Assembly (NCBI RefSeq): GCF_024721175.1
Contig: NZ_CP099399.1
Location: 2,852,001 to 2,916,000 of the forward strand
Length of the DNA stretch: 64,000 nt
From: Rhizobium sp. Pop5
GTDB lineage: Bacteria > Pseudomonadota > Alphaproteobacteria > Rhizobiales > Rhizobiaceae
Reading direction: 5' to 3'
Both the position numbers and the translations under genes were made by a program. The notes under the pieces were generated by a model. The model did not search any database. It saw only the letters and a list, made by a program, of their open reading frames with translations, and was not told the DNA's origin. Positions within the stretch are counted from its first letter, which is position 1. Each line of letters begins with the position of its first letter. Positions 1 to 64,000 of the stretch are shown piece by piece.

Positions 1-1044
1 GCCATCATCGCCTTCAACCGCGATAGCCGCTATATCAGAAAGGGCATCGCGCTGACGCCGGTCAAGTTCGGCATCTCCTTCACCATGACCGCCTTCAACC
101 AGGCCGGCGCCCTCGTCCACATCTATCAGGACGGCTCGATCCACCTGAACCATGGCGGCACCGAAATGGGCCAGGGCCTCTACACCAAGGTGGCGCAGGT
201 GCTGGCCGACAGCTTCCAGGTCGATATCTCTAGGGTGAAAATCACCGCGACGACGACGGCCAAGGTGCCGAACACCTCGGCCACCGCCGCCTCCTCCGGC
301 TCGGACCTAAACGGCATGGCCGCCTATGACGCCGCCCGCCAGATCAAGGAACGGCTGGTGGCGTTTGCCGCCGAGAAATGGGATGTGGCGCCCTCCGAGG
401 TCGTCTTCCTGCCGAACCGGGTGCGCGTCGGCGAGACCGAGATCGCCTTCCCCGATTTCATCAAGCAGGCCTATTTCGCCCGCGTCCAGCTTTCGGCCGC
501 CGGCTTCTACAAGACGCCGAAGATCCACTGGGACCGCAAGGCGGGTCGCGGCACGCCCTTCTATTATTTCGCCTATGGCGCTGCCTGCACCGAGGTCTCG
601 ATCGACACGCTGACCGGCGAATATCTGATCGACCGCACCGACATCCTCCACGATGTCGGCCGCTCGCTGAACCCGGCGATCGACCTCGGACAGGTCGAGG
701 GCGCTTTCGTGCAGGGCATGGGCTGGCTGACGACGGAAGAACTCTGGTGGGACGACAAGGGGCGACTGCGCACCCACGCGCCGTCGACCTACAAGATCCC
801 GCTCGCCTCCGACCGCCCGAAGATCTTCAACGTGCGGCTTGCCGAATGGTCCGAGAATACTGAGGCTACCATCGGCCGCTCCAAGGCCGTCGGCGAACCC
901 CCCTTCATGCTGGCGATCTCGGTGCTGGAAGCGCTGTCGATGGCGGTGGCAAGCGTGGCGGATTACAGGGTCTGCCCGAGGCTCGATGCGCCGGCGACAC
1001 CGGAACGGGTGCTGATGGCGGTGGAGCGGATGAAGCGGGTGTAG
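1..1044 (+). CDS. xdhB: Xanthine dehydrogenase molybdopterin subunit, C-terminal part
   Basis: This is the C-terminal 347 residues of the large molybdenum-binding subunit of xanthine dehydrogenase, which oxidises hypoxanthine and xanthine to urate in the cytoplasm. The frame is open from base 1, so the gene starts left of the window. HGGTEMGQGL is the molybdopterin-binding glycine motif. VGEPPFMLAIS near the C-terminus holds the glutamate that acts as catalytic base in this family. The stop is TAG at 1042-1044. A DUF559 gene follows 12 bp later and xdhC lies further on, the usual rhizobial order apart from the inserted gene. Assignment is firm; only the start is unknown. Confidence 0.95.
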   Translation, partial: AIIAFNRDSRYIRKGIALTPVKFGISFTMTAFNQAGALVHIYQDGSIHLNHGGTEMGQGLYTKVAQVLADSFQVDISRVKITATTTAKVPNTSATAASSGSDLNGMAAYDAARQIKERLVAFAAEKWDVAPSEVVFLPNRVRVGETEIAFPDFIKQAYFARVQLSAAGFYKTPKIHWDRKAGRGTPFYYFAYGAACTEVSIDTLTGEYLIDRTDILHDVGRSLNPAIDLGQVEGAFVQGMGWLTTEELWWDDKGRLRTHAPSTYKIPLASDRPKIFNVRLAEWSENTEATIGRSKAVGEPPFMLAISVLEALSMAVASVADYRVCPRLDAPATPERVLMAVERMKRV

Positions 1045-1056
1045 AAGATCGCTCGG

Positions 1057-1488
1057 ATGCCTGATCCCGAAGACATTAGGAAGAGACGTCCCGGCAAAAC
1101 TCTCCAAGCTCGCAAGTTGCGCCGAACCGAAACCGAGGAAGAATATCGGCTTTGGGGTGATCTGCGAAATCGGCAGTTGAATGGGTATAAGTTTGCACGA
1201 CAGGTTCCACTTGGAGCCTTCATCGCCGACTTTCTATGCCGGGAAGAGCGACTGATTATCGAAATCGATGGATTTCAACACGCCGACAATATGTCTGACA
1301 TGGCTCGGACCTGGTGGCTAAACCAGGCTGGATATTCAATCCTCCGATTTTGGAATCATGAAATAACCCAGGAGCGAAGAGCAGTCCTCGAGACGATCCT
1401 TGCCGCACTTGAAAGGCGGATATTCCAGCGCGATGATATCCTTCGCTTCTATCCTGCGATCGTTCGTACGGAGAAATTGAAAACATAA
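1057..1488 (+). CDS. DUF559 (Vsr-like) endonuclease-fold protein
   Basis: A 143-residue protein with a single DUF559 domain over about residues 20-130. Seen: a charged N-terminus, ETEEEYRLWGDLRNRQLNG, then YKFARQVPLGAFIADFLC, LIIEIDGFQH and LRFWNHEI. This is the family pattern, where the D of ADF and the E-x-D of IEIDG form the restriction-endonuclease-fold site. DUF559 proteins are common and mostly uncharacterised; nuclease activity is inferred from their likeness to Vsr. It starts 12 bp after xdhB and is probably co-transcribed with it, yet it has no known purine role. A pair of RIME-like palindromes separates it from xdhC. Confidence 0.85.
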   Translation: MPDPEDIRKRRPGKTLQARKLRRTETEEEYRLWGDLRNRQLNGYKFARQVPLGAFIADFLCREERLIIEIDGFQHADNMSDMARTWWLNQAGYSILRFWNHEITQERRAVLETILAALERRIFQRDDILRFYPAIVRTEKLKT

Positions 1489-1503
1489 TGCGCTTGAACC
1501 AAG

Positions 1504-1664
1504 CCCCCTCATCCGACCCTTCGGGCCACCTTCTCCCCGTTGGGGAGAAGAGGGGAGCAAGCATATCGCGCCACCGTCCCATTGCAGGTGCTGAGGAGTG
1601 GGACGTCGCCACATACCTCTTCTCCCCAGCGGGGAGAAGGTGCCGGCAGGCGGATGAGGGGGTC
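1504..1664. repeat. Inverted pair of RIME-like intergenic elements
   Basis: Two copies of a rhizobial palindromic element in opposite orientation. The left copy (1504-1555) reads CCCCCTCATCCG, then CACCTTCTCCCC facing GGGGAGAAG. The right copy (1615-1662) reads CTTCTCCCC, GGGGAGAAGGTGCCGGC, CGGATGAGGGGG. Each copy folds on itself and the two can pair with each other. The same family recurs at 30698-30914. It lies between the DUF559 gene and xdhC and could act as an mRNA structure or terminator. Confidence 0.8.
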
Positions 1665-1699
1665 TTCGCGGCATACTCCGTAGGTTACGAGGCCGCTCT

Positions 1700-2515
1700 A
1701 TGACCGACCTCCCCACCTTCCTCGCCGCCCACCCCGACAGCATCCTCGTCGACATAACAGCCACGCAGGGTTCCACTCCACGCGAAGCTGGCGCCTTCAT
1801 GCTTGTCTCGCCAACCGCCCTATGGGGCACGATCGGTGGTGGACAATTCGAGTTCATGGCGATCGCCAATGCGCGGGAAATGCTGGCCGGAACCGGCGGG
1901 GCACGGACCATGGACATCCCCCTCGGCCCCGAGATCGGCCAGTGCTGCGGCGGACGTACCCAGTTGCGGTTTCGCCGGCTGACAAGCACTCTGAAAGACG
2001 AACTGGAGGCAAGGCTTGCCGGCGAGATCGAGCATCTGCCGGAGGTCTTTCTCTTCGGGGCCGGCCATGTCGGCCGGGCGCTGGCGGCGGCTCTTGCGCC
2101 GCTGCCCTTGTCGGTGACGGTCGTCGAAACCAGGCAGGAGGAACTCGCCAACCTGCCTGATGAAACCAGGACCCGGCTCGTGCCGATGCCGGAAGCGCTG
2201 GCGAAGGAGATTCCTGCCGGCGGCGCGGTCGTCATCCTGACCCATGACCACGCGCTTGATTTTCTCATCGCCCGCGAAGCGCTTGAAAGAACCGATCTCG
2301 CCTATACCGGCATGATCGGCTCATCCACCAAACGCGCCACCTTGGCAAGCTGGCTTTCCCGTGAAGGCGGCGGCGAGCGCGGCTGGATGGAGCGGCTGAC
2401 GCTGCCGATCGGCGGCTCCGCGGTCAGGGACAAGCGCCCCGTGGTGATCGCCGCCATGACCGCCGCCGAAATCCTGACGGCGCTTGCGGCCTACCGCATG
2501 CGCTCATCCTCGTAA
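1700..2515 (+). CDS. xdhC: XdhC molybdenum cofactor insertion factor
   Basis: A 271-residue XdhC/CoxI-family protein. By family knowledge it binds sulfurated molybdenum cofactor and loads it into XdhB. The N-terminal domain shows VDITATQGSTPREAGAFM and GTIGGGQFEF, which match the XdhC signature. The conserved cysteine pair region is GQCCGGR. The C-terminal Rossmann domain begins near LFGAGHVGRALA, and VILTHDHALDF and GMIGSSTKR are typical. The ATG at 1700 has GAGG about 7 bases upstream. It overlaps the convergent DUF1127 gene by 25 bp. Confidence 0.93.
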   Translation: MTDLPTFLAAHPDSILVDITATQGSTPREAGAFMLVSPTALWGTIGGGQFEFMAIANAREMLAGTGGARTMDIPLGPEIGQCCGGRTQLRFRRLTSTLKDELEARLAGEIEHLPEVFLFGAGHVGRALAAALAPLPLSVTVVETRQEELANLPDETRTRLVPMPEALAKEIPAGGAVVILTHDHALDFLIAREALERTDLAYTGMIGSSTKRATLASWLSREGGGERGWMERLTLPIGGSAVRDKRPVVIAAMTAAEILTALAAYRMRSSS

Positions 2516-2682
2516 TAGGGATCGCGTCCGTCGAGAAAGCCGAGATCGCGCTTGACGCGGTCGGGTGCTGCGTCGAGATCGAGCCGGGACATGCGCCATA
2601 TCCGCGCCAGCCGACCGCCGATGCGCTGGAAAATCCCGATGGTCGGCTGCGGGCGGCTTTGGTCGATAGCTTGGCAATCCAT
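2491..2682 (-). CDS. DUF1127-like small protein
   Basis: A 63-residue protein beginning MDCQAIDQSRPQP. The C-terminal half (RIGGRLARIWRMSRLDLD, then DRVKRDLGFLDGRDP) fits the arginine-rich DUF1127/YjiS pattern, with the usual D-R-x-L-x-D-I-G box in slightly altered form. DUF1127 proteins in alphaproteobacteria are linked to RNA turnover and phosphate or stress responses; the role here is unknown. The start is supported by GAGGTG seven bases before ATG 2682. It is convergent with xdhC, overlapping by 25 bp, and divergent from the LysR gene. Confidence 0.65.
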   Translation of the reverse strand: MDCQAIDQSRPQPTIGIFQRIGGRLARIWRMSRLDLDAAPDRVKRDLGFLDGRDPYYEDERMR

Positions 2683-2783
2683 GGCATCACCTCGATGGTT
2701 TGATGGTACGAGTTGCAGTTTGTCGCCAAAAATGCTGCAATTCCAATCGAACAACCGTCTGCTTACATCAAGAGAACTTATCC

Positions 2784-3680
2784 ATGAAACTCTCAAAGCA
2801 ATTTCCGCTGAATGCGCTACGCGTCTTCGAGACCGCCGCCCGGCTCGGCAGTTTCACCAAGGCGGGCGAGGAGCTCGGCATGACGCAGACGGCCGTCAGC
2901 TATCAGATCAAACTGCTGGAGGAGAATGTCGGCGAGCCGCTTTTCCTCCGCCGTCCGCGTCAGATCGCACTGACGGAGACGGGCGAGCGGCTGGCGCCGA
3001 AGGTGACCGAAGCCTTCGCCATGCTGCATGACGCGATGGCGACGGCGCGCGACAGCGTCGAAGGCACGCTCGCCATCAGCTCGACCCATACCTTCGCCTC
3101 GAAATGGCTGGCCCCGCGCCTCGGCTCCTTCCATTTGAAGCATCCGGCGATCGCGGTGCGTTTTCAGGCGACCTCCGACATCATCGATTTTACCCGCGAG
3201 CAGATCGACGTCGGCATCCGCTGGGGTGACGGCAACTGGCCGGGGCTGACGTTGCACCGGCTGATGGGCCTGGAGTTCACGCCGATGCTGAGCCCGAAGC
3301 TGGCGGAATCGGCAGGCGGCATCAAGGAGCCGCGCGATCTCCTGAAACTCGATCTCTTCGATGCCGGCGATATCTGGTGGAAGCAATGGTTCGAGGCAGC
3401 CGGCGTCACGGAGACGGATCTCGACCGGCGCCCGCGCAACCAGCTCGGCTCCCAGGCGATGGAAGCCGATGCGGCAATGGCCGGGCATGGCGTCGCCATC
3501 CTGCATCCGGCTTTCTACGAGGCTGAAATCGCGCTCGGCCGGCTCTATCAGCCCTTCGAACTGACCCGCAGCGACGGCAAGGCCTATTGGCTCGCCTATC
3601 CGGAAAACCGACGCAACGTGCCGAAGATCAAGGCCTTCCGTAACTGGATTCTCGAAGAGATGAAGGCGGCCGGCAATTAA
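2784..3680 (+). CDS. LysR-family regulator, GcvA-like
   Basis: A 298-residue LysR regulator. Residues 5-65 hold the winged helix-turn-helix (LNALRVFETAARLGSFTKAG, ELGMTQTAVSYQIKLLEE), and the rest is the periplasmic-binding-type effector domain. FPLNALRVFE is typical of the GcvA branch. ATG 2784 is preferred over an in-frame start at 2700 because the family begins a few residues before the HTH. It lies directly after xdhC, so it may control purine genes, but nothing in the sequence proves this. A hairpin follows the stop. Confidence 0.88.
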   Translation: MKLSKQFPLNALRVFETAARLGSFTKAGEELGMTQTAVSYQIKLLEENVGEPLFLRRPRQIALTETGERLAPKVTEAFAMLHDAMATARDSVEGTLAISSTHTFASKWLAPRLGSFHLKHPAIAVRFQATSDIIDFTREQIDVGIRWGDGNWPGLTLHRLMGLEFTPMLSPKLAESAGGIKEPRDLLKLDLFDAGDIWWKQWFEAAGVTETDLDRRPRNQLGSQAMEADAAMAGHGVAILHPAFYEAEIALGRLYQPFELTRSDGKAYWLAYPENRRNVPKIKAFRNWILEEMKAAGN

Positions 3681-3690
3681 ATCAGACGAC

Positions 3691-3714
3691 GGACCCGGTG
3701 GGTGAGCCGGGTCC
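3691..3714. terminator. Hairpin between convergent genes
   Basis: Perfect 8-bp arms GGACCCGG and CCGGGTCC with an 8-base loop lie between the ends of the LysR gene (3680) and the minus-strand secreted-protein gene (3732). There is no clear T-run on either strand, so this is a plausible shared transcript end rather than a classic terminator. Confidence 0.55.
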
Positions 3715-3731
3715 GATCCCGTCGTGTGGCT

Positions 3732-4064
3732 TCAATATCCCATCTCCGGCGCGTAGAAGCAGCGCGGCGTATCCTCGTTCGGGAACAGACAGAGATGATA
3801 GTCGTTGTCGCCGGATTGCATCGCCTTCGTCATCGGCAGCAGGAAGACGTGAGCATGCGTGACCAGCCGGTGGTCGCCCGGCAGCAGCGTCACACGATAT
3901 CCGCCTGGCGTCACCGCCACGCTTTTGGAAGGGATCATCTGGCAATCGCCATTATGACTGTCGCCATTGCAACAATAGGGGTCATAACTCCACCCCGAAG
4001 GTGCGTCGTGAGCCGTCGCCAGCGACGCATACGCAATCATCACACACGTCAGAATACTGCGCAT
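3732..4064 (-). CDS. Small secreted cysteine-containing protein
   Basis: A 110-residue protein. MRSILTCVMIAYASLATA is a signal peptide with likely cleavage before HDAPSG. The mature part has SGWSYDPYCCNGDSH, then a GGYRVTLLPGDHRLVTH segment, and ends FYAPEMGY. The paired cysteines and a conserved HLCLFP suggest a disulfide-bonded periplasmic domain. I recognise it as a rhizobial hypothetical family with no known function. The ATG at 4064 is chosen because GGAGAAG lies 6 bases upstream; the ATG at 4070 sits directly against that site. Confidence 0.75.
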   Translation of the reverse strand: MRSILTCVMIAYASLATAHDAPSGWSYDPYCCNGDSHNGDCQMIPSKSVAVTPGGYRVTLLPGDHRLVTHAHVFLLPMTKAMQSGDNDYHLCLFPNEDTPRCFYAPEMGY

Positions 4065-4374
4065 GGGCATCTTCTCCGTTGATGAATGCGCCGCCGACAT
4101 GCAACGGTTCTTATTTTATTCCGGCGGCCTGCAACATAACTGTAATCTAGTTGTCACAGTTTCAAGATCTGCTGGATTGGCAGACCAAGTATAAGCCGGA
4201 GATAATGCACAGCCTTCTCGGCAGCTTTTAGGCACGCCAGGTAAGATCGGCGACGCGGCCTTGGCCGGTTGCGGCCGTTGCGGAAACCGCCGCATGCGCG
4301 GTCCTTCATTCTCCTCTTCCCTCCCCGCCAAAATTTCCGCAATGTCGCGAGTCGGAGGAAGATAGGGGAACTCG
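4065..4374. other. Divergent intergenic region before puuD
   Basis: 310 bp between two divergent genes. It must carry the promoters of the secreted protein and of the puuD-guaD operon. AT-rich sequence lies around 4105-4165. A GGAGG-type run and GGGGAA precede the puuD ATG. I see no confident operator or small gene. Confidence 0.5.
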
Positions 4375-5613
4375 ATGTATGAATATGCAATAGCATGGGA
4401 ATGGCTGGCCTTCGCGGCGCGCTGGTTCCATGTCGTCACCGCGATCGCCTGGATCGGCTCGTCCTTCTATTTCATCGCGCTCGACCTCGGACTGGTGAAA
4501 CGCCCGCATCTGCCGCCCGGCGCCTATGGCGAGGAATGGCAGGTCCACGGCGGCGGCTTCTATCATATCCAGAAGTATCTGGTGGCGCCCGCCCAGATGC
4601 CGGAACACCTGACCTGGTTCAAATACGAAAGCTATTTCACCTGGATCTCCGGGTTCCTGATGCTCTGCATCGTCTATTACGGCGGCGCCGACCTCTTCCT
4701 CATCGACCGGCACGTGCTCGACATCAGCCCGCCCGTCGCGATCCTGATCTCGCTGGCATCGCTCGCATTCGGCTGGATCGTCTACGACCTGCTCTGCAAA
4801 TCCCCGCTTGGCCGCAACACCTGGGGCCTGATGGCGGTGCTCTATGTGGTCCTGGTCTTCATGGCCTGGGGCTACACGCAGCTTTTCACCGGCCGCGCCG
4901 CCTTCCTGCATCTCGGCGCCTTCACCGCGACGATCATGTCGGCCAACGTCTTCATGATCATCATCCCGAACCAGAAGATCGTCGTCGCCGACCTCATCGC
5001 CGGCCGCACGCCCGATCCGAAATACGGACAGATCGCCAAGCAGCGTTCGCTGCACAACAACTATCTGACGCTGCCCGTCATCTTCTTCATGCTGTCGAAC
5101 CACTATCCGCTGGCCTTTGGCACGGCGTTCAACTGGGTGATCGCGGCGCTCGTCTTCCTGATGGGCGTCACGATCCGCCACTGGTTCAACACCACGCATG
5201 CGAAGAAAGGCCGGCCGACCTGGACGTGGATCGTCACCGTCATTCTCTTCATCCTGATTATGTGGCTTTCGACCGCGCCAAAGCAGCTGACGGGCGAGAC
5301 GGAGGCGGCGGCAGTGGCGCCCGCCTTCCAGCAATTCGCCGGCGATCCGCACTTTCCCGCCGTCAAACAGCTGGTCTCCACGCGCTGTTCCATGTGCCAC
5401 GCCGCCGAGCCCGTCTATGAGGGTATCGTGCGACCGCCAAAGGGCGTAAGGCTCGAAGACGACGCGGAAATTGCCGCCCATGCCCGAGAAATCTATATAC
5501 AGGCAGGCCGCAGCCATGCGATGCCGCCCGGCAACGTGACCGATATTACGCCGGACGAACGCAAGCTGCTCGTCGCCTGGTTCGAAAGCGCAGTCGAAGG
5601 CAAGAAACAATGA
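4375..5613 (+). CDS. puuD: Membrane urate hydroxylase with cytochrome c domain
   Basis: A 412-residue PuuD. It oxidises urate to 5-hydroxyisourate at the inner membrane and passes electrons to its own cytochrome c domain and then the respiratory chain, instead of making peroxide like soluble uricase. Seen: about eight hydrophobic segments over residues 8-300, starting WLAFAARWFHVVTAIAWIG. A soluble C-terminal domain follows, with the haem site CSMCH near residue 338 and a late methionine in SHAMPPGN as likely axial ligand. The stop overlaps the guaD ATG (ATGA), so the two are translationally coupled. Confidence 0.94.
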   Translation: MYEYAIAWEWLAFAARWFHVVTAIAWIGSSFYFIALDLGLVKRPHLPPGAYGEEWQVHGGGFYHIQKYLVAPAQMPEHLTWFKYESYFTWISGFLMLCIVYYGGADLFLIDRHVLDISPPVAILISLASLAFGWIVYDLLCKSPLGRNTWGLMAVLYVVLVFMAWGYTQLFTGRAAFLHLGAFTATIMSANVFMIIIPNQKIVVADLIAGRTPDPKYGQIAKQRSLHNNYLTLPVIFFMLSNHYPLAFGTAFNWVIAALVFLMGVTIRHWFNTTHAKKGRPTWTWIVTVILFILIMWLSTAPKQLTGETEAAAVAPAFQQFAGDPHFPAVKQLVSTRCSMCHAAEPVYEGIVRPPKGVRLEDDAEIAAHAREIYIQAGRSHAMPPGNVTDITPDERKLLVAWFESAVEGKKQ

Positions 5614-6929
5614 CGACGACACTTCTCCGCGGCCGCCTGCTCTCCTTCCATCGCGCGCCGCTGAGCCTCGCCGACGGCCAGAGTTATCTCTACGAGGAGG
5701 ATGGCGGCCTGCTGATCGAGGACGGGCTGATCGCCGCGGCCGGCTCCTATGCCGACGTCAAGGCGAAGGCAGCCGAGGGCACGGCCGAGATCGACCATCG
5801 GCCGCATCTGATCATGCCCGGCTTCATCGACATGCACCTGCATTTTCCGCAGATGCAGGTGATCGCCTCCTATGCGGCCAATCTGCTCGAATGGCTGAAC
5901 ACCTACACGTTCCCGGAGGAATGCCGCTTCGTCGAAACCGCCCATGCTGAAAGGATCGCGACGCATTTCTACGACGAACTGATCCGCCACGGCACGACGA
6001 CGGCCGTTGCCTATTGCTCCGTGCACAAGACCTCCGCCGACGCCTTCTTCGCCGAGGCGATGAAGCGCAACATGCGCATGGTCGGCGGCAAGGTGATGAT
6101 GGACCGCAACGCCCCGCAGGGCCTGCTCGACACGCCCGAGATGGGTTATGACGAGACCCGCCAGGTGATCGCGGACTGGCACGGCAAGGGCCGCAACCAT
6201 GTCGCCATCACCCCGCGCTTCGCCATCACCTCGACGCCGGCGCAGATGGAAGCGACGGCGACGCTTGCCCGCGAATTTCCCGACCTGCACATCCAGACGC
6301 ATCTTTCGGAAAACCACGACGAGATCAAATTCACCTGCGAGCTCTATCCCGAGGCGATCGACTATACCGACATCTATGCCCGCTACGGCCTGCTCGGGCC
6401 GAAAAGCCTCTTCGGCCATGCCATCCACCTCTCGGAGCGTGAAGCCGATGTCATGAGCGAGACAGGTGCGGTCGCCGTCCACTGCCCGACCTCGAACCTC
6501 TTCCTCGGCTCCGGCCTGTTTCCGCTGAAGGCGCTCTCGCGCCGCGAAAAGCCGGTCCGCATCGGTGTCGCGACCGATATCGGCGGCGGTTCCAGCTATT
6601 CGATGCTCAAGACCATGGACGAGGCCTACAAGATCCAGCAGCTGCTCGGCGAGCGGCTGAACCCGCTGGAAAGCTATTACCTCATGACGCGCGGCAATGC
6701 CGAGGCACTGTCACTCGCCGACCGGATCGGCACGCTGGAACCCGGCACCGAAGCCGACCTCGTCGTCCTCGACGCCGCCGCGACACCGGCCATGGCGCTG
6801 AAGATGGAAACGGTGAAGACGCTGCCCGAGGAACTCTTCCTCCTGCAGACGATGGGCGATGACCGGGCGATCGCGGAGACTTATGTGGCGGGCGTCGCTT
6901 TGAAAGCGGTGCTTCGAGCAGTTGCATGA
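5610..6929 (+). CDS. guaD: Guanine deaminase
   Basis: A 439-residue amidohydrolase that converts guanine to xanthine and ammonia, feeding xanthine dehydrogenase. Motifs in order: MPGFIDMHLHFPQ (two zinc histidines), FPEECRF (a guanine-deaminase hallmark), HLSENHDEI and FGHAIHLSE (further metal and catalytic histidines), VAVHCPTSN, and ATDIGGGSSYSML (the metal-binding aspartate). Length matches the family. It overlaps puuD by 4 bp. Confidence 0.95.
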   Translation: MTTTLLRGRLLSFHRAPLSLADGQSYLYEEDGGLLIEDGLIAAAGSYADVKAKAAEGTAEIDHRPHLIMPGFIDMHLHFPQMQVIASYAANLLEWLNTYTFPEECRFVETAHAERIATHFYDELIRHGTTTAVAYCSVHKTSADAFFAEAMKRNMRMVGGKVMMDRNAPQGLLDTPEMGYDETRQVIADWHGKGRNHVAITPRFAITSTPAQMEATATLAREFPDLHIQTHLSENHDEIKFTCELYPEAIDYTDIYARYGLLGPKSLFGHAIHLSEREADVMSETGAVAVHCPTSNLFLGSGLFPLKALSRREKPVRIGVATDIGGGSSYSMLKTMDEAYKIQQLLGERLNPLESYYLMTRGNAEALSLADRIGTLEPGTEADLVVLDAAATPAMALKMETVKTLPEELFLLQTMGDDRAIAETYVAGVALKAVLRAVA

Positions 6930-7067
6930 GCATCTCGGCATTCCCCTGGATAACCTGATCCGGCCGATCCGTGGCCGAAAAGCTGCCTGACACCGCAGAA
7001 TTCACGTAACATTGTGGCATATTCCATGTTACGCAGGTAGTCGCGTTCAGTTGTGAAGGTTCCATTC

Positions 7068-8210
7068 ATGGCCACTCCGCTCACCATCGCCGATCTGAAA
7101 AAACTCGCCCAGCGCCGCGTGCCGAAGATGTTCTTCGACTATGCGGATTCGGGCGCCTGGACGGAATCCACCTATCGGGCGAACGAGAGCGATTTCGGTG
7201 AGATCAAGCTGCGCCAGCGCGTGCTGGTCGACATGACCAACCGCACGCTTGAGACGACGATGATCGGCCAGAAAGTGTCCATGCCCGTGGCTCTTGCGCC
7301 AACCGGCATGACCGGCATGCAGCATGCCGATGGCGAGATGCTGGCGGCGCGCGCGGCCGAAGAATTCGGCGTTCCCTTCACGCTGTCGACGATGAGCATC
7401 TGCTCGATCGAGGACGTCGCTTCGGTGACGACGCGCCCCTTCTGGTTTCAGCTCTACGTGATGCGGGACAAGGATTTCGTGCTCGACCTCATCCGCCGCG
7501 CCAAGGCCGCGAAATGCTCGGCGCTGGTGCTGACGGCTGACCTGCAGATCCTTGGCCAGCGCCATAAGGACCTGCGCAACGGTCTCTCGGCACCGCCGAA
7601 ATTTACCGCGAAACATATCTGGCAGATGGCGACCCGGCCCCTCTGGTGCCTGGAGATGTTGCAGACGAAGCGCCGATTCTTCGGCAATATCGTCGGCCAT
7701 GCGAAGAACGTCGCCAATGTCGCCTCCGTGCCCAAGTTTGCGCACGAGCAATTCGACCCGCGCCTCTCCTGGGCTGATGTCGCCTGGATCAAGGAGCAAT
7801 GGGGCGGGCCGCTCATCATCAAGGGCGTTCTCGACCCGGAAGATGCCAGGGCCGCCGCCGACACCGGCGCCGATGCGATCATCGTCTCGAACCATGGCGG
7901 CCGCCAGCTTGACGGCGCCCCCTCCTCGATCAGCATGCTGCCGAAAATCGTCGATGCCGTCGGCGATCGTATCGAAGTCCATCTCGACGGCGGTATCCGC
8001 TCCGGCCAGGACGTCTTGAAGGCCGTGGCGCTCGGCGCAAAGGGCACCTATATCGGCCGCCCCTTCCTCTACGGCCTCGGCGCCATGGGCAAGGAAGGCG
8101 TCACTCTGGCGCTCGACATCATCCGCAAGGAGATGGACATCACCATGGCGCTCTGCGGCAAGCGCGACATCAACGACATGAACTCGTCGATCATTTCAGG
8201 ACGGCAATGA
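7068..8210 (+). CDS. lldD: FMN-dependent alpha-hydroxy acid dehydrogenase (L-lactate type)
   Basis: A 380-residue FMN enzyme of the lactate dehydrogenase/glycolate oxidase family. Seen: an N-terminal FFDYADSGAWTE stretch, VALAPTGMTG (FMN), VLTADLQILGQRHKD, KGVLDPEDA (the active-site lysine), SNHGGRQLDG near residue 275 (the catalytic histidine), then DGGIRSGQDV and GRPFLYGL (phosphate binding). The start at ATG 7068 has GAAGG 8 bases upstream; a GTG at 7053 is possible but lacks a site. The substrate is probably L-lactate or a related 2-hydroxy acid; its place beside purine genes leaves a link to glyoxylate or glycolate possible. Confidence 0.85.
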   Translation: MATPLTIADLKKLAQRRVPKMFFDYADSGAWTESTYRANESDFGEIKLRQRVLVDMTNRTLETTMIGQKVSMPVALAPTGMTGMQHADGEMLAARAAEEFGVPFTLSTMSICSIEDVASVTTRPFWFQLYVMRDKDFVLDLIRRAKAAKCSALVLTADLQILGQRHKDLRNGLSAPPKFTAKHIWQMATRPLWCLEMLQTKRRFFGNIVGHAKNVANVASVPKFAHEQFDPRLSWADVAWIKEQWGGPLIIKGVLDPEDARAAADTGADAIIVSNHGGRQLDGAPSSISMLPKIVDAVGDRIEVHLDGGIRSGQDVLKAVALGAKGTYIGRPFLYGLGAMGKEGVTLALDIIRKEMDITMALCGKRDINDMNSSIISGRQ

Positions 8211-8280
8211 TCTGCTGGTAATGGCGCGGCAAGGCTCGTCAGATATGCTGGCGAGCACTTTCAATCACCTGCCGTTCTAT

Positions 8281-8721
8281 TCAGCATAGCGGCTGGCCAT
8301 CGGTCGCATTGAACAGAAGGATCGCAAAGGTGACGAGACTGATGGCAAGTGCAAAACGCTGCCGCCAGACGATGCGGCGCGACCCTGCAATCCGCATATC
8401 GAGGCCACGCAGTGTCCTGTCAGGCTTGCGAAGCTGCATCCGGAACAGCAGGTCGTCGACGGCGGCAAGACCGGCGGCCTCCGTCTCATGGCTCGACGCG
8501 AGACGAAACAACAGCGCATCGAAAAGGAGATGGATCGCCAGCCCAAGGACGACCAGGCAGAACGCAAGGATCAGGAGCCAGCCGAGCGATGGAGCGAGAC
8601 CGCGATGTTCGACGGCGATCGGGCCGACAACCAGCGGCAGCAGCGCTGCCAGCCCGCAGAAGATTGAATTGCGGCCGAGATTTCGCGCAGCCGCCGCGGC
8701 CGTGGCATTCCACTGCGTCAT
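8281..8721 (-). CDS. Small membrane protein, unknown
   Basis: A 146-residue protein with hydrophobic segments around residues 20-40 (FCGLAALLPLVVGPIAV), 45-70 (LGWLLILAFCLVVLGLAIHL) and 125-140, and a basic RRIVWRQRF before the last. I do not recognise the family. The ATG at 8721 has GGAGGG 6 bases upstream and overlaps the stop of the PAP2/phosphatase gene by 4 bp. It is therefore the last gene of a three-gene operon with likely lipid-linked enzymes. Confidence 0.7.
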   Translation of the reverse strand: MTQWNATAAAAARNLGRNSIFCGLAALLPLVVGPIAVEHRGLAPSLGWLLILAFCLVVLGLAIHLLFDALLFRLASSHETEAAGLAAVDDLLFRMQLRKPDRTLRGLDMRIAGSRRIVWRQRFALAISLVTFAILLFNATDGQPLC

Positions 8722-10046
8722 TGCAAGCCCTCCGCCACGGCATGGATACTTTCGACGGGCAGATAGACACGCCACCCCGCCCGTTCGATCAGCCGCAGCG
8801 CTTCGGCTGGATTATCGCAACGCCGGCTGATGAGCAGCCAACGCACGATGACGCCGGCGCTCCGCTGGAAACCGAGCGCACAGCAGACGAGGACCGGTCC
8901 CTGGTGACGCGCAGCCTCGATGAGGTTCGCCGCCGCTTGGGTCTGGATCTTGTCGAGGCCTGTCAGATCGAGGGTGGGAAAGCTGGACCAGCGCGCGAGC
9001 GTCCCGTTCGGGCGCTGAAATTCCCCGGTGATGTCGATCACGGCGGCAAAACGGTTGGCCTCATGGCGACGCGGAAAACGACCGAGATGAACGCCATCGG
9101 CGATCACCACGGATGGCGGCATTCTGCGGGTCCAGAGCCAAACATTGACGGCAGCGGCGAGCCGGTAGGGCGCCAGCAGCCAACGGCTGGCCAGCGCGGC
9201 CCGGCCATCGGGGCGTTTCAGGAAGATTTGCGGGCCGGCGCCGAAATATCCGACTGCGACGATCGCCAGCGCGACGGCCGGCCAGAGCAAGAAAAGTGCC
9301 GCGGCCGACAGAGGAGTAAAGAGCGCTGTCAGGCCGAGAAACGCGACGGCGCCGCACAGATAGCAGATGCCGAGACGGCGCGACTTCGGATCGCCGCTCA
9401 ACGCAAAATTCGCAAGAGGGGAACCGGCATCGCGCGGAAAAAGCCAGGCGGCAAACAGGCCGAGCAGCACACCGGTCGGTATGTCCATGACGTGATGCTG
9501 CCATGTCGTCATCACGGAGGCGCCGATGAGGAAGCACCAGAAGTGCCAGAGAAGCCGGGCCCTGTGCGGCAGCCGGCCGCGCAGATGATCCCAGATCACC
9601 ACGAGCAGCGCGATGTGCAGCGACGGCGCCTGGTTGAACGGCTTATCGAAGCCACCGAGGACCGCGAACATGAAACCAGGCAGGCCGCTCGTTGCCGGCC
9701 GCACGAAGGTTGCTTCGAGCGGAAACGCGATAAAGCAGGCGACCGCGATTAACTGGATCGTCAGATAGCGCCTCGCGAGCATATCCACCTCGCGCGGCGT
9801 CGTGTTGATGAACAGGCAGAGTGCGTAGAACAGATTGATCGACCAATATGGAACGATGGTCCATGCGATGAACGGAATGGCGCTTTCCCATGCGAAGGCG
9901 ATGTTCGGCACATGGGCGCGTTGCGATGCCAGCCAATTGGCGCCGCCATAGCTCAGATAGAAGAACGGCGCCAGGAAAACGAGCCAGAGCGCCGCCCGCT
10001 TCAGGACCGGCGCTGCCTGCGAAAGAGTGGAATGTGCCTGCCCCAA
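8718..10046 (-). CDS. PAP2-type membrane phosphatase fused to dual-specificity phosphatase
   Basis: A 442-residue two-domain protein. The N-terminal half has about six membrane spans and PAP2-like residues: NQAPSLH (the PSxH motif) and TWQHHVMDIPTG (the H-x3-D motif). The C-terminal half (from about residue 310) is cytoplasmic and carries the cysteine-phosphatase P-loop CALGFQRS, C389 to R395, with an upstream DLTGLD as acid-loop candidate. Such fusions are known in bacteria but their substrates are unclear; phospholipid or phosphoinositide-like headgroups are an inference. The TTG at 10046 is chosen for GAGGG 7 bases upstream, 11 bp after the previous stop. Confidence 0.8.
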   Translation of the reverse strand: MGQAHSTLSQAAPVLKRAALWLVFLAPFFYLSYGGANWLASQRAHVPNIAFAWESAIPFIAWTIVPYWSINLFYALCLFINTTPREVDMLARRYLTIQLIAVACFIAFPLEATFVRPATSGLPGFMFAVLGGFDKPFNQAPSLHIALLVVIWDHLRGRLPHRARLLWHFWCFLIGASVMTTWQHHVMDIPTGVLLGLFAAWLFPRDAGSPLANFALSGDPKSRRLGICYLCGAVAFLGLTALFTPLSAAALFLLWPAVALAIVAVGYFGAGPQIFLKRPDGRAALASRWLLAPYRLAAAVNVWLWTRRMPPSVVIADGVHLGRFPRRHEANRFAAVIDITGEFQRPNGTLARWSSFPTLDLTGLDKIQTQAAANLIEAARHQGPVLVCCALGFQRSAGVIVRWLLISRRCDNPAEALRLIERAGWRVYLPVESIHAVAEGLQ

Positions 10047-10056
10047 CGCTTTGCCC

Positions 10057-11841
10057 TCAGATCCTCTCCGCCAGCGAGACGGTGAAAATGCCCCACTGGT
10101 CGATGCGCTGTTCAATCTTGCGGAATCCGGCAGCGGCGACCAGCTGGTCCATTTCTTCTTGCGTCCGCCGCCGCATCACCCACGCCTGGCCGCCGCGGTG
10201 GGAGGTGAGCGCGCGGGCGATCATCTCCAGTTGCGGATGCCATGGCTGGTTGGTGTAGACGAGCAGACCGCCGGGTTGCATCGCGCGGGCGATCCCGCCG
10301 AGCGAGGCGGCGATCATCGCATTGTCGGAAAACAGCTCGTAGAGGCCGGAGACGATCGCGAGATCCGGAGCCGGCGTGATGGCTGCCAGCCCCTCGCCGT
10401 CAAAGGCATCCTGCTGGCGGAAGCTCACGAAATCACTCAATCCGCGCGCGGCAATGCTGCTGCGGCCGGCCTCGACGTTGACGGGGGAATAATCCTGCAG
10501 CCGCGCACTACCGGGACGCACGGCAGCCGTCTCGATCGCATCGAGGACATAACGGCCGTGCCCGGCCGCTATGTCGAGCATATGCGTACTGCGGCCGGCT
10601 GCTTTCAGGCGCTGCAGTCCATTGTCGATCAGCTCCTGCAAGTGCAGCTTTCGCTGCCTGATGCCGCGCCAACCGATCGCCTCGAGGAACACCTTGTCGA
10701 TCAATCGCCCGCCGGGACCGAGCCCGCGCGGCTCGTTCTCGTAGACGTAATCAAGCGTCGAACCGGAATCGAAACCGGTCTTGACGCCAGTCTTTATACC
10801 TTCAGACACCAGCGCGCCGAGCCTGATGTTGAGACGGCTGAGCGCCCAGTAGATACCGCGTGGGGATATGGCGTCCAGAGGGCTCGCGAGCCGGTCGGCC
10901 TCGTCCTTGGTATAGCCCTGAATATGGGCGGTGCGAAGGTCGGCAGGCGCCTGGGGCTCGGCGAAACGCGCATCGATAAAACGGCGGATCTCGGCGAGCG
11001 CAATCGCACGGTCCTTTTCGCCAAGTGTGTCGTGGTAAAAGCCGGCAAGCACATGCCGTTCCTTGATGCGGCTGCCCAAGTTCTCGTAAAACCGGTGCTG
11101 CGGCGCGTGTCGCACCACCCAATCGCTGCCGGAGATCAGCATTTGGGTCGGAACGGTGATGGCGCGGGCGTCGTCGACGACGCGGGCTGCCGCCTCATAG
11201 AGCTGCACCAGAATATTGGAGGCAATCGGCCTGGTGATCAACGGGTCGGATTCGTATGAGGCGATGCGCTCGGGATCATGCGTCAGAAACCTCGCCTTGA
11301 CATAGGAATTGACGAAAAATGTCCCTTTAAGCTTTTCCCAGAGCGCAATGCCTTCTTTGGCAAAGGGCACGTAGAGCTTGACGCTGAAGGCCGGCGAGGC
11401 CAGCACCAGCGCACGGATCGGCGGCGCGTAGTCGTGCACCCAGGTGGTGGCCAGCACCGCGCCGACGCTCTGCGCGATGACGGCGATGTCTTCGACCGCA
11501 GTACCGCTTGTCTCGCTGACATGGCGGACGAAGCAATCGAGATCACGCGCCGAGGCGGCAAAGGATGGCGAATAGCCGCGCTCTCCCGGTGAACGGCCGT
11601 GGCCGCGTGCGTCCCAGGCGTAGAAGGCAAAATCATCGAGGCCGAGCTCGGCGGGGAGATGGGCGACGCGGCCGCTGTGCTCGTGGCCGCGATGGAGAAG
11701 AATGATTGCGCCCTTCGGTGCTGCGCCGGTCGCAGGCCACGCCCGATAAAAGAGCCGAGTGCCGTCATGCGATACAAATTCGGATTCACGCACTGGTCTG
11801 GCCGTCGAGGACGGTTGCACGCTATCGGCAGTTTGCAGCAC
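10057..11841 (-). CDS. Bifunctional alpha/beta hydrolase - SAM methyltransferase
   Basis: A 594-residue fusion. Residues 1-290 are a monoglyceride-lipase-like alpha/beta hydrolase: LLHRGHEHSGR, AWDARGHGRS, and the nucleophile region AVIAQSVGAVLA, with serine in Q-S-V-G and a late histidine in GFYHDTLGE. Residues about 350-594 are a class I methyltransferase with LDIAAGHGRY as SAM site and a PDLAIVSGLYELF core strand. The combination suggests hydrolysis and methylation of one lipid-like substrate, which is inference. The GTG at 11841 is preferred for GGAG 6 bases upstream; a TTG at 11877 is the alternative. It is the first gene of the 11841-8281 operon. Confidence 0.82.
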   Translation of the reverse strand: MLQTADSVQPSSTARPVRESEFVSHDGTRLFYRAWPATGAAPKGAIILLHRGHEHSGRVAHLPAELGLDDFAFYAWDARGHGRSPGERGYSPSFAASARDLDCFVRHVSETSGTAVEDIAVIAQSVGAVLATTWVHDYAPPIRALVLASPAFSVKLYVPFAKEGIALWEKLKGTFFVNSYVKARFLTHDPERIASYESDPLITRPIASNILVQLYEAAARVVDDARAITVPTQMLISGSDWVVRHAPQHRFYENLGSRIKERHVLAGFYHDTLGEKDRAIALAEIRRFIDARFAEPQAPADLRTAHIQGYTKDEADRLASPLDAISPRGIYWALSRLNIRLGALVSEGIKTGVKTGFDSGSTLDYVYENEPRGLGPGGRLIDKVFLEAIGWRGIRQRKLHLQELIDNGLQRLKAAGRSTHMLDIAAGHGRYVLDAIETAAVRPGSARLQDYSPVNVEAGRSSIAARGLSDFVSFRQQDAFDGEGLAAITPAPDLAIVSGLYELFSDNAMIAASLGGIARAMQPGGLLVYTNQPWHPQLEMIARALTSHRGGQAWVMRRRTQEEMDQLVAAAGFRKIEQRIDQWGIFTVSLAERI

Positions 11842-12040
11842 GGTCTTCTCCAATTCTGATCGGTGGATAGGTTGCAACCATTGGCGGAATAGTGATTTGA
11901 ATTTATTGCAGAAGTCTAGTCACAAATGTAAGTCTTACGCGAGAACCAATATGAAGTATGGGCTTCCCACAAGTATGACGAACCGCACCGCCGGAGCCGG
12001 GATAGACTTTTCCAATGCCGCGAAATTCCACTGAGGTAGC

Positions 12041-12670
12041 ATGTCTGTTTATCAGCTGAAGTCCCGATTTCAGAATATTCTTCGCCCTCTGGTGCGCTCT
12101 CTCGCGGCGCGAGGCGTTACCGCCAATCAAGTGACTTCAGTTGCCGCCGCCGTGTCGGTTGCACTTGGCCTCTTTTTGACCGTCGCTCCGCTTCCGCATT
12201 GGTTCCTGCTGGTGCCGGTATGGTTTCTCCTGCGCATGGGCCTCAATGCCATAGACGGCATGCTCGCCCGCGAACACGGGCAGAAGAGTATTTTGGGCGC
12301 CTATCTGAACGAGATCGGTGATGTCGTGTCGGATGCCGCCCTGTATCTGCCCTTTGCGCTCATCGATCCGAGCGGCTTGATGCCGGCGATATCAGTCATA
12401 TTCCTCTCGGCGCTGACGGAATTTGCCGGCGTTTTGGGTCAAACGGTCGGGGCAAGCCGACGTTACGACGGGCCGATGGGCAAGAGCGACCGTGCAGTAC
12501 TTTTCGGCGCGCTCGGCATCTATGTCGCCGCTGGCGGTAAGTTTGCGGGCTGGACGTCGTGGCTTTGGGCAGTAGTGGCCCTTCTTCTCCTATGGACCAT
12601 CATCAACCGCATCGGCGCCGGCATTCGCGAGGCGCAAACGGCCGCCCTTCAGGCACCGACGAAGGAATGA
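12041..12670 (+). CDS. CDP-alcohol phosphatidyltransferase family protein
   Basis: A 209-residue integral membrane enzyme. The family motif is visible as DGMLAREHGQKS followed by GDVVSD. The usual G-x3-D spacing is altered (GAYLNEIGD), as in a rhizobial subgroup. Such enzymes transfer a phosphoalcohol from a CDP-activated donor to make phospholipid; the exact acceptor is unknown. Four or more hydrophobic segments follow. The start is supported by GAGG just before ATG 12041. It is divergent from the hydrolase-methyltransferase operon, which strengthens a lipid-related reading of that block. Confidence 0.85.
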   Translation: MSVYQLKSRFQNILRPLVRSLAARGVTANQVTSVAAAVSVALGLFLTVAPLPHWFLLVPVWFLLRMGLNAIDGMLAREHGQKSILGAYLNEIGDVVSDAALYLPFALIDPSGLMPAISVIFLSALTEFAGVLGQTVGASRRYDGPMGKSDRAVLFGALGIYVAAGGKFAGWTSWLWAVVALLLLWTIINRIGAGIREAQTAALQAPTKE

Positions 12671-12692
12671 TCGCAGCTATGGCCAACCCGGG

Positions 12693-13433
12693 TTATCTCA
12701 CCCAGCCCGTCGCCAGCGCACTCGCCCAGTCGGCACGGCCCCTTTCGGCGGCCAGTGCCGACATCGCCATGTGGTCATAGGCAACGGTTCGGAACTGCCA
12801 TATCCATCCAGCCGCGGTGTTTTCCAGGATGGCATAGCTCGCCAGCGGATGGCCGACTTCCACCTTGTGGTAGCAGGGCAGCTCGTCGTCATAGGCCGCG
12901 CAGCCAACGCTGCCGGGATTGACGATCAGACGGCCGTCTGAGAGGCGGACGGCGCGCGGGAGGTGGCTGTGGCCGCAGAGGATCAGCGGCAGGTCGATGC
13001 CTTCGGCGAGTGCCGCGATCGCCTCGATCGGTTTCAGGAAGACATGCCCCTCCGGCGAAACCGATTCCAGCCAGTAGAGATTGTCGTCCTTAGGCGTGGC
13101 ATGGCAGAGATAGACTTCGCCACGATAGACGCTATCGAACGGCAGGCTGCGCAGCCAGTCGAGGTGGGATGGCGTCAATTGCCGATAGGCAGCGGCATCC
13201 GAGGCATGCATGGCGGCCGGATCCTGCTCGATCAGGTATCGGTCGTGGTTGCCGCGAACCGATGTCAGATTAAGCGGCATCAGCATATCAGCCGTCCGGC
13301 CGGCCTCCAGCGGTCCGCTGAAGAAATCGCCGAGATTGACGATCTCCTCAATGCCTTGGACCTGAATATCCGCAAGCACTGCCTCGAGCGCCAGATGGTT
13401 GCCGTGAATGTCGGCGATCGCAGCGAACCTCAT
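12693..13433 (-). CDS. Calcineurin-like metallophosphoesterase
   Basis: A 246-residue YfcE/MJ0936-type phosphoesterase. Metal ligands are plain: ADIHGNH, NLGDFFSGP, VRGNHDRY, and later LCHATP and CGHSHLPRA, ending with VNPGSVG. The substrate is unknown. The ATG follows the uraH stop directly (TGAATG), so it is the last gene of the ureide operon, an unusual partner for it. Confidence 0.88.
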   Translation of the reverse strand: MRFAAIADIHGNHLALEAVLADIQVQGIEEIVNLGDFFSGPLEAGRTADMLMPLNLTSVRGNHDRYLIEQDPAAMHASDAAAYRQLTPSHLDWLRSLPFDSVYRGEVYLCHATPKDDNLYWLESVSPEGHVFLKPIEAIAALAEGIDLPLILCGHSHLPRAVRLSDGRLIVNPGSVGCAAYDDELPCYHKVEVGHPLASYAILENTAAGWIWQFRTVAYDHMAMSALAAERGRADWASALATGWVR

Positions 13434-13790
13434 TCAGCTGCCTCTGTAGGTGGAATAGCCATAGGGCGAAATCAGCAGCGGCACATGGTAATGCGCGTTG
13501 ACATCGGCGATGCCGAAGCGGATCGGCACGAGATCGAGGAAGGCGGGATGCGGCAGCGGCGTGCCGCAGCCTCTGAGATAATCGCCGGCGTGGAAGACCA
13601 GTTCGTAGGTGCCGACGTGGAAATTCTCGCCGACGAGAATCGGGCCGCCATCGACCCTTCCGTCAGCATTGGTCACAACAGTCGTCAGATGCCTGCGCAT
13701 CTCGCCGTCGATCCGGAAGAGATCGATCCTCAGGCCTTCAGCCGGCTTGCCGAGCGCGGTATCGAGAACATGCGTGGTCAGTCCGGTCAT
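13434..13790 (-). CDS. uraH: 5-hydroxyisourate hydrolase
   Basis: A 118-residue transthyretin-like enzyme that hydrolyses 5-hydroxyisourate, the PuuD product, to OHCU. Seen: [14 protein letters not shown] at the start, RIDLFRI, and the diagnostic C-terminus [18 protein letters not shown] with the family YRGS end. Catalytic residues expected in this family (an early His, an Arg, a late His) are present. ATG overlaps the allA stop by 4 bp. Confidence 0.95.
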
Positions 13791-14287
13791 AGGGCTGGCT
13801 CTTTGATGATGAAGGGGATTTCGAAGAAGAATTCCTCCAGATTATTATCAGGCCCTTCGCGATCGACGACCAGGAAATCGGAGGCTTGGCCGAGCGTCAT
13901 CAGCGGATGATGCCAGACATTGCGGCGGTAGTTCACGCCCTGGTCCCCGCGCGCCAGAAACACCTGAGGCTTGTCGGGGCGTCCATTCACGTCCTCGGAG
14001 ACGACGACGAGGAAGGGGCGGCCGGAAACCGGCGAGAAACTCTGGCTGCCGAAGGGATGGCGCTCCATCATGTCGACCGCATAGGGAAAGCTGCGCGGCT
14101 GCCCGCGGAAGAGATTGATGATGACGCGCGCGCCCTCGCCCGTCGCTTCCGCCACCGCGAGCGCATGGAAGCGCTCCGTCGTGCCGCCGTTGATGAGCCG
14201 CATCGAGGCCGTATCGGCCTCGATCACCTCGCCGAAGGGAGCGAAGGCGGATTTGGTGAGCGGGCGGATGTCGAGACATTCGGGCAT
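13787..14287 (-). CDS. allA: Ureidoglycolate lyase
   Basis: A 166-residue AllA. It splits ureidoglycolate to glyoxylate and urea, a late step of allantoin breakdown. Seen: [41 protein letters not shown] (metal/substrate residues), [14 protein letters not shown], and an acidic end. The start MPECLDIRP at ATG 14287 gives the normal family length; longer in-frame reading upstream runs into the HepT-like gene and is rejected. Confidence 0.95.
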
Positions 14288-14291
14288 GACT

Positions 14292-14654
14292 TCACTCACC
14301 TTGGGCATGCCAATAGCGGACGGCATCGATCGCCGAAAGAAGCTCCGGCAGCGTTCGGTATGTCGCCTCCCATATATCCGACGGATTGAGATCGAAAACC
14401 TCTTCGAGGATACGATTGCCCGTGCCGCAGATTTTCGTCCATGGCAGGGTTGGATGTTCCGTCGCAAATTCCGGATGTGTCACCAGCAGGCGAGACGCTG
14501 CCGCCCCGATGGTGAAATGACAGAAGGCAACGGCCTTGAAGGTGAGCTTGTCTCCGGCGAACGCCGTCTCATCCATTCCGCCGATGAAAGACAGCGCTTC
14601 TGATGCCGCTTCATACATCTCATTGAGATAGTCGATGGTGCGCCGCTCTTTCAT
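14292..14654 (-). CDS. HepT-like (DUF86) protein lacking the RNase motif
   Basis: A 120-residue helical protein. [20 protein letters not shown] and [19 protein letters not shown] resemble HepT/DUF86. The family's R-x4-6-H RNase site (normally R-N-x-x-x-H) is replaced by GNRILEEVF, with no histidine. No MntA-type antitoxin nucleotidyltransferase is adjacent. It overlaps uraD by 4 bp and sits 4 bp before allA, so it is firmly inside the ureide operon. A structural or regulatory role in ureide metabolism is more likely than toxin activity, but this is inference. Confidence 0.65.
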
Positions 14655-15151
14655 TCAGCCTCCGGCAACAACGAGGTCAGGCGCAGCAGCGCGATCCGCT
14701 CGACCTGAGCAGCCGCGGTCCCGAATTCTTCGTCCCGGCCATTGCCGATCCGCGCTTCGAAGGCCGACAGGATATCGTCCTTGCCGAGCCCCTTGACGGC
14801 GATGATGAAGGGAAAGCCGAATTTTTCGACATAGGTCGAATTGAGCTCGGTAAAGCGGGCATGCTCGGCCGGGCTCAGGCGGTCAAGACCGGCACCAGCC
14901 TGCTCCTTGCGACTGTCCTCGGTGAGTTCGCCTGATATAGCAAGGCGCCCGGCAAGGTCGGGGTGGGCGCGGAGCACGCCGAGGCGCTCCTCGCCGCTTG
15001 CCGCGCGGAAGACGGCGGCAAGCGCCGCATGCACGCCTGATGCGGTCAGCGGTTCCTTCACGCTGCCCGCATCATAGGCGCGCTCGGCGATGAAAGGGGA
15101 ATGTTCGAAGACACCGCCGAAGCGGGAAACAAAATCCGCGCGCGACAGCAT
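14651..15151 (-). CDS. uraD: OHCU decarboxylase
   Basis: A 166-residue UraD. It decarboxylates OHCU to S-allantoin. Seen: MLSRADFVSRFGGVFEHSPF at the start, RAHPDLAGRL with the catalytic histidine, EDSRKEQAGAGLD, and KFGFPFIIAVKG. The ATG at 15151 gives standard length and overlaps the puuE stop by one base (TGATG). Confidence 0.95.
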   Translation of the reverse strand: MLSRADFVSRFGGVFEHSPFIAERAYDAGSVKEPLTASGVHAALAAVFRAASGEERLGVLRAHPDLAGRLAISGELTEDSRKEQAGAGLDRLSPAEHARFTELNSTYVEKFGFPFIIAVKGLGKDDILSAFEARIGNGRDEEFGTAAAQVERIALLRLTSLLPEAE

Positions 15152-16074
15152 CAGAGCGCATCCGGCTGATGATGCTTGTGCCAGTGCTCGGCAATCTCGA
15201 CACGGCGCGGAATCCAGACCTTGTCGTGCTTCAGCACATATTCGATGAAGCGCTTCAGCGCCGCCGCCCGACCGGGACGCCCGACGAGCCGGCAATGCAG
15301 GCCGACCGACATCATCTTCGGGCTGCCGTCCTTGCCTTCCTCATAGAGCGTGTCGAATGCGTCCTTCAGGTAGGTGAAAAACTGATCGCCTGAATTGAAG
15401 CCCTGCGGCGTGGCGAAACGCATGTCGTTGGTTTCAAGCGTATAGGGAATGATTAGGAAGGGTTTCCCGTCGACGCCCTTCACCCAGTATGGCAGGTCGT
15501 CGGCATAGGAATCGGAGGAATAAAGGAAGCCGCCCTCCTCCTGAACCAGCCGCAGTGTGTTGTCTGATGGTTTGCCCTGATACATGCCGTAGGGCCGCTC
15601 ACCGGTGAGTTCGGTGTGCAGGCGCACGGCTTCGAGGATGTGCTTGCGCTCAAGATCCTCGGGAAAATCCTTGTATTCCAGCCAGCGATAACCATGGCTG
15701 GCGATCTCCCAGCCGGCTTCTTTCATCGCCGCGATGGCCTCGGGATTGCGGGCCATGGCCAGCGTCACGCCATAGACGGTCGCCTGCACCTTGAGATCGG
15801 TGAACATCCGCCACAGCCGCCAAAAGCCGGCGCGCGAGCCATATTCGTAGATCGATTCCATATTGAGGTTGCGCTGTCCCGGCCATGCCGCCGCGCCGAC
15901 GATCTCCGACAACAGGTTTTCGGATGCCGGATCTCCGTCCAGGATCGAGCTTTCGCCGCCCTCCTCATAGTTGATGACGAATTGCACGGCGATGCGCGCC
16001 TCGTCCGGCCATTTCGGATCGGGCGTCTGGCGCCCGTAGCCGACGAGATTGCGCGGATAGGTCTCGGATACCAT
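15151..16074 (-). CDS. puuE: Allantoinase PuuE, polysaccharide-deacetylase type
   Basis: A 307-residue NodB-homology enzyme, the metal-independent allantoinase that opens allantoin to allantoate. Seen: RNLVGYGRQTPDPKWP, FVINYEEGGESS, EYGSRAGFWRL, ASHGYRWLEY and SVGLHCRLVGRPGR. The start at ATG 16074 is supported by AGGTG 6 bases upstream; the longer open frame has no homology. It is the first gene of the operon puuE-uraD-HepT-allA-uraH-phosphoesterase. Confidence 0.95.
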   Translation of the reverse strand: MVSETYPRNLVGYGRQTPDPKWPDEARIAVQFVINYEEGGESSILDGDPASENLLSEIVGAAAWPGQRNLNMESIYEYGSRAGFWRLWRMFTDLKVQATVYGVTLAMARNPEAIAAMKEAGWEIASHGYRWLEYKDFPEDLERKHILEAVRLHTELTGERPYGMYQGKPSDNTLRLVQEEGGFLYSSDSYADDLPYWVKGVDGKPFLIIPYTLETNDMRFATPQGFNSGDQFFTYLKDAFDTLYEEGKDGSPKMMSVGLHCRLVGRPGRAAALKRFIEYVLKHDKVWIPRRVEIAEHWHKHHQPDAL

Positions 16075-16187
16075 TAAATCACCTTCTGAAAAGACGGGGA
16101 ACGGTATCATTCGCAGCCGGAATGTCGAGACGGAAACTGCGCAACGCAATTTTCCCGTTATGGAACAAATATTTAGTGCGCAGATTC

Positions 16188-16895
16188 TCAGGCGATCTTG
16201 CGCGCGCTGACCTTGCCCATCGGATGGAGCGAATGAACGCGGAAGGGACCGCCGGCGCCCTCTTCGATCATCAGCGCCACGTTCGAAACCATGATCGGCT
16301 CGCTCAGCACGGGTTCGAAGATCGTCCGCAGCGCCGGTTCGATGCGCGGCATGTCGACCGCGTTGATCGGGCCTGTCACCGGCATGTGGAAGCGGAATTC
16401 CTCCATCACGTAAGGATTGCCCCAACGGTGCAGATTGGCGAACTGCGCGGCCGACAACCCGTCGGGATCACTGCGCTCGATTTCTGCTTCGCTGAGAGGC
16501 GCGCGGAAACGGTCGAATTCCTGCACGATCGCGGAGGCGAGATACTGGATCTGCTCACAGGGGATGTTTGGCAGCAGGCTGTAGAAATTCCCGAGCCTGG
16601 CGACTTCGAGACGCGGCATCCGGAAGGGAAGCACCGTTCCGGAGAAACGCATAAGATCGCGCAGGAGTTGAGATTCCGACATGTCGGAGGGCAGGTGGAA
16701 CGGTGCCTTCAGGACACCGTGAAAACCATAGCGCCGCGGCACGGCTGTATGGAAGGCGATCTCGTGAATGCCGAGGCCGCGAACCGCCGGGGGCTCCGTC
16801 ACATCGCCAGAAAACACGTTTCGGCCAAGCCAATTGGCGGCCACGAGCGACAGCGGGTCGCTCGCCGGAGGCGTGAAGCAAATGGCATAGCGCAT
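16188..16895 (-). CDS. DUF1045 2H-phosphoesterase-like protein
   Basis: A 235-residue DUF1045 protein, often annotated as phosphonate-metabolism related. Two 2H-type elements are visible: YGFHGVLKAPFHL and FRFHMPVTG, each with one histidine at the expected place. Cyclic phosphodiesterase activity is therefore possible. The gene ends 113 bp upstream of puuE on the same strand, and could be transcribed with it or separately. No phosphonate genes are in the window. Confidence 0.8.
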   Translation of the reverse strand: MRYAICFTPPASDPLSLVAANWLGRNVFSGDVTEPPAVRGLGIHEIAFHTAVPRRYGFHGVLKAPFHLPSDMSESQLLRDLMRFSGTVLPFRMPRLEVARLGNFYSLLPNIPCEQIQYLASAIVQEFDRFRAPLSEAEIERSDPDGLSAAQFANLHRWGNPYVMEEFRFHMPVTGPINAVDMPRIEPALRTIFEPVLSEPIMVSNVALMIEEGAGGPFRVHSLHPMGKVSARKIA

Positions 16896-17009
16896 GCAAT
16901 TTCCTCCATCAAGGAAGTGAGCGCCATTACGATCCGGCGCTGTCGATGCGCAAGCAGATAGGTGATTTGCATGACAGAATAACGAAGCAGAGCAGCAACG
17001 AATTCACGT

Positions 17010-18188
17010 TTAACGTGAAGCCGCTGCGATATGGCTTGAAATCGCGAAACTTTCCGGCAGCGAAAATTCGCAATGTGCATCGCCTGCGATACATATCGCC
17101 GCTTCCGCCAGCCGATGCGCGAGACCGAAGCTGACCTTGAAGCCGCCGGTCAAGGCGATAAGGCGCGGGTGATCGGGGTGGCGGCCGATCATCGGGTCGC
17201 GGTCGATCGCCTTCGGGCGAAGCCCCGCCCAACGCTCGACGACAGGTGCGTTTCGAAGCGCCGGTACGATGGCCCGCGCCGCATCGATCAGTACGTCGAG
17301 TTGGGCATCGGTCGAAAAAGGATCGTCGAAACGGTTCTCGCTGGTGCTGCCGATCGCGGCATGTCCGCCCTCATGGGCGACGACATAGAGCCCGTCGAGG
17401 AAGATCGTCGGCAGCGCCGGGTCGATATCCGCTTTCAACAGCGCCGCCTGGCCCTTCACCGGCTGGCCGAGCGGCTGCCTCAGCCCCGGCGTCAGATCCT
17501 GCAGCAGGGGAAAGGACTGATGACCGGCAGCCAGGATGCAGTGACGGAAAGCAATGGTTTCGCCGCCGATCTCGGCCGTGCCTCGATCGGGATCGAGACC
17601 CGCGACAACAGCATGTTCCACGATGCGCACATGTTTTGCCCGCCGCAGGAAGGCGACCAATGCCCCGATCAACGAGCGGGGCGCAACGCGGCCAGCGAGC
17701 GTGTCGTGGACGAAGCCGTTCTCACCGGCCGATTCCTCGACCCAGCCATCGACATCAGGCTCGTCGAGCACATGCCAGTGGAAGCGGCGCTCGCCTGCCC
17801 GCCAATGGCGTTCGGCATCCTCGGAATGCGCGCGGGCGATGTGGTTGAGATGCGGTTTCGGCAGCGGAATCAGCCGCCCCGACCTCGCATAACCGGCCGA
17901 AAGCCCGGTCGCGGCTTCAAGCGCTGCGATTTCGCCTTCGAGCGAAACCAGGGCATCGAACTGGAACTGCTTCTTCTCCGACCACCGGTCCGGCATATGC
18001 GGCATCAGCGCTCCGAGCAGGCCGCCGCTCGCCCCTCCTCCCAATCTGCCGGCATCGGCAAGAATGGTGGTCATGCCGCGCCGTTCGGCATGGACGGCCG
18101 CCCAGAGACCCATGATGCCACCGCCGATAATCAGCAAGTCTGAGAACGATTGACCGGACGCCGGCGCAGGACTATCGGCTTGTTCCAT
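17010..18188 (-). CDS. FAD-dependent oxidoreductase, MnmC(o)-like
   Basis: A 392-residue DAO-superfamily flavoenzyme. The dinucleotide-binding motif is LLIIGGGIMGLWAAVHAERR, followed by GGGASGGLLGALMPHMPDRW, which resembles the MnmC oxidase domain's ASG-N/G-x-x-G region. The C-terminus has WAGLRPKAIDRDPMIG. It is head-to-head with mnmD. In E. coli the two activities are fused as MnmC and remove carboxymethyl from wobble uridine before methylation. An MnmC(o) role is inferred from motif and neighbour. The start codon overlaps that of mnmD, and no clear ribosome site is visible. Confidence 0.75.
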   Translation of the reverse strand: MEQADSPAPASGQSFSDLLIIGGGIMGLWAAVHAERRGMTTILADAGRLGGGASGGLLGALMPHMPDRWSEKKQFQFDALVSLEGEIAALEAATGLSAGYARSGRLIPLPKPHLNHIARAHSEDAERHWRAGERRFHWHVLDEPDVDGWVEESAGENGFVHDTLAGRVAPRSLIGALVAFLRRAKHVRIVEHAVVAGLDPDRGTAEIGGETIAFRHCILAAGHQSFPLLQDLTPGLRQPLGQPVKGQAALLKADIDPALPTIFLDGLYVVAHEGGHAAIGSTSENRFDDPFSTDAQLDVLIDAARAIVPALRNAPVVERWAGLRPKAIDRDPMIGRHPDHPRLIALTGGFKVSFGLAHRLAEAAICIAGDAHCEFSLPESFAISSHIAAASR

Positions 18189-18921
18189 GGCAGAGATGAA
18201 TCCAGATCAGATTGGCGCGGGCGCGCCGCAGCCGCTCGAATGGCGCGACGGCGATATGCCCTATTCCACCGCCTTTGGCGATCATTTTTATTGCCAGACA
18301 GACGGGCGGCTTGAATGCGGCCACGTCTTCCTCGCCGGCAACGGCCTGCCGGAGCGCTGGAACAGACGAGAGGCATTCGTGATCGGCGAACTCGGCTTCG
18401 GCACGGGCCTCAACTTCGCCGAAACCTGGCGGCAATGGAAGCTGCACCGCATAAGCGGCCAGCATCTGCATTTCATCTCCTTCGAACTCCACCCGATGCG
18501 TGGCGAAGAGATCGGCCGAGCGCTCTCGCACTGGCCGGAGATCGATGCCGAGCGCGAGGCGCTGACGGCGGCATGGCCGCAGACGCCTGTGGGTACCGTC
18601 TCGCTTGATCTCGATGCCCAGACGCGGCTCAGCGTCGTCTGCGGCGCGGCACTGGACGGCGTCGCAGCGGCAGAGCCTGGCTTCGACGCCTGGTATCTCG
18701 ACGGCTTCGCCCCATCGCGCAACGGCGACATGTGGTCGGAGGAACTGATGTCTGCGGTCAACGAAAAGACCGTGCCCGACGGCACCTTCGCCACCTATGC
18801 CGCGGCCGGTTTCGTCCGCCGCAACCTCATCGCTGCCGGTTTCGCCGTCGAGCGCCGCAAAGGCTTCGCCGGCAAGCGAGAAATGCTCTGCGGCGTCAAG
18901 GCACCTTCGGCAAGCCGATAG
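18187..18921 (+). CDS. mnmD: tRNA 5-methylaminomethyl-2-thiouridine methyltransferase, MnmD type
   Basis: A 244-residue monofunctional MnmC(m)/MnmD. It methylates nm5s2U34 of tRNA. Seen: MPYSTAFGDHFY, IGELGFGTGLNFAETWR (SAM loop), AWYLDGFAPSRNGDMWS, FATYAAAGFVRR, and GFAGKREMLCG. Its ATG (18187-18189) overlaps the divergent oxidase ATG by two bases; an in-frame ATG at 18196 is an alternative start. It is followed at once by the convergent histidine kinase. Confidence 0.9.
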   Translation: MAEMNPDQIGAGAPQPLEWRDGDMPYSTAFGDHFYCQTDGRLECGHVFLAGNGLPERWNRREAFVIGELGFGTGLNFAETWRQWKLHRISGQHLHFISFELHPMRGEEIGRALSHWPEIDAEREALTAAWPQTPVGTVSLDLDAQTRLSVVCGAALDGVAAAEPGFDAWYLDGFAPSRNGDMWSEELMSAVNEKTVPDGTFATYAAAGFVRRNLIAAGFAVERRKGFAGKREMLCGVKAPSASR

Positions 18922-18922
18922 A

Positions 18923-21900
18923 TCAGTAGCTGGTACGCTCCGGCAGCTGCTCATCCTTGCCCAGCCATTGCCGGATCTTCTCCTCCAGCAATTCAGGGCT
19001 GATCGGCTTCGACATGTAGTCGTCCATGCCGGCGTCGAGGCATAGGTCGCGGTCGCTTTCGAGCGCATGGGCGGTGACGCCGATGATCGGCACGCGGCGG
19101 CCCTGCCCCTGTTCCAGTTTCCGGATCGTGCGGGTCGCTTCATGGCCGTTCATGACAGGCATCGAGACGTCCATCATGATGATGCGTGGCGTGTGGCTTT
19201 GCCAGGCGGCGACCGCCTCCTGCCCGTTGTTGACGACCAGGAAGGAAAGACCGGTTCCCTGCAGGATCTGGGTGAAAACGATCTGGTTGACCTCGTTGTC
19301 CTCGGCGACGAGCACGTCGACGAATTCGGCTGCGCGCGTCTGCGGCACGGGCGCTGACTCAGGCGCCGGCGCTGCCGCCTCGGCCTGCAGCCGGGCGATC
19401 TCGGCTTCCGAGACCTGCTTGACGCGACGGGCGCGCACCACTTCGACGACGGTGTTGCGCAGCACGTTGGCGCGCGCCGGCTTCATCAGATGCGCATGGC
19501 CGTTCAGTGCCGCGAATTCCTTTTCCGTGCCCGAAATATCCATCGAGGTCAGGAAGATGATCGGCAGCTCGACGAAACGGGGGTCGGCGCGCAGCCGGCG
19601 CGCGACATCGGCGCCGTTCATGTCCGGCATGTGATAGTCGAGCACGACGGCGTCGACGGTGACGCCGAGATCGGCTGCCGCCTCCAGGATCGCAAGACCG
19701 GTGCCGCCGCCCTCGGCGGCGACGCCGTCGAATCCCCAGAGCGAAAGCTGTTCGGTCAGGATGCGCCGGTTCACCTCATTGTCGTCGACAACGAGGATGC
19801 GTGCGCCCTGCACATTGATCGGCAGCGGCTTCGGCTCAAGGCGGGCGGCCGCCACTGCGAAGGGCAGGTTGACGGTGAAGACCGAGCCCTTGCCCCATTC
19901 GCTATCGACGTCGAGATAGCCGCCGAAGAGATCGACCAGGCCGGCGGTGATCGCAAGGCCGAGCCCCGTTCCCTCATGCCGACGGGTCGAGGAAGCGTCG
20001 ACCTGCGAGAACTTGTCGAAGACCGATGCGAGCTTTTCGCTCGGAATGCCGATGCCGGTATCCTCGATGCGGATCGTCGCCATGATCTCGCCGCCGGCGA
20101 TCGTCTCGAAGCCGACATCGACGAAGACATGGCCGCGCTCGGTGAATTTGACGGCGTTGCCGACCAGATTGGTCACGATCTGGCGGAAACGCCCGGCGTC
20201 GCCGATCACGGCGGCAGGCAGATCCGGTGCTGCCCGCACCAGAAGCTCGATATTCTTCTCGGCCGCATGCGAGGAGAGGAGCGTCGCCACGTCCTCCACC
20301 GCTTCGGTGATATCGAAGGCCGCTTTCCGCAACTTCATCTGCCCGGCATCGATCTTCGAGAAGTCGAGGATGTCGTTGATAATAGTCAGCAGAGCATTGC
20401 CTGATTTGACGATGATATCGATGAAGGTCTTCTGGCGCGTATCGAGATTGGTCTTGGCAAGCAGTTCCGCCATACCGAGCACGCCATTCATCGGCGTGCG
20501 GATTTCATGGCTCATATTGGCGAGGAATTCGGATTTGGCGCGGTCGGCGGCTTCTGCGCGCGACAGGAGCTCGCGCAGTTCTTCCTCACGGCTCTTGAGT
20601 TCGGTGACGTCGGTGAACAGCGCCACCCAATGCTGTCCCCGGCTGACCGTCGCATCCATGTTCACCCAGCGCTCGCCGCCGATGTGGAAGACGGCGGAAA
20701 TCGGTTGCCCGGTCGCGATATTGGCGCGCCACTCCTGCAATATCTCGTCGGCGGCATCGTGGAAATCGCCGCGCGCCGCGCAGAATTCGAACATGCCGAG
20801 CCAGTCCCGCCCGGCCTCGATATGGTGAGGCGGGATCTGCAGGATGTCGGCCATCGCCTCGTTGGACATCTTGATGACGCCGTCCTGGACGATGGCGATG
20901 CCCTGCGACATGGCATGTGTCGCATCGCGCATCATTTCGCCGAGCCGCTCGAGCGCCGCGCGCGCCTCGTGGATTTCATTTTCCCGTTCGCGTACTGCCG
21001 AGATATCCGAATAGGTCAGCAGAATGCGATCGCTGGAGAGGCGGCGGCTGTCGAAGATCACCGATTTGCCGCCTGCCCAGCCGAGTTCGATCGGCTCGGG
21101 CTCTTCGGCTTCGAACAGGTGCTTGCGGAAGGCGTAGATCTCCTCCGGCGCCTGCGTTCCGTCGTAGCGCCCGAGCTCGTGGTTGCGGCGGATGACGTCG
21201 AGGAAAGGGCGGCCGTCGAAGCGATCGTCGAGCGGCAGCTCCCAGATGCTGTAGAATTCGTCGTTGCCGTAGACGATCCGGTGGTCGTTATCGAGGATCA
21301 GCACGCCGACCGGCAGCGAACGCAGGATGCTTTCGATATCCCGATGCAGTATTTCTTCCTGCTTGCGCGAAGCAATCAGCGCCTTCTCGCGTTCCTTGAG
21401 AGGCGAGATGTCGGAAAAGGAGCCGACGACATAGGTTCGCCCATCCGACGTCATGACGCGGTTGACGCGTGAGATGACCGGATAGATGTGGCCGCTCTTG
21501 CTCGGCATCTCGCTCTCGAGCTCCACCGATACGCCCTGTTCCAGCGCCAGCCGGTTTTCCTGGTAGATCGCCTCGCCACCTTCCCGACCGAACATTTCAT
21601 GTTCGGTCATCCCCAAATACTCGGAGCGGGAATGGCCGCTGAAGGTCTCATAATACTTGTTGGCATAAACCAGGCGGTGCTCGTCGTCGCGCACGAAGAC
21701 TGCAACAGGCAGGTCCTCCAGGACGGTGCGCAGAACGTCGAGTTCGTCGACGCTCTCACCCCAGGGCGAATCGCTGGCGCCCGCAGGCTTCTCCCCGTTG
21801 CGATAGGCTGAATTGACGACCAGCGGCCGGCCGTCTTTCGCAAAGATGCCGATCGGATGATCGAGCTTTTCCAGCGCCTCCCGCACCTCGGCGAAATCAC

Positions 21901-22311
21901 CGGCAATTCCGGAATCGTTTACAGTCTTGAAGTTGCCGACACCAACGGCAACGGCGCGGCGCTCGCGCACTTCGAAAATGCCGAGCACATAGGCCCGATC
22001 CGGCGACGGAGAGAAGCTTTCGATCTCGATGCGCTCGTGGTGGAGGCCTGCGGCATCGAAGCAGATGGCGTTTCCTCGGTGCCGAATACCAGCGCCCGGC
22101 GTTCCCTGTCCTCGCGATCCTCTTCCTCGGGACGATCGAACAGCTCGCGGCTCCGCCTGCCGATGAAATCGGAAATCTCGCGGCCGAAGAAGTCGGCATA
22201 GGCCTCGTTGACGGCGATATAGCGCAGCTCGCTGTTCTTGACATAGGCCGGGGTGTCCAGATCAGCGATCCGGCGGCAAGCCAATTCCAGAATGTCCCCG
22301 GCTGATTTCAA
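18923..22311 (-). pseudogene. PAS hybrid sensor histidine kinase, split by a one-base frameshift
   Basis: Reads as one gene in two frames. The start (ATG 22311) encodes MKSAGDILELACRRIADLDT and a PAS domain through ERRALVFGTEE. From about 22066-22071 the homologous reading moves to another frame (AICFDAAGLHHERIEIESF) and stays open to 18923, about 1,130 codons in all. Domains in order: several PAS repeats, HisKA (ANMSHEIRTPMNGVLG, phospho-histidine), HATPase (NLVGNAVKFT, DTGIGIP, GTGLGLAI), receiver 1 (VVDDNEVN, VLDYHMPDMNG) and receiver 2 (AEDNEVNQ, MMDVSMPVMNG). No HPt domain or membrane segment is seen. Either a true inactivating deletion or a sequencing error; a restart at GTG 21988 lacks a ribosome site. 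Confidence 0.85.
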
Positions 22312-22648
22312 GAAATTGTCGCTCCCGCAATGAATGAAATATCAACTACAAACACTATAACGCCAAGGCTTTTAACAAGGTTTTAACCATAAATTTGGTG
22401 GCGGAATTTTGCGAGCCGACTCACCAAGTTGAAGGCGCCTCACATTGGCAGCCGCGACTTGCACGGGACTGAAAGGCCGGCGCGACCGGCGGAAAGTCCC
22501 GCTCCGTCATCGTTCCTTTCCATGCCGGCATCCGTTGAAATCATGACGAAAATTTAATGCGGGAAGCGCTTGCGCGGCCATCGCGCCGCCGCGATCCCGG
22601 CCGAGTCTCGACACGGCTTTATGGAAGCCACCATGAAAGGAAAATAGC
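22312..22648. other. Divergent intergenic region
   Basis: 337 bp between the kinase and a small secreted protein. The left end (22330-22400) is AT-rich and probably holds the kinase promoter. The right part is GC-rich with GAAAGGAAAA as ribosome site for the next gene. No coding sequence or repeat recognised. Confidence 0.5.
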
Positions 22649-22954
22649 ATGTCCGTTCTTCATAAGACCATGGCAACGGGCCTGATCGCGCTGACCTTTG
22701 CCGGCGCCTCGCTCGCCACCGCCACCACCGCCGATGCCCGCCCGCGCGACGCCTTCTGGGGCGGCCTTGCCGCCGGCGTCGTCGGCGGCGCCCTGCTGTC
22801 CGAGGCCGCCCGTCCCGCTTATCCTGCCTACCCCGCCTACGCCTATCGCCCCTATCCGGTTTACCGGACCTATTACCGGCCGTCCTATTGCCACCTCGAA
22901 TGGCGGCACGACGATTGGGGCGACCCCTACCGCGTCAAAGTCTGCACCGAATAG
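22649..22954 (+). CDS. Small exported Pro/Tyr-rich protein
   Basis: A 101-residue protein. Residues 1-31 form a signal peptide ending TTADARP. Then comes DAFWGGLAAGVVGGALL, a glycine-rich hydrophobic stretch as in outer-membrane or periplasmic glycine-zipper proteins. A run of proline and tyrosine follows (YPAYPAYAYRPYPVYR), and the end CHLEWRHDDWGDPYRVKVC has two cysteines. This type is common in Rhizobiales; no function is known. AAAGGA precedes the ATG. Confidence 0.8.
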   Translation: MSVLHKTMATGLIALTFAGASLATATTADARPRDAFWGGLAAGVVGGALLSEAARPAYPAYPAYAYRPYPVYRTYYRPSYCHLEWRHDDWGDPYRVKVCTE

Positions 22955-23025
22955 AGAAACCGCATCCGGCGCCGCTTGACCTCCCGGCGGCGCCGGTCCA
23001 ATCCTCCCAAAGAGGGAGGATCACC

Positions 23026-24141
23026 ATGCCGGAACCGCTCAAGAACCTGCTGCATGAGGCGTTGGTCGCCGAGATGGGCGATCACATCGCCGCCAACGCG
23101 CCGTCCTTCGATCGGAGCCGCTTCGTGGCGCTGGCAACTGACAGCCTCCCGGCCCTGGAACTGATGGCGCGCTCGGCGCTGATCCGGGACGCGCTGTTTG
23201 TCACCCTTCCCAACGATTTTCCTGAAGCCGCCGCCATCCTGAAGGCAAGCCTGCCCACCCCCAGCCGGCCTGGACTGTCCAGCTGGATGCTGCTGCCGGT
23301 CAATCAGTTCATCGCCGCCCGCGGCCCCGATCATTTCGATCTCGGCCTAGATCTCCTGAAGGCGCTGACGCCGCATTTCACCGCGGAATTCGGCATCCGC
23401 CCCTTCATTCATCGCGACCAAGATCGGGCGCTTGCCGTCATCTCCGGCTGGGTCGGCGATCCCGACCGGCATGTGCGCCGGCTGGCAAGCGAGGGAACGC
23501 GGCCGCGCTTGCCCTGGGCCATGCGCCTGCCGCAGCTCGTCAAGGACCCGGCGCCGATCCTGCCCGTCCTGACCGCGCTGATGGACGATCCCGAGGATTA
23601 TGTGCGCCGCTCCGTCGCCAATAGCCTGAACGATATCGCCAAGGATCATCCCGATCTGGTCGCCGGCTTCGTTGCCGGCCACATCGAGGGTGCCTCCACC
23701 GAACGCCGGTGGCTGCTGAAACATGCCTCGCGCACGCTGCTCAAGAAAGGCCACGCGCAGGCGCTCGCCAATTTCGGTTTCGGCGCGGCCACCTCGCTCG
23801 CCTGCGAACTGCGGCTCGCCAACAGCGAGGTGATCTTCGGCGAAGGGCTGGATTTCGAAATCTGCCTGACCAATACAGGCGAGACCACGCAACCGCTGAT
23901 GATCGACTACGTCGTCCATCACGTGAAAGCCGACGGCTCGCTCTCGCCCAAGGTCTTCAAATGCAAGACCGTCACGCTCGCGCCCGGCCAAAGCCAGGCG
24001 ATCGAACGCCGCCACGCCATCCGGCCGATCACGACGCGGCGCTATTATCCCGGCGAACACCGCATCGCCATCCTCGTCAACGGCGCGGAAAGCGCCTCGC
24101 AAAGCTTCGTGCTGAGAATGCCCTTGCTCGACCGAGATTAA
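23026..24141 (+). CDS. DNA alkylation repair protein (AlkC/AlkD-like HEAT repeats)
   Basis: A 371-residue protein. Residues about 100-240 are HEAT-like helices typical of AlkC/AlkD glycosylases: IRPFIHRDQDRALAVISGW, DRHVRRLASEGTRPRLPWA, DDPEDYVRRSVANSLNDIAK. Residues about 270-371 look like an added beta-sandwich (FEICLTNTGETTQPLMIDYV), seen in some AlkC members. Expected role: removal of alkylated bases without base flipping. Start ATG 23026 has GGGAGGA 5 bases upstream. Confidence 0.88.
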   Translation: MPEPLKNLLHEALVAEMGDHIAANAPSFDRSRFVALATDSLPALELMARSALIRDALFVTLPNDFPEAAAILKASLPTPSRPGLSSWMLLPVNQFIAARGPDHFDLGLDLLKALTPHFTAEFGIRPFIHRDQDRALAVISGWVGDPDRHVRRLASEGTRPRLPWAMRLPQLVKDPAPILPVLTALMDDPEDYVRRSVANSLNDIAKDHPDLVAGFVAGHIEGASTERRWLLKHASRTLLKKGHAQALANFGFGAATSLACELRLANSEVIFGEGLDFEICLTNTGETTQPLMIDYVVHHVKADGSLSPKVFKCKTVTLAPGQSQAIERRHAIRPITTRRYYPGEHRIAILVNGAESASQSFVLRMPLLDRD

Positions 24142-24435
24142 CGCTTTTTGTGCACTGCACTTGACTTTCCCAGCAAACTAGCCCAAATGCGGCTCAGCTT
24201 TCACCCTTCCGGCCGCCGCGTGAGCGTGCCCCTGCTCGAAAATACGAAACGCAGGAAGAAGGGACAAAAGCGCATTTCGACAGAGCGCCGCACTCCCAAG
24301 AGCGGCCAGAAGCGCTGGAAAGCTTTTTCCAACTCACAAGTTCCCACTTCACGCGGGGTTCTTGACGCCAGAATGAAACCGGATCGCATGGTGCGTTCCG
24401 GCGCTAGTCGTTGTGGCGCCCCGAAAGGTTATGCC
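24142..24435. promoter_or_regulatory. Leader region of the DEAD helicase gene
   Basis: 294 bp without a recognised gene. CTTGACTT near 24160 could be a -35 element. The long 5' leader is notable because RhlE-type helicase mRNAs in other bacteria are often controlled post-transcriptionally; that link is inference. GAAAGG lies 7 bases before the TTG start. Confidence 0.4.
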
Positions 24436-26151
24436 TTGACCAATTTTGAATCGCTTGGTGTCTCCAAGCCGATCGTCGCCACCTTGTTCCAGCTCGGCAT
24501 CGAAACGCCGACGCCGATCCAGGAACAGTCCATTCCTCTCCTCATATCAGGCCGCGATCTGATCGGCCTTGCCCAGACCGGCACCGGCAAGACAGCCGCC
24601 TTCGGCCTGCCGCTCATCGAAAAGCTGCTCGCCGACGAGCGCCGCCCCGACAACCGTACGACACGGACGCTGATCCTGGCGCCGACCCGCGAGCTGGTGA
24701 ACCAGATCGCCGAGAACCTGAAGAAGTTCATCCGCAAGTCGCCGCTGCGCATCAACGTCGTCGTCGGCGGTGTGTCGATCAACAAGCAGCAGCTGCAGCT
24801 CGAAAAGGGCACCGATATCCTGGTCGCCACCCCCGGCCGCCTGCTCGATCTCGTCAACCGCCGCGCCATCACGCTGACGACGGTGCGCTATCTCGTGCTC
24901 GACGAAGCCGACCAGATGCTCGATCTCGGCTTCGTGCATGATCTGCGCAAGATCGCGAAGCTGGTGCCGAAGAAGCGCCAGACCATGTTGTTTTCGGCCA
25001 CCATGCCGAAGGCGATCGCCGATCTCGCCGGCGAATATCTCGTCGATCCCGTCAAGGTCGAAGTCACGCCTCCCGGCAAGGCTGCTGACAAGGTCGAACA
25101 GTATGTCCACTTCGTCGGCGGCAAGAACGACAAGACGGAACTGCTGCGCAAGTCGCTGACCGAAAACCCCGATGGCCGCGCCATCGTCTTCCTGCGCACC
25201 AAGCACGGCGCCGAGAAGCTGATGAAGCACCTCGACAATATCGGCTATTCCGTCGCCTCGATCCATGGCAACAAGAGCCAGGGCCAGCGCGAGCGGGCGC
25301 TGAAGGCCTTCCGCGACGGCAGCATCAAGACGCTGATCGCGACCGACGTTGCCGCCCGCGGCATCGACATCCCGGCCGTCAGCCACGTCTACAACTATGA
25401 TCTGCCGGAAGTGCCCGACGCCTATGTCCATCGCATTGGCCGCACGGCGCGTGCCGGGCGCGACGGCATCGCCATTGCCTTCTGCGCACCTGATGAAGCC
25501 AAGCTGCTGCGTGATATCGAGCGCCTGATGGGCATCGACATCACGATCGCGAGCGGCGAACCGCCGGCCCATATCAGCAATAGCGGCCCTCGCCGCGGCA
25601 ATGGCAATGGCAACAACCGCAACCGCGGCGGCCAGGGTCGCGAAGGCAGTGGTCGCGGCGAAGGCCGTGGCGACCAGAACCGTTCCGAGCATCGCGGCAG
25701 CCGCCAGGACCGCCGCCCGCGCCGTGAAGGCGAAGGCAGCGAAACTCGCGCCAGCGGCAGCGAAGTTCGCGCCGGCGGTGAAGAACGCCGTGAGCGCCGT
25801 CCGCGTCCCGAGCGCCCCGGCCGGAATGAAGATTTCCGCGGCCAGCGCCGCGGCGAAGCGGCTCCGAATCTCGGCCCCGACAATGATCTGGCCTCGACCT
25901 CCGATTTCCGTCCGGCAAAGTCGCAGCGCCCGGCCCATGGCGGCCCCAATGGCCATCATGCCAATGGCGAGCCGAGCGGTCATCATCGCGGCAACGGCCG
26001 CCATGCCCACGGCCGGCCGGCCCGCAAGCACGGCGACGATCGCGGCCCGCAGCAGGCCCAGGGCGGCGAACAGCGCCGCGACGGCAATGGTGGCAACCGC
26101 CGCGGCGGCTCCGGCTCCCGCAACGGTGGCCAGCGCCGCGAACGCGCCTGA
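24436..26151 (+). CDS. DEAD-box RNA helicase, RhlE-like, with basic disordered tail
   Basis: A 571-residue helicase. It starts at TTG 24436 (LTNFESLGVSKPIV). Motifs: a Q-motif region PTPIQEQSIP, AQTGTGKT, PTRELVNQ, GG, TPGR, VLDEADQML, LFSATMP, IVFLRTK, TDVAARGIDIP and HRIGRTARAG. From about residue 375 the chain is low-complexity, rich in R, G, N, H and E (GNGNGNNRNRGGQ, later NGGNRRGGSGSRNGGQRRE), an RNA-binding tail as in RhlE/CsdA helicases for cold-stress or ribosome and decay functions. The longer upstream frame is not homologous. Confidence 0.93.
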   Translation: MTNFESLGVSKPIVATLFQLGIETPTPIQEQSIPLLISGRDLIGLAQTGTGKTAAFGLPLIEKLLADERRPDNRTTRTLILAPTRELVNQIAENLKKFIRKSPLRINVVVGGVSINKQQLQLEKGTDILVATPGRLLDLVNRRAITLTTVRYLVLDEADQMLDLGFVHDLRKIAKLVPKKRQTMLFSATMPKAIADLAGEYLVDPVKVEVTPPGKAADKVEQYVHFVGGKNDKTELLRKSLTENPDGRAIVFLRTKHGAEKLMKHLDNIGYSVASIHGNKSQGQRERALKAFRDGSIKTLIATDVAARGIDIPAVSHVYNYDLPEVPDAYVHRIGRTARAGRDGIAIAFCAPDEAKLLRDIERLMGIDITIASGEPPAHISNSGPRRGNGNGNNRNRGGQGREGSGRGEGRGDQNRSEHRGSRQDRRPRREGEGSETRASGSEVRAGGEERRERRPRPERPGRNEDFRGQRRGEAAPNLGPDNDLASTSDFRPAKSQRPAHGGPNGHHANGEPSGHHRGNGRHAHGRPARKHGDDRGPQQAQGGEQRRDGNGGNRRGGSGSRNGGQRRERA

Positions 26152-26173
26152 TCATCGATCGACTGAAAAGCGG

Positions 26174-26201
26174 AAAGGCCGGGTTCTCCCCGGCCTTTTT
26201 C
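26174..26201 (+). terminator. Rho-independent terminator after the DEAD helicase
   Basis: Stem AAGGCCGGG / CCCGGCCTT (26175-26197) with a 5-base loop and a T-run after it. It begins 24 bp after the stop and lies between two convergent genes. Confidence 0.85.
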
Positions 26202-26206
26202 GTTGT

Positions 26207-27109
26207 CTACGCCTCTGCCGGCCTTTGCTGCCCGGCTGCCCGGCGGTTCGTCAGGTAGACGCCCGTCACGACGATCACCGTGCCCAGAATCAGCGGCAGC
26301 GTGAGCGGTTCGCCGAAGGCAAGGAAGGCCTCAAGCGCGACGGTCGGCGGCATCAGGTAGATGAGCGAGGCGGCGCGTGAGACCTGCCCTCGGCGGATCA
26401 GATAAAGCAGCAGCCCGACGCCGCCCATCGACAGGCCGAAGACCGACCAGACGAGCGCGCCAAAGGCTTGAGCCGAACCATCGAAATGCTGGTGCTCGAA
26501 GATCAGCGACAGCGGCAGGGTGAGGATCAGCGCGCCGACATATTGCAGCGTCGCAATGGTTCTGAGATCGCCGGATTGCAGGTGTTTCTTCTGATAGAGC
26601 GTGCCGTAGGTGACGGAGCCCATCGCCATGAGGTTGATCGCCAGCGGCAGCGCGGCATGGCTGAGATCGGCCGTTGCGGGGCCGAAAAGCTTCGGTGAAA
26701 TGGCGATGGCGATGCCGACGAAGCCGAGGCCAAGGCCGAGCTTCTGCGTCTGTTGCAGCCGCTCGCCGACGAGAAAAGGTGCCGCCATTGCCGTCAGCAG
26801 CGGCTGCAGCGCCGCGATGATACCCGATATGCCGGCAGGCACACCATTGGCGATCGCCCACCAGAGACCGCCGAGATAGAAACCATGCAGGAAGAAGCCG
26901 GAATAGATGGCGCGCAGCCATGTCGCCCGGCTTTTCGGCCATTGCGCCCGCATCACCAGGCAGAGCGCCAGGAAAGCCAGGGCCGACAGCCCGTACCGTA
27001 TCGAAAGAAAGGTGAAGGGCTCGGAATGCAGCGCCGCATATTTCGCCACCACCCATCCCGTGGACCAGAGAAAAACGAAGACGGCGGGGGCGAAGCGGTC
27101 AAGGGACAT
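26207..27109 (-). CDS. EamA/DMT-family transporter
   Basis: A 300-residue, ten-helix drug/metabolite transporter with two EamA repeats. Seen: FVFLWSTGWVVAKYAAL in helix 1, GVPAGISGIIAALQPLLTAM closing repeat 1, and LMPPTVALEAFLAFGEPL and LGTVIVVTGVYL at the end. The substrate cannot be told. The start at ATG 27109 matches family length; the open frame extends 124 codons further upstream without homology. Confidence 0.88.
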   Translation of the reverse strand: MSLDRFAPAVFVFLWSTGWVVAKYAALHSEPFTFLSIRYGLSALAFLALCLVMRAQWPKSRATWLRAIYSGFFLHGFYLGGLWWAIANGVPAGISGIIAALQPLLTAMAAPFLVGERLQQTQKLGLGLGFVGIAIAISPKLFGPATADLSHAALPLAINLMAMGSVTYGTLYQKKHLQSGDLRTIATLQYVGALILTLPLSLIFEHQHFDGSAQAFGALVWSVFGLSMGGVGLLLYLIRRGQVSRAASLIYLMPPTVALEAFLAFGEPLTLPLILGTVIVVTGVYLTNRRAAGQQRPAEA

Positions 27110-27474
27110 GGGCGGCTCTGATGACAAAGGATGCCGTGCTGATAGCCGCCTCCTGCGGTCGCAGTCAAAGGCGAAGCATTGATGCTTATTTGAAATTTCG
27201 CTGATGGCTGGGTGGACGGCGTGCCTGGCCACAGGAAAAAGCGTGTGCAGTTGATCTGCGCTTCGCACCCACCTCACCGAACGAAAAACAATCACCTGCT
27301 CATATTTTGCGCAGCCTGTGCGAAGCAGCCGTCCCGCACGCCTCGCCTCATCGCTCCAAATGCCCGGATTTTGACCTTTTTCCCGCAACGCAAAATCTTT
27401 TCCCCGAACTGCGCATGGTTCTTGCATTGCACATAACGTTGTATTCAAATGAACAAAAAAGGGGAGCCGCACCT
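27110..27474. other. Divergent intergenic region
   Basis: 365 bp between the EamA transporter and the ATP-grasp gene. It must hold both promoters. The right end is AT-rich and ends in AAGGGGAG as ribosome site. No gene or repeat recognised. Confidence 0.5.
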
Positions 27475-28884
27475 TTGGCATTTGATGAAATGATGACTGG
27501 GGACGAAAGTCCTCGCCCGCCTTATGAAAAATATTTCGAATGGTACAACAGCCAAGACAGGGCGCATCTGATTGCCAAGTCCCGCGATGCGGAGAACATC
27601 TTCCGGAAGACCGGCATCACCTTCGCGGTCTACGGTCACGCCGATAGCTCCGAAAAGCTTATTCCCTTCGACATCATCCCCCGCGTCATCTCCGCCCGCG
27701 AATGGCGCAAGCTCGCCCAGGGCATCGAGCAGCGGGTGATCGCGCTCAATGCCTTTCTGGACGATATCTACCACAAGCAGGAGATCATCCGCGCCGGTCG
27801 CGTTCCGCGCGAGCTGATCGAGAACAACGTCACCTTCCTGTCCGAGATGATCGGCTTCCGCCCGCCCGGCGGCGTTTATACCCATATCGTCGGCACCGAC
27901 ATCGTGCGAACAGGCGAAGACCAGTTCTACGTGCTGGAGGATAATGCCCGCACCCCTTCCGGCGTCAGCTACATGCTGGAAAACCGGGAAACCATGATGC
28001 AGATGTTCCCGGAACTCTTCCATGCGAACAAGGTGCAGCGCGTCGAGGATTATCCCTACCTCTTGCGCCAGAGCCTCGCCTCGCTCGCCCCTCCCGGCTG
28101 CGCGGGCAAGCCGCGCGTCGCCGTCCTGACACCGGGCATCTACAATTCCGCCTACTACGAGCATTCGTTCCTCGCCGACATGATGGGCGTCGAACTGGTC
28201 GAGGGCTCGGATCTGCGCGTCATCGACGGCAAGGTGAAGATGCGCACGACCCGCGGCTATGAGGCGATCGACGTGCTCTATCGCCGCGTCGATGACGACT
28301 TCCTCGATCCCCTGACCTTCCGGTCCGATTCCGCGCTCGGCATTCCTGGCATCATGGACGTCTACCGCTCCGGAAACATCACCATCGCCAATGCGCCGGG
28401 CACCGGTATTTGCGATGACAAGGCGATCTACTCCTACATGCCCGAGATCGTCGAATTCTATACCGGCCGCAAGGCGCTGCTCGAAAACGTGCCGACCTGG
28501 CGCTGCTCGGAAGCATCGAGCTTGAAATACGTGCTCGAGCACCTGGAAGAGCTTGTTGTCAAAGAGGTGCACGGCTCCGGCGGCTACGGAATGCTTGTGG
28601 GACCGACGGCCTCGAAGAAGGAGCGCGCCGATTTCGCCGAGAAGCTGAAGGCCAAGCCGAACAACTACATCGCCCAGCCGACGCTGTCGCTCTCCACCGT
28701 GCCGATCCTCGTCAACAAGGGGATCGCGCCGCGCCATGTCGACCTTCGCCCCTATGTGCTGGTTTCCGACAAGGTCCAGATCATTCCGGGCGGGCTGACC
28801 CGCGTAGCGCTGAAGCAGGGCTCGCTGGTGGTCAATTCCAGCCAGGGCGGCGGCACCAAAGATACCTGGGTACTGGAGGACTGA
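27475..28884 (+). CDS. Circularly permuted ATP-grasp type 2 protein
   Basis: A 469-residue protein of the circularly permuted ATP-grasp family. Seen: PRVISAREWRKLAQGIEQR, FLDDIYHKQEI, YVLEDNARTPSGVSYMLENR, EVHGSGGYGMLVGPTASKKE (nucleotide-binding loop) and RHVDLRPYVL. The TTG at 27475 is the likely start, 8 bases after AAGGGGAG. It overlaps the alpha-E gene by one base. The three-gene set with alpha-E and transglutaminase-like proteins is widespread; ligase activity on a peptide-like substrate is suspected but unproven. Confidence 0.9.
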   Translation: MAFDEMMTGDESPRPPYEKYFEWYNSQDRAHLIAKSRDAENIFRKTGITFAVYGHADSSEKLIPFDIIPRVISAREWRKLAQGIEQRVIALNAFLDDIYHKQEIIRAGRVPRELIENNVTFLSEMIGFRPPGGVYTHIVGTDIVRTGEDQFYVLEDNARTPSGVSYMLENRETMMQMFPELFHANKVQRVEDYPYLLRQSLASLAPPGCAGKPRVAVLTPGIYNSAYYEHSFLADMMGVELVEGSDLRVIDGKVKMRTTRGYEAIDVLYRRVDDDFLDPLTFRSDSALGIPGIMDVYRSGNITIANAPGTGICDDKAIYSYMPEIVEFYTGRKALLENVPTWRCSEASSLKYVLEHLEELVVKEVHGSGGYGMLVGPTASKKERADFAEKLKAKPNNYIAQPTLSLSTVPILVNKGIAPRHVDLRPYVLVSDKVQIIPGGLTRVALKQGSLVVNSSQGGGTKDTWVLED

Positions 28885-29825
28885 TGCTCGGAAGAACGGC
28901 AAACGGCCTCTACTGGATGTTTCGTTACATCGAGCGCGCCGAAAATATCGCTCGCCTGGTCGATGCCGGGCTGCGCATGTCGCTGACCCGCAGCAGCGCC
29001 GGCGACGACAACTGGGACGGCGTGCTGCAAAGTGCGGGCGTGCGCGAGGCCTATGACGAGGGCCACGCAAAGCTGACCAATGCCGATGCGATCGACTATC
29101 TCCTGCGCGATCGCTCCAACCCGTCGAGCGTCATGTCCTGCATCGAATCCGGCCGCAACAATGCCCGCATGGTGCGCACCGCCTTGACGCGGGAGACCTG
29201 GGAAGCGACCAACGAATGCTGGATCGAGCTGAAGGCGCTGCTCGAAAAGCGCGTGAAGGCGGCCGATCTGCCCGAGGTGATCGACGTCATCAAGCGCCGC
29301 GCCGGCCTCATCCGCGGTGCCTTCCATGGCTCGACGCTGCGCAACGAGCTTTATAATTTCGCCCGCATCGGCACCTTCATCGAGCGGGCCGACAATACGA
29401 GCCGCATCCTCGACGTGAAATACTACGTGCTGCTGCCGTCGGTCTCGGCGGTCGGCTCCTCGCTCGACAATGTGCAGTGGGAATCGATCCTGCGCTCGGT
29501 CTCCGCGCACCGCGCCTATAGCTGGGCCTATGACGGCGAATACCGGGCGATGAACATCGCCGACTTTCTGACCCTCAATGTGCAGATGCCGCGCTCGCTG
29601 GCCTATTGCTATGAGAAGATCGTCAGCAATCTCGGCTATCTCGCCCAGGATTACGAGGAGCGGCTTCCCGCCCACGATACGGCCGACGCGATCCGCACCA
29701 CGCTGCAGACGCGGGCGATCCGCGACATCATGGATCAGGGCCTGCATGAGTTCCTGGAGGATTTCGTCTCGCGCAACAACCAGCTCGGCATGGAAATTTC
29801 CAACGGCTACCGGTTCTACGTTTAA
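28884..29825 (+). CDS. Alpha-E domain protein
   Basis: A 313-residue all-helical alpha-E protein. LGRTANGLYWMFRYIERAEN at the start, FIERADNTSRILDVKYY in the middle, and the C-terminal ISNGYRFYV are family features. It has no known catalytic residues and nearly always accompanies the ATP-grasp protein before it. TGATG overlap indicates coupled translation. Confidence 0.92.
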   Translation: MLGRTANGLYWMFRYIERAENIARLVDAGLRMSLTRSSAGDDNWDGVLQSAGVREAYDEGHAKLTNADAIDYLLRDRSNPSSVMSCIESGRNNARMVRTALTRETWEATNECWIELKALLEKRVKAADLPEVIDVIKRRAGLIRGAFHGSTLRNELYNFARIGTFIERADNTSRILDVKYYVLLPSVSAVGSSLDNVQWESILRSVSAHRAYSWAYDGEYRAMNIADFLTLNVQMPRSLAYCYEKIVSNLGYLAQDYEERLPAHDTADAIRTTLQTRAIRDIMDQGLHEFLEDFVSRNNQLGMEISNGYRFYV

Positions 29826-29837
29826 GCGGATGAAAAT

Positions 29838-30662
29838 ATGAGACTGAAGATCAGCCACCTCACCGAATACCGCTACGACGAACCGGCGCAGTTCTCCCTG
29901 CAACGGCTGAGACTGACGCCGCCGACGACATCAGCCCAGAAGGTGCTCGGCTGGTCGCTGAAGGTCGAGGGCGCCACACCTGAGGTCGAATATGACGACC
30001 AGTACGGCAATCACGTCAACCTGGTCTCGCTCGAAGGCGAACAGCAGGTGACGCGCATTCTCGCCGAAGGCGAGGTCGAAACGGCTGATCTCAACGGCGT
30101 CACCGGCCCGCATACCGGTTTCTGCCCACTCTGGCTCTTCCTGCGCGAGACGCCGCTCACAAAGGGCGGCAAGCTGGTCAAGGAACTGATCAAGAGCGTC
30201 AGTGGCGACAACGAACTCGCCCGCATGCATGCTCTGATGGCGGCGATCCATGAGGTCGTCGACTACAAGCCCGGCACCAGCGACACGGCGACGACGGCGG
30301 AACAGGTGCTCGAGAAGAAGAGCGGCGTCTGCCAGGATCATGCGCATGTCTTCGTTGCCGCCGCCCGCGCCCTGAAGGTGCCGGCGCGTTATGTCTCCGG
30401 CTACCTCATGATGGAGGAAAAGGTCGAACAGGCGGCGACCCATGCCTGGGCCGAAGCCCATATTCCCGGCCTCGGCTGGGTCGGCTTCGATCCCGCCAAC
30501 GAGATCTGCCCGGATGCGCGCTACATCAGGCTCGCCGCCGGCCTCTGCTACCGCGACGCCGCGCCGATTTCAGGCATGCGCATCGGCACGCCTGGTGAAA
30601 CGCTGTCGGTCACGGTGAAGGTAGAAGACAGCGGCCAGATGCAAAGCCAGAGCCAGAGCTGA
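29838..30662 (+). CDS. Transglutaminase-like cysteine protease family protein
   Basis: A 274-residue protein. An N-terminal beta domain (KISHLTEYRYDEPAQFSLQR) is followed by a transglutaminase core with the triad Cys in KSGVCQDHAHVF, His in THAWAEAH and Asp in GFDPAN. It may be a peptidase or amide ligase. It lies 12 bp after the alpha-E gene and ends in a Gln/Ser run. It completes the triad 27475-30662. Confidence 0.92.
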   Translation: MRLKISHLTEYRYDEPAQFSLQRLRLTPPTTSAQKVLGWSLKVEGATPEVEYDDQYGNHVNLVSLEGEQQVTRILAEGEVETADLNGVTGPHTGFCPLWLFLRETPLTKGGKLVKELIKSVSGDNELARMHALMAAIHEVVDYKPGTSDTATTAEQVLEKKSGVCQDHAHVFVAAARALKVPARYVSGYLMMEEKVEQAATHAWAEAHIPGLGWVGFDPANEICPDARYIRLAAGLCYRDAAPISGMRIGTPGETLSVTVKVEDSGQMQSQSQS

Positions 30663-30697
30663 GCGGCACCGAAGGACAGAACGCGGCCTCTCGTTTT

Positions 30698-30914
30698 CCC
30701 CTTCTCCCCTCGGGGAGAAGGTGCCCGTAGGGCGGATGAGGGGGCCGCCGGCGCTGGTCTTTCAAGAACTCCCATGCGTGCTTCGACAGTACTGGTTCGA
30801 CTAATCTACGTCTCGGGTAGGCATTGCCGTCGGCTTGGCGGAATAGCTTGTGGAAAGGGCACGCCGTGTAGCCCCCTCATCCGCCTGCCGGCACCTTCTC
30901 CCCGAGGGGAGAAG
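30698..30914. repeat. RIME-like palindromes, inverted pair
   Basis: Left copy 30698-30744 (CTTCTCCCCT, CGGGGAGAAGGTGCCCG, GGCGGATGAGGGGG) and right copy 30872-30914 in opposite orientation (CCCCCTCATCCGCCTGCCGG, then CACCTTCTCCCC, GGGGAGAAG). Same family as 1504-1664. They fill most of the 409-bp gap before the arabinonate dehydratase; I see no gene between them. Confidence 0.8.
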
Positions 30915-31014
30915 AAATTTGCCGCAGCCTCTCCGTCCCTTGCACGCTCTCGCAGCGCGTACTTTCGCCCCCGCGAGCATGACGAAGGAATAGCTTCGCG
31001 CCTCGCAAACATCC

Positions 31015-31042
31015 AAAGGCGGGGCTCTCACCCCGCCTTTTC
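31015..31042. terminator. Terminator hairpin downstream of the arabinonate cluster
   Basis: Ten-bp arms AAAGGCGGGG and CCCCGCCTTT with a 6-base loop lie 30 bp past the stop of the minus-strand dehydratase gene. T-rich ends are present on both strands but short. Confidence 0.7.
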
Positions 31043-31071
31043 AACGATCCCAATCTCGGATGCGTCCCTGT

Positions 31072-32811
31072 TTAGTGGCTGTCCTTGCCGACAGCGTTTC
31101 CGCGGCATCCCTTGAGGAAGTCGAGGTCGGCGCCGGTATCGGCCCCTTCGACATGCTGCTGATGCAGGAAGGCGTAGCCCGACGTCGGTAGATCGTGGTT
31201 CGGCTGCCATTCGGCGAGACGCCGCGCCAGTTCCTCGTCTGAAATGTCGAGATGCAGGCGGCGGTTCGGGACGTCGAGCTCGATCATGTCGCCGTTCTTG
31301 ACGACCGCGAGCGGTCCGCCGACGGCCGCTTCCGGAGAGGTGTGCAGCACGACGGTGCCGTAGGCCGTTCCGGACATGCGGGCATCGGAGATGCGCACCA
31401 TATCGAGGATGCCCTTCTTCAGCACCTTAGGCGGCAGGCCCATATTGCCGACTTCGGCCATGCCGGGATAGCCCTTCGGTCCGCAGTTCTTCATGACCAT
31501 GACGCAGGTCTCGTCGATGTCGAGATTGTCGTCGTTGATCTTGGCCTTGTAGTCGTCGATGTCCTCGAACACGACTGCCCTGCCCCGATGCACCAGGAGA
31601 TGCGGCGAAGCTGCCGAAGGCTTCAGCACCGCGCCCTTCGGCGCGAGATTGCCGCGCAGCACGACGATGCCGCCCGAAGAGGTCAGCGCCTTTTCAGCAG
31701 GCAGGATGACATCCTCGTTCCAGTTGACGACTTCCTTGACCTCGTCCCAGACGGTTTCGCCGGAGACCGTCAGCGCGTCCTTGTGCAGAAGACCAGCCTC
31801 GCCGAGGCGCTTCAGCACGACAGGCAGGCCGCCGGCATAGAAGAACTCTTCCATCAGGTATTTGCCCGACGGCATCAGGTTGACGATTGTGGGAACGTCG
31901 CGGCCGCAACGGTCCCAATCGTCAAGCGAAAGATCGATCCCGACGCGGCCGGCAATCGCCAGCAGGTGGATGACGGCATTGGTCGATCCACCGATCGCCG
32001 CATTGGTGCGGATGGCGTTCTCGAAGGCTTCCTTCGTCATGATGTCGGAAGGCTTCAGATCGTCCTTGACCATCTGGACGATGCGGCGGCCGGTCAGCTG
32101 CGCCATCACCTTGCGGCGGGAATCGACGCCCGGGATCGCGGCATTGCCTGACAGCGCCATGCCGAGCGCTTCGGCCATTGAAGCCATCGTCGAAGCGGTG
32201 CCCATGGTGTTGCAGGTGCCCGACGAACGGCTCATCGAGGCTTCGGCCTCGAGGAACTCGGCCTGCGTCATCTCGCCGGCCTTCACCATTTCGGAGAATT
32301 TCCAGAGATGCGTGCCGGAACCGACGCGCTCGCCGCGGAAATAGCCGTTCAGCATCGGGCCGCCAGTGACGACGATCGACGGCAGGTCGCAGGATGCCGC
32401 CCCCATCAGCAGCGACGGCGTGGTCTTGTCGCAGCCGACGAGCAGCACGCAGCCATCCATCGGCTGGCCGCGGATCGCTTCCTCAACTGCAAGTGCAGCA
32501 AGGTTGCGGTACATCATCGCGGTCGGGCGGAAGGTGTTTTCGGATGCGGAGAACACCGGCACTTCGAGCGGGAAGCCGCCGGCCTCCCAGACACCCGCCT
32601 TCACCTTCTCCGCGAGTTCTCTGAGATGACCGTTGCACGGGGTCATGTCAGACCAGGTGTTGAGGATGCCGATCACCGGCCGACCGTCGAACAGGTCGTG
32701 CGGATAACCCTGGTTCTTCAGCCAGCCACGGTGATAGATCACGTCGCGGCTCGTGCCGCCGTACCATTCCTGCGACCTAAGCCTGCGCGGCCATTCCGCT
32801 TTCTTCTTCAT
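31072..32811 (-). CDS. L-arabinonate dehydratase (IlvD/Edd family)
   Basis: A 579-residue iron-sulfur dehydratase. It converts L-arabinonate to 2-keto-3-deoxy-L-arabonate in the oxidative L-arabinose route. The cluster cysteines are C59 (DMTPCNG), C127 (LVGCDKT) and C200 (SSGTCNT), the same numbers I recall for the characterised R. leguminosarum enzyme. SDARMSGTAYG carries the family's catalytic serine. AAGGA lies 8 bases before ATG. It is the last gene of the chvE-gguABC-aldehyde dehydrogenase cluster, which fits a pentonate substrate better than dihydroxyacids of valine synthesis. Confidence 0.9.
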   Translation of the reverse strand: MKKKAEWPRRLRSQEWYGGTSRDVIYHRGWLKNQGYPHDLFDGRPVIGILNTWSDMTPCNGHLRELAEKVKAGVWEAGGFPLEVPVFSASENTFRPTAMMYRNLAALAVEEAIRGQPMDGCVLLVGCDKTTPSLLMGAASCDLPSIVVTGGPMLNGYFRGERVGSGTHLWKFSEMVKAGEMTQAEFLEAEASMSRSSGTCNTMGTASTMASMAEALGMALSGNAAIPGVDSRRKVMAQLTGRRIVQMVKDDLKPSDIMTKEAFENAIRTNAAIGGSTNAVIHLLAIAGRVGIDLSLDDWDRCGRDVPTIVNLMPSGKYLMEEFFYAGGLPVVLKRLGEAGLLHKDALTVSGETVWDEVKEVVNWNEDVILPAEKALTSSGGIVVLRGNLAPKGAVLKPSAASPHLLVHRGRAVVFEDIDDYKAKINDDNLDIDETCVMVMKNCGPKGYPGMAEVGNMGLPPKVLKKGILDMVRISDARMSGTAYGTVVLHTSPEAAVGGPLAVVKNGDMIELDVPNRRLHLDISDEELARRLAEWQPNHDLPTSGYAFLHQQHVEGADTGADLDFLKGCRGNAVGKDSH

Positions 32812-32873
32812 AATCTCTGTCCTTCAGGATACCCCCGGACCGCCTCGTACGGACCGGGTCATCTCGCTTTGTC

Positions 32874-34307
32874 TTAAGCCAGCGTGTAGGCCGTCTTGAC
32901 GGTTGTGTAGAACTCGGCGGCGTATTTGCCCTGCTCGCGCGGACCGTAGGACGAGCCCTTGCGGCCGCCGAACGGAACGTGGAAATCGACGCCTGCCGTC
33001 GGCAGGTTGACCATGACCATGCCCGCTTCCGAATTGCGCTTGAAGTGCGTCGCATGCTTCAGGCTCGTCGTGGCGATGCCGGCCGAAAGGCCGAACGGCG
33101 TGTCGTTGGCGATGGCAAGCGCCTCGTCGTAGTCCTTCGCCCGGATCACCGAGACCACAGGTCCGAAGATCTCTTCGCGCGAAATGCGCATCTGGTTGGT
33201 CGCTTCGGTGAACAGCGTCGGCTGCAGGTAGAAGCCGGGCGTGTCGCGGGAAACGAGCTCGCCGCCGAAGGCGAGCTTGGCGCCTTCCGACTTGCCGATC
33301 TCGATATAGTCCGTATCGGTCTTCAGCTGTCGTTCGTCGACGACGGGGCCGATATGCGTGCCGGCCTTCAGCGCGTTGTCGACAACGAGCGTCTTCAGCT
33401 TCTCGGTCAGAGCCGCGACGAACTTGTCATGGATGCCTTCGGTGACGATCAGGCGTGACGAGGCGGTGCAGCGCTGGCCGGTGGAGAAAAAGCCGGAATT
33501 GGCGGCTGCTTCCACGGCAACATTGAGGTCGGCGTCGTCGAGCACGACCATCGGGTTCTTGCCGCCCATCTCAAGCTGGAACTTGCGGTTATGCTCGATG
33601 GAGGCGGCGGCGACGCGCCTGCCGGTGCCGGTGGAACCGGTGAAGGTGATGCCGTGAACATCGGGGCTTTCGAGCATGGCCTGGCCGACGACCGAGCCCT
33701 TGCCCATGACGAGGTTCAGGACGCCCTTCGGCAGTCCGGCGCGATTGAGGATATCGACGATCGCCCAGGAGCAGGCCGGCACCAGTTCGGCCGGCTTGAA
33801 GACGATGGTGTTGCCGTAGCAGAGCGCCGGCGCGATCTTCCAGGCCGGAATGGCGATCGGGAAGTTCCACGGCGTGATGATGCCGATGACGCCGAGGCCC
33901 TCTCGGGTGATTTCGACGCCGATATTCGGGCGAACCGACGGGATGACTTCGCCGGCCAGCCGCAGGGCTTCACCAGCGAAGAATTCGAAAATCTGTGAGG
34001 CGCGGATGACTTCGCCGGTCGCTTCCGGCAGCGTCTTGCCCTCTTCGCGGGCGAGCAGCGCGCCGAGCTCGTCCTTGCGCGCCATGATCTCATCGCCGGT
34101 CTTCTTCAGGATGACGTGGCGTTCCCAGATGCCCGAGCGCGACCATGCGGGAAAGGCGGCCTTGGCGGCGGCGATGGCGTTGCGAGTGTCTTCTGCGCTG
34201 CCATCGGCATAGAGGCCGACGACCTCGTTCGTATCCGACGGGTTGATGTTCTTCGTCGCGTTCGTGCCGACCCATTCGCCGGCAATCAGGTTTTGATAAA
34301 TGGTCAT
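32874..34307 (-). CDS. Aldehyde dehydrogenase, likely alpha-ketoglutaric semialdehyde dehydrogenase
   Basis: A 477-residue NAD(P)-dependent aldehyde dehydrogenase. Seen: TPWNFPIAIPAWKIAPAL, TFTGSTGTGRRVA, ELMGG-type LEMGGKNP (general base Glu), FSTGQRCTASSR (nucleophile Cys) and EEIFGPVV. In this cluster the expected substrate is 2-ketoglutarate semialdehyde, made from keto-deoxy-arabonate, giving 2-oxoglutarate for the TCA cycle. This is inferred from neighbours. Confidence 0.88.
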   Translation of the reverse strand: MTIYQNLIAGEWVGTNATKNINPSDTNEVVGLYADGSAEDTRNAIAAAKAAFPAWSRSGIWERHVILKKTGDEIMARKDELGALLAREEGKTLPEATGEVIRASQIFEFFAGEALRLAGEVIPSVRPNIGVEITREGLGVIGIITPWNFPIAIPAWKIAPALCYGNTIVFKPAELVPACSWAIVDILNRAGLPKGVLNLVMGKGSVVGQAMLESPDVHGITFTGSTGTGRRVAAASIEHNRKFQLEMGGKNPMVVLDDADLNVAVEAAANSGFFSTGQRCTASSRLIVTEGIHDKFVAALTEKLKTLVVDNALKAGTHIGPVVDERQLKTDTDYIEIGKSEGAKLAFGGELVSRDTPGFYLQPTLFTEATNQMRISREEIFGPVVSVIRAKDYDEALAIANDTPFGLSAGIATTSLKHATHFKRNSEAGMVMVNLPTAGVDFHVPFGGRKGSSYGPREQGKYAAEFYTTVKTAYTLA

Positions 34308-34374
34308 GGGCTCAACAAGCCTCCTTTACCGTTTACATCACGGCCCGGCCACGATCGCGGCCAGGCCTCGAAAA

Positions 34375-35370
34375 TCAGAGCTGCTTGACGGCGATCTCTT
34401 CTTCGGCCGCCACCTTCAGCGGATTGCGCAGCGGCAGGCCGAATTCGGCGACTTCGATCTCGAAGACATCGCCCTCTTCCGTCTTGATACCGTCAGCGAA
34501 GGAAAGGGTCGCCGTACCGAACATATGGACATGAACATCTCCCGGCGCACGGAAGAGACCATATTTGAAATGGTGATATTCCAGATTGGCGAAAGTGTGC
34601 GACATGTTCGCCTCGCCGGAGAGGAACGGCTTTTCGAAGATCACCTTGTCGCCGCGCTTGATGCGCGAGGTGCCGCGAATATCGTCAGGCGCCGCACCGA
34701 CCCTGATTTCCGGGCCGAAGCTTGCCGGACGCAGCTTCGAATGCGCGAGATAGAGATAGTTCATCCGCTCGGTGACGTGATCGGAAAATTCGTTCGACAG
34801 CGCAAAGCCGATGCGGAAGGGCGCGCCGTCCTTGGCAATCACGTAGATGCCGGCCATTTCAGGCTCTTCGCCGCCGTCGAGCGCGAAGGAAGGCGAGATA
34901 AGCGGCGCGCCAGGGGCAGCAGCGCCATGGCCGTTGCCCTTGTAGAACCATTCGGGCTGCACGCCCTTTTCGCCAGCCTTCGGCTTGCCGTTCTCCAGGC
35001 CCATCTTGAACATCTTCATCGAGTCGGTGAGCGTTTCCTCGGCCGCCTCGGTGGTCTTCTTGTGCATGGAATCGCGGGTTGCCGCGGAGCCGAGATGCGT
35101 CAGTCCCGTGCCGGTCAGATGCAGGTGGGCGGCATCGGGGTGGGTAATCGGCGGAAGGAAGCGGCCTTCCGCATAGGCCTTTTCAAGATCGACGGCATCG
35201 CCGTAACCATGGGCTTCGATAACCGCGGCAAGCGACTTGCCGCCGTCCGCCGCTTCCATCGCCAGCGCATAGACGCTGCCGGCGTTCTTGACCGATTTGG
35301 CAGCGCCGCCCTGCTCGCGCACGGCGACGACGATCTCTCCGTTGGCACCCTTGATTTGCGAAATAAGCAC
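34375..35370 (-). CDS. gguC: GguC, FAH-superfamily protein
   Basis: A 331-residue protein matching GguC of Agrobacterium, whose gene follows chvE-gguA-gguB. The C-terminal half has fumarylacetoacetate-hydrolase fold features: EPEMAGIYVI and ALSNEFSDHVTE, which supply metal ligands, and GTSRIKRGD. Other FAH-fold enzymes dehydrate 2-keto-3-deoxy pentonates. Sitting between the transporter and the arabonate enzymes, GguC is a good candidate for the missing keto-deoxy-arabonate dehydratase step; this is inference. Confidence 0.85.
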   Translation of the reverse strand: MLISQIKGANGEIVVAVREQGGAAKSVKNAGSVYALAMEAADGGKSLAAVIEAHGYGDAVDLEKAYAEGRFLPPITHPDAAHLHLTGTGLTHLGSAATRDSMHKKTTEAAEETLTDSMKMFKMGLENGKPKAGEKGVQPEWFYKGNGHGAAAPGAPLISPSFALDGGEEPEMAGIYVIAKDGAPFRIGFALSNEFSDHVTERMNYLYLAHSKLRPASFGPEIRVGAAPDDIRGTSRIKRGDKVIFEKPFLSGEANMSHTFANLEYHHFKYGLFRAPGDVHVHMFGTATLSFADGIKTEEGDVFEIEVAEFGLPLRNPLKVAAEEEIAVKQL

Positions 35371-35484
35371 GTCTTCGATCCTTCTCGTTCCGGCGAAGAC
35401 CCGAAAAAGCTCCGCCTGTCCGGCTCCGTCAGGAGCCGGAATTCAACTTTCATATGACTGCGAATGCCTGGCTGCGCTTAGCGC

Positions 35485-36696
35485 TCAGCCCTTGTTCTTG
35501 TTGTAGACATCGAAGAACACGGCAGCCAGAAGCACCGCACCCTTCACCATCTGCTGCGAGTCGGTGCCGAGGCCGTGGATCGACATGCCGTTGTTCATGA
35601 TGCCCATGATCAGAGCGCCGATGACAGCGCCGGTCACTTTGCCGACACCGCCCTGGGCGGATGCACCGCCGATGAAGCAGGCAGCGATGACGTCGAGTTC
35701 GAGACCGAAGCCGCCCTTTGCTGTCGCCGAGTTCAGACGCAGCGCGACGATAAGACCAGCCAATCCGGCGAGCAGGCCCATATTCGCAAAGGTCAGGAAG
35801 GTCAGCCGCTCGGTGTTGATACCGGAAAGCTTCGTCGCCTTCTCATTACCGCCCATGGCGTAGATACGGCGGCCGATCGTCGTGCGGCGGGTAATGAAGG
35901 CATAGGCGGCCACCAGAACCAGCATGACGACAAGCACGTTCGGGAAGCCGCGATAGATCGACAGCTGGTAGCCCAGTCCGAGAACGGCGAGCGCGACAAT
36001 GATGTTCTGGGCAAGGAAGAAGCCCATGGGCTCGACGTCATTGCCATGCTTCTCGTTCGAGAGCCGCTTGCGCCATGCCATATAGAAGAGGGTGACGGCG
36101 CCGACGACGGTCAGGATGATCGAGGTCGAGTTGATGCCGCCCATATCGACGAGGTTCGGCAGGAAGCCGATGCTGATCAGCTGGAAGTCCGGCGGGAAGG
36201 GACCGATGCTGGTGCCGGTTCCCGATGCCGTCATGACGAACAGCGTCAGCCCGCGGAAAACAAGCATGCCGGCCAGCGTGACGATGAAGGACGGGATCTT
36301 GTGATAAGCGACGAAATAGCCCTGGATGCCGCCGACGAGCGCGCCGAGAGCAAGGCAGATGATACCCGCCAGGATATAATTGGTGTGCCATTGCACCGTC
36401 ATCACGCCGGCGATGGCGCCGATGAAGCCGACGACGGACCCGACCGAAAGATCGATATGGCCGGCGACGATGACCAGCAGCATGCCAAGCGCCATGATGA
36501 CGATGAACGAGTTCTGCAGAATGATGTTGGTCAGATTGAGCGGCTTGAAGAGAACGCCACCGGTCGAGAACTGGAAGAACACCATGATCGCGATGAGCGC
36601 GATAAACATGCCGTATTCACGGATGTTGCCGCGAACGTAGTCTCCGATCGAGACGACACGCCCTTGCTCAGCGATGGGTTGATTGATCGGTGTCAT
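35485..36696 (-). CDS. gguB: Multiple sugar ABC transporter permease GguB
   Basis: A 403-residue BPD_transp_2/AraH-type inner-membrane permease with about ten spans. Seen: [55 protein letters not shown] (the EAA-like loop contacting the ATPase), and [20 protein letters not shown]. The ATG overlaps the gguA stop by 4 bp. It imports sugars such as arabinose, galactose, glucose and xylose bound by ChvE, by analogy. Confidence 0.93.
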
Positions 36697-38231
36697 TGCT
36701 TCTTCTCCCCTGAGCGCATGATAGCGCGCATGATGGTTTCCTGGCTTGCTTCTCCCTTCGGCAGTTCAGCGACGATGCGTCCTTCGTTCATCACGTAGAT
36801 GCGGTCACAAGTGCCAAGCAGTTCGGGCATTTCCGATGAGATCATCAGAACGCCCTTTCCATCGGCGGCAAGCTGGTTGATGATAGTATAGATTTCGTAT
36901 TTTGCGCCAACGTCGATGCCGCGCGTCGGCTCGTCGAGGATCAAAACATCCGGATTGGAGAACAGCCACTTCGACAGCACCACCTTCTGCTGGTTGCCGC
37001 CGGAAAGATTGACCGTTTCCTGGAAGATGCTGGAAGAGCGGATGCGCAACTTCGACCTATAGTCGGTCGCAACCCGCGATTCCTTGACGCTGTCGATGAC
37101 CGACGCATTCGACACCGCCTTCAAATTGACCAGCGTCGTGTTGCGCAGGATCGTGTCGTTGAGCACGAGGCCAAGCTGCTTGCGGTCTTCGGTGACGTAG
37201 GCAAGACCTGCGTCGATCGCCCTGCGCACGGTGCTGACATCGACCGGCTTGCCGTGCATCAGCACCTCGCCGGAGATCTTGTGGCCATAGGACTTGCCGA
37301 AGAGGCTCATGGCGAATTCGGTGCGTCCTGCCCCCATTAGACCGGCGATACCGACGACCTCGCCCTTGCGGACGGTGACGTTAATATTGTGCAGGACCTG
37401 GCGGTCGCGGTGCTGCTGGTGGTAGGCGTTCCAGTTCTTCACTTCGAGAATGGTTTCGCCGATCGGCACCGAGCGCGGCGGATAGCGGTCTTCGAGATCG
37501 CGGCCAACCATGTTGCGGATGATGATGTCTTCGCTGATCTCGTCCGCGTGACAGTCGAGCGTCTTGACGGTCATGCCGTCGCGCAGGACCGTGATCTGGT
37601 CGGCGACCTTGCGGATCTCGTTCAGCTTGTGGGAAATGATGATCGAGGTGATGCCCTGCTTGCGGAACTCCATGAGCAGCGTGAGCAGAGCGTCGGAATC
37701 GCTTTCGTTGAGCGAGGCCGTCGGCTCGTCGAGGATGAGCAGTTTCACGCTCTTCGACAGCGCCTTGGCGATCTCGACGAGCTGCTGCTTGCCGACGCCG
37801 ATGTCGGTCACGAGCGTGTTCGGAGATTCCTGCAGGCCGACCTTCTTGAGCAGCTGCTTCGTGCGGTTGAACGTCTCGTCCCAGCTGATGACGCCGCTCT
37901 TGGCATTCTCGTTGCCGAGGAAGATGTTCTCCCCGATCGACAGCAACGGCACGAGCGCCAGTTCCTGATGGATGATGACGATGCCGATTTCTTCGGAGTC
38001 CTTCAGGGCCTTGAAGTTGCGCGTCTCGCCTTCATAGACGATGTCGCCTTCATAGCTTCCGGTGGGATAGACGCCCGATAGCACTTTCATCAGGGTCGAT
38101 TTGCCGGCCCCGTTTTCGCCCACCACTGCGTGGATCTCACCCTGGCGAACCCTGAGGTTCACGTTCTCCAGCGCCTTGACGCCCGGGAACGTCTTGGTGA
38201 TGCTCCGCATTTCAAGGATGGTATTGTCCAT
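36693..38231 (-). CDS. gguA: Multiple sugar ABC transporter ATPase GguA
   Basis: A 512-residue double-ABC ATPase of the MglA/XylG type. First domain: [12 protein letters not shown], then [14 protein letters not shown] and [11 protein letters not shown]. Second domain: [25 protein letters not shown], with the degenerate Walker [12 protein letters not shown] usual for this class. ATG 38231 gives normal length; 10 upstream codons are also open. It lies 93 bp after chvE, with a hairpin in the gap. Confidence 0.94.
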
Positions 38232-38288
38232 AGTCAAAGTTCCAGCGCCTCCGGCCGTCAAGCGGCCGGGCGATCATAAAATCGAAGA

Positions 38289-38314
38289 CCGGAACCCGCA
38301 AGCGCGGGTTCCGG
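38289..38314 (-). promoter_or_regulatory. Intercistronic hairpin between chvE and gguA
   Basis: Perfect 11-bp arms CCGGAACCCGC / GCGGGTTCCGG with a 4-base loop, 10 bp past the chvE stop. It has no T-run, so read-through is likely. Such hairpins often protect the upstream mRNA and allow the binding protein to be made in excess of the membrane parts. Confidence 0.75.
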
Positions 38315-38324
38315 CCATCTCGTA

Positions 38325-39389
38325 TTACTTCAGCTTGTCTTCGGTGTAGTAACCGCCGTCGACGAGGATCTGCTTGTAGTTGGTCTTGTCGACAGCAACC
38401 GGCTTCAGCAGATAGGACGGAACGACCTTGACGCCGTTGTCGTAGGTCTTCTTGTCGTTGACCTCAGGTTCCTTGCCGGACATGACGGCATCGACCATGG
38501 CAACGGTGACCTTGGCGAGATCGCGGGTGTCCTTGAAGATCGTCGAATGCTGTTCGCCAGCAATGATCGACTTGACCGACGGAACTTCAGCGTCCTGACC
38601 GGTAACGATCGGGAGCGGCTGAGCCGCAGTACCATAACCAACGCCCTTCAGCGACGAAATGATACCGATCGACAGACCGTCATAGGGAGACAGGACGGCA
38701 TCGACCTTGGCGTCGGTGTAGTTAGCCGAGAGCAGGTTGTCCATGCGAGCCTGGGCCGTTGCCGGATCCCAACGCAGCGTGCCGACCTTGTCCATTCCGG
38801 TCTGGCCGGACTTCACGACGAGCTTGCCCGAGTCGATGTAGGGCTGCAGGACGGACATTGCGCCATCATAGAAGAAGAAGGCGTTGTTGTCGTCCGGCGA
38901 ACCGCCGAAGAGTTCGATGTTGAACGGACCCTTGCCATCCTTGAGGCCGAGGCCGTCAACGATGGAGCCGGCCTGCAGAACGCCGACCTGGAAGTTGTCG
39001 AAGGTCGCGTAGTAGTCGACGTTGCCCGAATTGCGGATCAGACGGTCGTAAGCGATGACCTTGATGCCGGCGTCGTGTGCCTTCTGGAGCACGTCGGAAA
39101 GCGTGGTGCCGTCGATCGAAGCGATGACGAGAACCTTGACGCCCTTCGTGACCATGTTTTCGATCTGCGAAAGCTGGTTCGGAATGTCGTCGTCACCATA
39201 CTGCAGGTCAGTGCCGTAACCGGCAGCCTGGAGCTGCTTGACGATGTTGTTGCCGTCGTCGATCCAGCGGGCCGAAGCCTTCGTCGGCATTGCGATACCA
39301 ACGGTGCCCTTGTCCGCTGCCATAGCAGGCGCAACGAACGAAGCGACGCCGAAAGCAGCCGCAGCCATCAATGAGATAATGGATTTCAT
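38325..39389 (-). CDS. chvE: ChvE sugar-binding protein
   Basis: A 354-residue periplasmic binding protein. The signal peptide ends PAMAADKG. The mature start [19 protein letters not shown], then [23 protein letters not shown], and [16 protein letters not shown] match ChvE of Agrobacterium, which binds many aldoses. In Agrobacterium it also signals to VirA; no vir genes are here, so transport is the likely role. AAGGGAG precedes the ATG. It is divergent from gbpR. Confidence 0.95.
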
Positions 39390-39660
39390 TTCTCTCTCCC
39401 TTGTTAATAGAGCAGCGGACGAAAAATCGCCCGCCCCGAAACTGTGGCAGGTTCCGTATTGGATAGTTACTTCAGATGGTGAGAAACGAAGTAGGTCTCC
39501 TCCACGATCTCACACGTGTTGAGTGCCAACCAGCACACGGCGGCAAACTGGTATGGATTCCTATAACTGTCAAATAGAATAAGTGGTAATGTGCATAACA
39601 ATTTTGGTATATCGTTAAAAAGTATTACTTTTGATGGAACGCAGTGGGGAGGCTGCAACC
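39390..39660. promoter_or_regulatory. chvE-gbpR divergent control region
   Basis: 271 bp, AT-rich from 39560 to 39640. It holds both promoters and, by analogy with Agrobacterium, the GbpR binding site. GGGGAGG lies 8 bases before the gbpR ATG. I could not fix a clear T-N11-A LysR box. Confidence 0.5.
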
Positions 39661-40665
39661 ATGACGATTGTTTCAGAGCCATTTTCGATGGATCACGTCG
39701 ATATCCACAGTGATAATTTCGGCGATGACAGCCTTTTACGTGCGGGACTTAAGCTGAATCACCTGCGCATGATCGTCGCAATCGAAGATAGCGGGCAGAT
39801 TTCCGCTGCCGCGGAAGTTCTCAACATTTCGCAGCCCGCCGCATCGCGCATGCTGTCCGAAATGGAATCAATCACCAAGACGCCGCTCTACGAGCGCGTC
39901 GCCCGCGGCGTGGTGCTGACGACCTTCGGCGCGGCACTTGCCAGACGCGCGCGCAAGATCCTCCTGGAGCTGCGCGAGGCGAGCCGGGAGATTGGCGAGC
40001 TCAAGAGCGGCAAGGGCGGCTCGGTCTTCATCGGCGCGGTGACGGCGCCGGCCATGAGGCTCGTGGTGCCGGCGATCAACAAGGTCCGCAAGGCCTATCC
40101 GGGCATCGAGATCAACATCCAGGTGGAGACCAGCAACGTGCTGGCCCGCGAGCTGCTCGCCGCCCGCCACGACTTCATCATCGGCCGCATTCCCGACGAT
40201 CTCAACCCGCGCCTCTTCGAGGTGACCGAGATCGGCATCGAGCGGGCCTGCCTGATCGTGCACAGCCGCCATCCGCTTTTGAAGCAGAAGGTGAGCAGCC
40301 TCGTTGACATCAGGGATTACGACTGGGTTTTCCAGCCGCCGGGCACGCTACTGCGCCGCACGATCGAGGACATCTTCCTGTCGCGCGGCGTGGCGTTGCC
40401 CGAAAACATCGTCAACACCTCCTCGCTGCTTCTGACCTGCGCCATCGTCTGCGAAACCGATGCCATTGCTCCGATCGCCATCGACGTCGCCCAGTTCCTG
40501 GCCAGCCAGAGTTCGAATGCCTCGGATGTGCGCATGCTGCCGATCGATTTCGACATCAACGTCAAGCCTTACAGCCTGATCACCGCGAGAGAACGGGCGC
40601 TGCCGCCGAGCGCAAGGCTGCTCTATGACATCATCCTCGAAGAAAGCCTGAAGCAGGCCAGCTGA
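39661..40665 (+). CDS. gbpR: LysR-type regulator GbpR
   Basis: A 334-residue LysR regulator. The HTH is preceded by an unusual acidic extension of about 33 residues (MDHVDIHSDNFGDDSLL). HTH: NHLRMIVAIEDSGQISAAAE, NISQPAASRMLSEME. Effector domain: IGAVTAPAMRLVVPAINKVR and RHDFIIGRIPDDLNP. Position and sequence fit GbpR, which controls chvE-gguABC in response to sugars. ATG 39661 is chosen for its ribosome site. Confidence 0.9.
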   Translation: MTIVSEPFSMDHVDIHSDNFGDDSLLRAGLKLNHLRMIVAIEDSGQISAAAEVLNISQPAASRMLSEMESITKTPLYERVARGVVLTTFGAALARRARKILLELREASREIGELKSGKGGSVFIGAVTAPAMRLVVPAINKVRKAYPGIEINIQVETSNVLARELLAARHDFIIGRIPDDLNPRLFEVTEIGIERACLIVHSRHPLLKQKVSSLVDIRDYDWVFQPPGTLLRRTIEDIFLSRGVALPENIVNTSSLLLTCAIVCETDAIAPIAIDVAQFLASQSSNASDVRMLPIDFDINVKPYSLITARERALPPSARLLYDIILEESLKQAS

Positions 40666-40725
40666 AGCGCGGCAAGCCCTGCGCCATCTTGCCCGCTTCT
40701 AATGCGTGCGTCGAAAGGAAGGCGC

Positions 40726-41184
40726 GTGCTGTTCGGACAATCTGTATTTCAATCGGTCCTCGAGCGGCTGAAGGCTGAGGGCGAGACGGAGGAGGAAGGC
40801 GCCGAGGCGCCGGCCGCCCATCGCGTGCATGGCCTTGCCACCGGACTCGCTTTCGATGTCATGCAGGGTGTCTCCGCCGCCTCGCAGCGAGTGGGCCAGG
40901 CCTATCTCGACAATCTCGATCTCGATGCCACCGCGATCGTGCCGGAGCTTCCGCCTCAGCCCATAATGCCGGACCATCTCGCACGGATCGCACCGGCAGA
41001 GGTCGCAGCCGAACTGGCGATCTCGGCCGCCGACACGCCGCTGACGCTCGGCGAAAAGCGGCGCGCCTTCGCCCGCGCCAATCATCCCGATCGCGTCGCC
41101 CCGCCTTTCCGCGACAATGCGACGAAGCGGATGACGCTGGCCAACCTGCTGATCGACGAAGCGCTGCGGCGAATCGGCCGCTGA
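40726..41184 (+). CDS. J-domain-like protein
   Basis: A 152-residue protein. The only recognisable part is the C-terminus, LTLGEKRRAFARANHPDRVAP, a J-domain helix II-HPD element (residues about 110-135), so an Hsp70 co-chaperone function is possible. The middle is acidic and proline-rich. The GTG at 40726 has AAGGA 6 bases upstream and is preferred over ATG 40702, which has no site. It is transcribed with or after gbpR. Confidence 0.65.
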   Translation: MLFGQSVFQSVLERLKAEGETEEEGAEAPAAHRVHGLATGLAFDVMQGVSAASQRVGQAYLDNLDLDATAIVPELPPQPIMPDHLARIAPAEVAAELAISAADTPLTLGEKRRAFARANHPDRVAPPFRDNATKRMTLANLLIDEALRRIGR

Positions 41185-41466
41185 TTATTCCGCCTGCCCA
41201 TCCTTTTGGGGCTTCCCGGCGGTCGCCCCGGACTCGTCCTCGTCGTCAGCGTCAGGCTGCGCAGGAGGCTCCGTGGCCGGCGGCTGCGGATTGAAGGTCC
41301 AGAACAGCATATAGAAGGAATAGGCGCCCGCCGCGCCGGCGAGCACCGCCCAGAACGGATCGCCGGTGATGAGCTCGACCCCGGTCCAGCCGAAGCAGAC
41401 GGCAACAATGGCTATGCGCACCCAGAGGCGGCGATATGCCGGATGGTTCGGATCGATCAGTTGCAT
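41185..41466 (-). CDS. Small two-span membrane protein
   Basis: A 93-residue protein. MQLIDPNHPAYRRLWVRI leads into two hydrophobic segments (IAIVAVCFGWTGVELI and PFWAVLAGAAGAYSFYMLF), then an acidic Pro/Asp-rich tail. This is a rhizobial hypothetical with no known function. GGGA lies 5 bases before ATG 41466. Its stop abuts the end of the J-domain gene. Confidence 0.65.
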   Translation of the reverse strand: MQLIDPNHPAYRRLWVRIAIVAVCFGWTGVELITGDPFWAVLAGAAGAYSFYMLFWTFNPQPPATEPPAQPDADDEDESGATAGKPQKDGQAE

Positions 41467-41490
41467 CTTTATCCCGCGGTCGCATATGTC

Positions 41491-41529
41491 ACGCATGCCC
41501 CGGCATGCGTCGCACATGCCCTCGGCATG
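41491..41529. repeat. Two GCATGCC-type palindromes upstream of the small membrane protein
   Basis: A perfect 20-bp palindrome (41491-41510, arms ACGCATGCC and GGCATGCGT) is followed by a shorter one (41515-41529, CATGCC and GGCATG around CTC). They lie 25 bp upstream of the minus-strand ATG 41466 and 135 bp before iolG. They could be an operator or an mRNA structure. Confidence 0.6.
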
Positions 41530-41663
41530 AGCCCGCTTGTCTTTAGTTTGAATCTTGCAAATGTGAAAGAGCCGCGGGCTTGACGTGGCTCGTATAAGGT
41601 GGAATGAAAATTCCAGATTTTTGGTAATTCGGTTTATTTGTTCCGAATTCAACGGAGGTTGCA

Positions 41664-42656
41664 ATGACAGTGAGATTTGGTCTTCTCGGCGCCGGCCGCA
41701 TCGGCAAGGTTCATGCGAAGGCCGTCAGCGGCGACGCCAATGCAACGCTCGTCGCGGTCGCCGACGCCTTTCCGCAGGCGGCCGAAGCCATCGCTTCCGC
41801 CTACGGCTGCGAAGTGCGCACCATCGAGGCGATCGAATCGGCCAAAGATATCGACGCCGTCGTCATCTGCACGCCGACGGATACCCATGCCGACCTGATC
41901 GAGCGTTTCGCGCGCGCCGGCAAGGCGATCTTCTGCGAAAAGCCGATCGATCTCGACGTCGCACGCGTCAAGGCCTGCATCAAGGTGGTGGAAGAGACCG
42001 GCGCCAAGCTGATGGTCGGCTTCAACCGCCGCTTCGACCCGCATTTCATGGCGGTGCGCAAGGTTATCGACGACGGCAAGATCGGCGATGTCGAAATGGT
42101 GACGATCACCTCGCGCGATCCCGGCGCCCCGCCGGTCGATTACATCAAGCGCTCGGGCGGCATCTTCCGCGACATGACGATCCACGATTTCGACATGGCC
42201 CGCTTCCTGCTCGGCGAAGAGCCGGTCTCGGTGCTGGCGACTGCTGCCGTCCTCGTCGACAAGGCGATCGGTGAAGCCGGCGATTATGACAGCGTTTCGG
42301 TGATCCTGCAGACTGCGTCAGGCAGGCAGGCCATCATCTCCAACTCGCGCCGCGCCACCTATGGCTACGACCAGCGCATCGAGGCGCACGGCTCCAAGGG
42401 CGTCGTCTCGGCCGAAAACCAGCGCCCGGTCTCGATCGAAGTCGCCAACGCCGACGGCTACACCCGCCCGCCGCTGCATGATTTCTTCATGACCCGCTAT
42501 ACCGAAGCCTATGCCAACGAGATCGCAGCCTTCATCGCCGCGATCGAAAAGGGCACCAAGATCTCGCCCTCCGGCGCCGACGGCCTGGCAGCGCTCGCAC
42601 TCGCCGACGCCGCCGTTAAGTCGGTCAAGGAAGGCAAACTCATCAAGATTGGCTGA
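41664..42656 (+). CDS. iolG: Inositol 2-dehydrogenase, Gfo/Idh/MocA family
   Basis: A 330-residue NAD-dependent dehydrogenase. Seen: FGLLGAGRIGKVHAKAVSG (nucleotide binding), VVICTPTDTHADLI, FCEKPIDLD (the conserved lysine), GFNRRFDPHF, and GGIFRDMTIHDFDMARFLLG with the active-site Asp and His. It oxidises myo-inositol to scyllo-inosose in rhizobia, though related members use other polyols. GGAGG precedes ATG 41664. A terminator follows. Confidence 0.88.
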   Translation: MTVRFGLLGAGRIGKVHAKAVSGDANATLVAVADAFPQAAEAIASAYGCEVRTIEAIESAKDIDAVVICTPTDTHADLIERFARAGKAIFCEKPIDLDVARVKACIKVVEETGAKLMVGFNRRFDPHFMAVRKVIDDGKIGDVEMVTITSRDPGAPPVDYIKRSGGIFRDMTIHDFDMARFLLGEEPVSVLATAAVLVDKAIGEAGDYDSVSVILQTASGRQAIISNSRRATYGYDQRIEAHGSKGVVSAENQRPVSIEVANADGYTRPPLHDFFMTRYTEAYANEIAAFIAAIEKGTKISPSGADGLAALALADAAVKSVKEGKLIKIG

Positions 42657-42688
42657 CGGCCCTCTCCCGACCGAAAGCCACGCATGAG

Positions 42689-42711
42689 ATGGCCGGGCAC
42701 CGCCCGGCCAT
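42689..42711 (+). terminator. Terminator hairpin after iolG
   Basis: Ten-bp arms ATGGCCGGGC and GCCCGGCCAT with a 3-base loop, 32 bp past the iolG stop, followed by TTTCGCGTTT. Confidence 0.75.
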
Positions 42712-42741
42712 TTCGCGTTTGATAGCAAAGCGTATTTAAGA

Positions 42742-42890
42742 CCCCCTCCCCACAAGGGGGAGGGACTAACCTGCCGCGCCCACCGATTTCCCTTTGATGG
42801 TTTCATCCGCAGAAAGGGTTGATGCTTGCCGCAGTCGGACGCCGCGGCTTAGCCCCTCCCCCTTGTGGGGAGAGTTGGGGAGGGGTTTTG
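42742..42890. repeat. Inverted pair of CCCCTCCCC repeats
   Basis: Left block 42742-42764 (CCCCCTCCCCACAAGGGGGA) and right block 42851-42890 (CCCCTCCCCCTTGTGGGGAG, then GGGGAGGGG) are inverted copies of one element of the rhizobial intergenic type. They fill the gap between the convergent iolG and ROK genes. Confidence 0.75.
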
Positions 42891-42893
42891 CCG

Positions 42894-44117
42894 CTACTCC
42901 CCGCCCTGAACACCCGAGATCACGATATCCTGATCGATCACCGATAGCGCCCGGTTGAGATGCCCCTCGAAGACGAGGATCTGCTCATCGGCGACCACAC
43001 GGATCTCGGGCATGCCTTCCATGCGTACGACATGCGATTGGCCGAGCCCCTCTTCGATCCCCTGCCTGAGAAGATCGTAATAACGCGTGCCCGGCCCGGT
43101 GATGGCGATCGGCATGCGTTCCGTCAGGCTCAGCATGCGCGATAGCCCGTTGCCGAGCGCCAGCCCTGCCTGGCGGAAGGCGAAGGCGGAGGTGCGGTGG
43201 CCCTGGCGCGCCTTTGCGGCGATCTTGTCGAGTTCGGCCACCGGCACGAACTTTGCCGGGATCGTATCGAGCGGCACTTCGAAGGCGCTGCGCAGGATCG
43301 CGTAGAAACCGGCATAGGCCTCGATGCAGCCGCGCGTGCCGCAGCGGCATAGCCCGCCATTGGCCATGTGCAGCATATGCCCGAAATTCGGCGCCGAAGC
43401 CTCCGGGCCCGCCTGGCCGCCGCGCCGGACGATGCCGAGCCCGATACTGTGACCGAGCGAAAGAGCGGCGAGCGAGCGGAAGTCCGTGCCTTTGGCGATT
43501 TCCTCACGCGCGCCGAGGGCGGCGGCGACCAGCAGCGTCTCGTTGTCGAGGATCACCTTGGCCTGCCATTCCGGCCGGAGTGCGGATTCGAAATCGATCT
43601 GGTCGCTGCCGAAGATCGGCGACCAGAGGAGCACCGGCTCGGTGGAATTGACCAGCCCCTTGCTGCTGATCGAAATCAGCAGCACTTTTTCCTGGGCGAT
43701 CCCCGAGCGCTCGAGAATGCGCAAAAGCCCGGCGCGCACGCCTGCGACGAAGCGGGCGGCACCTGATGGATCGTGCGAACGCACCTCGCTGAAGCGGTCG
43801 ATCAGCTTGCCGGCATAATCCACAAGCGAATATTGCACCGCATCCGAGGAGATGATGACGACGATGAGATAGCCGCAGTCGCGCCGCTGGCGCAGAAGAA
43901 CGCGTGGCCGGCCGCGCCCGCTTGCCGCCTGCTGCTCGGATTTTTCAATGATCTGAGCCTTTTCCAGCTCAGTGGTGATGGCCGAAATGGTGGCCGAGGA
44001 AAGCCCGGTGAAATCGGATATTTCGGTATGCGCGAGTGCGCCGTGACGGCGCAGCACGGAGAGCACGAGCACGCTGTTTCTCTGCCGGACCAGCTCCGTG
44101 CTCGACTTGGTCAGCAT
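42894..44117 (-). CDS. ROK-family transcriptional repressor, XylR/NagC-like
   Basis: A 407-residue ROK regulator. N-terminal HTH: LRRHGALAHTEISDFTG and SSATISAITTELEKA. ROK core: SLGHSIGLGIVRRGG, and the zinc motif CRCGTRGCIEAYAG with its cysteines intact. No ATP-dependent kinase site is obvious, so it is a sensor. ATG 44117 has an AGGAGGAGAGGG run upstream. It is divergent from xylF, and a perfect palindrome lies between them. Confidence 0.9.
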   Translation of the reverse strand: MLTKSSTELVRQRNSVLVLSVLRRHGALAHTEISDFTGLSSATISAITTELEKAQIIEKSEQQAASGRGRPRVLLRQRRDCGYLIVVIISSDAVQYSLVDYAGKLIDRFSEVRSHDPSGAARFVAGVRAGLLRILERSGIAQEKVLLISISSKGLVNSTEPVLLWSPIFGSDQIDFESALRPEWQAKVILDNETLLVAAALGAREEIAKGTDFRSLAALSLGHSIGLGIVRRGGQAGPEASAPNFGHMLHMANGGLCRCGTRGCIEAYAGFYAILRSAFEVPLDTIPAKFVPVAELDKIAAKARQGHRTSAFAFRQAGLALGNGLSRMLSLTERMPIAITGPGTRYYDLLRQGIEEGLGQSHVVRMEGMPEIRVVADEQILVFEGHLNRALSVIDQDIVISGVQGGE

Positions 44118-44210
44118 GAATGCCGCCCTCTCCTCCTGCTCGCTCTTCCCTTGATTTCCACTGCATCTCCGACCTCCGTTGCGCAAGGGGAATAAGCCGG
44201 TAGTGCAGTG

Positions 44211-44259
44211 TTGACAGTTGAAAAAATCTCTGACACTAAATTTCTCGACTGTCGAGAAA
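44211..44259 (+). promoter_or_regulatory. xylF promoter with likely ROK operator
   Basis: TTGACA (44211-44216) is a consensus -35. Seventeen bases later lies a weak -10 (CACTAA). Directly after it is a perfect 19-bp palindrome, TTTCTCGAC-T-GTCGAGAAA (44241-44259). Its place over the start region suits repression by the divergent ROK protein. Confidence 0.7.
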
Positions 44260-44344
44260 AAAATCCGAACCTTTCTAGACAGCTTTTCGCGGTGGCCGGA
44301 GGAAGCATGGGCTGGGCCGGCCGCAACTCACTCGGGAGGACATT

Positions 44345-45385
44345 ATGAAGTCTATTTATAAGCTGATGGCAGGCGCTGCCATCCTCGTTTCCGTGCATAC
44401 CGTTGCCATGGCTAAAGACCTCGTCGTCGGCGTTTCCTGGTCGAATTTCCAGGAAGAGCGCTGGAAGACGGACGAAGCCGCCATCAAGAAGGCTCTCGAA
44501 GCCAAGGGCGCCAAGTATATTTCCGCTGACGCACAGTCCTCAGCCGCAAAGCAGCTCACCGACGTCGAATCGCTGATCTCGCAGGGCGCCAACGCGCTCA
44601 TCATTCTCGCCCAGGACTCCGACGCGATCGGCCCGGCCATCGAAAAGGCCGCTGCTGAAGGCATTCCGGTCGTCGGCTACGACCGCCTGATCGAAAACCC
44701 GGCGGCCTTCTACATCACCTTCGACAACAAGGAAGTCGGCCGCCTGCAGGCTCAGGGCGTCTTCAAGGCCAAGCCGGAAGGCAACTACGTCTTCATCAAG
44801 GGCTCGTCCTCCGACCCGAACGCAGACTTCCTGTTCTCGGGCCAGCAGGAAGTGCTGAAGGCCGCGATCGACGCCGGCAAGATCAAGAATGTCGGCGAAG
44901 CCTATACCGACGGCTGGCTGCCGGAGAATGCTCAGCGCAACATGGAGCAGTTCCTGACCGCCAACAACAACAAGGTTGATGCCGTTGTTGCTTCGAACGA
45001 CGGCACGGCCGGCGGCGCGATCGCAGCGCTCGACGCCCAGGGCCTCGCCGGTTCGGTTCCGGTTTCCGGCCAGGACGGCGACAAGGCAGCACTCAACCGC
45101 ATCGCTCTCGGCACCCAGACGGTTTCCGTCTGGAAGGACAGCCGCGAACTCGGCAAGCGCGCTGCTGAAATCGCTCTCGACCTCGCCGGCGGCAAGGACA
45201 TGAGCAAGATCGACGGCGCCCAGACCTTCAAGGGCGGCCCGAAGCACGTGGAAATGAACTCGGTCTTCCTGAAGCCGCTGGCGATCACCAAGGAAAATCT
45301 GAACGTCGTCATCGACGCCGGCTGGATTTCCAAGGCTGAAGCCTGCCAGGGCGTCAAGGCCGGCACTGTCGCTGCGTGCAAGTAA
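44345..45385 (+). CDS. xylF: Xylose-type sugar-binding protein
   Basis: A 346-residue periplasmic binding protein. The signal peptide ends HTVAMAKD. Seen: [65 protein letters not shown] and [16 protein letters not shown], all typical of XylF. GGAGGAC lies before ATG. D-xylose is the likely ligand from family and ROK context, but related aldoses are possible. Confidence 0.9.
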
Positions 45386-45406
45386 GCCAAAGCTGAACTA
45401 GAATAA

Positions 45407-45441
45407 CCGGCGCCGTAGCGGAAACACCGCTGCGGCGCCGG
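45407..45441 (+). promoter_or_regulatory. Intercistronic hairpin after xylF
   Basis: Fifteen-bp arms (45407-45421 and 45427-45441), CCGGCGCCGTAGCGG with CCGCTGCGGCGCCGG, one G-U wobble and a 5-base loop. No T-run follows. It begins 21 bp after the xylF stop and is followed by about 200 bp without a gene before xylH. Confidence 0.75.
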
Positions 45442-45647
45442 ATGCGGATCAGAACGGCAAGACGACGTTTTTTCCGCCTCACCACACCATCGCGGACTTT
45501 CATTCCCTGCCGGAAGAGCGTCGCGACGCCACGCGACCGGTTTCCGGAAGCATCGCGATGGTCACTTGAAGAACAGACTGATGACGCCGATGGCAGCCTC
45601 CGGCACGCGGCGCGTCCGTCCACACAAAATGGGGGAACGGCAAACCC

Positions 45648-46961
45648 ATGGCCGAAATGGTAAAATCCACAACATCAAGCGGGCCGCGAACGGCGGAAGC
45701 CAATCCGGTGACCCGCTTCTTCCGCGCCACTGAGATCGATACGCGCCTGCTCGGCATGATCGGCGCGCTCATCATCATCTGGATCGGTTTCCACATCATC
45801 ACCGGCGGCCTGTTCCTGACCCCGCGCAATCTCTGGAACCTCTCGGTCCAGACGACCGACATCGCCATCATGACGACGGGCATGGTGCTGATCATCGTCA
45901 CCCGCAATATCGACCTTTCGGTCGGTTCCATGCTCGGCCTCTGCGGCATGATCATGGGCGTGACGCAGGCCAAGATCCTGCCGGAATATATCGGCTTCGA
46001 CAGCCCCTTCACCTGGATGATCACGCTGCTGATCGGCCTGATCGCCGGCGGCCTGATCGGCACCTTCCAGGGCATGATCATCGCCTTCCTCAACGTTCCC
46101 TCCTTCATCGTCACCCTCGGCGGCCTGCTCGTCTGGCGCGGCGCGACCTGGCTCGTCACCAGCGGCCAGACGGTCGCCCCGATGGACCAGACCTTCCGCA
46201 TCATGGGCGGCGGCGCAGAGGGCTCGATCGGCGCCACCTGGAGCTGGGTCGTCGGCATCGCCGCCTGCCTCTTCGTCATCGCCAGCATCGTCGGCTCGCG
46301 CCGCCAGCGCCGCCGCTTCGGCTTCCCGCGCCGGCCGATGTGGGCTGAATATTTCCTCGCCATCCTGAGCTGCGTGCTCATCCTTGGCGCGGTCTCGATC
46401 GCCAACAGCTATTACTGGCCGATCAACATCGCCAAGAAATATGCCGAGACCAACAATATTCCCTGGCCCGAAACCGGCCTGGATATTCCTTATGGTATCG
46501 CCGTGCCGGTGCTGATCGCAGTCGTCGTAGGCATCATCATGACCTTCATCGCGACCCGCCTGCGCTTCGGCCGCTATGTCTTCGCGATCGGCGGCAACCC
46601 TGAAGCCGCAGAACTCGCCGGCATCAAGACCCGCTGGGTCACCGTGCGCATCTTCGCGCTGATGGGCGTTCTCGCGGCCATTGCGGCGGCGATTTCCACC
46701 GCCCGCCTCAACGCGGCGACGAACTCGCAGGGCACGCTCGACGAGCTCTACACCATCGCCGCCGCCGTCATCGGCGGAACGTCGCTGGCGGGCGGCACCG
46801 GCACGATCGCCGGCGCCATGCTCGGCGCGCTCGTCATGCAGTCCCTGCAGTCGGGCATGGTGCTCGCGCATGTCGACACACCGCTGCAGAGCGTCGTCGT
46901 CGGCACCGTCCTCGTCGTCGCGGTCTGGCTCGACACCGTCTATCGCGCCCGTGCCAAGTGA
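45648..46961 (+). CDS. xylH: Xylose-type ABC transporter permease
   Basis: A 437-residue AraH/XylH permease with about ten or more spans. Seen: [57 protein letters not shown] (the ATPase contact loop), and [20 protein letters not shown] basic loop [14 protein letters not shown] lies near the centre. It overlaps no gene and ends 14 bp before the ATPase start. Confidence 0.92.
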
Positions 46962-46975
46962 GAGGAGCCACAAAC

Positions 46976-47758
46976 ATGACTGATCAACGCACTCCCCTCG
47001 TGGAACTGAAAAACATTTCGATCTCCTTCGGCGGCATCCACGCCGTGGATAATGCCTCGGTCGATCTCTACCCCGGCGAAGTCGTCGCCCTTCTCGGCCA
47101 TAACGGCGCCGGCAAGTCGACGCTGATCAAGATCCTCTCCGGCGCATACAAGCGCGACTCGGGCGATATCCTGATCAACGGCGAGCCGGCCGACATCCGC
47201 AATCCGCGCGATGCCAAGAAATACGGGATCGAGACGATCTACCAGACGCTCGCCGTCGCCGATAATGTCGACGCCGCCGCCAATCTCTATCTCGGCCGCG
47301 AGCTGAAGACCCGCTGGGGCACGCTCGACGACGTCGCGATGGAAGCCTCGGCCCGCGAAGTGATGGGGCGGCTCAACCCCAACTTCAAGCGCTTCAAGGA
47401 GCCGGTGAAGGCACTCTCCGGCGGCCAGCGGCAATCGGTGGCGATCGCGCGCGCGATCCTCTTCAACGCCCGCATCCTGATCATGGACGAGCCGACGGCC
47501 GCCCTTGGCCCCCAGGAGACGGCGCAGGTCGGCGAGCTGATCAAGCAGCTGAAGAAGGAAGGTATCGGCATCTTCCTCATCAGCCACGACATCCACGACG
47601 TCTTCGACCTCGCCGACCGCGTCTCGGTGATGAAGAACGGCCAGGTCGTCGGCCACGCCCGCACCGAGGACGTGACCAAGGACGAGGTGCTCGGCATGAT
47701 CATCCTCGGCAAGGTCCCGCCCAAAGCCATCCCCGGCCCCGGCGCCATGCAGATCTGA
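46976..47758 (+). CDS. xylG: Sugar ABC transporter ATPase, single domain
   Basis: A 260-residue ABC ATPase. Seen: [19 protein letters not shown] (Walker A), [16 protein letters not shown] (signature), [12 protein letters not shown] (Walker B) and [10 protein letters not shown] (switch His). It has one ABC domain, unlike the 512-residue GguA, and so must act as a homodimer, as in the FrcA type. Start ATG 46976 is chosen for GAGGAG 8 bases upstream. Confidence 0.9.
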
Positions 47759-47788
47759 CCGCAGCAAACTCAAGGCCTACAAAATCAC

Positions 47789-47821
47789 ACTCCGCCGCCC
47801 GCAAGGCCGGCGGAGTTTTTT
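47789..47821 (+). terminator. Terminator after xylG
   Basis: Arms ACTCCGCCG (47789-47797) and CGGCGGAGT (47808-47816) are followed by a T-run at 47816-47821. It ends the xylFHG operon. Confidence 0.85.
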
Positions 47822-47909
47822 GTGCTTTCCGGGGCCGAAGCCGAGACCGGAGAACCCGCGCAACGCCAGCAGCCAACGCCTCCGCCCCCGATCCATTTCG
47901 ATTGGCAAG

Positions 47910-47933
47910 GAGGTTTGGAAGGACGTTTTTAAG
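47910..47933 (+). repeat. 24-bp repeat, left copy
   Basis: Contains GTTTGGAAGGACGTTTTT; identical over 24 bases to 49558-49581. The sequence leading into each copy is also related (AAGGCCGG, GTTTTTTG or GTTTTTGC, CTTTCC), so two diverged tandem units of about 130 bp existed before the IS element split the second. The inverse core CTTAAAAACGTC recurs at 49662-49673. Confidence 0.75.
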
Positions 47934-48050
47934 CAGCCCCGATCGTCTCAAAAACACCCTCCCCGGCTCCGGCGCCATTAGAAATCCGCCCACTGCAAGC
48001 CTCCATCCGGCTGCCTTGCCCGCAAGGCCGGTGGCGTTTTTGCTTCCTTT

Positions 48051-49476
48051 GGTCGTGTCCCTACAGATGGTGTAGCTCGGCGGTAGCGAAGCCGCTCGCG
48101 AGCGCGCCCTCAACAGCGCGGTAGTGAGCGGGCGGCGAAGCGGTGGTCATCGATGTTCTTCAGTAGGGTTGGGTTGCTGACACCAACCTGATTCGAAGGA
48201 ACCACCGATGACCGACGACATGATGAACCTGCGTGCGCTCGTGGAGAAGTCCCCCGACGCCGATCTTTTGCGCGAGATGATCGGCTTTGCCGCCGAGCGG
48301 CTGATGGAGCTGGAGGTGGGCGCTGCCACCGGTGCCGGCTATGGCGAGAAGAACCCGCTGCGGACGGCCCAGCGCAACGGCTACCGCGAGCGGGATTGGG
48401 AGACGCGCGCCGGAACCGTCGAGCTGCGCATTCCAAAGCTCAGGAAGGGCTCTTACTTTCCGGGCTTCCTGGAGCCGCGGCGCATGGCCGAGAAGGCGCT
48501 GACGGCGGTCATTCAAGAGGCCTATGTGCAGGGAATCTCGACCCGCTCGGTCGACGATCTGGTCAAGGCCATGGGTATGAGCGGCATCTCCAAGAGCCAG
48601 GTCAGCCGGCTGTGCGAGGAGATCGACGGAAAGGTCAAGGCCTTCCTCGAGCGGCCGATCGAGGGCGACTGGCCATATCTGTGGATCGATGCCACCTACC
48701 TAAAGGTCCGCCGGGGCGGCCGCATCGTCTCCGTTGCCGTGATCATCGCCGTTGGTGTCAACAACGACGGTCGCCGCGAGGTGCTGGGCATGGAGGTCGG
48801 CACCTCCGAAGCCGAGCCGATCTGGACCGAGTTCCTACGCAAGCTGACTCGCCGTGGCCTCAGAGGCGTCAAGCTGGTCGTCTCCGACGCCCACGAGGGC
48901 CTCAAGGCCGCCGTCACCAAGGTGCTAAACGCAACCTGGCAGCGCTGCCGGGTCCACTTCATGCGCAACGTTCTCGCCCACGCCGGCAAGAGCGGTCGGC
49001 GTGTCGTCTCCGCCTTTATCGCCACCGCCTTCGCCCAGGAGACGCCGGAAGCCGCAAGCACCCAATGGCGCGCCGTCGCCGACCAAATCCGCCCGAAGGT
49101 CCCGAAGCTCGCCGCCATCATGGATGATGCCGAAGAAGACGTTCTCGCCTACATGACCTTCCCGAAGGAGCACCGCGCCAAGCTGCACAGCACCAACCCG
49201 ATCGAGCGCCTCAATGGCGAAATCAAGCGCAGGACCGAGGTCGTCGGCATCTTCCCCAATGACGACGCCATCGTCCGCCTCGTCGGCGCGATCCTGCTCG
49301 AGCAAAACGACGAATGGGCTGTCCAACGCGCCAGATACATGACGCTGGAAACCATCAGCCAGATGAGCGATGATCCGCTCATCAGCCTGCCAGCCGTGGC
49401 GCGCTGATCGTCCCGGCCCATGCCGGAGAACGCGGCGACCAAAGCCGCCACCTACACCACTCCCTGGGACATGATC
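48051..49476 (+). mobile_element. Complete IS256-family insertion sequence
   Basis: 1,426 bp. Ends: GGTCGTGTCCC on the left and, inverted, GATCATGTCCC on the right (9 of 11), with an inner shared block TGGTGTAG 6 bases further in. It is flanked by an 8-bp direct duplication CTTCCTTT (48043-48050 and 49477-49484), as expected for IS256 elements. One intact transposase gene lies inside. The preserved duplication suggests a fairly recent insertion. Confidence 0.9.
48208..49407 (+). CDS. IS256-family transposase
   Basis: A 399-residue Mutator-type DDE transposase, full length. Seen: an N-terminal [20 protein letters not shown] and [14 protein letters not shown]. The first catalytic Asp is in [14 protein letters not shown], the second in [14 protein letters not shown], and the Glu in [14 protein letters not shown]. 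It uses GTMP-like regulation unknown to me; no frameshift or stop is present, so it may be active. Confidence 0.96.
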
Positions 49477-49557
49477 CTTCCTTTGACGAAATCGAGGCCG
49501 GAAAATCCGCCCAAACGCCACCGGAAGTGCTTCCTCCGATCAATTCCGGCCACCAGC

Positions 49558-49581
49558 GAGGTTTGGAAGGACGTTTTTAAG
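49558..49581 (+). repeat. 24-bp repeat, right copy
   Basis: Identical to 47910-47933; it lies on the right flank of the IS element and runs into the inverted repeat at 49567-49676. Confidence 0.75.
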
Positions 49582-49676
49582 GAGCCTCAACATTTTCAAA
49601 AAAAACGCAAAATGAAGAAGCTCCCCTGCTCTCCCATTCATTTTTTAAAATGTTGACCCTTCTTAAAAACGTCTTT
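49567..49676. repeat. Long imperfect inverted repeat
   Basis: Arms 49567-49602 and 49641-49676 match at 31 of 36 positions and enclose a 38-base spacer. The shared core includes GACGTTTTTAAG and TCAACATTTT. Either a large stem-loop RNA or a short non-autonomous element. The remaining sequence up to the tRNA (49677-49973) shows no gene I can support. Confidence 0.7.
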
Positions 49677-49973
49677 GCCAATGATAACTAACTGATTTCT
49701 TTTATTTTCAGTGGCAGAGAGGTTTTTAAGCGGACGAAAGTCGGCTTTTCTGACTGCTGCTGGTTTCTTTTTCCCAGCCACATCAAGCCGAGCCATACGC
49801 TCAAATCCGCGAGAAACGGGAGGACGCACCAAGCCATCGGCCGCCAGCCCAGCGGACGAAAATCCCCGCCAAACCGCAAGCACCCGTAATTCTGAGAATT
49901 TCGCGATTGAAGCCGGCCGCAAGCTAGGCTAAGAACCACCCATCGGACAGGCGATTCAAATCGCCTCAAGCAT

Positions 49974-50050
49974 GCACCCGTAGCTCAGCTGGATAGAGTG
50001 TTGGATTCCGATTCCAAAGGTCACAGGTTCGAATCCTGTCGGGTGCGCCA
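49974..50050 (+). tRNA. tRNA-Arg (anticodon CCG)
   Basis: 77 bases with an encoded CCA. Acceptor GCACCCG pairs with CGGGTGC, discriminator G. The anticodon stem TTGGA/TCCAA encloses loop TTCCGAT, giving anticodon CCG, which reads CGG. The T-arm has GGTTCGAATCC. It marks the left border of an accessory region, a common integration site. Confidence 0.97.
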
Positions 50051-50075
50051 CCGATCTCTGTTCTGCCTCGCCACA

Positions 50076-50130
50076 TAAGCCCGGACTCGACCCCACTAAG
50101 CGCGGACTATGGCACCCATAAGCGTGGACT
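50076..50130. repeat. Three direct repeats TAAGCNCGGACT
   Basis: TAAGCCCGGACT (50076), TAAGCGCGGACT (50097) and TAAGCGTGGACT (50119), spaced 21 and 22 bp. Regular two-turn spacing resembles the multiple transposase-binding repeats at ends of IS21-type elements; no transposase gene is near, so this would be a remnant. Confidence 0.65.
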
Positions 50131-51063
50131 CTGCAGGCGGAAGATTTCCATCAACCTTATAATTCACCTCGTTATTGTGCGGTACGAGTCCTGTTGCCTA
50201 ATGGGCTGCCGCAAAGCCAATCGGTTCATATGGCTCCAGGTGATGAGCGGCTCCGGCTATACTGCGGCCCAGTACGAATGCAACCAAAACGATTAGACGA
50301 AATTGCCGCAACCCGAATGTCGATAAGCCAGGCAATGCGTGTTCGGCGGTAAATTGTTGACAATGAACACTTCGAAGGGAGGTGGCGCCTCTTCACGGCC
50401 AATTTCCTGAACCAGTGTTGGCGTTACCCGAAAATTAACCATCTTTCGACGTTGCTCCAAACGGAACCCGGCTTCACTGGTTGCCCAGACAGCTCCAGAA
50501 AGGTGCCAGATCCCCTATTTACCTAAGTATGCTGATAAACCTACGTTCATTTTCCGTGGAAGTCGTTAGCAACGTCCAAATTCATCCGCGCCAAGACAGT
50601 AGAAACGTCTATGTATTTTCGACCATCAGGAAGTAACACTACAAGATATACTATGGCCACGGTAGCGTGTTGGACTCGACGCTGGATTCGAAGTTGAATC
50701 CTAACGCAACGCGCGCAAGATGAATCCATCAGTTGCCCGCGCGTGCCCCTCAGGAGAACTAGCGCGGGAGCATCGTTTGTAGCATGTCAAAGGATTCGAG
50801 GGCACTTGAACGGGGGGCTCGCGCGAACCCACGACGAGTTGCGGACTCCGTTTATCGCAGAATTGTCGAGAGCGCTGGCTCTTCGATACCGGTTATCTTC
50901 AGCTTGATCGAGGCACGTCGCTGCTGCCGCTAACCGACGACTCAAGCTTCTCTTCGAATGGGAGGGGTGGCGGGACACGCCCCACCGGGCGGGTCCACGC
51001 AGTCACGGCGGGGTTTTCGCAGATGATATCCATCAGCGCCTGCGTCGAGAGCAAGAACATGCG
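50131..51063. other. Gene-poor island margin with coding-like fragments
   Basis: About 930 bp with no intact gene I can name. Two short minus-strand frames look coding-like: 50293-50442 (49 codons, starting MVNFRVTPTLVQEIGREEAP, open further upstream) and 50547-50729 (60 codons, with VVLLPDGRKYIDVSTVLAR). They may be remains of one gene. No integrase, and no copy of the tRNA 3' end, was noticed. Confidence 0.4.
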
Positions 51064-51462
51064 TCAGAGTGCCATCTTCGCGCCGGAGGCGTTGCCGCCG
51101 CGCTGCAGGCGCTCGCGCTTGCGGCCCTGACCGACGATGATGCGGCCACCGGAATACGGCTTGAAGCCGATGGCGTCTAGCGCCTCCCCGAAGGTCTCCT
51201 GCTGCCGAGCGGCGGTGACAAGCTCGGCGAGATCCTTGACGGAGATCACGACCGCCATGTCCTCGACCTTCTTCATGTTGCCGATGACCTGAGGAACGCC
51301 GCTTCGGGCCTTCCCGAGCACAGCACTCAGCTCGTCCTTGGCCTTCCTGACGGTCATGGGGTCGCCGCCGATCTGGACGATGGTCTCAACGAGGCCGTCG
51401 GTGATGTCCTGCCTGCTGGCGTTGCGGGCTACGTGCACCTGCTTGAGTATCCTCGCGTCCAT
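51064..51462 (-). CDS. Phd/YefM-like antitoxin domain protein
   Basis: A 132-residue protein. Residues 35-80 (AKDELSAVLGKARSGVPQVI, then DMAVVISVKDLAELVTAA) fit the Phd/YefM pattern of DNA-binding antitoxins. The N-terminal 34 residues and a basic C-terminal tail (GQGRKRERLQRGG) are extra. No toxin gene is adjacent on either side, so it is an orphan or has another role. ATG 51462 has GGTGGAG 8 bases upstream. Confidence 0.5.
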   Translation of the reverse strand: MDARILKQVHVARNASRQDITDGLVETIVQIGGDPMTVRKAKDELSAVLGKARSGVPQVIGNMKKVEDMAVVISVKDLAELVTAARQQETFGEALDAIGFKPYSGGRIIVGQGRKRERLQRGGNASGAKMAL

Positions 51463-51678
51463 GTCATCATCTCCACCTGTCCGAGGGCACAATGAGATGC
51501 GTGGTCACATTCGTCAAGAAAGATGGTCACGGATTTAGGCGCAGTCTCGCGTCGGAGGAGTGCACATGGGCCGGGATTCCTGTGCCCTTGGGTCCATAGG
51601 GACATGTCGATATAGCGCAGCGGTTAGCCACTCTCCAGTGGTTACTATGACCTGAAGCCGAGACTGAGCGTGCATCAG

Positions 51679-51902
51679 ATGTTCGTAAGACGGTTCGTGA
51701 GGAGGCACCCAGGCTCAACTGCAGAAGAGATTTCTACGGGTGTAGGCCTTTCAATATCCGAAGTGCTCGCACTGACCGATGAACTTTGCAGTCGCGACAT
51801 TCTTGCCAATAGCGGTCAAAGCGAGACCCGTATGAGCTGAGCGCCAGCGAGGAGGCCCGATATCGGGAGCTTGACCACGGGTCTGCAGAAACGACACCAT
51901 AG
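51679..51902 (+). pseudogene. Short winged-helix-like protein with frameshift
   Basis: The frame from ATG 51679 reads MFVRRFVRRHPGSTAEEI, STGVGLSISEVLALTDELCS, RDILANSG, an HTH-like pattern, and stops at 51838-51840. From about 51825 the other frame continues as DPYELSASEEARYRELDHGS and ends at TAG 51900-51902. The two halves join naturally across one frame change near 51815-51825. Similar small HTH proteins end in a comparable YELS tail, in my recollection. The exact start is uncertain. Confidence 0.4.
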
Positions 51903-51988
51903 CTCTAGCGTTCAGTGGAAGTTCCGCGCCTTTACTTTCAACGTATCGTTACGCAAATCCCTGACGAAGACGTCCCTCGTCGGCGGCT

Positions 51989-52897
51989 TCATTCGCCAGA
52001 GGTGTAGCCGAACGCTGTCGCAACGTCATCGAATTCGGCTTCGCCTTCCGAGATAACCCGTATGATGGCCGACCGTGGGAGAGGCTCGAGTGAGTTGAAG
52101 TCTAATGCCAATGAGTTCTCGTGGCCGAACGAACGCTCCACTACATCGAACATCGTCTTCGTCGCGGAGTGCGGACCGACGCCCTGAGTGGACGACATGG
52201 GAACTTCAATTTCGAGTATTCGTCCGCGGCCGATGCCTTGGATCGCAGCCAGCATGGCCTCGTCCTCGGTTCCACCCATGAACGGAAAATACGAGGACTC
52301 TCCTCCCCAGTGGCCGACCAGCATATCGACGGCAGAATCCGTGACATCAATCGGGCAAGCTGTCGTCCAGAACCCTCGACGGTCACCATATTCGTGAGGC
52401 GAATGGAGCGCGCTCGACCGATAAATTGTCTCCGCGATTTCGGGCTTCAGGAGTTTCTCTTCGACAACCGATTGGAGCCTCTCGTTCAGTAGATCGAGCG
52501 ATGTCGTTCGTATCCCGGCACGCAGGATCCTCTCCACCTCAGCGTCAGTCATCCGCGTATAATGGAATGCGCGGAAGCTCTTCGACTCCAGAATGGGTGC
52601 CAGCCCATCCCGGGCCTCCATGTATGCTGGGTAGTGCTCGTTCGTGGGCTTCCGGAAGCGAATTCTTTCCTGAAGATCTCTCGGCGGCTCGATGTTATCG
52701 AGCTCCAGCGCTCTCTCCCGATGAAGCCTAATGGTCCCCTGATGCCGGTTGAGATAATCTTGGATATCGCCGTCATATGTGTCGAGGTCCCAGACGCTGA
52801 TCAAAATCGGCTCCATGGCGCATATATGAGGGGGAAGTCGAAACTCCGGGAGGACGGGTCTTTCACCGCTGTCCCGGAGTCCATAGCTCGCTCTCAC
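51989..52897 (-). CDS. Unknown protein, ADP-ribosyltransferase-like hints
   Basis: 302 codons from GTG 52897; ATG 52816 (MEPILISVWDLDTYDG, 275 residues) is an equally possible start, and neither has a good ribosome site. FRAFHYTRMTDAEVERILRA resembles the first strand-helix of ADP-ribosyltransferase-fold proteins (H-Y-T followed by an I-L-x-x-G-I turn), and GFWTTACPIDVTD could be the following element. I would not assign activity. It is the last gene of a four-gene minus-strand operon with the FtsH-like protein, 79-160 bp after the flavin protein gene. Confidence 0.6.
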   Translation of the reverse strand: MRASYGLRDSGERPVLPEFRLPPHICAMEPILISVWDLDTYDGDIQDYLNRHQGTIRLHRERALELDNIEPPRDLQERIRFRKPTNEHYPAYMEARDGLAPILESKSFRAFHYTRMTDAEVERILRAGIRTTSLDLLNERLQSVVEEKLLKPEIAETIYRSSALHSPHEYGDRRGFWTTACPIDVTDSAVDMLVGHWGGESSYFPFMGGTEDEAMLAAIQGIGRGRILEIEVPMSSTQGVGPHSATKTMFDVVERSFGHENSLALDFNSLEPLPRSAIIRVISEGEAEFDDVATAFGYTSGE

Positions 52898-52976
52898 GGC
52901 CGTCCGGCAGGTATCCCTATCGACCCGGTTATCGTGATTTCATCGATCCATTCCGTATCGAGCCCGAAATGCAAAA

Positions 52977-53555
52977 TCAAGGTGAAAGCCTGACGGCACG
53001 CCATTTCGGTCGGCGATCACGATAGAACGCAAACCGTACATGCTCTTTACCAGAGACGTCCAGCCATTCTGCACTGGCGACTGAGATGGCAACGAGGGCA
53101 TACCGATCGTAACGTTCCTTGGGAGCATCGCCATCGTACTCCCAACCCATGGCATTCCCGCTATCGGGGTGAAGCAGGATTCCAGGCGGCAGCTCTCTCT
53201 CAAACTCTTCGCGGGTGTGAGGTCTCAGCCGCTGCCACATCGCTTGCCGGGCTGCCTCCTCATCCACGACCGCCGCCGTGCCAACAAGCTTGATCTGAAC
53301 TCGGCTCTCGAGATCGTAGGAAATCGCTGAGACCCGAGGATCGCGGCGGACGTCCCCGACCTTGGTCGACCGGATGTCCGTGATGAAAGAGATCGTTGCC
53401 TCGTCGAAGTTGGCCTCTCGAAGAATGACCGTCCTCAAGCTTGGGGAACCCGTGCTGCTAACAGTGGCAAGCTGGATGGCAGCAGAAGGCGCGGACCCAT
53501 CCGCCATTGACCGAAGACGATCCCAGATGAGGCCGAGATACTGAAGCTCTGCCAT
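52977..53555 (-). CDS. Pyridoxamine-phosphate-oxidase-fold FMN protein
   Basis: A 192-residue split-barrel flavin protein. Seen: LATVSSTGSPSLRTVILRE (FMN-phosphate contacts), ISFITDIRSTKVGDVRRDPR, and VQIKLVGTAAVVDEE. The C-terminus differs from true PdxH, so it is a general-stress or Alr4036-type member; function unknown. ATG 53555 is chosen for GGGGAA 7 bases upstream. It lies 72 bp after the AAA protease gene in the same operon, an unusual partner. Confidence 0.8.
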   Translation of the reverse strand: MAELQYLGLIWDRLRSMADGSAPSAAIQLATVSSTGSPSLRTVILREANFDEATISFITDIRSTKVGDVRRDPRVSAISYDLESRVQIKLVGTAAVVDEEAARQAMWQRLRPHTREEFERELPPGILLHPDSGNAMGWEYDGDAPKERYDRYALVAISVASAEWLDVSGKEHVRFAFYRDRRPKWRAVRLSP

Positions 53556-53627
53556 TACAACGTTCCCCATTTCCCCCATGCGTCATGCCAGAGAAGATCA
53601 TCTTCGGTCAATGAGGGTCGTCTCGTC

Positions 53628-55544
53628 CTACCCGTAGCCACGCGCCGCAACGCTTTCGTCGCTGTTCATATCCAGAGTATCCAAGACCTCCCTACCCGAC
53701 AGCTCCCCTCGCTCGGCAAGTTCGTCAGCGAGTTTGAGGCATGCGGCGCTGTGCCGTTCGAGGATTACCATGGCACGCTCAAGCTGTTTCCGAAGGATAG
53801 CGTCCACCTGCGCCATGAGGGCGGCATCGAGCGATTTGATCTCGCTGGCGATCTTGCCGTCGATCGGGCCGTACGAGGCGAGCTTCTGCCCCATGCCGAA
53901 CGACCGCTCCAACGCGATGGCGTTTTTTGTGGCCTCGTGAAGATCGGATCCGGCTCCCCCGGCAGCGCCATCGTCCCAGCACCCGAGGAAAAGCTGCTCC
54001 GCCGCCATGCCCGAGACCGTCATCGCGATGATGTCGAGATAATACTCCTTGATCCTGCGATCCCATGGGTCGCGCTTAAAGACAGCCTTCCCCACTGCCT
54101 GATGCTGGGGCGCCAACCTGAGGGTCTTAGAAATCGAGACGCTTTCGAGGTTCATACCAAGCACGGCGCCGACGACCGAATGTCCGATCTCATGAATGGC
54201 ATTCACGCGAATGACCTGCGGCGGGATGAGCACCAGCGGAGGGACGTGACGGAAGACGTCCTCTCCAGAAAGATTTTGTCGACGCCTGCGCGCGGTGCGA
54301 CGAGCCTCCCTCACGATCTGCTCGATTGCGGCGCCCGTCATACCCTCTGTTGCCTCTGCGAAGGCCCGGTGCTCCTCATCAAATAGCGCGCCGCGCAGAT
54401 GCATCCGGAAGATCCCTGCTCGGGCTTCGAGATCCGGCAGCGGGATCCGTACATGTCGGTCAAGGCGGCCTGGCCTAGTGATCGCGGCATCGATCCAGTC
54501 TGGGTTGTTGCAGGCGCCAACGACCACGACACCTTCGCGGCCATCCAATCCATCGAGCTGTTCCAGCAAACCGTTCACAGCCTTGATATCGTAGCTCGCA
54601 TTGTCGCTGGTTCCAGTGGAGGCTCTATCACCGAAGGCATCGAGTTCATCGATGAACAGGATCGATGGCGCCTTCTTCTTGGCCTCCGCAAAGCTGGCCT
54701 GCATTGCCTTCAGGAAGTCCCCGAGATGCCCCTTCGCCTGCCACTTGGCATACGATGCGGGAACCAGCTCCATATTGCATGTCGCCGCGAGCGCGCGTGA
54801 GAAGATAGTCTTACCGACGCCGGGTGGGCCGGACAGCAGGATGCCCTTGTCGACCTCGTCCCACGAAATCGTACCTGCCAGCCAATCAGCGATGTCGAGC
54901 GCAAGATTCAGGCCCCAGTCCTTCGCCTCACCGTAGCCTGCCATATCCTCCAAAGCGGCTTCATGCACGTTGGCGATGGGTCGTTTCACGACGGTGTCCT
55001 GCGAAGCCTCTTCGGCCCCGCGAAGTGCCTCGATCTTCTGGAGCACTGTCAGCACCCGAGACATCGGCCGGCCACGCATCACTGCGAGTTTCAGACGGCG
55101 CCAATTGCTGCGAGCAAGGACTCCGGCCTCTTCCGGCGTGATGTCGATGCCGTAGGACCATTTGACGATGCCACTGACCTGTCTTGTTGTCGGCGCATCG
55201 ACATGCACGACAGCATCGAATGCGACTGCGATCTCGTCAGGGATTTCCTCCTCGTCCTTGTAAAGGATGATCGTCTTCTTGTTCGCGAGGTCATCGAGGA
55301 TTGTGTCGTAGGTGTCCTCCTTGGCGTCACCGACGTAGACTCGATCCGTGACCCTGAAGTCTCCGCGAGGATTGAGATAAGCGGCTGCGGCCCGCAGATA
55401 TGTGCCTTTCTCCTCCCATTTTGAGACGATGAGAGCGACAGCGAAGCGGTCGGCTCGTTCGAATGCGCGAACGGCGCGACAGATGCCTGCATAGGCGATG
55501 TATTCCGGCAGGCTGAATCCCTGCCTAGTGCGAGAAATTTTCAT
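53628..55544 (-). CDS. Soluble FtsH-like AAA ATPase with M41 zinc-protease domain
   Basis: A 638-residue protein. Residues 1-200 are a domain I do not recognise, with no membrane span. AAA core: GPPGVGKT near 238-245, ILFIDELDAFGDR near 295, and TRPGRLDRHVRIPLPD. C-terminal M41 domain: HEIGHS near 451 (HExxH zinc site), GMAAEQLFLG, and SDLHEATKNA with the third ligand Asp. True FtsH has two N-terminal membrane helices; their absence implies a cytosolic protease with its own recognition domain. It is second in a four-gene operon inside the island. Confidence 0.88.
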   Translation of the reverse strand: MKISRTRQGFSLPEYIAYAGICRAVRAFERADRFAVALIVSKWEEKGTYLRAAAAYLNPRGDFRVTDRVYVGDAKEDTYDTILDDLANKKTIILYKDEEEIPDEIAVAFDAVVHVDAPTTRQVSGIVKWSYGIDITPEEAGVLARSNWRRLKLAVMRGRPMSRVLTVLQKIEALRGAEEASQDTVVKRPIANVHEAALEDMAGYGEAKDWGLNLALDIADWLAGTISWDEVDKGILLSGPPGVGKTIFSRALAATCNMELVPASYAKWQAKGHLGDFLKAMQASFAEAKKKAPSILFIDELDAFGDRASTGTSDNASYDIKAVNGLLEQLDGLDGREGVVVVGACNNPDWIDAAITRPGRLDRHVRIPLPDLEARAGIFRMHLRGALFDEEHRAFAEATEGMTGAAIEQIVREARRTARRRRQNLSGEDVFRHVPPLVLIPPQVIRVNAIHEIGHSVVGAVLGMNLESVSISKTLRLAPQHQAVGKAVFKRDPWDRRIKEYYLDIIAMTVSGMAAEQLFLGCWDDGAAGGAGSDLHEATKNAIALERSFGMGQKLASYGPIDGKIASEIKSLDAALMAQVDAILRKQLERAMVILERHSAACLKLADELAERGELSGREVLDTLDMNSDESVAARGYG

Positions 55545-55604
55545 TTTTTGTGTTCCCGGAATAGCTGGATGATGGCGTTGAATCCTGCGCGCTAGCGCTT
55601 CACG

Positions 55605-56219
55605 TCAGCTCCGTATCCGGCGCACCTGCGTGTCTGGCCCAATCAGGGCATCGTCCAGATCGATCTCCAGGAATCCTTGGAGAATGAGCACAGCCACGGT
55701 CGGCATCGGGCGCCCTTCCCTCACGGCCGACATGCATTCGGCCACGTTCAACGATCCCATGTCGTCGAGTGCCGCCAGGAGTCGAATCCTGTCGCCCAGC
55801 GGCGGCCGATAGAAACCGTATCGTAAGAGATCCTTGGCATTGCGAAGACGGAAACTGCCTTCGAGTTCGGCCATGGCAACGGGGCGATAATGATGCCCCA
55901 TGGATTCAGCAAGCGATGTCACCCATGCCGGCGGCATCGGCTCTTCGCGACCGACATCGATCAGGAAGGATCCGCTCTCGGTGATGACAATGAAGTCCAG
56001 TTGGTAGTGGTCGTCGCCTTCCCGAAGGATTGGCGGCGCCGGGCTCCACTGCACGACCTCGGGATCGAGATCCAGCAGACAAGCGAAATCGCGCGCCTGC
56101 TCGGAGCGGAATGCCGCCGGGCCGACACACTTGATAGTGGCTTCGGTATGCGAAATTGCAGGTAGTGTGGTCGAACGTGAGGCAGCATCGCTCCGGCGAC
56201 CATCATGGATACTCTTCAT
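55605..56219 (-). CDS. TnsA-N-like degenerate nuclease-fold protein
   Basis: A 204-residue protein. RSEQARDFACLLDLDPEVVQ, then WSPAPPILREGDDHYQLDF and FLIDVGREE resemble the TnsA N-terminal PD-(D/E)xK domain (E, then D-F, then E-V-K). Here P-D is L-D and the lysine position is glycine, so catalysis is doubtful. The C-terminus (RIRLLAALDDMGSLNVAECM) looks like a small helical DNA-binding part. GAGGG lies 5 bases before ATG 56219. It is the first gene of the operon with the FtsH-like protease. Confidence 0.55.
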   Translation of the reverse strand: MKSIHDGRRSDAASRSTTLPAISHTEATIKCVGPAAFRSEQARDFACLLDLDPEVVQWSPAPPILREGDDHYQLDFIVITESGSFLIDVGREEPMPPAWVTSLAESMGHHYRPVAMAELEGSFRLRNAKDLLRYGFYRPPLGDRIRLLAALDDMGSLNVAECMSAVREGRPMPTVAVLILQGFLEIDLDDALIGPDTQVRRIRS

Positions 56220-56404
56220 GGCATCCCTCGAAATCGAAACGCAGAAATTGGCGACACCGGACAGAGCCGGACGTCGTCAGCGTATTCGGAGCGAGGCGCG
56301 CGCGAAGGTTCTCATGGGCGGGAACAGATATAGAACATTGAGGAGCGCGTCAACAGAAAACAATGATTGCCCCTCCGCACGAGGCGGTCCTATGATGGCT
56401 GGGT
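56220..56404. promoter_or_regulatory. Divergent promoter region of the FtsH-like unit
   Basis: 185 bp between two divergent genes of unknown function. It must carry the promoters of the minus-strand operon and of the plus-strand gene at 56405. No clear operator seen. Confidence 0.5.
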
Positions 56405-57727
56405 TTGACCACAGCGTTACGGGAACCATCAGTGATTTTTGCAAGGCGTGCAGTACAGAAACGGCTCGACTATCTTCGCGACGTTCTAGGTTCCGAGTCT
56501 GTAGACGATATGGTCAATCGATTGAACCGTGTGGGAAAAGATCGCCTGGCGGCCATGTGGGAGGTTGTCGTTCTGGCCGGGCTGGCCAAGTGCGGGAAGC
56601 TGGATCACGAAGCGGCGCTCCCCTCTGGTCGACGACCCGACATCTCGTTCAGGGAAGGTCAGCTCGCGATCGTTGCCGACATCACATGCGTTTCCGACGC
56701 TGGACTTGATGAGCAGAACCCCTTCACGGAACTCATGCGACTGATCTCTGATGCAAAGTCGAAACTTGGTCTACCATCCGGCGGTCTAAGGTTGCAGGTT
56801 CACTCCAAGGATGTGGTTTCGAACCGTGGCCGGAAGCGCGTGCTGCGCTTGCCGCCAAGGAAACAACTTCACGAGTTTGTTCAACGCGAGATCATACCTC
56901 GGGTGCGGGAACAGATTTCCGAAGGGGTCAGCCCTATCACTATCTTCATCGATACCGAGGATACGGGCATTGAGGTCATCATCGATCCGGCTGGATCCGA
57001 TTTTACGTCTGGTGGCCACGCCGCCTATTCCGCGCCCACGATCTTGGACAACAATCCGCTTTACAAGGCGCTCAAAGCAAAGGCTGACCAGTTGCGCGGT
57101 GCCGATAGCATCACTGGCGTGATCGTAGTCGATGGGGACTGCCAGGCACTGTCGACCGAAAGGCTAGGCCACGACACGGTTTCGCGCGAGCAGATCGCGC
57201 AACGGTTTCTGCAGCAGTATTCCTCGGTCGACTTTGTGCTAATCATTGCCGTCCAGGAGGTTTTGGCTCCTACCTGGCCCGCGCGCAACGCAATCAAGCT
57301 CATGCCGGGTCTGGTCACCCGAGATCGCAGTCTTCGCTCGATCCTGAAAGGGGTCTTCGAACAGATGCTCTCGGATCTCCCTATGCCGACTTGTTCCGCC
57401 TCGACAGGTGTAAGCCAGGCACAGACGAGCGGGTATGGACTCGGTCATCACGGAGGATTCAAAATGGATTCGAATAAGCTTCGTGTCAGTGCGCGCGAAC
57501 TGATGGAGGTGCTGGCTGGCCAGCGCACATTTGATGAAGACGCAGCGCTTGGCGCCCGCGATGGCGGTACGCCCAAGAGCGAGATCTCGAAGAAGTTCGC
57601 CCGCGAGCTGAGCCTGGGCCGCCTGCCCTCCGAGATTTCTATCATCCCTTCCGGTGAGGATGAATGCGACGACTGGATCGAGTTCCGGTTCGACTCCCCG
57701 GATCCTGCGATCTCGCGGTTTCGCTAA
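56405..57727 (+). CDS. Unknown protein with PD-(D/E)xK-like segment
   Basis: 440 codons from TTG 56405 (start uncertain; GTG further in is possible). AAMWEVVVLAGLAKCGKLDH, then SGRRPDISF and IVADITCVSD have the spacing of a PD-(D/E)xK core, with the usual E-x-K replaced by D-I-T. VSPITIFIDTEDTGIEVII and FVLIIAVQEVL are core strands. About residues 350-440 are a separate region (KMDSNKLRVSARELMEVLAG) resembling a small regulatory tail. No known family. It is divergent from the FtsH-like operon and may be part of the same system. Confidence 0.6.
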   Translation: MTTALREPSVIFARRAVQKRLDYLRDVLGSESVDDMVNRLNRVGKDRLAAMWEVVVLAGLAKCGKLDHEAALPSGRRPDISFREGQLAIVADITCVSDAGLDEQNPFTELMRLISDAKSKLGLPSGGLRLQVHSKDVVSNRGRKRVLRLPPRKQLHEFVQREIIPRVREQISEGVSPITIFIDTEDTGIEVIIDPAGSDFTSGGHAAYSAPTILDNNPLYKALKAKADQLRGADSITGVIVVDGDCQALSTERLGHDTVSREQIAQRFLQQYSSVDFVLIIAVQEVLAPTWPARNAIKLMPGLVTRDRSLRSILKGVFEQMLSDLPMPTCSASTGVSQAQTSGYGLGHHGGFKMDSNKLRVSARELMEVLAGQRTFDEDAALGARDGGTPKSEISKKFARELSLGRLPSEISIIPSGEDECDDWIEFRFDSPDPAISRFR

Positions 57728-57819
57728 AGTTTCGGAGAGATCGCATGCCGACGTTGATCAGAGTCTGTGCGAAGCAGAACTCGCTTTGATTGTGATGGCG
57801 AAGATGCCATAGTCGGTTT

Positions 57820-58770
57820 GTGCGATACTGGTGGGTAAATCACGCGCAGACAGTGCGCCAGGAGATTGACGGCGGTTATCTTTGGTCACCGGTTAGAGAG
57901 GCCAGTGGTGCGAGGAGCAGCTTCTACGACAATATGCGCCGCGCTGCGCCGGGTGATTTGGTGTTATCCTACGCCGCGGGGAAAGTTGGACGACTTGGAA
58001 TTGTGTCCGACTACGCGATAAGTGCCCCCAAGCCAGAAGAGTTCGGCACCATCGGGATCTACTGGAGCGCTACGGGGTGGCTCCTCCCTGTGCAATGGCT
58101 CGATGCGGATCTGGCAGTCCGCCCAAAAGAACTGATAGGACGCCTCGCCCCACTGCTGCCGACGAAACACTCGCCAATCCAACCGCAAAGTGGAAACGGC
58201 AATCAGAAGGCCTATCTCGCCGAGGTCGATCGGAAAGTAGTTGATCTTATTTTGGCCGCAGCACGGCTACCTGCTGTCGATCGGCTCGCTAAGCCCACTA
58301 GCCCCGCAGCTGATTTCGCAACGACTCTCGATGATGTCGTTGAACGGAACATCCAGCGTGATACGTCGCTTGACGAGACAGTACGCGAACAATTAGTGCG
58401 AGCACGAAGGGGCCAAGGCCTTTTCCGCAAGCGCGTCCTCGACTGCGAACCTATATGTCGAATCACCGGCCTCGAAACACCCAATCTACTGATCGCCAGC
58501 CACATCAAACCCTGGCGTGCATGCGGAACCCCAGCCGAGAGGCTCGATGGAGCGAATGGTTTGATGCTGGCCCCACACGCAGACTTTTTGTTCGATCGCG
58601 GATTGCTTGGTTTCGAAAGCGATGGAAGGCCAATGTTCTCCTCACAGCTGACCGATGCCGATGCTGACAAGTTAGGACTTCACGTTGTGCAGCGGCCGCC
58701 ACCGACGCCGCTGCACAACGATAGCCAGGGCTACCTCAACCATCACCGCATAAATGTCTTTATCCCGTAG
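57820..58770 (+). CDS. HNH endonuclease with N-terminal EVE/PUA-like domain
   Basis: A 316-residue protein starting at GTG 57820. Residues 1-145 (RYWWVNHAQTVRQEIDGGYL, SPVREASGARSSFYDNMR, APGDLVLSYAAGKV) form an EVE-like domain of the kind that reads modified bases. The C-terminal HNH is GLFRKRVLDCEPICRITG, LIASHIKPWRACGT, ERLDGANGLMLAPHADFLFD. Together this suggests a modification-dependent (type IV-like) restriction enzyme, inferred from domains. Its stop abuts the vsr ATG (TAGATG). Confidence 0.87.
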   Translation: MRYWWVNHAQTVRQEIDGGYLWSPVREASGARSSFYDNMRRAAPGDLVLSYAAGKVGRLGIVSDYAISAPKPEEFGTIGIYWSATGWLLPVQWLDADLAVRPKELIGRLAPLLPTKHSPIQPQSGNGNQKAYLAEVDRKVVDLILAAARLPAVDRLAKPTSPAADFATTLDDVVERNIQRDTSLDETVREQLVRARRGQGLFRKRVLDCEPICRITGLETPNLLIASHIKPWRACGTPAERLDGANGLMLAPHADFLFDRGLLGFESDGRPMFSSQLTDADADKLGLHVVQRPPPTPLHNDSQGYLNHHRINVFIP

Positions 58771-59235
58771 ATGCCACGAGATCTGCAGGCCACCGAAGCA
58801 GTCCGCCGCCGGATGCAGCGCACCGCACGCAGGGACAATCCCTTCGAGCGGACCATCAGGTCGCAGCTTTATGCCCGCGGACTGCGCTACCGGATTCACT
58901 ACCCGATCCCGGGAATGAAGCGGACGACCTGCGACTTCGCCTTTCCGGGCTTGAAGATCGCCGTCTTCCTCGACGGATGTTTCTGGCATGGGTGCGAAGT
59001 TCATCCGCCTTCGGTGAAGAAGAATACTGATTTCTGGATGGCGAAGGTCGAGCGCAACCGGGCAAGGGATGAACGGGCGACGGCGCACCTCACGGACCTT
59101 GGCTGGACGGCACTTAGGTTTTGGGAGCACGAAAACGTGGCGACGATCGTCGAGAAGATCGCCGCCACAGTGAAAGCTAGACGGGGACGCGTTCCAAGCT
59201 CACCACCTCTCTCGGGCACGCTGAAGGACAAGTAG
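58771..59235 (+). CDS. vsr: Very short patch repair endonuclease
   Basis: A 154-residue Vsr. It nicks beside T:G mismatches left by deamination of 5-methylcytosine. Seen: NPFERTIRSQLYARGLRYRI, TCDFAFPGLKIAVFLDGCFW, HGCEVHPPSVKKNT, FWMAKVERNRARD and LRFWEHEN. The active-site Asp, His and zinc residues are kept. No cytosine methyltransferase is in the window. Its 3' end overlaps the convergent helicase gene by 36 bp. Confidence 0.95.
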   Translation: MPRDLQATEAVRRRMQRTARRDNPFERTIRSQLYARGLRYRIHYPIPGMKRTTCDFAFPGLKIAVFLDGCFWHGCEVHPPSVKKNTDFWMAKVERNRARDERATAHLTDLGWTALRFWEHENVATIVEKIAATVKARRGRVPSSPPLSGTLKDK

Positions 59236-62200
59236 CGGTCGCCTAGCAAGTTCGAATGTGTCGATGGCCACGTATCGGTGATCAAGGCCAAGTCTGTCGA
59301 ACAGGCGCTCCTGGTTCCACAGCGGATGGACCACGACACCTACATGGCTTCCGCCATTCCCCAACGTGAATGTCGGGATACCCTCGATTTGGGATACCTT
59401 GTTTCCGGGAATAAAGGTAGTGGTCTGGTCCGCAAGCCGCTTTGCCGTTTGCTCCCAGTCTTCGACCTCGAATGCATTGAAGTCGCCGTTAAAGCCGCAA
59501 TCGTACTCGGGATCCACAATCGCGCGAAGGTATGCCAGGCCGAGCCGCCAGTCGAGCAAGCCGTGAAAGTTCCTGTTGTTGTATCGTTGTAGGCACTTGT
59601 AACAAGAGGTCTCGCAGCGGCCAGGATGATCGTTGGCGGCCACTGCTTTGCGAGGCCACTTCGCGGCATCGTCGACAATACTCCGGACAAGTTGCGTCAC
59701 GGGCATTCTGTCGCTGGATAGATGTCTGCAGAACCCGGAGCCGTTTGGCAGAGAATCGGCGATCTGAAGATACGGCAGCAGGTTGCCTTCGCGGGACTTC
59801 AAGATGTTCGGGGCGAGATTGTCGAACTCCTCCGGCGCGATGTCGAGTTCGAGTGCCGCCCGTTGAACAATGAGCTCGGTGGCAGAAATGGCGGCCGCGC
59901 GGACACTCGTGCGAGCCGCGTCACGCTTGTTCATGGAGACGTCCATGTCGAGCAAGCGCAGATTTGGGTTCAGTCTTCGTGGACCGATCTGTAGAGAGTT
60001 CGTGATCTTCGGGGATGCGAGCCAGGCCTTCGTCACCTCCTCGCCGCCTCTCCATCTCATACCGTCCTCTTCGATAACCGCCGGGTCGATGGCCTGCCCC
60101 TTGATTTTCAGAGTCGGCTTGTCCTTGAACCAGTTGATAATCCTGGCGACCCCATCGTTCACGTCCTGCACCGTGTATCCCTCGAAGCCAGAAGGATCCT
60201 CGTCAGTTCGAGATCCCGGGTTCACGAGATAAATCTCCGAGTTCTCCGCGAAATTGACGCGTAGGTTGTCGTGCTCGACGAAAGACAGTGGCTCCCCGAG
60301 ACTTGCCAGAGTTATTAGTTGACCGACTTTAGATGCAATCGCTTCATCCTTGGCTCTGAAGTCGGTTCGATAGGCCGATGGTGTGATGCAGTGGATGGGT
60401 GTGTCGGTTAGCTTGGCACCGCATCCGCAATGCTCCGTATACTCCGTCCCCTTGGAGTATCTGCTGCAAGACTCGCAGAAGCGAAGATGGAAATCATCCT
60501 TCTTCCAAGGTGAAAACGGGGTAAGCCCGGCCGCTAGGTCATCCTTCTTGTGCTCGTCGGGGACCGGAAGCGCACCCGTGAAGCCGACGCACCGATGACG
60601 GAGCTTCTCTCGCGTGCGGACATTTCCGGGTGCGAAGTCGAAGATGGCCATGTCCTGATCGCGGTCGATCGTATCCCAATCGGCCTCGCGCTCGCCCGTC
60701 TTCTTCACAAGGTCGATGTACAGGTTCCGGGACCTCGTGGGCATGCCGTACAGTGGCACCAACCCACCTTCGGCGAGCGCAGCGGCAATACCGACGGCCT
60801 GCTGTCCAAAGTCTTTCCGCAGCTCGTCTATCTGCCGAAGGACTATCTCGACGGAAACGCGCTCCTCGATCTGCTCCTGAGGGCAGTTCGACACTTCCGA
60901 GAGGATCGAAGCAATTGCCTTACGCCTGCCGTCCGTACGCTGAAGCGCAGATCGCAGTTTCTCGGGCCAGCCAGCACCTTCCCGGAAATATTCGTTGCAA
61001 TAGAGGAACTCGCCATGGATGTCGCCGGGGACCATCGCATCGCCCGCCCAGTCGTCGCCGGACTCTTTTCGCAGAAGATCGAAAGCTTCGACCAGCCAGA
61101 ATTTCCTGAGTAGCCGCGATGGGATGTCGACCAAGCCCGTTGTGATGAACGGCGGCGGCGGCGCGGCGCCAGTGATCTCTATCGGATTGTGGAAGTAGTG
61201 GATGTCGTGGCTCTTGCTCCGGCAAACCGTCAGCACGGTGGAGAACGCCTGGCCACGACGTCCGGCTCGACCGACACGCTGTTGGTAGTTGAAGCGCTGA
61301 GGAGGCATGTTGCCCTGATAAACGGCTTGGAGCGACCCAATGTCGACACCCACTTCCATGGTGGTCGTTACCGACAGCAAGTCGGCGGTATCAAAGCGCT
61401 GACGGCCTTCGAAATCTTCATCCGCCTCCTTCTCTTCGCGAACGAAAACGCCCTTGAACTGCTGCAGTCGCGCACCGGGATCACGGGTCTGTCCAGTCAG
61501 TTCCTCGCACTTCAGTCTGAAGAGGGGCTCGCGCGTATCGATCGCACGCATGACTCGCCGTCCAAGGAAGTTGCTTCTCGCGACCTTGCCAGCGGTCAGA
61601 TCACCGTCCCAAACCAACTTTTCCCCACACCGCGTGCATCGGTCGAACCCGGCATGCAGATGAACACGACCACACTTCGTGCATCGAATTGCCTTGTCGC
61701 CGGGACGGGCGGTGCGGAAATAAAGCCTGGTGATGTCGATGGAGCCGTCACCCCGCGTCTGATGCAAGTCGTCCGCCAACAGTTTGAGGAAACGATCCCC
61801 TTCCGCCACCGGATCGTTGAATATCTGCTCCAGGAGCGTCTTGAGACGGTTCTTCCTCTTCCCGACCATATCGAGGCCGGATGCCCACGGCGTAGGCGCC
61901 TCTTCCTTGTACTGGTTTGGCGTGATCCGATAAGCATCCGAGAAAATGCGTAGCCAGGCGTCGTTCCGCGAGCATTCTTCCGTGTAATCGACCGCCCCGT
62001 AGAAGCTCGGCCAGCCAAGGCCCGTCTCTTCGAGAGCGAAGTAGGTCTTGCTGAAAAGAAGATCCGTTGCCTCAGGCGGCTGTTCCTTCTGTACCCGCTG
62101 CCGTGCGCGGCCAAGTCGCTGAAGATTGTCGTCGCTTTCGGTCTCCTCCGACTTCCAGACGATCGGCTTGTCCTCGTCCATGACAAAGAACTTATACCAC

Positions 62201-64000
62201 GGCTTGTTGTCTATGCGGGTGAACCGCGTGTCAGCACCGTCGATCGGGGTCGAGCCGATGCTGAGAAGCTCCTGCATGATGGGTCGTACGGTATCTCCAG
62301 CTTCTCCCCGCTTGAACTCGAAAAGGTCTTGAAGCGGGATGCTTGGGGGAAAATCGACGGCAGCCTTGCGAGCTTCTAACGCCTCGAGCTCTTCCGCAAT
62401 CGCCCCGACTTCCTTGTATTTCTTCGCGGCCGTGAGTTCGGCCATCTGGGCTTCGAGGGCGTCCAGTTTAGCATGATCTTCCGCCGAGAAAGCCAGCTCG
62501 GCTCCCATCTTCGCCGCTGCCGTCATGAGAATCTCCCGTCGAAGATCTCGCAGGTGCTGAACTTCGACGTCGAGGGCCAACGTCGCCGCGTCCTCTCGAC
62601 TGTCCGAGAAGGCTACCAGTTTCCCGTCACCACCCTGCGATCTGAGCGATGCGACAAGTTCGGTTGCCAGGAGCTGAGACGTCTTGGCGAAACCTGTTCG
62701 GAAGCTTCGGATCGGCGACTTTCGCCCTTCCCGCTTCAAAGAATTCGGCGCTCTGAAGCGTCCGGAATAGTCGGTGCCGCACTTCGCGCAGCAGTAGGGA
62801 ACAGCGGTTCCCTCCTCGTCAGCGCCACGGGAATGGAAGTCCTTGGGATGAGACTTCGGCCAAAGCAGCAAATAGCCCGGCACATCGCCCGGATTCCCTG
62901 TTTCGTCCACTACACCGCTGTATGGATTCAGGAAACTTTTCCTCCACGCAAAGGGAGATCCATCCTTGATCTCACGTTGTGGATCAGCTTCCGAAGGCCA
63001 AAACAGCGCAAATTCGCGATGGCTCGCATCCTCGAAGCGGGTCGAGACCGCACTCTCCGGCAGCTTCTCGAGTTCCTGAGGAGCTGGAAGCAGCGACACC
63101 TTTGTCGACGAACCGCCATTGACGGCTGATCCCCGTTTTCCGCCGAGATAAAGATCGCCGCAGGCTTCGCAATAGAGCATCTCGAAAAGGCGCTTCTTCT
63201 GGCCGCCTTCCGCGTTGACTTCATGGTCTTCGCCGCGCTCGATGCTCGGCTCGCCCCACGACAACCGCCCTTCGGCATCGACTCCGACCGATGAGAAAAG
63301 TCCCTCAATGTTGCGCACGAAACAGTGCATCCTGAAACCGGGAAGATGCCCGACGCCGTCCGGCTTGAACGCATCGGGCAGGATTTCCTCCGGCAGATCA
63401 GGAATGGCGCGCATGGCGAGAAGGCCTCTGATGGCACGCACGTCACTGCCGGGGTAGAGTTTCTTTGCAAGGTCCGAAGCCGTCTGGGGTGTTCTGCCGC
63501 CAGGGGCACCCTCCTTCTGCATCGCGAAATCCAGCATCGAGGCGGCAACCGACGTCGCCTCTTTCAACGCGCTCCTGACCTCCAGCGTTTCGACGCCCGG
63601 AATGCTTTGGGCAGCTGAAACGAAAGCCCGGAAAATCGCCGCGCCGTCCCGTCTGTAGTCCAGACTGGAAAGCGCGTCGGCGATCGCCACGAGCTTGTCC
63701 GCACTTGGTCGCGACTTCGGCTCCTTCACGAGGTATGGTACGCCCTTGACGACGCTTTCCTTCCAGATCCTGTCGATCGCATCCTCGGGCGCACCCGCCG
63801 TTCCTGCGGAACCGAACATGTTTCGCAGGTATGCAACGCTGGCAGCTGCATTGTCGTCGTCCATTGGCAGCGAGGCCGACGAAGCTAGGATGCGAAGCTT
63901 ATGCGCATGCTCAGGCTGGAGGAGGCCCAACCTCTCGAGGAGCACCTTCAGAAGTCCAGCCATCTCCGCCCCGGCCGACCCGCGGATAAGATGCAATTCG
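59200..64000 (-). CDS. Giant DUF1998 helicase, DruE-like or fused DrmA/DrmB-like, N-terminus missing
   Basis: About 1,600 residues are in the window; the start lies beyond the right edge. The first codons read ELHLIRG, completing a (D)ELH Walker B box, then SSASLP as motif III. Later come VAFSDSRED (motif IV), VTTTMEVGVDIGSL and QQRVGRAGRRGQ (motifs V and VI). Several zinc-finger-like CxxC pairs occur: CEACGDLY, CCAKCGTDY, CTKCGRVH with CTRCGEKL, and CESCSRY. The C-terminal DUF1998 cysteine cluster is CETSCYKCLQRY. Size and a helicase joined to DUF1998 fit Druantia DruE; a DISARM-type DrmA-DrmB fusion is the alternative. It is convergent with vsr. Stop at 59200-59202. Confidence 0.85.
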   Translation of the reverse strand, partial: ELHLIRGSAGAEMAGLLKVLLERLGLLQPEHAHKLRILASSASLPMDDDNAAASVAYLRNMFGSAGTAGAPEDAIDRIWKESVVKGVPYLVKEPKSRPSADKLVAIADALSSLDYRRDGAAIFRAFVSAAQSIPGVETLEVRSALKEATSVAASMLDFAMQKEGAPGGRTPQTASDLAKKLYPGSDVRAIRGLLAMRAIPDLPEEILPDAFKPDGVGHLPGFRMHCFVRNIEGLFSSVGVDAEGRLSWGEPSIERGEDHEVNAEGGQKKRLFEMLYCEACGDLYLGGKRGSAVNGGSSTKVSLLPAPQELEKLPESAVSTRFEDASHREFALFWPSEADPQREIKDGSPFAWRKSFLNPYSGVVDETGNPGDVPGYLLLWPKSHPKDFHSRGADEEGTAVPYCCAKCGTDYSGRFRAPNSLKREGRKSPIRSFRTGFAKTSQLLATELVASLRSQGGDGKLVAFSDSREDAATLALDVEVQHLRDLRREILMTAAAKMGAELAFSAEDHAKLDALEAQMAELTAAKKYKEVGAIAEELEALEARKAAVDFPPSIPLQDLFEFKRGEAGDTVRPIMQELLSIGSTPIDGADTRFTRIDNKPWYKFFVMDEDKPIVWKSEETESDDNLQRLGRARQRVQKEQPPEATDLLFSKTYFALEETGLGWPSFYGAVDYTEECSRNDAWLRIFSDAYRITPNQYKEEAPTPWASGLDMVGKRKNRLKTLLEQIFNDPVAEGDRFLKLLADDLHQTRGDGSIDITRLYFRTARPGDKAIRCTKCGRVHLHAGFDRCTRCGEKLVWDGDLTAGKVARSNFLGRRVMRAIDTREPLFRLKCEELTGQTRDPGARLQQFKGVFVREEKEADEDFEGRQRFDTADLLSVTTTMEVGVDIGSLQAVYQGNMPPQRFNYQQRVGRAGRRGQAFSTVLTVCRSKSHDIHYFHNPIEITGAAPPPPFITTGLVDIPSRLLRKFWLVEAFDLLRKESGDDWAGDAMVPGDIHGEFLYCNEYFREGAGWPEKLRSALQRTDGRRKAIASILSEVSNCPQEQIEERVSVEIVLRQIDELRKDFGQQAVGIAAALAEGGLVPLYGMPTRSRNLYIDLVKKTGEREADWDTIDRDQDMAIFDFAPGNVRTREKLRHRCVGFTGALPVPDEHKKDDLAAGLTPFSPWKKDDFHLRFCESCSRYSKGTEYTEHCGCGAKLTDTPIHCITPSAYRTDFRAKDEAIASKVGQLITLASLGEPLSFVEHDNLRVNFAENSEIYLVNPGSRTDEDPSGFEGYTVQDVNDGVARIINWFKDKPTLKIKGQAIDPAVIEEDGMRWRGGEEVTKAWLASPKITNSLQIGPRRLNPNLRLLDMDVSMNKRDAARTSVRAAAISATELIVQRAALELDIAPEEFDNLAPNILKSREGNLLPYLQIADSLPNGSGFCRHLSSDRMPVTQLVRSIVDDAAKWPRKAVAANDHPGRCETSCYKCLQRYNNRNFHGLLDWRLGLAYLRAIVDPEYDCGFNGDFNAFEVEDWEQTAKRLADQTTTFIPGNKVSQIEGIPTFTLGNGGSHVGVVVHPLWNQERLFDRLGLDHRYVAIDTFELARRPLLVLQRARERW

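What the first reader, a model, noticed from the sequence alone, without database searches (positions are those of the whole stretch)
51989..57727. Candidate undescribed system built around a soluble FtsH-like protease
Four minus-strand genes spaced 60 to about 80 bp (TnsA-like protein, cytosolic AAA/M41 protease, FMN split-barrel protein, unknown protein with ART-like hints) face a divergent gene with a PD-(D/E)xK-like segment. They sit between a tRNA-linked island border and a restriction/helicase cluster. I know no named defence system with this set. A protease that senses or destroys phage factors, with degenerate nucleases as DNA sensors, is one possible design.
Basis: inference. Interest (0 to 1): 0.85.

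Follow-up and report, generated by a model that had tools for sequence, protein, structure and literature searches.

The report
SOS-controlled TnsA-like and soluble FtsH operon
A pair of adjacent genes in rhizobia and their relatives, one resembling a transposon DNA-cutting protein that has lost its cutting site and one encoding a protein-shredding machine, sits behind a copy of the switch that these bacteria use for DNA-damage responses, which suggests an unstudied way of clearing proteins when DNA is harmed or invaded.

Summary
The proposed five-gene system is not a unit, but its core is real. A TnsA-like gene (55605-56219) precedes a soluble AAA/M41 protease gene (53628-55544). A scan of 84,980 species genomes gave 147 TnsA-like relatives; in 73 of the 80 kept, the protease is the next or next-but-one gene. 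All 80 shown are Hyphomicrobiales by title; no paper found describes the pair.

FMN, ART-like and divergent genes are not conserved partners.

The new result is control. An exact alphaproteobacterial LexA box (GTTCN7GTTC) lies upstream of 92 of 102 TnsA-like genes, against 19 of 1,648 neighbouring genes. In this genome the motif also lies just upstream of lexA (reversed) and uvrA. Related protease operons without TnsA-like have it in 1 of 24; 13 of 24 carry a divergent putative regulator.

The TnsA-like model matches Tn7 TnsA but lacks two of three catalytic residues. The protease keeps its catalytic residues in 115 of 115 full-length homologues.

Best reading: a LexA-repressed protease addressed to DNA-bound proteins by a dead-nuclease adaptor, on defence- and Tn7-rich islands. 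Regulation is strongly supported by comparison; substrate and purpose are inferred.

The parts
56322..56336 (-). LexA/SOS box, GTTCN7GTTC, 117 to 103 nt before the TnsA-like start codon
   Evidence: Exact box upstream of 92 of 102 TnsA-like genes against 19 of 1648 neighbouring genes; top of 2560 unbiased repeat tests. By itself one box in 64 kb is not significant.
55605..56219 (-). TnsA-like protein, 204 aa: PD-(D/E)xK-fold domain with lost catalytic E and K, then a winged-helix domain
53628..55544 (-). Soluble FtsH-like AAA+ zinc protease, 638 aa; N-domain (1-180) possibly a degenerate AAA domain
   Evidence: Pfam AAA and M41 over cut-off; catalytic residues invariant in 115 of 115 full-length homologues; model matches FtsH 3kds E 6.3e-25 and tandem-AAA p97/NVL
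51064..51462 (-). Phd-like small protein of a family that often follows the protease directly; here 2165 bp downstream, with the FMN and ART-like genes between
   Evidence: Profile built without it finds it at E 2.4e-06; the family's 14 hits (13 distinct loci) all lie downstream of the protease on the same strand, 12 hits (11 loci) directly. PhdYefM only at E 0.15.
52977..53579 (-). FMN-binding PNPOx-type protein; local addition, not a conserved partner
   Evidence: Pfam PF12766, PF01243; best-scoring genus homologues 40% and 35%, no protease copy in the 9 kb read around each
51989..52816 (-). ART-like protein of unproven function (alternative start 52897); local addition
   Evidence: Homologues in 6 of 147 other genus genomes, none next to the protease by coordinates (compared); conserved H-Y and WGGE motifs
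56432..57727 (+). Divergent neighbour (alternative start 56405); shares the intergenic region that holds the box
   Evidence: One homologue in 147 other genus genomes, G028, 54%
57820..63999 (.). Neighbouring HNH protein (57820-58770 +), Vsr (58771-59235 +) and DruE of a Druantia type II locus (59200 to beyond the window, -); not part of the unit
   Evidence: PADLOC/Pfam; rest of the locus in L208

Best explanation
A two-gene operon repressed by LexA and switched on by DNA damage. The TnsA-like protein keeps the TnsA fold, including its winged helix, but not the cutting site, so it most likely acts as an adaptor that recognises DNA ends, nucleoprotein complexes or transposase-like proteins. 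The protease, a soluble ring ATPase with an intact pore, ATPase and zinc site, then unfolds and degrades what the adaptor presents. During phage entry, conjugation, transposition or other DNA damage it would strip harmful DNA-bound proteins. Its lodging beside Druantia and Tn7-like elements suggests that it mainly serves contests between mobile elements and hosts. Third genes vary and are accessories; here an FMN gene and an ART-like gene lie between the protease gene and a Phd-like gene. Shown by comparison: the pair, the box and the residue conservation. Inferred: LexA binding in cells, adaptor role, substrate, benefit.
For: Pair: protease gene next or next but one in 73 of 80 kept loci (147 relatives found), gap 100 bp or less in 55 of 73. 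Control: exact box upstream of 92 of 102 genes against 19 of 1648, or 15 of 703 neighbours that have at least 150 bp of intergenic DNA before them; counting both orientations 92 of 102 against 74 of 1648 and 55 of 703. Of 2560 repeat-and-spacing tests GTTC with spacing 7 scores 92 and the best one that is not a shift of it 9; 26 of 31 cluster representatives at 60% identity have it while only 35 of 465 pairs of their upstream regions are otherwise similar. In the own genome the motif lies 48 bp before lexA (opposite orientation) and 125 bp before uvrA (same orientation). GTTCN7GTTC is the published Caulobacter LexA box (passages of PMC12700426, and PMC9578287 Table 1). Specificity: protease operons without TnsA-like have the box in 1 of 24, 2 of 24 in either orientation. 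Machine: HExxH, presumed third zinc ligand, Walker A lysine, Walker B DE, arginine fingers and the presumed pore tryptophan are the same in 115 of 115 distinct full-length homologues (shorter ones left out). Adaptor: TnsA fold with D75 in 78 of 79, catalytic E replaced (A in 71 of 79), no conserved lysine (sites mapped through). Tn7 link: tns genes within 6 kb in 29 of 80 loci, the nearest one pointing away from the pair in all 29; 9 of 41 TnsA-type against 0 of 23 other loci, P 0.021; TnsB-, TniB- and TniQ-type representatives confirmed by Pfam.
Against: No expression, binding or phenotype data. The best-conserved half of the TnsA-like protein is its winged helix, which could bind a protein and not DNA. 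The Phd-like and PIN neighbours fit an antitoxin-degrading role as well. In 23 of 80 loci none of the tns, methylase, PIN/VapB-like or Druantia genes was seen within 6 kb. The Tn7 polarity has one exception in the second set (8 of 9). Homologous promoters are not independent events. The window's own box, alone, is within chance. Of the 23 own-genome sites of the motif, 13 lie inside called genes, so the motif alone is not proof of a LexA site.
Confidence: 0.45

Rival explanations
1. SOS-gated suicide: after DNA damage the protease degrades Phd-like antitoxins and frees toxins such as the PIN protein, the metallophosphoesterase or the ART-like protein, so the cell dies before a parasite spreads.
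For: A Phd-like family lies downstream of the protease in 13 distinct loci; a PIN gene lies upstream of the pair in 20 of 80 loci and a small VapB-like gene in 17; that small protein is weakly related to the Phd-like family by profile (E 6.5e-05, probability 64%). In 2 distinct loci (L068/L179 and L090/L162, each fetched twice) the VapB-like gene has its own exact box.
Against: Most pairs have no such neighbour; 44 of 73 have no third gene on the same strand within 200 bp or run off the contig. In most listed loci the PIN gene faces the other way from its partner. No toxin is constant. Phd-like is a resemblance: Pfam PF02604 is not reached.
Confidence: 0.2
2. Anti-repressor of mobile elements: like ImmA of ICEBs1 (recalled), the SOS-induced protease destroys repressors or transposase complexes so that the island or a neighbouring Tn7-like element moves or stops moving.
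For: In 29 of 29 loci of the first set the nearest tns gene points away from the pair; tns genes were seen near TnsA-type loci only (9 of 41 against 0 of 23); a TnsA copy is an obvious ligand for TnsB or TnsC; 16 plasmid records carry a TnsA-like copy.
Against: Different tns families adjoin nearly the same pair (L175 and L181 are 92% alike up to the protease end and then differ); 51 of 80 loci have no tns gene within 6 kb; one exception in polarity.
Confidence: 0.17
3. A companion of Druantia: the pair assists or guards the neighbouring Druantia system.
For: In 7 of 17 genus genomes with DruE a protease-family gene lies within 10 kb (coordinates compared by hand), with Druantia types II and III.
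Against: In the 80 loci only 6 show Druantia genes within 6 kb, and two of the seven Druantia-linked proteases lack TnsA-like (L212, L213). Shared islands explain the linkage.
Confidence: 0.08

Closest known systems
FtsH / m-AAA zinc proteases (TIGR01241, PF01434)
   Same: AAA ATPase joined to M41 protease with the catalytic residues
   Different: Soluble; N-terminal membrane segment replaced by a domain that may be a degenerate AAA; only 193 bits against a cut-off of 600 for FtsH; carried in addition to a second M41 protein that scores 241.8 bits, the presumed housekeeping FtsH
TnsA of Tn7
   Same: Both domains and their order in the predicted fold
   Different: Two of three catalytic residues missing; paired with a protease and not with TnsB/TnsC
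LexA regulon of Alphaproteobacteria
   Same: Same box motif as before lexA and uvrA of the same genome
   Different: A lineage-restricted, island-borne operon; no report of it found
ImmA/ImmR-type SOS-linked metalloprotease switches (recalled)
   Same: A metalloprotease on mobile DNA tied to the SOS response; relatives without TnsA-like often have a divergent putative regulator
   Different: ImmA has no AAA ring; here control is by a LexA box
IetAS anti-phage system
   Same: AAA domain scores with IetA profiles (79.6 bits)
   Different: Match confined to the AAA domain; the protease is M41 in the same chain

Membership tests
FtsH (TIGR01241) | AAA plus M41 with HExxH and third zinc ligand | tested here: met
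   (115 of 115 full-length homologues; ligand D534 assigned by analogy)
FtsH (TIGR01241) | N-terminal membrane anchor | tested here: not met
   window peak hydropathy 0.77 in residues 1-190; 23 of 115 relatives exceed 1.6, not examined further
FtsH (TIGR01241) | NCBIfam equivalog score | tested here: not met
   193 bits, cut-off 600
TnsA | Two-domain fold | tested here: met
TnsA | Catalytic E, D, K triad | tested here: not met
   Only D75 kept; mapping by profile to TnsA-type proteins of rhizobial Tn7-like elements, themselves named by eye and position; the triad itself is recalled
TnsA | Encoded with TnsB and TnsC as one operon | tested here: not met
   The protease follows in 73 of 80; nearby tns operons have another TnsA-type gene as their nearest member in 23 of 29 loci
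LexA regulon | GTTCN7GTTC in the promoter region, conserved | tested here: met
LexA regulon | LexA binding and induction by DNA damage | not testable with these tools
   needs bench work
Druantia | Pair is a constant Druantia neighbour | tested here: not met
   Druantia genes seen in 6 of 80 loci
Phd/YefM antitoxin (third gene) | Pfam PF02604 over cut-off | tested here: not met
   12.3 bits, cut-off 29.8; 1 of 12 members at E up to 5
Anti-phage defence system | Protects against phage | not testable with these tools
   no PADLOC family for the TnsA-like protein, and AAA-domain matches only for the protease

The most novel reading that the evidence does not exclude
A new kind of SOS function: DNA-addressed proteolysis by a soluble AAA zinc protease whose adaptor is a domesticated, cutting-dead transposase subunit, a bacterial counterpart of the p97-SPRTN pathway (recalled) turned against invading or transposing nucleoprotein complexes.
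Probability: 0.3. Interest if true: 0.88.

Novelty: categorically new. Interest (0 to 1): 0.77.

Why it matters
The pair recurs across Rhizobium and related genera, is conserved as a unit, and carries the same control motif as lexA, so it is probably part of the DNA-damage response of these bacteria, yet none of the paper searches found it described. It would show a transposase subunit recruited as a protease adaptor and link SOS, mobile elements and regulated proteolysis. The predictions are sharp and cheap to test: induction by DNA damage, LexA binding, and capture of substrates by a protease trap.

Tried and rejected
Five-gene unit: rejected on co-occurrence. Direct scan of genome contigs with the protease: nothing confirmed; the TnsA-like alignment worked. 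Phages and viral contigs, searched with the TnsA-like protein or alignment: none. A sample of 385 alphaproteobacterial genomes: only the own genome at E 1e-10. N-domain as a degenerate AAA by profile-profile: weak only (P 0.012 to 0.015 over 47 to 48 columns); the structural support is a p97/NVL alignment with rmsd near 22 A, so it is possible and not shown. Transposon-end repeats near tns operons: none found by my crude search, so whether the pair lies inside or outside the Tn7-like elements is open. A shared short motif (FGxAL..GF) in small proteins near the protease: seen by eye, not explained. First own-genome box pattern was wrongly fixed at one base and missed the window's own site; repeated with a better pattern. 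Promoter and terminator scan gave no more than chance.

Limits of counts: genes were called by my own codon-usage script, which misses genes under 45 to 50 codons and can misplace starts, so box distances scatter. Genomes reached by two routes overlap: upstream regions were made distinct by exact identity, the 115 TnsA-type protease loci are 97 distinct ones, the 24 others are distinct. Loci were chosen around the protease or TnsA-like gene, so neighbour counts describe those surroundings only; 80 of 147 relatives were kept by the tool. Neighbour families (PIN, VapB-like, MPE, tns and others) were first named by eye; representatives tested with Pfam: MPE and methylase, PIN just under its cut-off, TnsB, TniB and TniQ (TnsA1 and TnsA2 gave no family), VapB-like none.
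Full report
What is there. The window lies in a genome (G000:C2:2852001-2916000) whose closest hits are Rhizobium. Minus-strand genes run TnsA-like (55605-56219), soluble FtsH-like protease (53628-55544), FMN-binding protein (52977-53579), ART-like protein (51989-52816 or 52897) and, outside the given coordinates, a Phd-like small protein (51064-51462). Across a divergent gene, an HNH protein and Vsr lies a Druantia type II locus: DruE2 scores 1475 bits and the own genome continues with genes of 687, 815 and 605 residues, the last a cytosine methylase. The genome has a second, better-scoring M41 protein, presumably the housekeeping FtsH (241.8 bits for M41 against 55.1 for this one).

The unit. 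The protease family is in 85 of 148 genomes of the genus at E 1e-60 or better, often in several copies. A scan of one genome per species with the TnsA-like alignment found 147 relatives and kept 80; the titles shown name genera that I recall as Hyphomicrobiales, for example Rhizobium, Agrobacterium, Ensifer, Mesorhizobium, Shinella, Microvirga, Rhodopseudomonas, Afipia. In 73 of 80 the next or next-but-one gene on the same strand is the protease; 6 have none and 1 has the protease but no called TnsA-like gene. The gap is 100 bp or less in 55 of 73. In a sample of 385 alphaproteobacterial genomes only the own genome matched at E 1e-10. TnsA-like copies are on 16 plasmid records, 6 of them typed conjugative, and were not found in the viral and phage collections.

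What is not in the unit. ART-like: 6 of 147 other genus genomes, one of them weak; compared by coordinates, none lies next to a protease copy. Against this, in L133 an ART-like gene lies upstream of a pair with two genes between. Divergent gene: 1 of 147 others, about 8 kb from a pair. FMN gene: only distant relatives, the two best-scoring at 40% and 35%, neither with a protease copy in the 9 kb read around it. One Rhizobium leguminosarum record may carry both a 98% ART-like and an 81% protease protein, judged only from equal contig lengths.

Third genes. On the same strand within 200 bp of the protease end, 29 of 73 loci have one: metallophosphoesterase 7, a protein of about 170 residues 5, a DUF6634-like protein 5 and others (DUF6634, under its cut-off). 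A Phd-like family gives 14 hits in 13 distinct loci, each downstream of the protease on the same strand, 12 hits (11 loci) directly (-14 to +81 bp); in the window and in L141 about 2.1 kb away. A profile built without the window protein finds it at E 2.4e-06. So in this window two genes appear to have come between the protease gene and its usual follower; an independent Phd-like gene is the alternative, because a short PIN-like remnant follows it (50899-51060, by eye).

Control. Reading the region upstream of the TnsA-like gene and its relatives showed GTTC-N7-GTTC, the LexA box of Caulobacter (passages seen in PMC12700426, and PMC9578287 Table 1). In 350 bp upstream, gene orientation, the exact box is present in 92 of 102 distinct TnsA-like loci and in 19 of 1648 other genes of the same loci; with one mismatch 100 of 102 against 231 of 1648. 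Restricting the background to genes with at least 150 bp of intergenic DNA gives 15 of 703; either orientation gives 92 of 102 against 74 of 1648 and 55 of 703. Among all 256 four-base direct repeats at ten spacings GTTC/7 ranks first with 92; the next that is not a shifted reading of the same site has 9. At 60% protein identity there are 31 clusters, 26 representatives with the box and 29 clusters with at least one; only 35 of 465 representative pairs share other upstream similarity. Background hits include a uvrA start in another genome and a uvrD-like start, both by eye. In the own genome 23 sites fit GTTCNNTNNNYGTTC (10 for the reversed control). Thirteen lie inside called genes. Nine are intergenic: 48 bp before lexA (opposite orientation), 125 bp before uvrA, before the TnsA-like gene, between a DNA polymerase III alpha-type gene and its neighbour, near an alkyltransferase-type gene, before a Mg-chelatase-type gene, near a radical-SAM/HHH gene, and two near genes not identified. 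One overlaps a doubtful small frame 49 bp before a UvrD-type helicase. One box alone in the window is within chance (3 found, 1.62 expected); the comparison carries the claim.

Contrast. Of 23 protease loci of the genus without TnsA-like, 12 have a DUF6634-like gene upstream. Operons without TnsA-like have the box in 1 of 24, 2 of 24 in either orientation; 13 of 24 have a divergent gene of a helix-turn-helix-like family (named by eye; no Pfam family), against 0 of 115 TnsA-type loci, 97 of them distinct.

Setting. Tns genes lie within 6 kb in 29 of 80 loci, and in all 29 the nearest one points away from the pair. In the genus set 9 of 41 TnsA-type and 0 of 23 other loci have them (P 0.021), with one of the nine pointing the other way. 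DruE is in 17 of 148 genus genomes and in 7 of these a protease-family gene lies within 10 kb (compared by hand). So the pair travels with defence and mobile DNA, without being tied to one system; in 23 of 80 loci none of these neighbours was seen.

Interpretation. LexA control, a dead nuclease fold with a winged helix and an intact unfolding protease point to damage-induced removal of DNA-bound proteins (0.45). Antitoxin destruction (0.2), anti-repressor action on mobile elements (0.17) and a Druantia companion (0.08) are not excluded. Literature: searches; passages seen in PMC8649781, PMC10924106, PMC12700426 and PMC9578287; other papers seen only as listings. None of these describes the pair. 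Statements on ImmA, p97-SPRTN and the TnsA triad are recalled.

Noticed in passing
window 50899-51060: A short PIN-like start (by eye) directly after the Phd-like gene; the rest of the frame is lost, so it looks like a broken toxin-antitoxin remnant.
   Followed up: partly
window 48208-49407: A 399-residue transposase-like gene (IS256 type by eye) between ABC-transporter-like genes and the tRNA-Arg.
   Followed up: no
L053:9896-10720: The closest protease relative found in the genus (68%) lacks TnsA-like and has instead a separate 274-residue protein with an M41-like HEVGH site just upstream.
   Followed up: no
window 51064-51462 C-terminus; L146:3759-3956; L133:10512-10667; L087:10566-10733; N-termini of the c4 family (L076:9097-10074): A recurring short motif, FGxAL..xGF-like and followed by a basic stretch, in otherwise different small proteins near the protease; it could be a recognition tag.
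   Followed up: partly
L057 and L061 TnsA1 family: The TnsA-type protein of one family of rhizobial Tn7-like elements itself seems to lack the catalytic E and K in its profile.
   Followed up: no
L222:6878-8797: A distant protease relative sits among phage-like genes (by eye) with a small phosphoesterase-like gene after it.
   Followed up: no
L209:5052-7809: A CBASS-like gene group by eye (nucleotidyltransferase-like, patatin-like) in the island that also holds the only homologue of the divergent gene.
   Followed up: no
L068/L179 and L090/L162: The small VapB-like gene upstream of the pair has its own exact LexA box in these two loci (each fetched twice).
   Followed up: partly
L175 and L181: Two Rhodopseudomonas loci are 92% alike up to the protease end and then carry different Tn7-like operons, so this end may be a junction hot spot.
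   Followed up: partly
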